From NCBI GenBank assembly GCA_025964625.1, contig JAOPYL010000141.1, forward strand, positions 1 through 37,182: a stretch of 37,182 nucleotides of DNA, given 5' to 3'. Source of the DNA: Actinoallomurus sp. GTDB lineage: Bacteria > Actinomycetota > Actinomycetes > Streptosporangiales > Streptosporangiaceae. The notes beneath the pieces were generated by a model. That model was not told where the DNA came from, ran no database searches, and saw nothing but the letters and a program-made list of their open reading frames with translations. Positions within the stretch are counted from its first letter, which is position 1. Every line of letters starts with the position of its first letter. Both the position numbers and the translations under genes were made by a program. This document shows positions 1-37,182 of this stretch, in pieces.

Positions 1-110
1 GGCGGACGTGGGCTGAAGACGAAACCGCATCCGAACACGCTAACGACCACCACCGACATTTCCAGGAGGGAGCGGCGTTTCCTCCCCGGCCTGAAGACCG
101 GGGTCTCCAC
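1..110. mobile_element. Probable IS200/IS605-type element end (remnant)
   Basis: Positions 84-103 form a CCCCGG / CCGGGG hairpin around the loop CCTGAAGA, preceded by TTTCCT and followed by GTCTCC. This arrangement is the usual terminal hairpin of IS200/IS605 (TnpB-carrying) elements in actinobacteria. The bases before it would be the 3' end or trailer of the element, but no recognisable TnpB protein remains inside the window. The sequence just after the hairpin reads directly into the tail of an ABC ATPase, so the element appears to sit inside a broken transporter gene. Recognition rests on the hairpin alone. Confidence 0.45.
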
Positions 111-122
111 ACCGCGCATCTG

Positions 123-929
123 ATGAACGGTCATCTCGCCTTCTTCGGGACACCGGACACCGCGTGCGCGTACTTCCAGACGGACCACATCGAGGAGGTC
201 TACGAACGTCTCGCCGACGAGGACACCCCGCAGGAGTGGGCGCGCCGGTTCGAACGGAGCCGCGGCGCCGCGGAGGAGGTCTCCCCCACTCCGGGCGGCG
301 CGGCCGGTGCGGCCGGAGAGAGCCGTCCGCGCATGCGCGGCCTGCGGCAGTGGAGTGTGCTGACCCGTCGAAACATCGACATCCTCACCCGCGACCGGCT
401 GACACTGGCGATCCTCGCGGGGTCGCCGGTGATGGTCCTGCTGATGTTCGCGGTGCTGTTCCGGCCGCACGCGTTCTCGTACGCCCACCCGAGTCCGGGG
501 GCCACGGTGATGATCCTGTTCTGGCTCGCGTTCGGCGGCTTCTTCTTCGGGCTGACGTACGGACTGCTGCAGATCTGCACGGAGATCGCGATCCTGCGGC
601 GTGAGCGCCTCGCCGGCTTGGGGATCACCCCGTACGTCGCCGCGAAGGCAGGCGTCCTCCTGCCGCTGCTCGCGGTGGCGGACGCGCTGATGCTCGTGGT
701 CCTGCGGGCACTGGACCGGCTGCCGCCCGCGGACGGGGCCACCTACGGAGCGCTGTTCGTGACGCTGCTGCTCGCGTCGTACGGGACCACCTTCTCCCGG
801 CCGGTCGCCGTCGACTGGGCGATCCTCGCCGGTTTCACGGCGCTGTTCCTCGTGCTCACCTACGTGGTGCTGGCACGGGGCAGCCGCCCCGGACGTCAGC
901 AGCGCTCTCTGATCTTCAGGCCTTCGTAG
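123..929 (+). pseudogene. Decayed ABC transporter (ATPase tail plus ABC-2 permease), Rv1747-like
   Basis: The reading frame begins with the extreme C-terminus of an ABC ATPase (NGHLAFFGTPD, then an acidic linker near residues 1-50). It continues into an ABC-2 permease with hydrophobic segments near residues 95-112, 128-150, 172-192 and 232-252. This fits the actinobacterial FHA-ATPase-permease fusions typified by Rv1747, but the ATP-binding core is absent upstream. The permease also seems to have lost an internal block: after FVTLLLAS the sequence jumps to what looks like the last membrane segment. The frame stays open upstream to position 3, so ATG 123 is only the first available start. It overlaps the convergent gene by 34 bases. 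A functional transporter is unlikely; a short expressed membrane protein cannot be excluded. Confidence 0.6.
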
Positions 930-2395
930 GACGGGAGACGGTCCCGGTAGGCATCCTCCGCGAACCGGAGGAACCGTTCGACGTCGGCGAGGTTGGACGC
1001 GAGCCCGACCGATACGCGGATGGCCCCGCCGCTGGGCAGGCCGAAAATCCTGAGGTAGTCCTCGTACGAGGCCACCTCCTGACCGGCCGACCCGACGAGG
1101 GCATCCTTGTCGATGACGAAGGCCGCCTCAGCCGCCCCTGGATTGCAGAAGCACCCCGTCCTGACCGAGATGCCCAGCGCGCTGCTGTCACGGGCCACGG
1201 CGCGCTCGTCGACGATCTCGCCGTTCGGATCGCGGAAGTTCAACGTCACAGTCCCCCCGCGGTCGGCGGTGCCGGGCGGGCCGTAGATCTCGACCATCGG
1301 GCGGCCGTTCGTGTGCCGCAGCCCCTGGAGGCGGTCGAGCAACCAGCCGGTGAGACAGGTGACGCGCCGATGGATCAGGTCGACGCCGATGTGCTCCACC
1401 CAGTCGATGCCGATCGCGACGTCCGGAATAGCGAGGAAGTTGAGAGTGCCGTCCTCGAACGCGGTCTCGTCGTCGGCAAGGACGTACCAGCCGCCCTGGG
1501 CACTCGCCGCCTGGATCGTTCCACCGGCGAACCAGGGGCGCCGCAGCCGGGCGAGGGCCTCGCGGCGGGCGATCAGGCAGCCGACCCCGGTCGGGTAGCC
1601 GAACACCTTGTACCAGCTCACCGGGACGAAGTCGGGGTGCGCCGCGCTGAGGTCGAGCCTGTTGGTGGGGACATAGGCGGCCGCGTCGAGCAGCACGTCG
1701 TAGCCGTTCTCATGCGCCACGTCGATCCAGCTCAGCGGGTGCTGGACCCCGGTGAAGTTGCTCTGGGCCGGGAACGCGAACAGCCCCCGCCCCCCGGACA
1801 GCGCCACCCGCACGTCGTCCTCGCCCGCCCGCAACTCGGGCCCGTGCACCGGAACGTATTCGATGTCGGCCCCGTGACCCCGCGCGAACTCCCGGATCCC
1901 GTTGACCGAATTGTGGTTGTCCAGTGTGAGGACCAAGCGAGATTCCCGATCGAAGCGGTATGACTCACCGACCAGCCGGCACGCACCGGTGGCGTTCGCC
2001 GTGAAGATCACGGCGTACTCCTCCGGGGACGCGTTGAAGAAGGCGAGTACTTTCGCGCGGGTCCGCTCGACGAGCCCGGTCGCCATTTCGGACGTCGGAT
2101 TCGCCGAATGAGGGTTACCGAAACAACTGCCGCGCAGCCGGACCGCGTGGGCCGATATCTGCCCGTCCGCCGGCAGGCCAGCCCCGCCATAGTCAAGATA
2201 GATGTGGGCGCCCGCGTCCAGGTAGGCGTAGTCGGTCGCGCGCAGCTCGTCGATTCGCCGTGTCAGCAAGTAGTCAGGATATCTGGTCAGAAAAACGCTC
2301 TCCAACCCATCTTCCGTAATCTTTCCGGCCCACACACTTGTCGCATCCCCCGGTTTCACGCCATGCCCCAAGATGCTCATGCCTCCTGCTTCCAA
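896..2395 (-). CDS. Molybdenum cofactor sulfurase-like aminotransferase class V
   Basis: A fold-type I PLP enzyme of the NifS/MOCOS N-terminal type, about 499 residues. The PLP lysine is K263 in SWYKVFGYPTG. A cysteine pair in the RTGCFCNPG motif (C415 and C417) resembles the persulfide site of eukaryotic Moco sulfurases. LDYGGAGLP and the FGNPHS segment near residue 93 are also typical of that family. No MOSC domain follows, and no molybdoenzyme is visible nearby, so substrate and partner are unknown. The start is ambiguous: TTG 2395 opens the frame, while ATG 2380 lies one base after an AGGAGG that is too close to serve it. A promoter-like pair lies at 2426-2454. The closest functional alternative is a cysteine desulfurase acting on a natural product. 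Confidence 0.8.
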   Translation of the reverse strand: MEAGGMSILGHGVKPGDATSVWAGKITEDGLESVFLTRYPDYLLTRRIDELRATDYAYLDAGAHIYLDYGGAGLPADGQISAHAVRLRGSCFGNPHSANPTSEMATGLVERTRAKVLAFFNASPEEYAVIFTANATGACRLVGESYRFDRESRLVLTLDNHNSVNGIREFARGHGADIEYVPVHGPELRAGEDDVRVALSGGRGLFAFPAQSNFTGVQHPLSWIDVAHENGYDVLLDAAAYVPTNRLDLSAAHPDFVPVSWYKVFGYPTGVGCLIARREALARLRRPWFAGGTIQAASAQGGWYVLADDETAFEDGTLNFLAIPDVAIGIDWVEHIGVDLIHRRVTCLTGWLLDRLQGLRHTNGRPMVEIYGPPGTADRGGTVTLNFRDPNGEIVDERAVARDSSALGISVRTGCFCNPGAAEAAFVIDKDALVGSAGQEVASYEDYLRIFGLPSGGAIRVSVGLASNLADVERFLRFAEDAYRDRLPSYEGLKIRERC

Positions 2396-2425
2396 CCCCG
2401 TTACCGAACACGTGCGTACCTCACG

Positions 2426-2454
2426 ATTAAAGCCCTCCGATTGACCTCAAACAA
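2426..2454 (-). promoter_or_regulatory. Possible promoter of the sulfurase-like gene
   Basis: On the minus strand, TTGTTT (2449-2454) and TTTAAT (2426-2431) are separated by 17 bases, giving a sigma70-like arrangement about 30-45 bases upstream of the candidate starts. The surrounding 2396-2530 stretch is clearly AT-richer than its neighbours and contains no gene. The match is partial and no start site is known. Confidence 0.35.
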
Positions 2455-2580
2455 GGCATGTACGGTGGGATTCTCCTTATGCCCTGCATATTGTGAGATA
2501 GCCCGACCAGCGCGCCTGGCTCCATAGCGGAAATTCGTCGTACGGGAGACAGGGGTATGTCGATCGCGGCCCCGGACGCG

Positions 2581-2756
2581 GCGACCACCTACACGGCCAC
2601 CTACGGACCACGGTGTACTCCACGACACGCGGAGACGGTGGCACAGACGACATCACCCTCACGCCTCGCACTGCCCGCTACCTGCGGGTGTACGGTTCGG
2701 CACGCGGTACGACGGGGGGGTGTTCGTGGTGGGAGCTGGAAGCCTGCGACGGCTAG
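2581..2756 (+). pseudogene. Decayed C-terminal discoidin (F5/8 type C, CBM32-like) remnant
   Basis: Two frames together spell the end of a discoidin domain. From 2581 one frame gives TTYTATYGPR. From 2613 another gives VYSTTRGDGGTDD, then TARYLRVYGSARGTT and WWELEACDG, and stops at 2754-2756. The ARYLRVYG...R and the WE-E ending are characteristic of bacterial carbohydrate-binding F5/8 type C modules. A frameshift near 2610 and the absence of the domain's N-terminal half show that this is a fragment, left just before gnd. It probably derives from a secreted glycoside hydrolase gene lost from this position. Confidence 0.55.
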
Positions 2757-2766
2757 TGTCGAAGTC

Positions 2767-4200
2767 ATGGGAAGCGTAATCGGTGTAACAGGACTTGCCG
2801 TCATGGGTCAGAACCTGGCGCGGAACATCGCACGCCATGGGTTCCCCGTGGCGGTCCACAATCGGAGCGAGAGCCGGACCAAGCAGCTGATCGAACGCTA
2901 CGGGGACGAAGGCGACTTCACGCCGGCGTACTCCCTCGAAGAGTTCGTCGGCGCGCTCGACCGGCCACGCCGGATCCTGATCATGGTGAAGGCCGGTCCG
3001 CCCGTCGACGCCGTGATCGACGAGCTGGTGCCGTTGCTCGAGGCGGGCGACATCATCATGGACGGCGGCAACTCGCACTTCGAGGACACCCGGCGGCGCG
3101 GCGCCGCGCTGGCGGAGCGCGGCATCCACTTCCTCGGCGTCGGCATCTCGGGCGGCGAGGAGGGGGCGCTGCACGGTCCGAGCATGATGCCCGGCGGGCC
3201 CCGCGAGGCGTACGACGCGGTCGCGCCGATCCTGACGACGATCGCGGCGCAGGTCGACGGCACGCCCTGCTGCGCGTACATCGGCCCGGACGGCGCCGGC
3301 CACTACGTGAAGATGGCGCACAACGGCATCGAGTACGCCGACATGCAGCTCATCGCGGAGGCGTACGACCTGCTGACCCACACGGCGGGGCTGAGCGCGC
3401 CGGAGATCGCCCGGGTCTTCGAGCAGTGGAACGAGGGCGACCTCGAGTCCTTCCTCATCGAGATCACGTCGAAGGTCCTCGCGCACATCGACGCGGAGAC
3501 GGGCCGGCCGCTCGTGGAGGTGGTTCTCGACCAGGCCGAGCAGAAGGGCACCGGCCGCTGGACCGCCCAGTCCGCGCTGGAGCTCGGCGTCCCGCTCACG
3601 GCGATCACCGAGGCCGTGTACGCGCGGGCGCTGTCGGCCCGCAAGGAACAGCGGGTCGAGGCGTCGAAGATCCTGCCGGGCCCGCCGAGCACCGCGGCCG
3701 GAGCGGACGTCGTCGACGCGGTCCGCGACGCGCTGTACGCCTCCAAGGTGATCGCCTACGCGCAGGGGTTCGAACAGATCAACGCGGCCTCCGACGAGTA
3801 CGGATGGGGTGTCGATCCGGGGACTCTCGCGACCATCTGGCGCGGCGGCTGCATCATCCGCGCCCGCTTCCTCGACCGCATCAAGGATGCCTTCCAACGC
3901 GATCCCGACCTGGCGAACCTCCTGCTGGACACCTACTTCCGCGACGCGATCGCCGGCGGCCAGGACGCGTGGCGGATGGTGGTTCGCACCGCCGTGGAAC
4001 TGGGCGTCCCCACGCCGGCCTTCTCTTCGGCGCTGGCGTACTACGACGGCTTCCGCCGCGAGCGGCTGCCGGCGTCGGTGATCCAGGCGCTCCGCGACTA
4101 CTTCGGCGCGCACACCTACCGCCGCGTCGACCGGCCGGGCGACTACCACACGCTCTGGTCCGAGGACGGCCGCGAGATCCGTGTCGACGCGGCGGAATGA
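2767..4200 (+). CDS. gnd: 6-Phosphogluconate dehydrogenase, decarboxylating
   Basis: Converts 6-phosphogluconate to ribulose 5-phosphate and CO2 with NADP+, the oxidative branch of the pentose phosphate pathway, in the cytosol. The start at ATG 2767 gives 477 residues, the usual length of the long (E. coli-type) enzyme; the frame extends upstream only through the discoidin debris. Visible motifs are the N-terminal nucleotide-binding GVTGLAVMGQNLARN, GGNSHFEDTRRR, GVGISGGEEGALHGPSMMPGG and the catalytic HYVKMAHNGIEYADMQ (lysine and asparagine of the active site). The C-terminal helical domain and tail (GDYHTLW) are complete. No strong ribosome binding site precedes the start. It stands alone between a pseudogene remnant and a terminator hairpin. 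Confidence 0.95.
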   Translation: MGSVIGVTGLAVMGQNLARNIARHGFPVAVHNRSESRTKQLIERYGDEGDFTPAYSLEEFVGALDRPRRILIMVKAGPPVDAVIDELVPLLEAGDIIMDGGNSHFEDTRRRGAALAERGIHFLGVGISGGEEGALHGPSMMPGGPREAYDAVAPILTTIAAQVDGTPCCAYIGPDGAGHYVKMAHNGIEYADMQLIAEAYDLLTHTAGLSAPEIARVFEQWNEGDLESFLIEITSKVLAHIDAETGRPLVEVVLDQAEQKGTGRWTAQSALELGVPLTAITEAVYARALSARKEQRVEASKILPGPPSTAAGADVVDAVRDALYASKVIAYAQGFEQINAASDEYGWGVDPGTLATIWRGGCIIRARFLDRIKDAFQRDPDLANLLLDTYFRDAIAGGQDAWRMVVRTAVELGVPTPAFSSALAYYDGFRRERLPASVIQALRDYFGAHTYRRVDRPGDYHTLWSEDGREIRVDAAE

Positions 4201-4205
4201 CGGTT

Positions 4206-4235
4206 GCCCTCACCCCGCCGGAGCGGGGTGAGGGC
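4206..4235. terminator. Hairpin terminator between gnd and the TetR gene
   Basis: A perfect 13-base stem, GCCCTCACCCCGC (4206-4218) with GCGGGGTGAGGGC (4223-4235), closes a CGGA tetraloop six bases after the gnd stop. There is no clear U-tract, as is common in high-GC actinobacteria. It can act for gnd and, on the other strand, lies beyond the end of the convergent TetR gene. Confidence 0.75.
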
Positions 4236-4360
4236 CACTCCCGCTTCCACACCCGATCGTCTCGAAGACGCGGGCCGACGGGCTCGGCCTCCAGCGCCGG
4301 CACGCCGAACACGAGCTGGCGCACCCGCCACAGCGGCTCACCGCCGCGCGGACCTCGCGG

Positions 4361-5074
4361 TCAGCGCTCCGTGTACGAAGCCAGCCCGCGAACCATGAGC
4401 TCCACCCCGAACTCCAGACGGTCCTCGCCGTCGCCCGATATCAGCGGCCCCACCATCGAGGTGATCGTGGGAAATCGGTCGGGCGGCAGGGCGGAGTAGT
4501 AGGCACGGACCTGGGCGAGGTGGTCCTGCGTGCCCTCCGGCGTGCGTCGGCCGCGCTCCCGGTGCAGCGACTCATCGAACGCGTCGGCGAGCACATAGAG
4601 GGACAGCCGGTCCAGGAACCACGCCGCGGGCTGGTCGGGTACGCCGCCGGCACGCAGGATCGCCAGCGTGGCCTCGCCGAAGCGCAGGGAGTTCGGCCCG
4701 ACCGGGATGTTGGCGAGCGCGGCCCGCGCGATTCCCGGATGACGGGTCCAGACACCGTACGCCGCCCGGGCGGACTCCATGATCTGTTCCTGCCATCGCC
4801 CTGGCTCCGGCGCGGGGACCTCGATCTCGCCGACGACCCGGTCGACCAACAGCTCCAGGAGTTCGTCCTTGTTCGCGACGTGCGCGTACAGCGATGCCGG
4901 GCCGGTGCGCAACTCCAGCGCGACGCGGCGCATGCTGAGCGCGTCCAGACCCTCCGCGTCGAGGATCCGCATCGCGGTGTCGACGATCAGTTCCTGGCTG
5001 AGTGGCCGGCGCTGCCGCGCGTCCTTTCGGGGACGCCGCCACGGTGGGGGCGGGATCTCGGTGGTCCCGGTCAT
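4361..5074 (-). CDS. TetR family transcriptional regulator
   Basis: A 237-residue repressor-type protein. The N-terminal helix-turn-helix runs through LIVDTAMRILDAEGLDALSM and ends in the classic ASLYAHVANKDELLELLVDRV. The C-terminal ligand domain resembles the TetR_C family (tetracycline-repressor-like), with a YSALPPDRFP segment near the end. ATG 5074 is chosen because AAGGAG lies six bases upstream; a longer frame to 5101 lacks such a site. A perfect 13-base palindrome at 5108-5120 in its own upstream region suggests autoregulation. The gene lies downstream of the oxidoreductase gene on the same strand, separated by a strong hairpin, so it is probably transcribed from its own promoter. Its ligand and other targets are unknown. 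Confidence 0.9.
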   Translation of the reverse strand: MTGTTEIPPPPWRRPRKDARQRRPLSQELIVDTAMRILDAEGLDALSMRRVALELRTGPASLYAHVANKDELLELLVDRVVGEIEVPAPEPGRWQEQIMESARAAYGVWTRHPGIARAALANIPVGPNSLRFGEATLAILRAGGVPDQPAAWFLDRLSLYVLADAFDESLHRERGRRTPEGTQDHLAQVRAYYSALPPDRFPTITSMVGPLISGDGEDRLEFGVELMVRGLASYTER

Positions 5075-5107
5075 GGCACACTCCTTATCCGAACAGCGCA
5101 CCTTTTT

Positions 5108-5120
5108 CGAACAGTGTTCG
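5108..5120. promoter_or_regulatory. Candidate TetR operator
   Basis: CGAACA-G-TGTTCG is a perfect inverted repeat centred on 5114, about 40 bases upstream of the TetR start. A further partial copy, CGAACAGCG, lies at 5091-5099. GAACA/TGTTC palindromes are common TetR-family sites, so self-repression is the likely use. Confidence 0.5.
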
Positions 5121-5144
5121 CCGGAGGGGCCTGCCGGGCGGACC

Positions 5145-5182
5145 GCGCGATCACGCCGGAGAGTGTCCCGGCGTGATCGCGC
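5145..5182 (-). terminator. Hairpin terminator after the LLM oxidoreductase gene
   Basis: A perfect 15-base stem, GCGCGATCACGCCGG (5145-5159) with CCGGCGTGATCGCGC (5168-5182), with an 8-base loop. It starts ten bases past the stop of the oxidoreductase gene and separates it from the TetR gene. Confidence 0.7.
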
Positions 5183-5191
5183 GATACCCGG

Positions 5192-6130
5192 TCAAGCCTG
5201 CGGGAGCACCTCGCTCGCCAGCAGCTCGAGATGGTCGAGATCTTCCAGGTCGAGCACCTGGAGGTATATCCGCTCGGCACCGACCTCCTTGAACTTCCCG
5301 ATCTTGTCGACCACCTCGGCCGGGGTTCCGGCGATGCCGTTCTCCCGCAGGTCGTCCACCGTCCTGCCGATGGCGTCGGCGCGGCGCTGGATCTCCGCCT
5401 CATCCCTGCCGCAGCAGACGACCTGCGCGGCCGAGAAGGTGATGGACTGGTTGTGCCGGCCGCCGTTCGCGCACGCCGCCCGCACGCGCTCGTACGCCGC
5501 GCGAGTGTCCTCCAGCGGATGGAACGGCACGTTGTACTCGTCCGCGTAGCGGGCGGCGAGCCGAGGCGTGCGCTTGGCGCCGACGCCGCCGATGATGATC
5601 GGCGGCCTGGGCTGCTGCGCCGGCTTCGGCAGCGCCGGAGAGTCGGTCAGCCGGTAGTAGGTGCCCTGGAACGTGAACGTCTTCCCCACGGGGGTCTCCC
5701 ACAGCCCCGTGATGATCTCCAGTTGCTCCTCGAATCGGTCGAACCGCTCGCGGAGGCTGGGGAACGGGATCCCGTACGCGACGTGCTCGTCTTCGTACCA
5801 TCCGGTGCCGAGGCCCAGCTCGACGCGTCCTCCGCTCATCTCGTCCACATTGGCCACGGAGATGGCGAGAGGGCCTGGCAGCCGGAACGTCGCCGCGGTC
5901 ACCAGGGTCCCAAGACGGATGCGCTGGGTCTCCCTGGCCAGCGCGGCCAGGGTGATCCAGGCGTCCGACGGGCCCGGCAGGCCGCTGACGTCCCCCATCT
6001 TCAGGTAGTGGTCGGAACGGAAGAACGCGTCGAAGCCGTACTCCTCGGTGGCCTTGGCGACACGGAGCAGGGTGTCATAGCTCGCCCCCTGCTGGGGCTC
6101 GGTGAAGATCCGCAAAAGCATGGCACCCAT
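5192..6130 (-). CDS. LLM class F420-dependent oxidoreductase
   Basis: A luciferase-like monooxygenase-fold protein of 312 residues, of the group that usually binds coenzyme F420 in actinobacteria. It opens with LRIFTEPQQGASY and has FFRSDHY, the LGTLVTA segment, VDEMSGGRVELGLGTGW and PPIIIGGVGAKRTPRLAARYAD, in the order expected for the TIM barrel. Substrate cannot be predicted. Two starts, 6130 and 6121, are nearly equivalent; AGCAGGATGG serves either poorly. It lies 39 bases downstream of the surface-protein gene and upstream of the TetR gene on the same strand, with a terminator hairpin after it. FMN use cannot be excluded. Confidence 0.88.
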   Translation of the reverse strand: MGAMLLRIFTEPQQGASYDTLLRVAKATEEYGFDAFFRSDHYLKMGDVSGLPGPSDAWITLAALARETQRIRLGTLVTAATFRLPGPLAISVANVDEMSGGRVELGLGTGWYEDEHVAYGIPFPSLRERFDRFEEQLEIITGLWETPVGKTFTFQGTYYRLTDSPALPKPAQQPRPPIIIGGVGAKRTPRLAARYADEYNVPFHPLEDTRAAYERVRAACANGGRHNQSITFSAAQVVCCGRDEAEIQRRADAIGRTVDDLRENGIAGTPAEVVDKIGKFKEVGAERIYLQVLDLEDLDHLELLASEVLPQA

Positions 6131-6169
6131 CCTGCTACCCGTCGCGGTGGTCCGCTATCGGATCCGATC

Positions 6170-8377
6170 TCAGCCTTGTTCACCGCGGCGTGCGCGGCCG
6201 ATCCGGTAGAGGACCAGACCCACGCCGCCCAGCCCAAGTCCCCAGAGGGCGAGCAGTGCGGAGGATCCACCGGTGGTCGGTAGCCGCCGGATGGTCAGGT
6301 TGTCGCGGGCGGCGACGGGCCGGGCCATCCGGGTGTGGCACGCCACGCTGTTCTCGTCCGCCGTGCCGGCGCAGCGGAGCCTGCCCGGACGCGCTTCCGG
6401 CCGGGCCGGTGCGAGCTTGAACATGTGCGTCCTGCCGGGCGGAACGGAGCCGAGCGGGCAGATGGAGCCGGTTCCCTGCGTGACACACCCCCGACGGTGC
6501 TTACCCGCCAGGGCCGGCGACCTGTGGACCCGAACCTCGGCGTGGCCGCGCTTCGCCGACACCCTGGCGGGCCTGCTCAGCGGCTCGTGCGCCACCTTGC
6601 CAGGACCGGCCAACGGCGTCATCGGCGCGACCGGGTCGGGCGCGGCGACCGGCTTCTCCTGGACGGCGCCACAGGGCGGGGCCACCGGCTTGCCCGGCAC
6701 CGCGTTCTCAGGCGCGGCCATGGGCTTGTCCGCGTCGGCCATGCAGGGCGCGGCTGCCTCGGGAGCGCCGGGCACGACCACGGCGGGCTTCCCCTGCACC
6801 GCCGCACCACAGGGAGCGGCCACCGGCTTGTCGTGCTGAGCGGTACACGGCGTCACCACCGGGTTGTCCTGTGGGGCGGCCGTGGCGGACGCTGCGGCCG
6901 GCCTGTCCGGTGCCGCGATCGTCGCAGGCGCTGCCGCGGGCTTCTCCTGAGCGGCCTTACACGAGCACGCATCCGGCCGGCCCTGCGCGACCGCGCAGGG
7001 CGAAGTCACCGGCGTGCCCTGCGCCGCCATCGGCTGCGCGGACACCGCCCCGCAAGACGCCGCCACCGGCGTGCCCGGCACCGCGACCGTGGCAGGCGCC
7101 GCAGGCGTCTTCTGCTGCGCGCCGGCCGTGCCCGGCGCGCCCACAGGCGTGTCCGGCACGACAGCCGGCTTACCCTGCGCCGCGGCACACGGCGGAGTCA
7201 CCGGCGTGGCCGGCACCGCCGCCGGCTTCTCAGCGACCGCCCCGCACGGCGCGGCCACCGTCGTACCCGGCTCGGCCGTCACTACAGGCGCCGCCGCCGG
7301 CTTACCCGACACGGCCGCAGGCTTACCCGCCGCCTCAACGCCCGGCGCCGCGGCCGGCTTACCCGCCGCCGCATCCGCGGCCGGCGGTGCCGCCGGCTTG
7401 TCCTGCGCGACCCCGCACAAGCAGGCCGCCGACTTGTCCTGCGCCGCGGCGCACGGTGGAGTCACCGGCGTGTCCGGCACCGCCGCGGGTTTCTCCGCGA
7501 CCGCCCCGCAAGGCGCCACAGCCTTACCCGGCGCGGACGCCGGACTGTCCTGCGCCGCTCCCGCCTTGTCCTGCGCGGGCTCGCACGTCGCGATCGCCGG
7601 CTTGACAGGTGCGGTCTTGCCCGCGGGAATCTTGGCGGCCCGTATCAAGGCGCCGCATGGCTCGTCCGGTGGCACTGCCGTCACCGGGCTCCGTACCACC
7701 ACGGCCTCGGCGGTCACGGGGCCGTGGTCGGTCAGCATGACCTCGTACGGAATCCGCCCTCCGGGATTGACGGTCTCCGGAGTCGGGGTCGTCGCCCCGA
7801 GACCGGCCGGTGAGACCTCGACGGGCGGGAAGGCCGTGCTCCGCATCTCTGGTGTCGGCGAGTTGCGCCACGACACCTGGACGGGGTTGGCCAGCGACGT
7901 GCCCGGGGGCGCCTTCGGGGCCACCTCGGCGGTGATGCTGCCGCGCTTCGTCGCTCCCTGGGGCAGCAGACCGATCCTGCAGACGAGCTGGCCGGTCCGC
8001 CGCCACCTGCACTTCGGCGGCAGGGCCAGCACCTTGAGGCTCCTGTCCGGCGTCGCCATGAGAGCGACGTTCTTCGCCGGGGCCGAGCCGTTGTTGGTCA
8101 CCTCGTACGGCCATTTGTAGACCCTGCCCGGCAGGATCGCTCCTGGCGGCGCCTTCGTGTCGACCACGACGTTGGCGCGGCCCTGCCCGTTATGACGGTC
8201 GTGGTCGCGGCGCAGGGCCTTGTGGTCGTGTTTTCGCGCCGCCGAGCCGACGATGCCGTCGGCGTGCGCGGGCTCGTGATGCGCGACCTGCGGCATGACG
8301 GCGAAGCACGAGGCAGCCGCCACCACCGCGATACTCCGGGTTCCGGCACGCACGGCGCGACCAGAGAAGTCGATCAT
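6170..8377 (-). CDS. LPXTG-anchored Ala/Pro/Cys-rich repeat surface protein
   Basis: A 735-residue exported protein. Residues 1-40 are a Sec signal peptide ending AHA|D. Residues ~65-185 hold a DUF11-like (conserved-repeat) beta domain (YEVTNNGSAPAKNVAL). Residues ~245-565 are low-complexity Ala/Pro repeats built on PCGAVAEKPAAVP-TPVTPPCAAAQ-KPA, with cysteines in almost every unit. A basic segment with four more cysteines follows. The C-terminus is LPTTG (699-703), a hydrophobic helix and the positive tail RARRGEQG, a standard sortase sorting signal. About twenty cysteines are predicted outside the membrane. GGGGGAC precedes ATG 8377 by five bases. No sortase gene lies in the window. Function is not known; a wall-spanning stalk or hyphal coat component is plausible. 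Confidence 0.85.
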   Translation of the reverse strand: MIDFSGRAVRAGTRSIAVVAAASCFAVMPQVAHHEPAHADGIVGSAARKHDHKALRRDHDRHNGQGRANVVVDTKAPPGAILPGRVYKWPYEVTNNGSAPAKNVALMATPDRSLKVLALPPKCRWRRTGQLVCRIGLLPQGATKRGSITAEVAPKAPPGTSLANPVQVSWRNSPTPEMRSTAFPPVEVSPAGLGATTPTPETVNPGGRIPYEVMLTDHGPVTAEAVVVRSPVTAVPPDEPCGALIRAAKIPAGKTAPVKPAIATCEPAQDKAGAAQDSPASAPGKAVAPCGAVAEKPAAVPDTPVTPPCAAAQDKSAACLCGVAQDKPAAPPAADAAAGKPAAAPGVEAAGKPAAVSGKPAAAPVVTAEPGTTVAAPCGAVAEKPAAVPATPVTPPCAAAQGKPAVVPDTPVGAPGTAGAQQKTPAAPATVAVPGTPVAASCGAVSAQPMAAQGTPVTSPCAVAQGRPDACSCKAAQEKPAAAPATIAAPDRPAAASATAAPQDNPVVTPCTAQHDKPVAAPCGAAVQGKPAVVVPGAPEAAAPCMADADKPMAAPENAVPGKPVAPPCGAVQEKPVAAPDPVAPMTPLAGPGKVAHEPLSRPARVSAKRGHAEVRVHRSPALAGKHRRGCVTQGTGSICPLGSVPPGRTHMFKLAPARPEARPGRLRCAGTADENSVACHTRMARPVAARDNLTIRRLPTTGGSSALLALWGLGLGGVGLVLYRIGRARRGEQG
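7178..7510 (-). repeat. Direct repeats inside the surface-protein gene
   Basis: Two near-identical copies of about 70 bases (7178-7247 and 7441-7510) encode PCGAVAEKPAAVP and TPVTPPCAAAQ. A diverged third copy lies around 6990-7060. They are in frame, so they would allow expansion or contraction of the repeat domain by recombination. Confidence 0.7.
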
Positions 8378-8575
8378 CGTTGTCCCCCGTGACCTGCTCA
8401 GACGCTCTTGACAACGTCCCGTTTTAACCGTCCCCAGGACGATCTCATAGCAGCGCGTCGGCGTGTCGTCGCAAAGAGTGACGTAAAAACTCGATCAGAA
8501 GACCGGCTGCCCGTAACGCTCGCGGCACGCGACGATAGTTCCATTGACGGCCTTTCGACCAGAAGGAACAGACTC

Positions 8576-8794
8576 GTGCCCGAGAAGAAGGTCACCGCGG
8601 CCGCCCTTGCCGGCGCCATCGTCACGATCCTCATCTGGATCCTGCGGCTGGCGAACATCGACGTCCCCGCCGAGGTGGCGGCGGCCATCACCACCCTCCT
8701 CGCCGCCGTCGCCGGCTACCTGGCGCCGCACACCCATCGCCCGGATCTGGCCCCGCGGACCGCGCCTGCGCCGGAGACGCCGGCCGGCCCCTGA
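8576..8794 (+). CDS. Holin-like small membrane protein
   Basis: A 72-residue protein starting at GTG 8576 with AGAAGGAA about seven bases upstream; the frame runs farther upstream but without a better start. A first helix (AALAGAIVTILIWILRL) is followed by NIDVPAEVAAAITTLLAAVAGYLAP, which closely resembles the second helix of small holin-like proteins of actinophages and their chromosomal relatives. The tail is polar and proline-rich. There is no endolysin or other phage gene nearby, so this is probably a chromosomal membrane protein of unknown role rather than a prophage part. It converges on the lipoprotein gene, with a hairpin between them. Confidence 0.6.
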   Translation: MPEKKVTAAALAGAIVTILIWILRLANIDVPAEVAAAITTLLAAVAGYLAPHTHRPDLAPRTAPAPETPAGP

Positions 8795-8818
8795 CCAGGA
8801 CGGCGACGCACACCGCAT

Positions 8819-8843
8819 GAGTGCCGGGCACGCCCGCGCACTC
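8819..8843. terminator. Hairpin between convergent genes
   Basis: GAGTGCCGGG (8819-8828) pairs with CCCG (8833-8836) and GCACTC (8838-8843), with one bulged C and a CACG loop. It lies between the stops of the holin-like gene and the MmpS-type lipoprotein gene and could end both transcripts. Confidence 0.5.
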
Positions 8844-8857
8844 GGACCACGACTGGA

Positions 8858-9322
8858 TCAGGATCCGAGAGTGTGACCGCAGTCGACCGTCATGGAGTCA
8901 CCGGAACTCATGACGTTCTTCACCAGCTCCCCGTCCACCTTGAGCGTGCAGGTGAGCGTGCCGCCCGCATCGCTGTGCGCACTGACGTCGAGGCTCTGCC
9001 CCTGCCTCATGGTGAACGTCTTGCTCCAGGGCGGCGACACGACGCCGCGCAGCCTCTGCCCGCTCGGGGTCGTATAGGCCACAGAGGTGCGGCGGGCCGT
9101 GCCACCGATCGCGAAGGTGACCGTGTGCGCACCCGCGTTCGCCTCTGGTGAGGCCGACGTCTCCCCGGGAGAGGCCGGCCTCCCCCCAGGAGAGGCCGGC
9201 GTCGTCGGCGGAGAAGCGGATGGCTCCCCCGGTGTGGGCGTTACCTTGTGCCCGGCCGCGTGGTCGGCCGGTGAGCACGCGGCGAGCACGAGCGCCGTGG
9301 CCACGAAGGACAAGATGCGCAT
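8858..9322 (-). CDS. MmpS-family lipoprotein
   Basis: A 154-residue secreted lipoprotein. The signal peptide ends in the lipobox LVLAAC (Cys at about residue 15), followed by a Thr/Pro/Ser-rich linker (~residues 25-65). A C-terminal beta domain holds TVTFAIGGTARRTSVAYTT, PWSKTFTM, LTCTLKVDGELVKN and the final CGH. This matches the MmpS (Mycobacterium membrane protein S) fold, with its conserved cysteine pair (LTC and VDC). ATG 9322 has GGAGAC about five bases upstream. In mycobacteria MmpS proteins assist MmpL lipid exporters; no MmpL gene is here, so it is an orphan. Upstream, 9358-9373 carries a CGTTAC direct repeat of unknown meaning. Confidence 0.8.
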   Translation of the reverse strand: MRILSFVATALVLAACSPADHAAGHKVTPTPGEPSASPPTTPASPGGRPASPGETSASPEANAGAHTVTFAIGGTARRTSVAYTTPSGQRLRGVVSPPWSKTFTMRQGQSLDVSAHSDAGGTLTCTLKVDGELVKNVMSSGDSMTVDCGHTLGS

Positions 9323-9408
9323 GGTCGTCTCCAAACCGCAGGCGATGCTGTTGGACACGTTACGCAGCGTTACCGGCTGCCGCAGGTCGGCGGGCCCCGG
9401 GTGGCGGG

Positions 9409-10668
9409 CTAGTCCTTGACGAGTGTCGCCACGAGCTCCACATGCTGGGTCATGGGGAAGGCGTCGAAGGCGCGCAGGCCCGACAGCGTCCAGCCGTACT
9501 CGGCGAAGCAGGCCAGGTCGCGCGCCAGGGTCGCGGGGTCGCAGGACACGTAGGCGATACGGCGCCCGGCGAGTTCGGCGACCCGCTTGACGACCTCCCG
9601 CCCTGCGCCGGTACGCGGCGGGTCGAGGACGATGAGGTCGACGCGGTTCAACGTGGCCTTGCCGCGACCGAACTGGATCTCGTCGAGGACCTTCTCGACC
9701 TCCCCTCGCTCGATGGAGACGTGTGGGAGGTCCCGCAGGTTGAACCGCGCGTCGTGGACGGCCTGACCATCGGACTCGATGCCGAGGACGAGACCGTCCG
9801 GGCCGATCCGCTCGCCGAGGACTCCGGCGAACAGGCCGGCACCGCAGTAGAGGTCGACGGCGACCTCTCCGCGGCGCGGCTCGAGGGCGTCGAGCACGGC
9901 GTCCGCGAGGGTCTGAGCGGCGCCGGGATGGACCTGCCAGAAGCCGCTGCCGCTGACCTGCCACAGCCGTCCGGCCACGTCCTCGCGGACGAACGGGGGC
10001 TTCTCGGGCTTGCCGCTGATCAGCCGGACCGGTGCGTCCAGGCGCGGCACGCGGGCACGGCCCCGGCTGGACAGCACGGCGACCCGGTCGCCCGTGCCGG
10101 CCGAGGCGATCGCCTCGACCCCGGACGCACCCGGCCAGCGTTTGCGCTCGATACCGAGCGCCTCGACCTCCGGGTGGGCGATCAGGCACTCGTCGATCGG
10201 CTCGATCGAGTGAGAGCGGTGCCGGCGAAGGCCGACGGCGCCGTCCCGGCGTACCGCGAACTGCATGCGGGTACGCCAGCCGAGGCCCTCGGGAGCGCCG
10301 GGCACCTCCTCGACGAGGACCTCGCGCTCGATGCCGGCGACGCGGCGGAGCTGCTCCTCCACCACCGCGGCCTTCAGCCTCCGCTGGGCCGGGAGGGACG
10401 CGTGCTGCCAGTCGCAGCCGCCGCAACGACCTGGCCCGGAGAACGGGCAGGGCGCCTGCACTCGATCGGGCGAGGCCTCGAGGATCTCGACTGCGTCGGC
10501 ACGCAGGAAGTTCTTGGTCTCCTGGGTGATCCGGGCGCGGACCCGCTCACCGGGCAGAGTGTGCCGGACGAACACGACGCGCCCCTCGTGCCGGGCCACG
10601 CAGAAGCCGCCGTTGGCGACGGCTCCGACCTCGAGTTCGATCAGTTCAGACGATTCCACCGGCGGCAC
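9409..10668 (-). CDS. RNA (uracil-5-)-methyltransferase, TrmA/RlmD family
   Basis: Adds a methyl group from S-adenosylmethionine to C5 of a uridine in tRNA or rRNA. Starting at GTG 10668 (AAGGAG four bases upstream) the protein has about 419 residues. An N-terminal TRAM domain (ELIELEVGAVANGGFCVAR) precedes the iron-sulfur-type cysteine cluster CPFSGPGRCGGCDWQ. The SAM-binding VAVDLYCGAGLFAGVLGERIG, the DPPRTGAG loop and the catalytic YVSCDPATLARDL follow. The start overlaps the end of the upstream permease gene by 23 bases, suggesting coupled translation. This gene pair corresponds to Rv2689c-Rv2690c in M. tuberculosis. The exact uridine modified cannot be read from sequence. A longer start at ATG 10689 is possible. 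Confidence 0.9.
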   Translation of the reverse strand: MPPVESSELIELEVGAVANGGFCVARHEGRVVFVRHTLPGERVRARITQETKNFLRADAVEILEASPDRVQAPCPFSGPGRCGGCDWQHASLPAQRRLKAAVVEEQLRRVAGIEREVLVEEVPGAPEGLGWRTRMQFAVRRDGAVGLRRHRSHSIEPIDECLIAHPEVEALGIERKRWPGASGVEAIASAGTGDRVAVLSSRGRARVPRLDAPVRLISGKPEKPPFVREDVAGRLWQVSGSGFWQVHPGAAQTLADAVLDALEPRRGEVAVDLYCGAGLFAGVLGERIGPDGLVLGIESDGQAVHDARFNLRDLPHVSIERGEVEKVLDEIQFGRGKATLNRVDLIVLDPPRTGAGREVVKRVAELAGRRIAYVSCDPATLARDLACFAEYGWTLSGLRAFDAFPMTQHVELVATLVKD

Positions 10669-12685
10669 GCGTCTCCTTCGATTCGACATCCTGTTCGGCA
10701 CCGTACGGACGGCGTACGGACCCGGGTGCGCGGGGCTCGGGCCGGCCCTTGAGCCGGTCGGACGAGGCGAGCTGCCACGGCACACTCGTCACCATCACGC
10801 CGGGCTGGAACAGCAGGCGGGTCTTGAGCCGCAACGCGCTCTGGTTGTGCAGGAGATGCTCCCACCAGTGGCCGACGACATACTCCGGCAGGAACACGGT
10901 CACGACGTCGCGCGGACTGCGCCGCCGGATACTCTTAACATATTCCAGGATGGGCCGGGTGATTTCCCGGTACGGCGAGTCGAGGATCTTGAGCGGGACG
11001 GGCAGCTCCCGCACGTCCCACTCCTCCTGCAGCTTCTGCACCTCCTCGGGGTCGACGGCGACGGTGACCGCCTCGAGCGTGGAGGGACGGGTGGCCCGCG
11101 CGTAGGCGAGCGCCCGCATCGTCGGCTTGTGGATCTTGGAGACGAGGACGATGGCGTGGTTGCGGGGGGGCAGTGCGACGTCCTCCCCGCTGACGGCGAG
11201 CTCGGCGGCCACCCGGTCGTAATGCCGCCGGATGCTCCTCATCATCAGGAAGAGCACGCTCATGGCGACACAGGCGATCCACGCGCCGAGCAGGAACTTC
11301 GTGACGAGGACGACGACAAGGACGATGCCGGTGACGACCGCGCCGAAGGTGTTGATCGCCCGGGAGGTCTTCATCCGGCGGCGCTTGGCCGGATCGGTCT
11401 CGGCCCTGAGCAGGCGGTTCCAGTGCCGCACCATGCCGATCTGACTGATCGTGAACGACACGAAGACACCGACGATGTAGAGCTGGATCAGCGACGTGAC
11501 CGAGGCGTTGTAGGCGTAGATCAGCAGGCCCGCCATGGTCCCCAGGATGATGATCCCGTTGCTGAACGCCAGCCGGTCGCCGCGGGTGTGCAGCTGGCGC
11601 GGGAGGTAGCGGTTCTGCGCCAGGACCGCGCCCAGCACCGGGAAGCCGTTGAAGGCGGTGTTGGCGGCGAGGACGAGGATCAGCGCGGTCATCACCGTGA
11701 CGTAGGCGAAGCCTGGGGTGAAGTTGCTGAAGACCGTGCGGGCCACCTGGGCGATGACCGGGTTGGGGTTGGTGACCTCCTTGCCGGCCGAGTTGTACAG
11801 GTGGGTGTTCATCGCCGAGTCGGCGAACTTGGCCTTGGTGATGTACGCCAGCGCGACGATGCCGCCGAACATCGAGGCCGCGACGACGCCGAGGAGCAGG
11901 AGGGTGGTCGCGGCGTTCTGGCCCTTGGGCTTGCGGAACGCCGGGACCCCGTTGCTGATCGCCTCGACGCCGGTGAGCGCCGCACAGCCGGAGGAGAAGG
12001 CGCGCAGCAGCAGGAAGACGAGCGCGAAGCCGCTGACGCCGACTTCGGGGCCCTTGAGCGTCAGGTGCGCGGTCTCGGCGTGAAGGTGGGCGCCGAACGA
12101 GATGCGGGTCAGGCCCCACAGGAGCATGACGAAGACGCCCAACATGAACAGGTAGGTCGGGATCGCGAACGCGACTCCCGACTCCCGGATTCCCCGGAGG
12201 TTCATGATCGTCAGGATGGCGACGACCACGATCGCCGCCAGCGCCAGGTGCGGCTGGAGGAACGGCATGAGGGCGGCGAGGTTCTGGATGCCGGAGGAGA
12301 CGGACACCGCGACCGTCAGGACGTAGTCGACCAGCAGGGCGCTGGCCACGACGATGCCCGCATTGCTGCCCAGGTTGGTGGTGGCGACCTCGAAGTCGCC
12401 GCCGCCGCTGGTGTAGGCGCGGACGTTCTGGCGGTACGACGCAACGACCGTGAGCAGGATCACGATGACCGCACCGCCCACCCAGGGCGTGAAGTGGTAG
12501 GTCGCCAGCCCGGCGAGGCCGAGGGCGATCAGGATCTCCTGCGGTGCGTATGCCACCGACGACAGTGCGTCGCTGGCAAAGACCGGAAGTGCGATCGTCT
12601 TGGGGAGGGTTTGCTCGTGCGCCTGGGCGCTCCGGAGCGCCCGGCCGAGCAGGAGCCTCTTGACGAGGTCGGGAGCCTTCGACAC
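10646..12685 (-). CDS. KimA-like APC potassium importer (copy 1)
   Basis: A 679-residue membrane protein with about 12 helices and a C-terminal cytosolic domain of roughly 170 residues, as in B. subtilis KimA (YdaO), a proton-coupled K+ importer inhibited by c-di-AMP. Residues matching the K+ and proton ligands known for KimA are all present: D39 and Y46 in ASDALSSVAY, and D120, Y121, T124 and S128 in DYVLTVAVS. The spacing equals KimA's D36, Y43, D117, T121 and S125 (numbering from memory). It starts at GTG 12685 with no clear ribosome binding site. It is divergent from ceoB across a 170-base region that holds a strong structured element. It corresponds to Rv2690c. Older annotation would call it an amino acid permease; K+ is inferred from these residues and the context. 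Confidence 0.82.
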   Translation of the reverse strand: MSKAPDLVKRLLLGRALRSAQAHEQTLPKTIALPVFASDALSSVAYAPQEILIALGLAGLATYHFTPWVGGAVIVILLTVVASYRQNVRAYTSGGGDFEVATTNLGSNAGIVVASALLVDYVLTVAVSVSSGIQNLAALMPFLQPHLALAAIVVVAILTIMNLRGIRESGVAFAIPTYLFMLGVFVMLLWGLTRISFGAHLHAETAHLTLKGPEVGVSGFALVFLLLRAFSSGCAALTGVEAISNGVPAFRKPKGQNAATTLLLLGVVAASMFGGIVALAYITKAKFADSAMNTHLYNSAGKEVTNPNPVIAQVARTVFSNFTPGFAYVTVMTALILVLAANTAFNGFPVLGAVLAQNRYLPRQLHTRGDRLAFSNGIIILGTMAGLLIYAYNASVTSLIQLYIVGVFVSFTISQIGMVRHWNRLLRAETDPAKRRRMKTSRAINTFGAVVTGIVLVVVLVTKFLLGAWIACVAMSVLFLMMRSIRRHYDRVAAELAVSGEDVALPPRNHAIVLVSKIHKPTMRALAYARATRPSTLEAVTVAVDPEEVQKLQEEWDVRELPVPLKILDSPYREITRPILEYVKSIRRRSPRDVVTVFLPEYVVGHWWEHLLHNQSALRLKTRLLFQPGVMVTSVPWQLASSDRLKGRPEPRAPGSVRRPYGAEQDVESKETRAAGGIV

Positions 12686-12724
12686 GACGGTGATGGTAGT
12701 CGCTTGCCGGACCGTGAAAATCCA

Positions 12725-12779
12725 CCCGTCCGTGGGGATGAAAGTAAGTACGCCCCATCGGACGGGTCACGACGTACTT
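12725..12779. promoter_or_regulatory. Structured intergenic element (hairpin with pseudoknot-type pairing)
   Basis: CCCGTCCGTGGGG (12725-12737) pairs with CCCCATCGGACGGG (12753-12766): 13 base pairs with one bulge. The 15-base loop ends in AAGTACG (12746-12752), which is perfectly complementary to CGTACTT (12773-12779) outside the hairpin. As RNA this could form an H-type pseudoknot or two competing folds, on either strand. It lies in the divergent region, 40 bases upstream of the kimA1 start and 77 bases upstream of the ceoB start. It does not look like the ydaO c-di-AMP riboswitch. A DNA operator is an alternative. Confidence 0.5.
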
Positions 12780-12855
12780 TCCGCGCCCGCCCGTGTGTAG
12801 GTTTCTCAGGTCAGACGGAGCCGAGCGGACGGCACCGGCGCCGGGAAGGACGATC

Positions 12856-13524
12856 GTGCACATCGTGATCATGGGTTGCGGGCGAGTCGGTTCGACACTC
12901 GCCCACATCCTTGAGGACAAAGGCCACAGCGTGGCAATAATCGATCAGAGCCCCGAGGCATTTCGCCGCCTGCGCGGTGGCTTCAAGGGGCACCGGATCA
13001 CCGGGTTCGGTTTCGACCGCGACGTGCTCGTCGAGGCTGGGATCGAGCAGGCGTCCGCATTCGTCGCGGTGAGCAGCGGTGACAATTCCAACATCATCTC
13101 CGCTCGGGTGGCCCGTGAGACCTTCGGCGTGGAGAACGTCGTCGCGCGGATCTACGACCCTCGCCGTGCCGAGGTCTACCAGCGGCTCGGCATCCCGACG
13201 GTGGCGACCGTACGCTGGACCGCCGACCAGATCATCCGGCGGCTGCTGCCGGAGGGCGTGTCGTCCCTATGGCGTGACCCGACCGGCCAGGTCGTCCTCG
13301 CCGAGGTGCCGATCGATCCCAAGTGGATCGGCGCGAAGGTGTCCGCTCTGGAGGACACCGCACAGACCCGGGTGGCCTTCGTCAACCGGATGGGCGAGGC
13401 TCTCGTCCCCGCCGCCGACACCGTCATCCAGGACGGCGACGTCGTCCACGTGATGGCGCCCGCGGCCGAGATGGGACGCATCAACGACGCCGTTTCCAAG
13501 CGGCCCGAGCAGGAGGCGGAGTAA
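12856..13524 (+). CDS. ceoB: TrkA-type potassium uptake regulatory protein CeoB
   Basis: A 222-residue cytosolic RCK protein. The N-terminal TrkA-N Rossmann domain begins HIVIMGCGRVGSTLAHILEDKGH (G-x-G-x-x-G, followed by the acidic D of AIIDQS). The C-terminal TrkA-C domain spans roughly residues 135-215 (GQVVLAEVPIDPKWIGAKVSAL). GTG 12856 is chosen because GGAAGGA lies five bases upstream and the Rossmann strand begins at once. It is followed by ceoC with a one-base overlap, as in Rv2691-Rv2692. Such proteins gate Trk/Ktr-type K+ channels through NAD(H) or ATP binding. No TrkH/TrkG membrane subunit is visible here, so the partner is either elsewhere or possibly the adjacent KimA-like permease. 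Confidence 0.92.
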   Translation: MHIVIMGCGRVGSTLAHILEDKGHSVAIIDQSPEAFRRLRGGFKGHRITGFGFDRDVLVEAGIEQASAFVAVSSGDNSNIISARVARETFGVENVVARIYDPRRAEVYQRLGIPTVATVRWTADQIIRRLLPEGVSSLWRDPTGQVVLAEVPIDPKWIGAKVSALEDTAQTRVAFVNRMGEALVPAADTVIQDGDVVHVMAPAAEMGRINDAVSKRPEQEAE

Positions 13525-14183
13525 TGCGGGTCGCCATTGCCGGCGCGGGAGCGGTGGGCCGCTCCATCGCGCAGGAGCTTCTCGAGAACGGCCACGAGGT
13601 CCTTCTCGTCGACAAGAACCCCCGATCGATCAAGGTCGAGGCGGTCGCCCGCGCGGAGTGGCTGCTCGCCGACGCGTGCGAGATCGCCTCGCTCGACGAG
13701 GCCGGGCTGGAACGCTGCCACGTCGTCGTCGCCGCGAGCGGTGACGACAAGGTCAACCTGGTCGTCTCACTGCTGGCGAAGACCGAGTACGGCGTCCCTC
13801 GGGTCGTCGCGCGCATCAACCATCCCAAGAACGAATGGCTGTTCAACGAGTCCTGGGGGGTGGACGTCGCCGTCTCGACGCCGCGGCTGATGTCCGCGCT
13901 CGTCGAGGAGGCGGTCAGCGTCGGTGACCTCGTCCGGCTGATGACCTTCCGGCAGGGCGAGGCGAACCTCGTCGAGCTGACCCTGCCCGACGACGCACCG
14001 CTGGTCGGCCAGCTCGTCGGCTCGGTCACATGGCCGCGCGACACCGCTCTGGTCGCGATCCTGCGCGAGGGCCGGGTACTCGTGCCGAGCACCGATGACA
14101 CGCTCGAGGCCGGCGACGAGCTCATGTTCGTGGCCAACCAGGACGTCGAGGACGAGCTGGGCGAGCTCCTGTCCGCCCGCTGA
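13524..14183 (+). CDS. ceoC: TrkA-type potassium uptake regulatory protein CeoC
   Basis: A 219-residue second RCK protein beginning MRVAIAGAGAVGRSIAQELLENGHEVLLVD, a canonical dinucleotide fold, with a TrkA-C domain at about residues 140-215. Its ATG shares one base with the ceoB stop (TAATG), so the two are translated together and probably assemble as a mixed ring. The downstream neighbour is convergent. The pair order and overlap match the mycobacterial ceoBC operon. Confidence 0.92.
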   Translation: MRVAIAGAGAVGRSIAQELLENGHEVLLVDKNPRSIKVEAVARAEWLLADACEIASLDEAGLERCHVVVAASGDDKVNLVVSLLAKTEYGVPRVVARINHPKNEWLFNESWGVDVAVSTPRLMSALVEEAVSVGDLVRLMTFRQGEANLVELTLPDDAPLVGQLVGSVTWPRDTALVAILREGRVLVPSTDDTLEAGDELMFVANQDVEDELGELLSAR

Positions 14184-14256
14184 GGCGCGCCGCGATGGTC
14201 TCACCGGCCGCCGGGCCGCATGGCATGTGATCGTGCCCGGCTCGGCGCGCCGGTGA
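14184..14256. terminator. Inverted repeats between ceoC and the DUF3159 gene
   Basis: GGCGCGCCG (14184-14192) is complementary to CGGCGCGCC (14243-14251), and CACCGGC (14202-14208) to GCCGGTG (14250-14256). The two pairings compete, and the loops are long. The position between convergent stops suits a bidirectional terminator, but the structure is less compact than others in the window. Confidence 0.35.
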
Positions 14257-14263
14257 GCGCGTG

Positions 14264-14980
14264 TCAGGCCTCGGAGGTGGGCGCGCCCGGCTGCAGGGGG
14301 GTACGCCCGCGGGCGAGCAGCCAGGCCATCACGGCCAGCGCCGCGACCTGCAGGGGCCAGCCCAGGAGCACCTTCGCGGCGCCGAGCCAGCCCACGTGCC
14401 CGGCGAGGTAGAGCGGGTACTGAACGGCGACACGCACCAGGCAGGGGATCAGCAGCAGCCAGGTGAGCTTGGAGCACAGGCGGACGATGTCACGATCGCG
14501 GTGCCACGCGGTCGGGTCGCCGGTGACCGATCCGATGATGAAACCGACCAGCGGCCAGCGCACGACGATGGACAGCAGCATCGCGGCGGCGTAGCCCGCG
14601 TTGTAGAGGATGCCGGGCAGGAAGGCGTCCGCGGCCTTGCCCGAGCGCAGCGCGAAGAAGGCCGCGATGGCGATGCCGAAGATGCTGTTGAGCACGAACT
14701 GGACGGTGGACCTCTGCACGAGCCGCATGACCAGGAGCACCAGCGCGAGCCCGGCGCCGATGCCGAGCGAGACCTTGAGTTCCTTGGTCACGACCCAGGA
14801 GACGGTGAAGCCGATCGTGGGAATGGCGGCCTCGATCACACCGCGGGTACCGCCGAGGGCCTTGACGAGCTGGGCGCGGACCGCCTCCTCGACGGTGTCG
14901 TGAGCGGCCTTCTCGGCGTCGAGCCCGGTCTGCGCCGCGGCTTCGGCACTCGCGGCGTCCGGCCGGCCCGGTTCGCTCAT
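14264..14980 (-). CDS. DUF3159 family membrane protein
   Basis: A 238-residue protein with a polar N-terminus (about 45 residues) and five or six hydrophobic segments. It includes the conserved GGTRGVIEAAIPTIGFTVSW stretch and the late WHRDRDIVRLCSKLTWLLL. This is the actinobacterial DUF3159 family, the counterpart of Rv2693c, always found next to ceoBC. Its ATG shares four bases (ATGA) with the stop of the upstream OB-fold gene, so the two are coupled. The biochemical role is not known; the fixed position beside K+ genes suggests a link, by inference only. Confidence 0.88.
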   Translation of the reverse strand: MSEPGRPDAASAEAAAQTGLDAEKAAHDTVEEAVRAQLVKALGGTRGVIEAAIPTIGFTVSWVVTKELKVSLGIGAGLALVLLVMRLVQRSTVQFVLNSIFGIAIAAFFALRSGKAADAFLPGILYNAGYAAAMLLSIVVRWPLVGFIIGSVTGDPTAWHRDRDIVRLCSKLTWLLLIPCLVRVAVQYPLYLAGHVGWLGAAKVLLGWPLQVAALAVMAWLLARGRTPLQPGAPTSEA

Positions 14981-15384
14981 GAGCTGCCCCGCAGGTCGTA
15001 ACGGGGGTTGAACATGACCTTACGGCCGTCCTGCATGCTGACGAGGCCCTCGGCGCGCACCAGGCGGCCGGGCTCGATCCCGGCGATCCGCCTGCGTCCG
15101 AGCCAGACGAGGTTGATCACGTCGGATCCGTCATAGAGCTCGGCCTCGAGTGCGGGCGCACCGCCCCGTGGTCGCAGTGTCACAGTCCGTAGCGTACCCG
15201 CAACGCAGGCGCGACGCCGTACGGCGCACGCCTTGATCGGAGTGGCGCCTTCCTCGTCGCTGGTCTTCTGCAACTCCTCGGCCTCGAGCTCGGCCTTGCT
15301 CGACGTCAGACGGCGCAGGAATCCGCGCAGCCCACGTGGTCCAGGGCCGTCTCCCCCCGCGGTATCGGCAGGCAGCTCTTCCAT
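14977..15384 (-). CDS. OB-fold nucleic acid-binding domain protein
   Basis: A 135-residue protein, counterpart of Rv2694c. After a charged N-terminal helix (LRGFLRRLTSSKAELEAEEL) comes an OB-fold: CVAGTLRTVTLRP, LEAELYDGSDVINLVWLGRR, GIEPGRLVRAEGLVSMQDGRKVMFNPRYDL. The pattern resembles the anticodon-binding or RecG-wedge type of OB domain. ATG 15384 is used; the frame reads farther upstream but without a recognisable conserved sequence or ribosome binding site. It overlaps the DUF3159 start. This gene marks the left border of the conserved block before the potassium island begins. Confidence 0.85.
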   Translation of the reverse strand: MEELPADTAGGDGPGPRGLRGFLRRLTSSKAELEAEELQKTSDEEGATPIKACAVRRRACVAGTLRTVTLRPRGGAPALEAELYDGSDVINLVWLGRRRIAGIEPGRLVRAEGLVSMQDGRKVMFNPRYDLRGSS

Positions 15385-15437
15385 GGTTCGCAAGAGTAGG
15401 CCATCTTCCCACGAAACAAACCGCCAGGAAGGGGAGA

Positions 15438-17426
15438 TTACGCTGCTCCCGAACGCACCCTCCGGCGGGCCGCGAACCCTGCCTCCTCCGGGCGCCGGGC
15501 CAGGGCCGCCTCCGCCGATCCCAGCTGCCACGGGACACTCGTGACCATCACGCCGGGCCGGAAGAGCAGCCGCGCCTTCAGCCGGAAGGCGCTCTGGTTG
15601 TGCAGCAGATGCTCCCACCAGCGCCCGACGACGTACTCCGGGATGAAGACGCAGACGACGTCGCGTGGGCTCCGCACGCGGATCCGCCCGACGTAGTCGA
15701 GCACCGGCCCGGTGATGTCGCGGTACGGCGAGTCGAGGATCGTCAACGGCACCGGAAGATCGCGTTCGCCCCACTCTCGCTGCAGCGTCTGCGCCTCCTC
15801 CTCGCTGGTCGCGACGCTGAGGGCGGTGAGCGTGCTCGGCCGGGTCGCCCGCGCGAAGGCCAGTGCCCGCAGGGTGGGCGTGTGCAGCCTGGAGACCAGG
15901 ACGACGGCATGGATGCGGCTGGGCAGCGAGACGTCGTCTTCGCTCGCGGCCAGCTCGGCGTCCACCCGCCGGTAGTGCCGGTGGATCGCCTTCATCATCA
16001 GGAACACCACGGGCATGGTCACCACGACGATCCAGGCTCCGTGCACGAACTTGGTGATCAACACGATGACCAGGACGAGGCCGGTGAGCACGGCACCCAC
16101 GAAGTTGATCGCACGCGACCGGTGGATGGAACGCCGGCGTACCGGCTCGGAGACCCGGCGCAGCTCCGCCCCCCAGTGCTTCACCATCCCGGCCTGGCTC
16201 AGGGTGAACGACACGAACACGCCGATGATGTACAGCTGGATGAGCCGGGTGGTGCTCGCGTGGAACGCCCAGATGAGCGCGCCGGCCAGCAGCGACAGGA
16301 TCACGATGCCGTTGCTGAAGACGAGCCGGTCGCCGCGCCGGGCGAACTGCCGCGGCAGGTACCCGTCGCCGCCCAGGATCGAGGCCAGGATCGGGAACCC
16401 GTTGAACGCGGTGTTGGCGGCCAGCACCAGGATCGCGGCGGTGAACGCCTGCACGAGGAAGAAGAGGACCGAGCCGTGGCCGAACACCGCGGCGCCGAGC
16501 TGGGCGATGACGGTCTTCTGCTCATAGCCCTTCGGGGCGCCGATGAGCTGGGCGGGGTCATTGGCGATGTGCACGTGCACGGCGAACGCGAGCGCGGTGA
16601 TGCCGCCGAACATGGTGACTGCCAGCAGGCCCATGATCGCCAGGGTGGTGGCGGCGTTCCTGCTCTTCGGCCGCTTGAAGTTGGGCACGCCGTTGCTGAC
16701 CGCCTCGACGCCGGTCAGCGCCGTGCAGCCCTGGGCGAAGGCGCGGAGGGCGAGCAGCACCGCGGCCGCCCCTGCCGTGCTGTGAGCGGCGTGGATCCCC
16801 AGCGACGCCGACTCGGCGACCGGGGGGTGCCCGGACAGCATGCGGAACACCCCGACGCCCACCATGAGGAAGACGCTCGCGACGAAGCCGTACGTGGGGA
16901 TCGCGAACGCCGTGCCGGACTCCTTGACGCCGCGCAGGTTCATCACGGCGATCAGGATGATGAACGCGAGCGCGATGCCGACCGCGTGCGAGCTCAGGGC
17001 GGGCACGGCGGAGACGATGTTGGCCACCCCCGCGGCGACGGACACCGCCACCGTCATGACGTAGTCGATGAGCAGCGCGCTGGCCGCGATGAGCGAGGCG
17101 TTCTCACCCAGGTTGGCACGGCTCACCGCGTACGCGCCGCCGCCGTTGGGGTAGGCGTGGCAGGTCTGCCGGTACGACGCGGTGACCACGAGCAGCAGGA
17201 AGACGACGCCCGCGCCCACCCACCAGGACAGGTAGAACATCGCCAGGCCGCCGAGGCTCAGCGCGAGGAGGATCTCCTCCGTGGCGTACGCGACGGAGGA
17301 GAGGGGGTCGCTGCAGAAGACGGGCAGGGCCAGCTTCTTGGGCAGCAGAGTCTCGCCCATCTGCCCCGTCCGCAGTGGGCGGCCGACAAGGACACGCTTG
17401 GGCATCTGGATGACGGCGTGCTTCAC
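15438..17426 (-). CDS. KimA-like APC potassium importer (copy 2)
   Basis: A 662-residue paralogue of copy 1, with the same C-terminal cytosolic domain. Presumed ligands are intact: D40 and Y47 in CSDPLSSVAY, D121, Y122, T125 and S129 in DYVMTVAVS. GTG 17426 is preferred because the N-terminus then aligns with copy 1; TTG 17438 is also open. The gene stands as its own unit, 119 bases downstream of the kdpE stop. A triple YTARCG box lies 52-90 bases upstream of its start and is the same as that before the kdp operon. That makes control by KdpE the likely reading. Its end is 53 bases from the OB-fold gene. An amino acid substrate cannot be excluded by sequence alone. Confidence 0.82.
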   Translation of the reverse strand: MKHAVIQMPKRVLVGRPLRTGQMGETLLPKKLALPVFCSDPLSSVAYATEEILLALSLGGLAMFYLSWWVGAGVVFLLLVVTASYRQTCHAYPNGGGAYAVSRANLGENASLIAASALLIDYVMTVAVSVAAGVANIVSAVPALSSHAVGIALAFIILIAVMNLRGVKESGTAFAIPTYGFVASVFLMVGVGVFRMLSGHPPVAESASLGIHAAHSTAGAAAVLLALRAFAQGCTALTGVEAVSNGVPNFKRPKSRNAATTLAIMGLLAVTMFGGITALAFAVHVHIANDPAQLIGAPKGYEQKTVIAQLGAAVFGHGSVLFFLVQAFTAAILVLAANTAFNGFPILASILGGDGYLPRQFARRGDRLVFSNGIVILSLLAGALIWAFHASTTRLIQLYIIGVFVSFTLSQAGMVKHWGAELRRVSEPVRRRSIHRSRAINFVGAVLTGLVLVIVLITKFVHGAWIVVVTMPVVFLMMKAIHRHYRRVDAELAASEDDVSLPSRIHAVVLVSRLHTPTLRALAFARATRPSTLTALSVATSEEEAQTLQREWGERDLPVPLTILDSPYRDITGPVLDYVGRIRVRSPRDVVCVFIPEYVVGRWWEHLLHNQSAFRLKARLLFRPGVMVTSVPWQLGSAEAALARRPEEAGFAARRRVRSGAA

Positions 17427-17478
17427 AATGGCCAGCAAACCGGTCAGACGCGGTGTAAAGAGCCATTTCTACGCGGCC

Positions 17479-17516
17479 CTAACGCCTCCGGCCGGCTTCT
17501 TAACGGGTTACTAACG
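17479..17516. promoter_or_regulatory. Triple-hexamer box upstream of kimA2 (candidate KdpE operator)
   Basis: Hexamers CTAACG (17479), TTAACG (17500) and CTAACG (17511) lie on the plus strand with start-to-start distances of 21 and 11 bases. The same three-part box with the same two distances occurs at 30887-30924 ahead of the kdp operon. An 11-base direct-repeat spacing fits dimer binding by an OmpR/PhoB-type regulator such as KdpE, encoded just upstream. Confidence 0.6.
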
Positions 17517-17545
17517 CGCGGTCTCGACGCGGCCACGCGAGGGGC

Positions 17546-18220
17546 TCAGCGCTCGAACCGGTAGCCCATGCCCGGCTCGGTGATCAGATGCCTGGGCCGC
17601 GAGGGGTCCTTCTCGAGCTTGCGCCGCAGCTGTGCGAGGTAGACGCGGAGATAGCCGGTCTCGTTGGCGTAGGAGGGGCCCCACACCTCACGGAGCAGCT
17701 GCTGCTGGCTGACCAGCCGCCCGGCGTTGCGTACCAGCACCTCGAGCACGTGCCACTCGGTCGGCGTCAGGCGCACGTCCGCGCCGCCGCGCGTCGCCTT
17801 CTTCGCCGCCAGGTCGACCGTGAACGCCTCGGTGACGACCACGGCGTCCTCCTCCGGCGGGGCGGCCCGCCGTACGGCCGCGCGCAGGCGGGCCAGCAGC
17901 TCGTCCATGCCGAACGGCTTGGTGACGTAGTCGTCGGCGCCGACGTCGAGCGTCTCGACCTTCTCCTCCGACGCGTGGCGCGCGGTCAGCACGATGATCG
18001 GCACGCTCGTCCAGCCCCGCAGTCCCTCGATCACCTCGGCGCCCTCCATGTCGGGCAGGCCGAGATCGAGCACGATCACGTCGGGATGGCGGCGGGCGGC
18101 CAGGTCGAGTGCGGTACGGCCGTCCGGCGCGGCGTCCACCTCATAGCCGCGGGCGCGCAGGTTGATGCGCAGCGCCCGGACGATCTGCGGTTCGTCATCG
18201 ACGACGAGTACCCGTGTCAC
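17546..18220 (-). CDS. kdpE: KdpE response regulator
   Basis: A 224-residue OmpR/PhoB-type regulator. The receiver domain (residues 1-118) has acidic D8/D9, the phosphorylation site D52 in VLDLGLPD, and TKPF. The winged-helix DNA-binding domain includes RLTPTEWHVLEVLVRNAGRLVSQQQLL, followed by ETGYLRVYLAQLRRKLE and the C-terminal TEPGMGYRFE, as in KdpE of many bacteria. GTG 18220 overlaps the kdpD1 stop by four bases (GTGA), with GGAGG three to four bases before it. It is the only response regulator in the window, although two KdpD kinases are present. It would activate kdpFABC under K+ limitation or osmotic stress. Confidence 0.95.
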   Translation of the reverse strand: MTRVLVVDDEPQIVRALRINLRARGYEVDAAPDGRTALDLAARRHPDVIVLDLGLPDMEGAEVIEGLRGWTSVPIIVLTARHASEEKVETLDVGADDYVTKPFGMDELLARLRAAVRRAAPPEEDAVVVTEAFTVDLAAKKATRGGADVRLTPTEWHVLEVLVRNAGRLVSQQQLLREVWGPSYANETGYLRVYLAQLRRKLEKDPSRPRHLITEPGMGYRFER

Positions 18221-20760
18221 GTTGCCTCCTCGGCCGGTGGCTCGGCGGACTCCGGCGTACGGCCCATATCGGCTTTTTCCGTCGGCAGCGAAAAGATCAT
18301 CGTCAGCCCGCCGCCGGCGGTGTCCTCGGCGTGCAGGTCACCGCCGATGGCCTCGGCGAAGCCTCGCGCTACCGCGAGGCCGAGCCCGATGCCGTCGCCG
18401 CGGGGCCGGTCGCCGAGCCGCTGGAAGGGCTCGAACATCCGGCTCTTCGCGGAGTCCGGCACACCGGGCCCCCGGTCGGACACCCGCAGCTCGATCATGT
18501 CTCCGCGCCGGCTCGCGGTCATCCGGACGGGCTCTGACCCGCCGTGCCGTACGGCGTTCTCGACGACGTTGGCCAGCGACCGCTCCAGCAGGCCCGGGTC
18601 GGCGACGATCGGCGGCAGGTCCTCCGGCACGTCGATCTCGACCCGCTCGGCCGGAACGTTTGCCAGCGACGGCTGGATGACCTCGTCGAGCGTCACCGGC
18701 CGGGCGAGCGGATTGACGACGCCCGTCTGCAGGCGGCTCATGTCGAGCAGGTTGGCCACCAGGCGGTCCAGCCGGTCGGCCGACTCCTCGATGGTGGCGA
18801 GCAGCTCGGCCTCGTCGGCGGGGTCCCACCGCACGTCGCCGGAGCGCAGACTGCTGACGCTCGCCTTGATGGAGGCGAGCGGGGTGCGCAGATCATGGGA
18901 GACGGCCGCGAGCAGGGCCGTACGGATCTTGTTGCCTTCGGCGAGCCGCCGGGCCTCCTTGGCCTGCTCCGCGAGTCGCTGGCGGTCCAGCGCCGCCGCC
19001 GCCTGGTAGGCGAAGGCCGCCAGCACACGGCGATCGGCCGCGGGCAGTACCCGGCCGCACAGTGCCAGCGTCAGGGTCTCACTGACCTGCACGCGGACGT
19101 CCGCCTCCTCCGGCCGTCCGCAAGCATCCGGACCCGCCCAGGCCACCCGCGCCCAGATGTCGCCCGAGCGCTCCAGCAGCGCCACCGAGGACAGCCCGAA
19201 GGTCTCCCGCACCCGTTCGAGCAGCTCCGGCAGGGCGTCCTCGCCACGCAACACGCTGGTGGCGAGCAGGCTCAGTGTGGTCGCCTCCGAGCGCGCCCGC
19301 GCTGCCTGGGAGCTGCGGCGGGCGGCGATGTCGACCACGGTCGCCACGGCGACCGCCACCGCCACGAAGACCAGCAGTGCGAAGGCGTTCTCCAGCTCGG
19401 CGACCGTGAAGGTGTGCAGCGGCGGCGTGAAGAACCAGTTGACGAGCAGGAAACCGGCGACCGCCGCCACGATCGCGGGCCACAGGCCGCCCATCAGCGC
19501 CACTGCCACGGTGAGCGCGAGGAAGAACAACAGCTCGGTGGGGAGCCCGAAGCGCCCGCCGCGGATCGACAGGAGCCCGGTGAGGATCGGCGGCGCGAGC
19601 AGGGCGAGCAGCCAGCCGGCCATGCGCCTCCGGCGGCCCAGCGACGTCGGGCCCACGGCCGCCAGACCACGGCCCTTGCCCGCGTAGTCATGCGTCACGA
19701 TGTGCACGTCCACGTCGCCGGACCGGTCGGCGACGGTCGCCCCCACGCCGGGGCCGGAGATGTACTGCCATCGGCGGCGGCGACTCGATCCGAGCACGAT
19801 CTGTGTGGCGTTGACCCCCTGGGCGAACTCCATGAGTGCCTTGGGCACGTCGTCGCCGGTCACCTGGTGGTAGGAGCCGCCCAGGCTTTCCACGAGGGCG
19901 CGCTGGCGGGCGAGCGCCTCCGGCGAGCCGTCGGCGAGACCGGCGGCCTTGGCGACGTGCACCGCCACCAGGTCCCCGTGGCCTGTCCGGGCGGCGATCC
20001 GCGCGGCGCGCCGGATCAGCGTGTCACCCTCGGGGCCACCGGTCAGCGCCACGACGATCCGCTCGCGCGCCTCCCAGGTCTCGATGATGCCCTTCTCGTC
20101 GCGATAGCGGGCGAGGGCGTCGTCGACACGGTCGGCCACCCAGAGCAGGGCCAGTTCCCGTAGCGCGGTGAGGTTGCCGACGCGGAAGTAGTCGGACAAC
20201 GCCGCGTCGATCCGCTCCCGCGGGTACACGTTGCCGTGCGCCAGGCGGCGGCGGAGCGACTCCGGCGACATGTCGACCAGTTCGACCTGCTCGGCTCGCC
20301 GGACGACCTCGTCGGGCACCGTCTCCCGCGGGCGCACCCCGGTGATGCGCTCGACCACGTCGTTGAGCGATTCCAGGTGCTGGACGTCGACCGTCGAGAC
20401 CACGTCGATGCCCGCGCCGAGGAACTCCTCGACGTCCTGCCAGCGCTTCTCGTTCCGCGACCCGGGGGCGTTGGTGTGCGCCAGCTCGTCGACGAGCGCG
20501 ACCTCGGGAGCGCGCTCGAGCACGGCATCGACGTCCATCTCGGTCAGCACCCGGCCGGCGCGGACGACCTGCCGCCGCGGCACGGCCTCGAGCCCGTCGA
20601 GCAGCGCCGTGGCACGGGCGCGGCCGTAGGTCTCGGCGAAGGCCACGACGATATCCGTACCCCGCTCCAGGCGCCGGATCGCCTCGCCGAGCATCGCGTA
20701 CGTCTTGCCGACCCCGGGCGCCACGCCGAAATAGATCTTGAGCCTGCCTCGCGTCGCTAT
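18217..20760 (-). CDS. kdpD: KdpD sensor histidine kinase (copy 1), probable ATA start
   Basis: A full-length KdpD of about 847 residues: N-terminal KdpD domain with Walker A APGVGKT, a Usp-like domain (residues ~250-370, LGSSRRRRW), four membrane helices (~395-500), a GAF-like region, a HisKA box with H622 in SHDLRTPL, and an HATPase domain (NVVENAVRHG, DRGPGVP, GIGLGLA). Homology to copy 2 (MARGRLRVYLGAAPG) requires the start to be near RGRLKIYFGVAPG. In this frame no ATG, GTG or TTG exists there before a stop; an ATA at 20758-20760 sits at the expected place, five to eight bases after GGGAGGGGGTGAG. The first ordinary start, GTG 20724, would remove the first strand. It is coupled to kdpE. 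A hairpin separates it from the kimA3 end. Confidence 0.88.
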   Translation of the reverse strand: MATRGRLKIYFGVAPGVGKTYAMLGEAIRRLERGTDIVVAFAETYGRARATALLDGLEAVPRRQVVRAGRVLTEMDVDAVLERAPEVALVDELAHTNAPGSRNEKRWQDVEEFLGAGIDVVSTVDVQHLESLNDVVERITGVRPRETVPDEVVRRAEQVELVDMSPESLRRRLAHGNVYPRERIDAALSDYFRVGNLTALRELALLWVADRVDDALARYRDEKGIIETWEARERIVVALTGGPEGDTLIRRAARIAARTGHGDLVAVHVAKAAGLADGSPEALARQRALVESLGGSYHQVTGDDVPKALMEFAQGVNATQIVLGSSRRRRWQYISGPGVGATVADRSGDVDVHIVTHDYAGKGRGLAAVGPTSLGRRRRMAGWLLALLAPPILTGLLSIRGGRFGLPTELLFFLALTVAVALMGGLWPAIVAAVAGFLLVNWFFTPPLHTFTVAELENAFALLVFVAVAVAVATVVDIAARRSSQAARARSEATTLSLLATSVLRGEDALPELLERVRETFGLSSVALLERSGDIWARVAWAGPDACGRPEEADVRVQVSETLTLALCGRVLPAADRRVLAAFAYQAAAALDRQRLAEQAKEARRLAEGNKIRTALLAAVSHDLRTPLASIKASVSSLRSGDVRWDPADEAELLATIEESADRLDRLVANLLDMSRLQTGVVNPLARPVTLDEVIQPSLANVPAERVEIDVPEDLPPIVADPGLLERSLANVVENAVRHGGSEPVRMTASRRGDMIELRVSDRGPGVPDSAKSRMFEPFQRLGDRPRGDGIGLGLAVARGFAEAIGGDLHAEDTAGGGLTMIFSLPTEKADMGRTPESAEPPAEEAT

Positions 20761-20785
20761 CGGAACTCACCCCCTCCCACGCATT

Positions 20786-20810
20786 GTGACTCTGAGGACC
20801 CCAGAGTCAC
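20786..20810 (-). terminator. Hairpin at the kimA3 stop
   Basis: GTGACTCTG (20786-20794) pairs with CAGAGTCAC (20802-20810), a perfect 9-base stem with a 7-base loop. It includes the kimA3 stop codon and precedes the kdpD1 ribosome binding site. It may attenuate or end the kdp transcript before kdpDE, or protect the upstream message. Confidence 0.45.
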
Positions 20811-22801
20811 GCCGCCGCCCCGGGTCCAGTTCCGTACGCCCGGAGCACGCGGTCTTCGAGGCGGAAGCGCAGCCGGCAGACGACCGCGTCGGTGTCGCGG
20901 CGGAGCGCGTGGGCGAGCACGGCGCCACGCTGGTTCTGCAGGACCCGCTGCCACACGTGGGCCGGCTCCACCTCGGGGATGAGCACGAAGACGTGCGGCT
21001 CGTCGACGCCGCGGACGTACTGCACGATCGGCTCGACGAGGCGGCGGTGCGCGTCGCTGACCAGGGCGAGGTTGACGCCCGGGGCCCAGCGCTCCCACGC
21101 GTCGATGAACCGCGCGGCCTCCTCCGGCTCGTCCGGGTGGGTCACCCGCAGCGCGACGACCCGGTCCCCGAGGGACAGGGCGGCCGACATGGCCTCCTTC
21201 GTGAGCCGGTTGACGCCGCCGATGGGGACGATCACGAGTGCCTGGCGCGGACGCGGTCGTACCGGGATCCGGCCCAGTTCCAGCCGCTCCCCGATCCGAT
21301 CGTACGCGCGGTTGATCCTGGACATCAGCAGGACGATCAGCGGCATCGTGACCACGATCAGCCAGCCCCCCTCGGGGAACTTCGTGGCGGTCACGATGAC
21401 CGCGGCGAGGCCGGTGAGCAGGGCACCGAAGCCGTTGAGGGCGGCGCGCGGCCGCCAGCCGTACGGGCGCTCGGTCCACCAGTGCCGCACCAGCCCCGCC
21501 TGCGACAGGGTGAAGCCGACGAACACGCCGATCGCGAACAGCGGCACCAGCGTGTTCATGTCACCGCCGGTGCCGATGAGCAGCAGCGCGCCGGTCGCGG
21601 CGAGGAAGTAGATGCCGTAGCGGTGGACCTGCCGCTCGGCGCGCAGTCCGAACAGATGCGGCAGGTTGTTGTCCTTGGCCAGCAGCTGGGCGAGCACCGG
21701 CATGCCGCCGAACGAGGTGTTGGCGGCCAGGGCGAGCAGAATGACCGTGGAGAACTGCATGAGGTAGTAGCCGAGTCCATGGCCCAGGGAGCCGGCCGTG
21801 ACCTGCGACAGGATCGTGATGCCGCGGACCGGGCGGATGTGGAACTTGACGATCAGGATGCCGATGCCGATCAGCATGAGGCCGAGCAGCGCACCGAGCG
21901 CCACCTCCGCGCGCTGGGCCCGTTCCACCCGGGGTTTCCGGAAGGACGGCACCGCGTTGGCGATCGCCTCGACCCCGGTGAGCGCCGCGCACCCGTTGGC
22001 GAAGGCACGCAGTAGCAGGAGCACACCGACGGTCCCGAGGCTGTGCGCCTGCACGGCAGGGTGCGCCACGACCGGCCGGTCGCGGAAGAGGCCGACCACG
22101 ACCACGGCCAGGACGGAGAGCACGAAGACCAGCGTGGGTGCGATGAAGATCCGGGCGCTGCGCGCGATGCCACGCAGGTTGACGGCGGTGATCAAGACGA
22201 GCACGCCGAGGCACAGCCAGATCGTGTACGGGAGCAACCCCGGGAAGGTGGACGTAAGCGCGGCCACACCCGCCGCGATGGACACCGCGACGTTGAGCAC
22301 GTAATCGACCACAAGTGACGCGGCCGCGACGAGGGACGCACGCCGGCCCAGATACGCCTTTGCCACGCCGTACGCCCCGCCGCCCTCCGGAAAGGCCGCG
22401 ATCACCTGGCGGTAGGACAGCGTGAGCACGCCCAGCAGCCCGGCGATGGCCAGGGTGACCGGCAGGGTGTAGCCGAGCGTCGTACCGCCCGCGGCGGCCA
22501 GGACGATGACGATGGCCTCCGGGCCGTACGCCACCGAGGCCATGGCGTCGAGGGACAGCGCGGCGAGACCGCCGATGACGGACAGCCGGTCACGCTCGTG
22601 GTGGCCGTCGTCGGAGGGTGCGTGCTTGCGCCCGGCAACCCACCGCGCGAACGGAACAGACATGCGGAGGACCTTCTGATACTGGGGAGCGATGGCCCAT
22701 ACAGGGCCCGTAGGCGGGCGCCGGGAACGACCCGCGTCGTTCACCGGCTTGCGACGCGGCAGTGCCGGGCACCGTCGCGCCCCCAACGGGGCATGCGTCA
22801 C
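20807..22801 (-). CDS. KimA-like APC permease (copy 3), kdp-operon linked
   Basis: A 664-residue relative of copies 1 and 2, more diverged, with a 46-residue basic N-terminal extension if started at GTG 22801. That start overlaps the kdpD2 stop (GTGA) with GGAAGG about eight bases upstream; ATG 22663 (MSVPFARW) is the alternative. D85 and Y92 (LDAMASVAY) and D166, Y167 and S174 match the presumed KimA ligands. The threonine of DYVLT, however, is asparagine here (N170 in DYVLNVAVS). The gene lies between the two kdpD genes on the same strand, so it is probably expressed with kdpFABC. It may be a K+ importer with altered affinity or a different cation or amino acid carrier. Confidence 0.78.
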   Translation of the reverse strand: MTHAPLGARRCPALPRRKPVNDAGRSRRPPTGPVWAIAPQYQKVLRMSVPFARWVAGRKHAPSDDGHHERDRLSVIGGLAALSLDAMASVAYGPEAIVIVLAAAGGTTLGYTLPVTLAIAGLLGVLTLSYRQVIAAFPEGGGAYGVAKAYLGRRASLVAAASLVVDYVLNVAVSIAAGVAALTSTFPGLLPYTIWLCLGVLVLITAVNLRGIARSARIFIAPTLVFVLSVLAVVVVGLFRDRPVVAHPAVQAHSLGTVGVLLLLRAFANGCAALTGVEAIANAVPSFRKPRVERAQRAEVALGALLGLMLIGIGILIVKFHIRPVRGITILSQVTAGSLGHGLGYYLMQFSTVILLALAANTSFGGMPVLAQLLAKDNNLPHLFGLRAERQVHRYGIYFLAATGALLLIGTGGDMNTLVPLFAIGVFVGFTLSQAGLVRHWWTERPYGWRPRAALNGFGALLTGLAAVIVTATKFPEGGWLIVVTMPLIVLLMSRINRAYDRIGERLELGRIPVRPRPRQALVIVPIGGVNRLTKEAMSAALSLGDRVVALRVTHPDEPEEAARFIDAWERWAPGVNLALVSDAHRRLVEPIVQYVRGVDEPHVFVLIPEVEPAHVWQRVLQNQRGAVLAHALRRDTDAVVCRLRFRLEDRVLRAYGTGPGAAA

Positions 22802-25389
22802 CGGCCAGACCTTCCCCGGACGGAGTCGACATGGGAGGTGAGCATCGGGTCGGCCATGTCCGGCGTGTACACGGGCAGCGTCACGATCATGGTCAGGCCG
22901 CCACCGGGCGTCTCCTCGGGCTGGAGGGTGCCGCCCATGGCCTCGACCAGCCCGCGCGACAGCGCCAGGCCGAGCCCGACCCCGGTGTCGTTGTCACGGT
23001 CTCCAAGCCGCTGGAAGGGCAGGAACACGCGGTCACGGTCGGCCCGCGGAATCCCCGGCCCGCGGTCGATGATCCGCACCTCGACGTGGTCGGCGTGCGA
23101 GCTGGCGGTCACCAGTGTGGGGTCCTTCGGCGAGCCGTAGCGGAGAGCGTTGGACATCAGGTTGACCAGGACCCGCACCAGCAGCGAAGGGTCGGCGATC
23201 ACATCCGGCAGACCGTCGGGAACCTGGACGCGTACGGCGGAACCGGCCGGGCCGAGGTGGTCGATCGCGGGCGACACCACCTCCTCGACGGCGACCGGCT
23301 GGGCGGCCACGCCCAGTGCGCCCGCTTGCAGGCGGCTCATGTCCAGCAGGTTGGCGACCAACCGGTCCAGCCGGTCGAGCGACTCGTCCGCGGTGGCGAG
23401 CAGCTCCTCCCGCTCCACCTGGGTCCAGGTGACCTCGCCGGTGCGCAGGCTCTCTACGGCCGCCTTGGCCGACGACAGTGGTGAGCGCAGGTCGTGGCTG
23501 ACCGCGGTGAGCAGGGCGGTCCGCATGCGATCCGCCTCGGCCAGCGGGCGGGCCTGCTCGGCCTCCTCGGCCAGGCGGTGCTGCCGCAACGCCAGCGCGG
23601 TCTGCGCCGCGAACGCCTCCAGCACGCGCTGGTCGGCTGCCGAAGGTGTAGGCCCGCGGAGCACGAGCGCCAGGTCGTCGTCGATGGAGACGTCGGCGTC
23701 GCCCTCATCCGGGCTGCAGCAGGGTTCACCCCCGACGTTCGCGACGATCCGCCAGCGTTCCGGGTCGGCCTGCCGACCGGGCGTCAGGGGGGTGTCCGGA
23801 CGCCTCTCCAGCAGCGTCGCGGAGGTGAGCCCGAACGTCACGCGGAGCCGTTCGAGCAGATCGCCGGGGGTGCTCTCACCCCGCAGCACACTGCCCGCCA
23901 GATTGGACAGCAGCTCGGCGTCGGCACTGGCACGGGAGCCTTGGCGGGTACGCCTGGCGGCCATGTCCACCACCACGCTGACCGACACGGCCACCAGGAT
24001 GTACGCGGTCAGCGCGAGGACGTTCTCCCACTCGTCGATCGTGAACTGGTAGATCGGCGGGGTGAAGTAGTAGTTCAGCAGCAGCGAGCCGGTGACGGCG
24101 GCGAACAGCGCCGGGGCCAGCCCGCCGACCAGCGCCACCCCGACCACCGCCACGAGGAAGAGCAGGATCTCGCTGGGCAGCGAGAGCTGGCCGCGCAGGT
24201 TGGCGAGCAGCAGGGTCAGCGCCGGGAGACCTGCGGCGGCCAGCCCGAACGCCAGGCCCTGGCGGCCCCGGGTCAGCCCGCCGGCCCGCCCGGACCTCCG
24301 CCGGCCCTGGCTGACCGCCTCATGCGTGACCATGTGCACGTCGATCGGCCCGGACATCGCGGTCGCGGTCACGCCCACCCCGCGGGAGAAGAGCTGGGCG
24401 AAGCGTCCTCGCCGCGATGCGCCGAGGACCAGCTGGGTCGCGTTGACGCCACGGGCGAAGTCCAGCAGCGCCTGCGGGATGTCGTCGCCGACGACCTGGT
24501 GGTACGTGCCGCCGAGGCTCTCCACGAGGTCCCGCTGGCGCGCCAGGGCCGCGGGGTTGGCGCCGGTCAGCCCGTCGCCGACGGTCACGTGCACGGCGAA
24601 CAGGTCGGAGCCCTTCGCACGGTCGGCGATCCGCGCCGCCCGCCGGATGAGCGTGTCGCCCTCACGGCCGGCGGTGAGTGCGACGACGACGCGCTCCCGC
24701 GCCTCCCAGGTCTTACTGATGCGGTGGTCGGCGCGGTAATGATCGAGCTGGTCGTCGACCTTGTCGGCCAGCCACAGCAGAGCCAGCTCGCGCAGCGCGA
24801 TCAGGTTGCCGACGCGGAAGTAGTTGGACAGCGCCGCGTCGATCTTCTCGGGCTGGTAGATGTTGCCGTGCGCCATCCGGCGGCGCAGCGCCTCGGGGGC
24901 CATGTCCACCAGCTCCACCTGCTCCGCGCGCCGCACGACCTCATCGGGCACGGTCTCCCGCTGGGCCACCCCGGTGATCTGCTCGACGACGTCGTTGACC
25001 GAGTCGAGATGCTGGATGTTCACGGTGGTGATCACATCGATGCCGGCGTCGAGGACGTCCTCGACGTCGCGCCACCGCTTCTCATACCGGGAACCGGGGA
25101 TGTTGGTGTGGGCCAGCTCGTCGATCAGCACGACCGCCGGCCGCCGCGCGATCACCGCGTCCGCGTCCAGCTCGGTGAAGCTGGTCCCCCGGTACTCGAT
25201 GGTCTTACGGGAGACCGTCTCCAGCCCTTCGAGCAGCTCGATGGTGCGCGGGCGGCCGTGGCACTCCACGTACCCGATGACCACGTCGGTGCCGCGGGAG
25301 AGACGGCGGTGACCCTCACACAGCATCGCGTAGGTCTTGCCGACGCCTGGCGCTGCTCCCAGATACACGCGCAGTCGGCCACGCGCCAT
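22798..25389 (-). CDS. kdpD: KdpD sensor histidine kinase (copy 2)
   Basis: A complete 863-residue KdpD: GRLRVYLGAAPGVGKT (Walker A), the KdpD domain to about residue 215, a Usp-like domain (~250-370, LGASRRGRF), four membrane helices (~400-500, LLLNYYFTPPIYQF), a GAF-like segment, H632 in SHDLRSPL, N box NLMSNALRYG, DRGPGIP and GVGLGLALSRG. ATG 25389 has GGAGGTGA six bases upstream. It follows kdpC by 16 bases and overlaps kimA3. No response regulator is directly attached, so it either shares the KdpE beside copy 1 or has another partner. The copies are clearly paralogous but differ throughout, so the duplication is not recent or one was acquired. Confidence 0.92.
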   Translation of the reverse strand: MARGRLRVYLGAAPGVGKTYAMLCEGHRRLSRGTDVVIGYVECHGRPRTIELLEGLETVSRKTIEYRGTSFTELDADAVIARRPAVVLIDELAHTNIPGSRYEKRWRDVEDVLDAGIDVITTVNIQHLDSVNDVVEQITGVAQRETVPDEVVRRAEQVELVDMAPEALRRRMAHGNIYQPEKIDAALSNYFRVGNLIALRELALLWLADKVDDQLDHYRADHRISKTWEARERVVVALTAGREGDTLIRRAARIADRAKGSDLFAVHVTVGDGLTGANPAALARQRDLVESLGGTYHQVVGDDIPQALLDFARGVNATQLVLGASRRGRFAQLFSRGVGVTATAMSGPIDVHMVTHEAVSQGRRRSGRAGGLTRGRQGLAFGLAAAGLPALTLLLANLRGQLSLPSEILLFLVAVVGVALVGGLAPALFAAVTGSLLLNYYFTPPIYQFTIDEWENVLALTAYILVAVSVSVVVDMAARRTRQGSRASADAELLSNLAGSVLRGESTPGDLLERLRVTFGLTSATLLERRPDTPLTPGRQADPERWRIVANVGGEPCCSPDEGDADVSIDDDLALVLRGPTPSAADQRVLEAFAAQTALALRQHRLAEEAEQARPLAEADRMRTALLTAVSHDLRSPLSSAKAAVESLRTGEVTWTQVEREELLATADESLDRLDRLVANLLDMSRLQAGALGVAAQPVAVEEVVSPAIDHLGPAGSAVRVQVPDGLPDVIADPSLLVRVLVNLMSNALRYGSPKDPTLVTASSHADHVEVRIIDRGPGIPRADRDRVFLPFQRLGDRDNDTGVGLGLALSRGLVEAMGGTLQPEETPGGGLTMIVTLPVYTPDMADPMLTSHVDSVRGRSGR

Positions 25390-25405
25390 TTCCCGTCACC
25401 TCCGA

Positions 25406-26326
25406 TCACGCATGGAACGGGAACTTCCTGTCCAGTTCGATGTTGAGTTGCAGGACGTTGACCCGGGGGGCGCCGAGGAAGCCGAGCACCCGGCCGTCCT
25501 CGTTGTCCTTGATCGCCTGAAGCACCTGCTCCTCCGGGACACCGCGGGTCTTGGCGATCCGCGGCGCCTGGAGCCGCGCGTACTCCGGCGAGATGTGTGG
25601 GTCGAGGCCGCTGCCACTCGCGGTCACCGCGTCCGCGGGCACCTTCGGCCTGGCCGGCGCATTGCCGCGGATCGGCACGATCGCGCCCTTCGAATAGTCC
25701 TCACCGTACTTCGCACACTCGACGGTGACACCCCCGTAGGTGGCGATGAACGGCTTGGCCACCACGCCGCACTGCTCGTTGAGGCTGACGACGCGGGTCG
25801 GCCTGGCCACGTGCCCGGCCCTGTCACGGGGGCCGATGACGGACAGCACCGTCCCCACACCGCCAGGGGTGCAGAACGGACGGGCTCCGCTCACGCCCTC
25901 CAGCTCGCCGACCGCCCTGCTGCGGGAGCAGACCTGTGTGAGCAGGCTGTCCCTGGCCGTCTTCGCGGTGATCTCCGCGGCCTTGTTCGCCGGGTTCTTC
26001 GGCAGCGTGTCGACGATGTCTTCTGGGCCGAGGTTGCTCGCGCCGGTCGCCGTCGGGTCGTAGCCGGTCCCGGCGTTGGAGGGGCGGCTCTGGAAGTACT
26101 GCTTGAGCGGGTTGCCGTTCTTGTCGGTGAAGGCCTGGCCGATGATCCGGCTGCCGACCGTACGGCCGCCGCTCGTGACCATCGAGCCCTCGGCCTGGCT
26201 GTGCAGGCCGGGGACGAAGGTGACCGCCCAGACGGCGAGTGGGTACGCCACTCCGGTGATCACGGTCAGGACGAGCAGGGCGCGGACCGCGGCCAGGTGC
26301 TGGCGGATCCAGGTTGGCAGGCGCAT
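25406..26326 (-). CDS. kdpC: KdpC, potassium-transporting ATPase subunit, with a long insert
   Basis: The single-span subunit that stabilises KdpB on KdpA. Residues ~12-32 form the membrane anchor (AVRALLVLTVITGVAYPL), followed by the conserved GSRIIGQAF, YFQSRPS and, at the end, VTASGSGLDPHISPEYARLQ. Length is 306 residues against about 190-200 in most bacteria. The extra ~95 residues lie between KTARDSLL (~120) and NAPARPKVPADAV (~225) and contain four cysteines (QVCSR, PFCTP, EQCGV, VECAK). On the outer face these could form two disulfides. The insert looks like an actinobacterial variant rather than an error, because frame and codon use are unbroken. It follows kdpB by one base. Confidence 0.93.
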   Translation of the reverse strand: MRLPTWIRQHLAAVRALLVLTVITGVAYPLAVWAVTFVPGLHSQAEGSMVTSGGRTVGSRIIGQAFTDKNGNPLKQYFQSRPSNAGTGYDPTATGASNLGPEDIVDTLPKNPANKAAEITAKTARDSLLTQVCSRSRAVGELEGVSGARPFCTPGGVGTVLSVIGPRDRAGHVARPTRVVSLNEQCGVVAKPFIATYGGVTVECAKYGEDYSKGAIVPIRGNAPARPKVPADAVTASGSGLDPHISPEYARLQAPRIAKTRGVPEEQVLQAIKDNEDGRVLGFLGAPRVNVLQLNIELDRKFPFHA

Positions 26327-26327
26327 G

Positions 26328-28543
<2,216 letters not shown>

Positions 28544-28544
<1 letters not shown>

Positions 28545-30205
28545 CAGTGGATTCCTTCGGCCAACGGCCCGAGCGCGAGCGCCGGGAGGAACGTGAGGGC
28601 GACGAGGATCACCGTGACACCGGCGACCATGCCGATGAACTGGGGACGGTGGGTCGGCAGCGTGCCCTCCGACGCAGGCGTCTGCCCCTGCCTGGCGAGT
28701 GACCCGGCCAGCCCCAGCACGAAGATCATGGGCAGGAACCGGCCGGTCGCCATCGCCAGGCCGAGGGCGGTGTCGTACCAGGCGGTGTTCACGGTGATCC
28801 CGGCGAACGCCGACCCGTTGTTGTTGGACGCCGAGGTGAACGCGTACAGGACCTCGGACAGGCCGTGCGGCCCGCGGTTCAGCATCGCGGCACGCTCGCC
28901 CGGCAGGGCCATCGCGAAGGCGGTGCCGACGAGCACGCAGATCGGCGTGATCAGGAAGTACATCGACGCGAACTTGATCTCGCGGCTGCTGATCTTCTTC
29001 CCGAGGTACTCGGGCGTGCGGCCCACCATGAGGCCGGCCACGAACACCGTGATCACGGCGAGGATCAGCATGCCGTACAGGCCCGATCCGGTGCCGCCGG
29101 GTGCGACCTCGCCCAGCATCATGTTGAACATCGTCATCATGCCGCCGAGGCTCGTGTAGGAGTCGTGGAAGGAGTTCACGGCGCCGGTGGAGGTCAGGGT
29201 GGTCGCGTCGGCGAACGTCGCCGAGTTCGGCACCCCGAAGCGCGTCTCGACGCCCTCCATGGCGGACCCGATCGCCGTTGGAACGGTGCCGTGGTGGGCG
29301 AGCTGGAAGAAGGAGATCAGTGTGACGCTGACGACGGCCAGGGTCGCCATCACCGCGACGATCGCGTAGCCCTGCTTGTTGTTGCCGACCATCCGGCCGA
29401 ACGTCCGGGGCAGGCTGAAGCTGATCACCAGCAGCAGGAAGATCTCCAGCCAGTTCGTCCACACGGTCGGGTTCTCGAACGGATGAGCGGAGTTGGCGTT
29501 GTAGAAGCCGCCGCCGTTGGTCCCGAGCTCCTTGATGGCCTCCTGACTCGCGACCGGCCCGCCGGTGATGGCCTGCTTGGCACCGGCGAGGGTCTGGATC
29601 GTGTGCGGGTCGTGGAAGTTCTGCACGGCCCCGCCGATGACCAGCACGATCGCGGCGACGAAGGCGAACGGGAGCAGGATCCGCAGTACGCAGCGCACGA
29701 GGTCGACCCAGAAGTTGCCGAGCAGTTCGGTCGTCTTTCGCGCGAAGCCGCGCACGAGGACGATCGCAACGGCGATGCCCACGGCGGCGGACACGAAGTT
29801 CTGCACGGCGAGCCCGGCCATCTGCACGAGATGGCCCATGGTCGACTCACCGGAGTAGGACTGCCAGTTGGTGTTGGTGACGAAACTGATGGCCGTGTTC
29901 CAGGCCTGGTGCGTGACGACCGGCTTGAACCCCAGGCTCAGCATCAGGTGGTTCTGCAGCCGCTGGAAGCCGTACAGGAACAGCACCGAGACCATCGAGA
30001 AGGCCAGCACGCTGCGGGCATAGACGGCCCACGTCTGCTCGGTGTCCGGCCTGGCGCCGATCAGGCGGTAGATCCCGCGCTCGACGCGCGAGTGTTTCGT
30101 ACCGGTGAAGACCCGGTACATGTAGTCGCCCAGCGGCCGGTAGGCCAGGGCCAGAGCGAGCACGAGCGATCCGGTGAACAGGATTCCCGCAGCCGTCGCA
30201 CTCAT
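28544..30205 (-). CDS. kdpA: KdpA, potassium channel-like subunit
   Basis: The K+-selective membrane subunit, 553 residues with about ten helices. It shows the repeated selectivity-filter organisation of the SKT superfamily, best seen at [19 protein letters not shown], and [20 protein letters not shown] and NNNGSAFAG in the other repeats. ATG 30205 directly follows the kdpF stop, with GGAG about eight bases upstream. Its end shares a base with kdpB. Sequence is complete, so the complex should be functional for high-affinity K+ uptake. Confidence 0.97.
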
Positions 30206-30295
30206 CTAGAAACGCTCCGGGAACAACAGGGCGGCGATCAGGTAGACCGACAGGGCGACGACCAGAACCAGCCCGACGACATTCTCGATGGTCAC
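30206..30295 (-). CDS. kdpF: KdpF, small stabilising subunit
   Basis: A 29-residue single-helix peptide, MTIENVVGLVLVVALSVYLI...LLFPERF, the typical KdpF ending in a short FPE(R/K)F. It starts at GTG 30295 with GGGGAGG four bases upstream and ends on the base before the kdpA ATG. KdpF packs against KdpA and helps complex stability. Confidence 0.93.
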   Translation of the reverse strand: MTIENVVGLVLVVALSVYLIAALLFPERF

Positions 30296-30359
30296 GCCGC
30301 CTCCCCACCGTGCGGGTCGTCAACGCCTGAGCGACACGGCATTGACCGGCTGGCGGCGC

Positions 30360-30443
30360 TCACAGGCGTTCGACCGCCTTCACGACCAGGCCGAACAGGG
30401 CGAAGACCGCCACTGTCAGCAGGATGTATGCCAGGTCAGCCAT
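30360..30443 (-). CDS. Small single-helix membrane protein upstream of kdpF
   Basis: A 27-residue peptide, MADLAYILLTVAVFALFGLV followed by VKAVERL, with one membrane helix and a short basic-acidic tail. Start ATG 30443 overlaps the end of the upstream gene by eight bases and has GAGGGA about eight bases before it. Peptides of this kind precede kdpF in several actinobacterial kdp operons. It resembles KdpF in size and topology and may be a second small subunit of the pump (inference). Confidence 0.7.
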   Translation of the reverse strand: MADLAYILLTVAVFALFGLVVKAVERL

Positions 30444-30738
30444 CTCTCGATCCCTCTGTTCGATGTGCGGAAGGCCGCTTGCCCTGAGCCGCGCCGCGCC
30501 GGCGCGGTACCTCGTACGCGGGGCGCGACATCCCCGGTGTTTCAATCAGCTCGCGGGTGGTCTGGTGGAAATCCACCCACAGCGGATCCGCATGCCGATG
30601 GCAGCGCCTGGCCTCGATCGCGGCGTGCACCGAGCCTGAGACCAGCCCGCCGAGGAGGAGCACCACGGCACGGCCTGCGTTGGCAGCCCCCGTGATGTCG
30701 ATGTAGCCGTAGGCGTGCACGTCAAACCCGTGACGCAC
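30436..30738 (-). CDS. Unrecognised small protein leading the kdp operon
   Basis: A 100-residue protein from GTG 30738 that I do not recognise. It has one hydrophobic segment (AGRAVVLLLGGLVSGSVHAAI) and a conserved-looking DPLWVDFHQTTRELIE. Third-position GC is strong across the frame, so it is coding. It overlaps the next small gene by eight bases, which supports one operon. The frame reads on upstream as LRLDSYGRRRLVV without a start before a stop. Meanwhile, the best ribosome site (GAGGAGG, with ATG at 30791) is in another frame, giving an 81-residue reading that ends at 30546. A single-base deletion near 30785 may have separated the start from the body. GGCGGAGG nine bases before GTG 30738 could still serve. 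Confidence 0.55.
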   Translation of the reverse strand: MRHGFDVHAYGYIDITGAANAGRAVVLLLGGLVSGSVHAAIEARRCHRHADPLWVDFHQTTRELIETPGMSRPAYEVPRRRGAAQGKRPSAHRTEGSRDG

Positions 30739-30886
30739 GACCAGGCGCCTCCGCCCGTAAGAGTCCAGGCGGAGGATTCCAGGCGCGTCATCGCATCCTC
30801 CTCGTGCGTGCTACAAGACCCCGCTCTGGGGGCACGCCAGGAGTAAACGCCCGGAATAGATGGATTCGACCAGTGTTGACGGTCCC

Positions 30887-30924
30887 TTAGCGCCGCTCTC
30901 GCCGTCCTTAACGAATCTCTAACG
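30887..30924. promoter_or_regulatory. Triple-hexamer box upstream of the kdp operon (candidate KdpE operator)
   Basis: TTAGCG (30887), TTAACG (30908) and CTAACG (30919) on the plus strand, spaced 21 and 11 bases start to start, exactly as upstream of kimA2. It lies about 95 bases before ATG 30791 and 150 before GTG 30738, a reasonable activator distance for a leadered operon. The region 30792-30948 is otherwise non-coding and relatively AT-rich on the operon side (AATCCATCTATTCC could hold the -10). Confidence 0.6.
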
Positions 30925-30948
30925 CCAGGCCCGGGTCTCCCGCCGGGC

Positions 30949-31839
30949 TCAGGAGCGCGCGACCCGCAGCAGGTGATGGGCGGGCGCGGGCAGCTCACGA
31001 CCGCGCGGCCATACCGCCCGGAGCACGCGGTCGAGACTCAGCTCGGACGGCACCTCCACGAGTCGCCCCGCCGCGATCTCGTCCGCGACGGCGAGCGCGC
31101 TCAGCACGGCGGGCGCGGTGCCTGAGACGGCCGCCGCACGCAGTGGCGCGGTGGCGCCCAGCTCCAGTGCCGGCTCCGCCACTCCCCCGTGGCCGGCCAG
31201 CGCCGCCTCCAGGGTCTCGCGGGTGCCGGAGCCCGCCTCACGCAAGAGCAGCGGGGTCGCGGCGAGCTCGACCGGGCGCAGGGGGCGGCGCTTGCGCGCC
31301 CAGGGGTGGCCGGGTGCCACCACGACGACGAGACGATCCCGGGCGACGGCACGGCTGTGCAGGTCGCGCGGCGCGCCGCGGCCCTCGATGAAGCCGAGAT
31401 CGGCCTCGCCGGCCCGTAGCCGCTGGATCACGTGCGTGCTGTTGGCGACGTTCAGCTCCACGTGCACGCTGGGATCCACGTCTCTGAGCGCCACCAGCCA
31501 GCCGGGCACGAGATGCTCGGCGATGGTCAGGCTCGCCGTCACGCGCAACCGGCCGCGCCGGCGGGCGCTGAGCACCGCGGCCCCTTCGACGAGCGCGTGC
31601 GCCTGGTCGAGCACGGCCCGCGCCCAGTCCGTCACCACCAGCCCGGCGGACGTGAGCCGGGATCCGCTGGTCGAACGCACGAGGAGCTGAACGCCCAGCC
31701 GCCGCTCCAGTGTGCGCATCCGGGCGCTCGCCGACGGCTGGCTGATTTCCTGCCGCGCCGCCGCCTGGCCGAGGCTGCCGGTCTCGGCGACGGCCACCAG
31801 CAGCTCCAGCGCATCCAGGTCCGGCAGCCGGGGGGGCAT
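30949..31839 (-). CDS. LysR family transcriptional regulator
   Basis: A 296-residue regulator: N-terminal winged helix-turn-helix (LELLVAVAETGSLGQAAARQEISQPSAS, residues ~9-36), a linker helix, and a periplasmic-binding-type ligand domain (LRVTASLTIAEHLVPGWL, ADLGFIEG, LLLREAGSGTRETLE). It is divergent from the YeiH-type gene with only 70 bases between, the usual arrangement for a LysR protein controlling its neighbour. YeiE- and CysB/CbbR-type regulators are the nearest groups by overall pattern. The inducer may be a sulfur oxyanion if the neighbour exports one; this is inference. No T-N11-A site could be chosen with confidence. Confidence 0.92.
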   Translation of the reverse strand: MPPRLPDLDALELLVAVAETGSLGQAAARQEISQPSASARMRTLERRLGVQLLVRSTSGSRLTSAGLVVTDWARAVLDQAHALVEGAAVLSARRRGRLRVTASLTIAEHLVPGWLVALRDVDPSVHVELNVANSTHVIQRLRAGEADLGFIEGRGAPRDLHSRAVARDRLVVVVAPGHPWARKRRPLRPVELAATPLLLREAGSGTRETLEAALAGHGGVAEPALELGATAPLRAAAVSGTAPAVLSALAVADEIAAGRLVEVPSELSLDRVLRAVWPRGRELPAPAHHLLRVARS

Positions 31840-31909
31840 AGAGGAACCCTATGGCCTCCCAACCGAACACCCGGTAGTGCGGGCTTCCCAGAGGGCCGAT
31901 GCTGAGGCC

Positions 31910-33013
31910 ATGTCGATCTTCACGACGCGATCGCCGGCGCCGCCCGACCCGGCCGACCGCGCTCTCCCGCGCGCTGCCGAGCCCAAGGTCATGGCAGGTG
32001 CGCGGGTGACCGCGGCGAGCCGGGTGCGCGAGCTCGCCCCCGGGCTGGCCGTGTGCGCGGCGGCGGTGCTCGCGGCGTGGGGGATGCACCGGCTGGCGGG
32101 CGCGGTCCCCACCCTCACGGCCGCCCTGCTGCTGGGCGTGATCGCGGTCAACACCGGCGTCCTTCCCGCGGCCGTGCGGGCCGGGTCACGCTTCGCCGCG
32201 AGCACGCTGATGCGGGCGGGCGTCGTTCTCCTGGGACTGCGGATCTCGCTGAGCGACATCGTCGGTCTCGGCTGGCAGACCATTGTCATGGCCGTGGTCG
32301 TGCTGCTCGCGACGTTCTTCGGAACCCAGTGGCTGGGACGCCGGATGGGCGTGCCCCCCCGGATGTCGCTGCTGGTCGCGTCCGGCTTCGCGATCTGCGG
32401 CGCGTCCGCCGTCGCCGCGGTCAACGGCGTCCTCGGCTCGCGTCCGGGCGACCACGAGGCCGAGCGCGACACCGCGACCGCGGTCGCCCTCGTCACGTTG
32501 TGCGGCACCCTGGCGATCGCGGTCATGCCGGCCGCCGGGCACCTGCTCGGCCTGTCACCGTACGACCTCGGCCGCTGGGTCGGGGCCAGTGTGCACGACG
32601 TCGGCCAGGTCGTCGCCACCGCCACCGTCGCGGGCCCGGCGGCGCTTCTCCCGGCGGTCACGGTCAAGCTGATCCGGGTGGCCATGCTCGCACCGGTCAC
32701 GGCGGCGACCGCGCTGTGGGTACGGCGTGGAGCCGAGGCCGGCGGGCGGCGGCGCCCGCCGGCCCTGCCGCTGTTCCTGCTCGGCTTCCTCGTCATGATG
32801 GCGCTCCGCTCGACCGGGGAGCTCCCCCAAGGCCTCCTGGACGGGGCGGGCACCGCGAAAGACCTGCTGTTCGCCGCCGCGATGTTCGGCCTCGGCAGCG
32901 CCGTACGCCTCCGCGTGCTGATCCGGACGGGGCACCGCGCCCTACTCCTCGGCCTCACCTCATGGATACTGATCGCCGGCGTGTCCTACGCCGGCGTCAT
33001 GCTCACCCGCTGA
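31910..33013 (+). CDS. YeiH/UPF0324 family putative sulfate exporter-like membrane protein
   Basis: A 367-residue membrane protein with about ten helices. Family hallmarks are LMRAGVVLLGLRISLSDI, FGTQWLGRRMG, ASGFAICGASAVAAVNGVL and VGASVHDVGQVVATA, matching the Cons_hypoth698 (YeiH) family. The start ATG 31910 follows GAGG closely; upstream of it the frame is antisense to the LysR gene. YeiH is annotated as a putative sulfate exporter and is usually paired with a LysR gene, as here. Substrate is unproved. It ends before a strong hairpin that closes the potassium island on the right. Confidence 0.9.
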   Translation: MSIFTTRSPAPPDPADRALPRAAEPKVMAGARVTAASRVRELAPGLAVCAAAVLAAWGMHRLAGAVPTLTAALLLGVIAVNTGVLPAAVRAGSRFAASTLMRAGVVLLGLRISLSDIVGLGWQTIVMAVVVLLATFFGTQWLGRRMGVPPRMSLLVASGFAICGASAVAAVNGVLGSRPGDHEAERDTATAVALVTLCGTLAIAVMPAAGHLLGLSPYDLGRWVGASVHDVGQVVATATVAGPAALLPAVTVKLIRVAMLAPVTAATALWVRRGAEAGGRRRPPALPLFLLGFLVMMALRSTGELPQGLLDGAGTAKDLLFAAAMFGLGSAVRLRVLIRTGHRALLLGLTSWILIAGVSYAGVMLTR

Positions 33014-33060
33014 CCCGGTGGCCGTCCATGAATGTGGGTCACGCGAACAGGCGAAGCGAA

Positions 33061-33097
33061 GATCCCGCCACCGATGACGGTCATCGGTGGCGGGATC
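33061..33097. terminator. Strong bidirectional hairpin terminator
   Basis: A perfect 17-base stem: GATCCCGCCACCGATGA (33061-33077) and TCATCGGTGGCGGGATC (33081-33097), with a CGG loop. It sits between the convergent YeiH-like and DUF3710 genes, ten bases past the DUF3710 stop. Confidence 0.8.
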
Positions 33098-33106
33098 CGG
33101 AAAAGC

Positions 33107-33919
33107 TCAGCGAACCTCGGTGATCTCCGGGCCGCGCTCAAAAGGGTTGAGCGGGGGCCTGTCGTCCTCATTCTCTCCGGCCTGCTCGGCCTGCATGGCC
33201 TCCTGCGCCTCGGCCGGCAAGGTCAACTCGAGGAGCTCCCGCGGCGGCATCGGGGCGTCGCCGCGTACGACGACGATGTGCTGGAAGACATCCTCCATCA
33301 CCCCTGCCTGCTCGGAGTCCTCCAGGGCGGCGCCGCTCAGCACGCCGCGCAGGAACCAGCGCGGGCCGTCGACGCCGATGAAACGGACCGGCTGCCAGCC
33401 GAAGCCCTGCTCGGCGATCTCCGGCGGCACCTGGTCGAGCATCTCCTCCGGAATGGCGACCGGGACCATGCCGTGCAGTTCGGTGCCGAACGGTCCTTCG
33501 GCCTCCTGGGTCTCCCCCTCGGCCTGCTTGATCTCGTCGGCGGTCTCCCGGCGGATCTCGTCCCAGATGCCGTTCTTCTTCGGCGCGGCGAAGGGCTGCA
33601 CCTGAAGGCCGCTCTCACCGTGCACGATGGTGATCGCGACGATGCGCCCTCCGAGAGGGTTGCCCTCCTCGTCCTGCTCGACGGCCTCGACGTTCACCTG
33701 GATCTCGATGCCCTCACCGATGGGCACCTGGATCGCGCCGAAGTCGACCCGCTCCATCTCTGGGACGGACTCGGCCTCGGAGTCCCACGGGCCGCCATGG
33801 GCGACGGGCGCAGGCTCGTGCTCCTCCTCGGTGGTGGTCTCCTCGTCCGCGACGGTCTCCTCGTCGGTCGGCTCGAGGCTCTTCTCGGGCTCATCGTCCC
33901 GACGACGGCGTCGAAACAC
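33107..33919 (-). CDS. DUF3710 domain protein
   Basis: A 270-residue, strongly acidic cytosolic protein, counterpart of Rv2696c. A basic start (MFRRRRRDDEPE) and a Glu-rich linker to about residue 45 lead into the conserved body: VDFGAIQVPIGEGIEIQVN, QPFAAPKKNGIWDEIRRE, GFGWQPVRFIGVDGPRWFLRGVLSG and the later RGDAPMPPRELLELTLP. GTG 33919 has GGAG eight bases upstream. It lies three bases after the dut stop and ends the dut-side operon. The function of the family is not established. Confidence 0.88.
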   Translation of the reverse strand: MFRRRRRDDEPEKSLEPTDEETVADEETTTEEEHEPAPVAHGGPWDSEAESVPEMERVDFGAIQVPIGEGIEIQVNVEAVEQDEEGNPLGGRIVAITIVHGESGLQVQPFAAPKKNGIWDEIRRETADEIKQAEGETQEAEGPFGTELHGMVPVAIPEEMLDQVPPEIAEQGFGWQPVRFIGVDGPRWFLRGVLSGAALEDSEQAGVMEDVFQHIVVVRGDAPMPPRELLELTLPAEAQEAMQAEQAGENEDDRPPLNPFERGPEITEVR

Positions 33920-33922
33920 GAC

Positions 33923-34423
33923 TCACGCTCCTTCGCTGCTGTGCTGAACGGACGCGCTCGCGACGCGACCCTGGACGGTCCCTGCGTACCCTCCGGTGGA
34001 CCCGAACCCACCATCTCCGCGGGCCGACCCCGGCAGGGTCTCGACCTCGTGGAAGACCGCCCGCTCCACGCGCTGGATGACCAGTTGCGCGATGCGGTCG
34101 CCGCGCTTGAGCCGCACGGTGTTCCGGATGTCGGTGTTCAGCAGGGTGACCTTGATCTCTCCCCGGTAGCCCGCGTCGACCGTGCCCGGGGCATTGACGA
34201 TCGTCACTCCCAATCTAGCCGCCAGCCCGGACCTCGGGTGCACGAAGGCGGCGTACCCGTCGGGCAGGGCGATGGCGATGCCGGTGGGCACCAGCGCGCG
34301 CTCACCCGGCGGCAGCTCGACGTCGCCCGCGGCCACGAGGTCGGCGCCCGCGTCGCCGGGGTGGGCGTAAGACGGCGCCGGCAGGCCTGGGTCCAGTCGC
34401 TGGATGAGTACGTCCACAGTCAA
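33923..34423 (-). CDS. dut: Deoxyuridine 5'-triphosphate nucleotidohydrolase
   Basis: Hydrolyses dUTP to dUMP and pyrophosphate, keeping uracil out of DNA and feeding thymidylate synthesis. The 166-residue protein carries all five trimeric dUTPase motifs: [41 protein letters not shown] and the C-terminal [13 protein letters not shown] arm. TTG 34423 is preferred since GAGGTG lies five bases before it and it overlaps the preceding small gene's stop (TTGA). GTG 34417 is the alternative. It corresponds to Rv2697c, immediately followed by DUF3710 as in mycobacteria. Confidence 0.95.
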
Positions 34424-34572
34424 CGGTTCACCTCGTAGTCGCGGGCGCTGAGCACGTCACAGGGCGTGACCTTACCGCCTGAAGGACGCCTTTCCGGTGA
34501 CGACCGTTCGCCGGTGGCGGCCGAGCCCATGTCCCCGAAGTCCGTGACACGCCGTTTCGCCGTCGCGAGCAA
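34420..34572 (-). CDS. Probable small protein coupled to dut
   Basis: A 50-residue frame from TTG 34572 ([19 protein letters not shown]... ending [13 protein letters not shown]). GGGAG lies five bases before the start, the start is 14 bases past the stop of the AI-2E-family gene, and its stop overlaps the dut start. This tight fit is the main evidence. The peptide is polar, with a basic N-terminus, and I recognise no family. A shorter version from ATG 34530 (36 residues) is possible, and it may be only a leader for dut. Confidence 0.4.
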
Positions 34573-34586
34573 CAGTTCTCCCGAGC

Positions 34587-35768
34587 TCAGCGGGGTGGCG
34601 AATGCTCCTCCGGGTGCGGCTCCGATCGGTCGGGCGGCGAAGGTGAGTCCGCGCCCTTCTCCCGCAGAGGCGGCTTGGCTCCGGAGAGACTGGGCGGCTT
34701 GGCCGGCCTCTCCGCCGGGGTGGGCCGGGGAGAGCCGCGAAGAGCGGGCAGCGCGCGGTAGAGGACCGCAGCGGTCGGCACGGCGACCGCCGCGCCGGGA
34801 ATACCGGCGACCACTCCGCCGACCGAGATCGCGAGGATGATCGCGAGCGGGTGGAAGCGTACCCACCGGCCGACCACGAGCGGCTGCAGGACGTGTCCTT
34901 CGAGCTGCTGCTCCATGATCAGGATGCCGAGGAAGACGAGGGCGGCGATGCCTCCCTTGACGCTGAAGACGACGAGGACGGCCAGGGCGCCGGCCACGAG
35001 GATTCCCACGATCGGAATGAAGCTTCCGAAGAAGACGACCACGGCGAGCGGGGCCACCAACGGCACGCCCATGACGAGCAGTACCACCGCGATGACGACC
35101 GAGTGGATGGCGGCGACGATCACGGTCCCGTGGACGTACTGGGACAGCGTCTCCCAGGCCGCCCGGCCGGCCCGGTCGACTCGCTCGCGATACCGACCGA
35201 AGCCGCTGATCAGCCAGTTCCAGATCCTTCGCCCGTCCTTCAGCAGGAAGAACGTCACGAAGAACAGGAAGACGATGGACGCGATCACCTCTCCCGCGAC
35301 GGCGGCGCCGGTGAAGAGCGTGCCGACCAGCTTGCCGCGCTGCTGCTGCAACTGCCTGAGCAGCTCGTCCACCGCCGACTGGAGCTGGGAGCTCTTCAGG
35401 TGCAGCGGCCCGGTGACCAGCCAATGCTGCGCCTGCTTGGCCGTGTGCTGGACTCTGTTCACCAGGTGGGGGAACTGGTCGTTGGCCTGGATCCCGACGA
35501 AGAACCCGACGCCGCCGAGCACGCCGAGCGCGAGCAGCATCGTCGCCCAGGTGGCCGCGAGGGAGGGCATCCAGCGGCGCAGCCGGTCGGTCAGCGGGTG
35601 CAGCAGGGCGCAGAGCAGGAGCGCGACCGCGCACGGCAGGACGACCAGGCGCAGCGAGTCGATGATGTACGCGATCGCATAGACGGCAATTCCGATGACG
35701 ATGAGCCGCCAGCACCACGCCGCCGCGGTGGCGAGAGCCGGGGGCACTCGCGGATCCCGTTCCGTCAC
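34587..35768 (-). CDS. AI-2E family transporter
   Basis: A 393-residue membrane protein of the AI-2E/PerM family, with eight helices expected. It shows the usual three N-terminal segments (LRLVVLPCAVALLLCALLHPL), the long amphipathic stretch 95-145 rich in Q, and the conserved second half GVPLVAPLAVVVFFGSFIPIVGILVAGALA, EQQLEGHVLQPLVVGRWVRFHPLAII and the GIPGAAVAVPTAAVLY end. A Pro/Ser-rich tail of about 55 residues follows. GTG 35768 has GGAGGG four to five bases upstream. Family members export signalling molecules or act as Na+/H+ antiporters; which applies here is unknown. It probably leads a transcript through the small gene, dut and DUF3710. Confidence 0.9.
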   Translation of the reverse strand: MTERDPRVPPALATAAAWCWRLIVIGIAVYAIAYIIDSLRLVVLPCAVALLLCALLHPLTDRLRRWMPSLAATWATMLLALGVLGGVGFFVGIQANDQFPHLVNRVQHTAKQAQHWLVTGPLHLKSSQLQSAVDELLRQLQQQRGKLVGTLFTGAAVAGEVIASIVFLFFVTFFLLKDGRRIWNWLISGFGRYRERVDRAGRAAWETLSQYVHGTVIVAAIHSVVIAVVLLVMGVPLVAPLAVVVFFGSFIPIVGILVAGALAVLVVFSVKGGIAALVFLGILIMEQQLEGHVLQPLVVGRWVRFHPLAIILAISVGGVVAGIPGAAVAVPTAAVLYRALPALRGSPRPTPAERPAKPPSLSGAKPPLREKGADSPSPPDRSEPHPEEHSPPR

Positions 35769-36014
35769 GTATCCCTCCGGCCGATGACCTACCCCAACTC
35801 CCGAGGCCCACTCAGCGGCCTCATGGTGTCACCACTCGGCCGCCGGCCCGCCGCACGACGTCCCTGTGGCCCTATGTGTTTGCGTCGCGACGCGGTTGGC
35901 CACATGCGGGCATCAGCGATTCGGTGCCTTCTTTGCGGGGGAGCAGAGACTTACGTGCATTTTTGCCACGTCCTTCGTATTTCGCAGGCCCAGTCCGACG
36001 GGGAAGGTTCCCTC
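35769..36014. other. Divergent intergenic region
   Basis: About 246 bases between the AI-2E gene and the gene at 36015. I see no coding sequence supported by codon use. The stretch 35928-35990 is AT-richer (TTCTTTGCGG, GCATTTTTGCC, CGTATTTCGC) and probably holds the promoter of the rightward genes, but no convincing -35/-10 pair can be chosen. Confidence 0.4.
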
Positions 36015-36707
36015 ATGACCAAAGGCGTCGTGCACCGCGCACTCGACGGGTACCGGTTCCAGATCTCGGGAGATCTCGACCTGACTCAGCCGTTCACCTC
36101 CGTCGCCCGGTTCGCCGTGGACGGGAGGCTCTACGAGCTCACCTCAGGTGACCACAACGCTGCCACGGGCTGGACGGACGATCTTCGTGTCCAGCGCTTC
36201 GACGACGAGTTCTCCGTCCAGCGCGGACGGCTGCGGACGGTCATGGTCACCGATCATGACGCGCGAATCGGGCTGGAAGACCACCTGCTGGCCGTGGTCT
36301 GGGAGGGCCACGAATTCTCGATGTTCGTCCCAATGTACAACGCCAGACCGGCCGATGCCGTCCGTCTTTTCCAGGTCCTGACAATGACCGAACATGAGGA
36401 CGGCATCACCGTGGCGTCCCGCAATCCCAAGCGCGCGGGCATAGCCGAACCGGCCGACGTGGTCAAGGAGGTGCCCGGCCTGGGCCTGCTGGAGATAACC
36501 GCCCTCACCAAGACGACCGCGCGGCGCCTACCGCAATGGTCGGGCGCCCGGCTCCCGCACGGCGAGCTGTTCCGCGACACGCTCGACGACGACAGCACCT
36601 ACTTCATGCTCGCGACCCCGTCCGCGATGGTCACCGTCCTCCCGCACGGCAGTGCCGCCGACGTGCCGGGACGGCTCGGCGGCCTCAAGGTGGAGACCGT
36701 CGACTGA
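36015..36707 (+). CDS. Unrecognised 230-residue cytosolic protein
   Basis: Starts at ATG 36015 with GGGAAGG eight bases upstream. It has no signal peptide or membrane helix. The sequence alternates beta-like stretches (YRFQISGDLDLTQPFTSVARF, HEFSMFVPMYNARPADAVRLF) and a possible acidic surface. I do not recognise the family. Its stop shares one base with the start of the MauE-like gene (TGATG), so the two are coupled and may act in the same process, perhaps linked to disulfide or redox chemistry at the membrane. Confidence 0.75.
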   Translation: MTKGVVHRALDGYRFQISGDLDLTQPFTSVARFAVDGRLYELTSGDHNAATGWTDDLRVQRFDDEFSVQRGRLRTVMVTDHDARIGLEDHLLAVVWEGHEFSMFVPMYNARPADAVRLFQVLTMTEHEDGITVASRNPKRAGIAEPADVVKEVPGLGLLEITALTKTTARRLPQWSGARLPHGELFRDTLDDDSTYFMLATPSAMVTVLPHGSAADVPGRLGGLKVETVD

Positions 36708-37182
36708 TGGCGGAGATGCTCGCCGGGGTCTGCGCGGGAACGGTCGCGCTCGTGCTGCTCGCGGCGTTCGCCGGGCACCTGCGCAACCCGCGCGCCCTGC
36801 CCGCCGCGCTGGCCGCCCACCGAACCGTGCCCGCCCAGTTGATCTGGCCGGCGGCGGTCGCGGTGGCCACCCTCGAAGGGCTGTTCGGCACGGTCACCGC
36901 CTACGCCGTGCTGGCCGGGCGGGCGCACACGCTCACACTCGGCGTGAGCGGCTGCGCGGTCCTGCTGGCCGGCTACGCGCTGTACGGCCTGTACGTCCTG
37001 CGCACGCGGCCGAGCGTGCCGTGCGGGTGCGCGGCCGACGGCACCCCGATGAGCGGCTGGGTGGCCGGGCGCGCCGCCGCGCTCGCTCTCGCCTCCCTCG
37101 TGGCGGCCACGGGAGCGGCGCCGGCGCACGGCACCCAGACCGCGATCGCGGTCCTGGCCTCCATCGTGTTCGCGGTGCTGCT
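36707..37182 (+). CDS. MauE/DoxX-like redox-associated membrane protein (partial)
   Basis: Frame open from ATG 36707 to the window end, 158 complete codons, so the C-terminus is missing. Four hydrophobic segments (about 5-22, 47-72, 81-100, 118-135) flank a CGC motif in RPSVPCGCAADGTPMSGW, followed by VAGRAAALAL. This is the layout of MauE-type proteins (methylamine utilisation, DoxX relatives), which support disulfide formation or maturation of exported proteins. It begins on the last base of the preceding gene's stop. No methylamine dehydrogenase genes are in view. Confidence 0.7.
   Translation, partial: MAEMLAGVCAGTVALVLLAAFAGHLRNPRALPAALAAHRTVPAQLIWPAAVAVATLEGLFGTVTAYAVLAGRAHTLTLGVSGCAVLLAGYALYGLYVLRTRPSVPCGCAADGTPMSGWVAGRAAALALASLVAATGAAPAHGTQTAIAVLASIVFAVL

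Follow-up and report, generated by a model that had tools for sequence, protein, structure and literature searches.

A four-half-site operator ahead of the kdp operon and kimA2 in Actinoallomurus and its probable reading by KdpE

The kdp operon and the neighbouring importer gene kimA2 of Actinoallomurus sp. are each preceded by a 49-bp operator composed of four half-sites. The two boxes are considered, with a probability of roughly 0.8, to be the operators of one K+-limitation regulon, to which KdpE would bind as two head-to-tail dimers and so activate both importers. KdpE is known chiefly for its control of kdpFABC. The initial annotation of this DNA had proposed a regulon joining the Kdp ATPase with a KimA-type importer, and this reading was right in substance and is supported here as a regulon predicted from sequence comparison.

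Operator anatomy and the surrounding gene cluster

The window (the whole stretch of DNA analysed, 37,182 nucleotides) is contig C339 of a 5.84-Mb genome that is 95% complete. The two hexamer triplets reported initially, at 30887/30908/30919 and at 17479/17500/17511, were confirmed with the spacings claimed. The description as a three-hexamer box was incomplete, since each triplet belongs to an operator of four half-sites: the fourth kdp half-site lies 11 bp to the left of the triplet, and the fourth kimA2 half-site is degenerate in the window species and reads CTAACG in the 7 sister genomes (Table 1). Read on the plus strand, the half-sites are YTRRCG, with offsets of 0, 11, 32 and 43 and a total of 49 bp; the hexamers as reported point away from the genes, and on the gene strand (minus) the repeat is CGTTAR/CGYTAR. 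The operator on the coding strand is CGTTAR-N5-CGTTAR-N15-CGYTAR-N5-CGTYAR, that is, two tandem pairs with an 11-bp period within each pair and with the pairs placed three helical turns (32 bp) apart. The half-sites are 6-bp direct repeats with the 11-bp period of OmpR/PhoB-type sites, and this period, initially taken to suit an OmpR-type dimer, was found at both boxes. A pattern search of the window with up to 2 mismatches returned the same two sites only, as had been stated for the triple copy, and no site in 100 dinucleotide shuffles; a chance origin of the boxes was rejected on the basis of these shuffles and of the full conservation in the genus.

Both boxes lie upstream of genes for K+ uptake on the minus strand, as claimed: the first upstream of leader genes and kdpA, the second between kdpE and kimA2, so that kdpE adjoins it. 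The minus-strand order is kdpA, kdpB, kdpC, kdpD1, kimA1, kdpD2, kdpE and kimA2. KimA1 and KimA2 are homologous over nearly their whole length to the KimA of known structure (6s3k), and K+ transport is predicted for both. The GTG start of kimA2 was set by conservation, and the homology of KdpB to the sister genomes starts at residue 307 of its open reading frame. KdpE reached 252.8 bits against the PRK10529 model, below the curated cut-off of 325 bits. For the 27-aa peptide, which has no Pfam family match, tblastn at E up to 1 gave a match in 29 of the 33 kdp loci that came from the pattern scan described below.

Several further features of the cluster were recorded. The leader ORF (MTRLE..., 30546-30791) before the 27-aa peptide is shortened and frame-shifted relative to the sister genomes, in which it is longer and membrane-bound in appearance, and proteins resembling it by eye stand behind boxes in loci L239 and L248. 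kdpD1 and kimA1 overlap directly at 22798-22801. A further response regulator gene, kdpE1, is located between kdpD1 and kimA1 in the sister genomes G002, G005, G006 and G007 and is missing in the window genome, G001, G003 and G004; G001 is also without a kimA1 match.

Table 1. Coordinates of the operators, candidate promoter elements and genes in the window.
Feature	Position	Strand	Evidence or remark
kdp operator	30876..30924	-	Four half-sites ahead of the minus-strand kdp operon; plus strand TTGACG 30876, TTAGCG 30887, TTAACG 30908, CTAACG 30919
kimA2 operator	17468..17516	-	CTAACG 17479, TTAACG 17500, CTAACG 17511, degenerate TCTACG 17468
TTTACT, candidate -10 element of kdp	30842..30847	-	First base 29 nt downstream of box
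TTTGCT, candidate -10 element of kimA2	17434..17439	-	First base 29 nt downstream of box
27-aa membrane peptide gene (MADLAYILL...), ahead of kdpF	30360..30443	-	tblastn; conservation
kdpA	28544..30205	-	TIGR00680 above cut-off; PF03814
kdpB	26328..28544	-	E1-E2_ATPase and HAD; start inferred by homology within longer open frame
kdpC	25406..26326	-	TIGR00681 above cut-off
kdpD1, sensor kinase	22798..25389	-	Domain/family model matches
kimA1, second KimA-type importer inside kdp cluster	20807..22801	-	PDB 6s3k E 4.4e-116; Pfam PF13520
kdpD2, sensor kinase	18217..20724	-	KdpD, DUF4118, HisKA, HATPase_c and Usp domains
kdpE (kdpE2 type), response regulator	17546..18220	-	PRK10529 KdpE E 2.4e-75; Response_reg and Trans_reg_C
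kimA2, KimA-type K+ importer	15438..17426	-	PDB 6s3k KimA E 1.7e-127 (longer ORF 15438-17438); Pfam PF13520
kimA3, third KimA paralog	10715-12670		58% to KimA2; no box in 8/8 genomes

Conservation and genomic distribution of the box

The sister-species comparison proposed together with the box was run, and the box was kept ahead of the kdp operon and ahead of kimA2 in 8/8 genus genomes each (the window genome and 7 sisters); the half-site scores did not fall below 21 of 24, a value seen at the kimA2 box in G004. Within the genus, the half-site columns were identical at 0.94 (kdp) and 0.90 (kimA2), against 0.49 and 0.58 for the respective spacers; these half-site values were reached by 0 of 20,000 random 24-column sets, a comparison that is only descriptive because the set was picked with the motif known. 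The kimA3 promoter was without the box in all the genus genomes (0/8), and a box at every kimA was rejected on this ground. kdpE2 is kept in 8/8 genus genomes, while kdpE1 is missing in 4/8, the window's included, all of which keep both boxes. In G007, where kdpD2-kdpE2 stands apart from the kdp operon, a separate box with three good half-sites (E 2.4e-5) precedes kdpD2.

For the genome searches, a first sequence-only model was built from 17 boxes, both window boxes among them. At E<=1 it gave two matches in the own 5.84-Mb genome, both in the window (150 of 2,559 first-look candidates scored), with E-values of 1.9e-11 for the kdp box and 2.8e-10 for the kimA2 box, both boxes being in the training set and the E-values being rough by the tool's own statement. 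In the sister genomes, the model gave the other known boxes, one new box (that of G007) and 15 weaker matches (E 0.004-0.9). Since the model searches scored just part of the first-look candidates, sites may be missed. At E<=0.01, 38 of 250 family genomes had a match and 212 were without one at this threshold. The classification of family loci covered 22 loci outside the genus together with the second boxes of G008, G078 and G118. Among the 22 loci, 12 precede the 27-aa peptide gene and kdpA, and in another 2 the box is followed by a protein that by eye resembles the leader ORF of kdp. A KdpD-like kinase comes after the box in 7 loci (in L139, L142 and L143 together with a KimA that is divergent), and the remaining locus is unexplained. 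Among 13 kdp regions outside the genus, 8 were without a site at the half-site threshold.

The exact four-half-site pattern was scanned in 84,980 species and gave 53 stretches, of which 41 are at kdp, kimA or kdpDE loci (34 kdp, 5 kimA, 1 kdpDE and 1 reversed-box kdp locus of a Thermomicrobiales MAG). L170 was assigned to the kdp class by the leader ORF only; L159, which gave no match to kdpA, was counted as kdp on the strength of the peptide and part of kdpF, behind which come kdpE and kdpD. The remainder comprises 4 stretches at a 172-aa Streptomyces protein, 1 at a TetR-like gene (by eye) and 7 without such genes, none of these 7 in Actinomycetota and several with tandem repeats. Within Actinomycetota, 40/45 stretches are at K+ loci and 5/45 at genes without a known K+ role, and the genera among the matches include Actinomadura, Nocardia, Streptomyces, Cellulomonas, Arthrobacter, Nocardioides and Antribacter. 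Thus the box was not found to be common at unrelated genes, a result named beforehand as one that would speak against the regulon: it matched twice in its own genome and 41 times of 53 at kdp, kimA or kdpDE.

The search of the class was performed with a second model of 28 boxes at a threshold of E<=1e-4, and 46 of 393 genomes had a match while 347 were without one. Of the 29 class loci read (30 with the window's own L221, which was dropped), 25 are at kdp, kimA or kdpDE: 19 kdp, 4 kimA, 1 between KdpD-like and KimA genes and 1 before kdpD, with 4 others. L241 was counted as kdp by the 27-aa peptide alone, and 20 further matches, including the window's second box and a second, weaker box of L233 that faces kdp, were left out of this classification.

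Boxes were also observed ahead of genes without a known K+ role, namely 172-aa proteins, a TetR-like gene, a Usp gene, a PLP decarboxylase and two small membrane proteins. In the Streptomyces loci L155, L162, L171 and L191 an exact box stands directly before the 172-aa protein, and the one protein scanned had no Pfam match. Weak boxes near position 1501 precede the PLP decarboxylase in L111, L112, L113 and L249 (three genus genomes and one of another family), with a small Lrp-like gene in front of it in L111-L113 (by eye); the PLP decarboxylase is a possible extra target of the box. In L231, the box is before a Usp-domain protein. A Thermomicrobiales MAG has a perfect box at L158:3665-3713, with kdpDE on one side and kdpFA on the other, and here the orientation is reversed and like that of E. 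coli. In L133 (G220), the box is followed by the 27-aa peptide gene, kdpF and then fragments matching KdpA, KdpB and KdpE; this kdp locus is decayed or misassembled.

Boxed kimA promoters are not private to the Actinoallomurus genus. Within the same family, G008, G078 and G118 have them, with KimA at 75-76% identity and the gene order kdpD-kdpE-box-kimA; they were also found in a HGW-Actinobacteria-5 MAG (KimA 67%) and in four class genomes of four further families (KimA 40-73%). The order kdpE-box-kimA2 was present in 3/15 kdpE2-type genomes outside the genus; the other 12 were without a full box behind kdpE, and in one of these, G096, kimA2 is preceded by just one half-site pair.

These data also bear on whether the two promoters are alike only as copies of one another, without a common regulator. 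A distance of 13 kb separates the boxes, and the gene cluster that holds both has kdpD and kimA in duplicate, as a copied promoter would have it. Between the kdp and kimA2 boxes of one genome, the half-sites agreed at 79% on average and the spacers at 48%, so that the initial wording of identical boxes was too strong; promoter duplication was rejected on these diverged spacers, and the boxed kimA promoters of other genera and families also speak against it, which leaves mere copying hardly credible.

KdpE as the candidate reader and the geometry of the promoters

Judged from the sequences, KdpE is most likely the reader of both boxes and is the best candidate for this role. Its gene adjoins the second box, and it is the sole close KdpE in the genome, the next paralog being 46% identical. 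By hand count, strong boxes (E<1e-5) were present in 16 of 24 family genomes with a kdpE2-like KdpE and in 5 of 226 others, and after removal of the 9 model-building genomes in 7 of 15 against 5 of 226, an association that is confounded by shared ancestry. Of the 24 kdpE2-type family genomes, 5 were without a match at E<=0.01. In G220, a strong box is accompanied by no more than a fragment of KdpE, and in G120 the box stands next to a 63% KdpE. Alignment with E. coli KdpE shows good conservation of the C-terminal recognition region.

MtrA, PhoP and GlnR bind direct-repeat sites, and regulators of this type are global. The box may be read by such another OmpR/PhoB-type regulator instead of KdpE, and the genome has, besides KdpE, 37 weaker matches, 16 of them at E<1e-30; yet the box occurs twice in 5.84 Mb and tracks kdp, kimA and kdpDE across the class, which does not suit a global regulator. 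The half-site geometry would suit another regulator as well, being common to the whole family (accessible part of PMC3264566); against this, the mapped KdpE site of Mycobacterium smegmatis fits the box, as described in the next paragraph. We regard another regulator as unlikely, and KdpE is kept as the proposed reader.

The minimal KdpE site of M. smegmatis, CCGTAAAGAAACCATCAAGGCC, was experimentally mapped in the kdpF promoter (accessible part of PMC5401905). By our own reading it is CGTAAA-N5-CATCAA, a degenerate half-site pair. On a pair matrix made from the boxes (six loci, L155, L162, L170, L171, L189 and L191, left out), its score was reached by 273 of 100,000 actinobacterial 22-mers and by 0.05% of shuffles, and the E. 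coli KdpE site, which lies on the other strand, scored very poorly. The M. smegmatis site was then placed in 16 of the 29 class loci, and its best placement was the box pair in 15 and tied in 1, with the placements on the other strand from that on which the half-sites read YTRRCG. At least 16 of 22 letters were reached in 7 of these 16 loci and in 21 of 2,503,614 placements in other loci, the background loci including other boxed ones. With up to 2 mismatches, the 22-base site had matches in 6 of 394 class genomes.

The promoters share a fixed geometry downstream of the box. Among 70 boxed promoters, 46 have TTNNCT starting 29-30 nt past the box, and the motif occurs 8 times at other places in the 80 nt. 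By set, the counts at 29-30 were 8/8 for genus kdp, 8/8 for genus kimA2, 17/28 for scan kdp, 4/4 for other kimA, 8/18 for class kdp and 1/4 for class kimA, respectively, with 28 of the 33 kdp scan loci used (four genus-set loci and the MAG locus L187 being out) and with L233 left out of the class set. Within the genus, the motif is at 29 in 8/8 kdp promoters, and at 29 in 1/8 and at 30 in 7/8 kimA2 promoters. L244 (half-site score 17) is off register by one because its central spacer is one base longer. If TTNNCT is the -10 element, the operator would span about -89 to -41. The GTG start of kimA2 lies 7 nt past its candidate -10 element, and from this start position the kimA2 transcript is probably leaderless. 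In M. smegmatis, the kdp promoter was assigned to SigF by the authors (accessible part of PMC5401905).

KdpE might also read the box as a repressor or a dual regulator of kimA2 and kdp, and the orientation opposite to that of the E. coli activating site would agree with this. The predicted position of the operator and its fixed distance to TTNNCT suit activation, and M. smegmatis KdpE positively regulates kdpFABC from a site of the same orientation as printed (accessible part of PMC5401905); repression or dual regulation is accordingly given a very small share of the probability, smaller than that of another regulator, and activation by KdpE is preferred.

Proposed regulation and its relation to known systems

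In the proposed mechanism, KdpD would phosphorylate KdpE when K+ is short. On each box KdpE~P would form two dimers arranged head to tail, every dimer covering a pair of 6-bp half-sites with the 11-bp period, and the dimers, 32 bp (three helical turns) apart, would end beside the -35 region. With the -10-like TTNNCT 29-30 nt downstream, KdpE would recruit RNA polymerase, and the kdp operon (kdpFABC, kdpD1, kimA1, kdpD2 and kdpE, presumably one transcript) and, separately, the neighbouring kimA2 would be switched on. The ATP-driven Kdp pump and the KimA-type importers would thereby rise together, with KdpDE autoregulated.

The kdpFABC operon of M. smegmatis has a single 22-bp KdpE site and is positively regulated at low K+; its authors saw no noticeable likeness to other KdpE sites, and the accessible part of their paper gives no second KdpE target in this species (PMC5401905). 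The operator described here resembles that site in belonging to an actinobacterial KdpE, in the 11-bp distance between half-sites and in the orientation as printed, but is doubled to 49 bp and is also found before kimA. The KdpE site of E. coli kdpFABC, TTTATA-N5-TTTACA, consists of two 6-bp direct repeats with a 5-bp spacer (accessible part of PMC3264566), an arrangement shared by the half-site pairs of the window; unlike that T-rich single pair on the sense strand, the window operator contains C and G, is antisense and is doubled. Further KdpE targets are reported in S. aureus (accessible part of PMC5401905).

A c-di-AMP (ydaO) riboswitch controls kimA and ktrAB in B. subtilis and kdpFABC in B. 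thuringiensis (accessible parts of PMC11302148 and PMC6488665). There as here, one kind of device serves Kdp and KimA, in different species in the ydaO cases; that device is an RNA element, whereas the window has a DNA operator. No Rfam match, ydaO included, was obtained at the gathering thresholds anywhere in the window, and riboswitch control was rejected for this reason. For venezuelae, two KimA-like ones are among those whose experimental study is discussed (accessible part of PMC10117811). The initial annotation did not know the arrangement as a described one, and this agrees with the open PMC full texts that were searched, in which no description of a KdpE-KimA regulon was found; the accessible part of the Enterococcus paper PMC9945522 likewise contains no KdpE control of kimA. 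The Kdp-KimA operator extends a known system and founds no new one.

A wider picture is put forward tentatively, as something rather less probable than not: an Actinomycetes-wide K+-famine regulon of KdpE, with a doubled and flipped operator rigidly coupled to TTNNCT and with leaderless kimA transcripts, to which the small membrane protein family, Usp and the PLP decarboxylase may be added. If the PLP decarboxylase does belong to the regulon, polyamine replacement of K+ would be possible. The flipped orientation raises the question of how KdpE contacts RNA polymerase. If the operator is shared as proposed, a single signal would govern both an ATP-driven pump and an importer of the KimA type in actinomycetes, where the Bacillus cases use the c-di-AMP riboswitch, and the operator would predict both targets and promoter positions.
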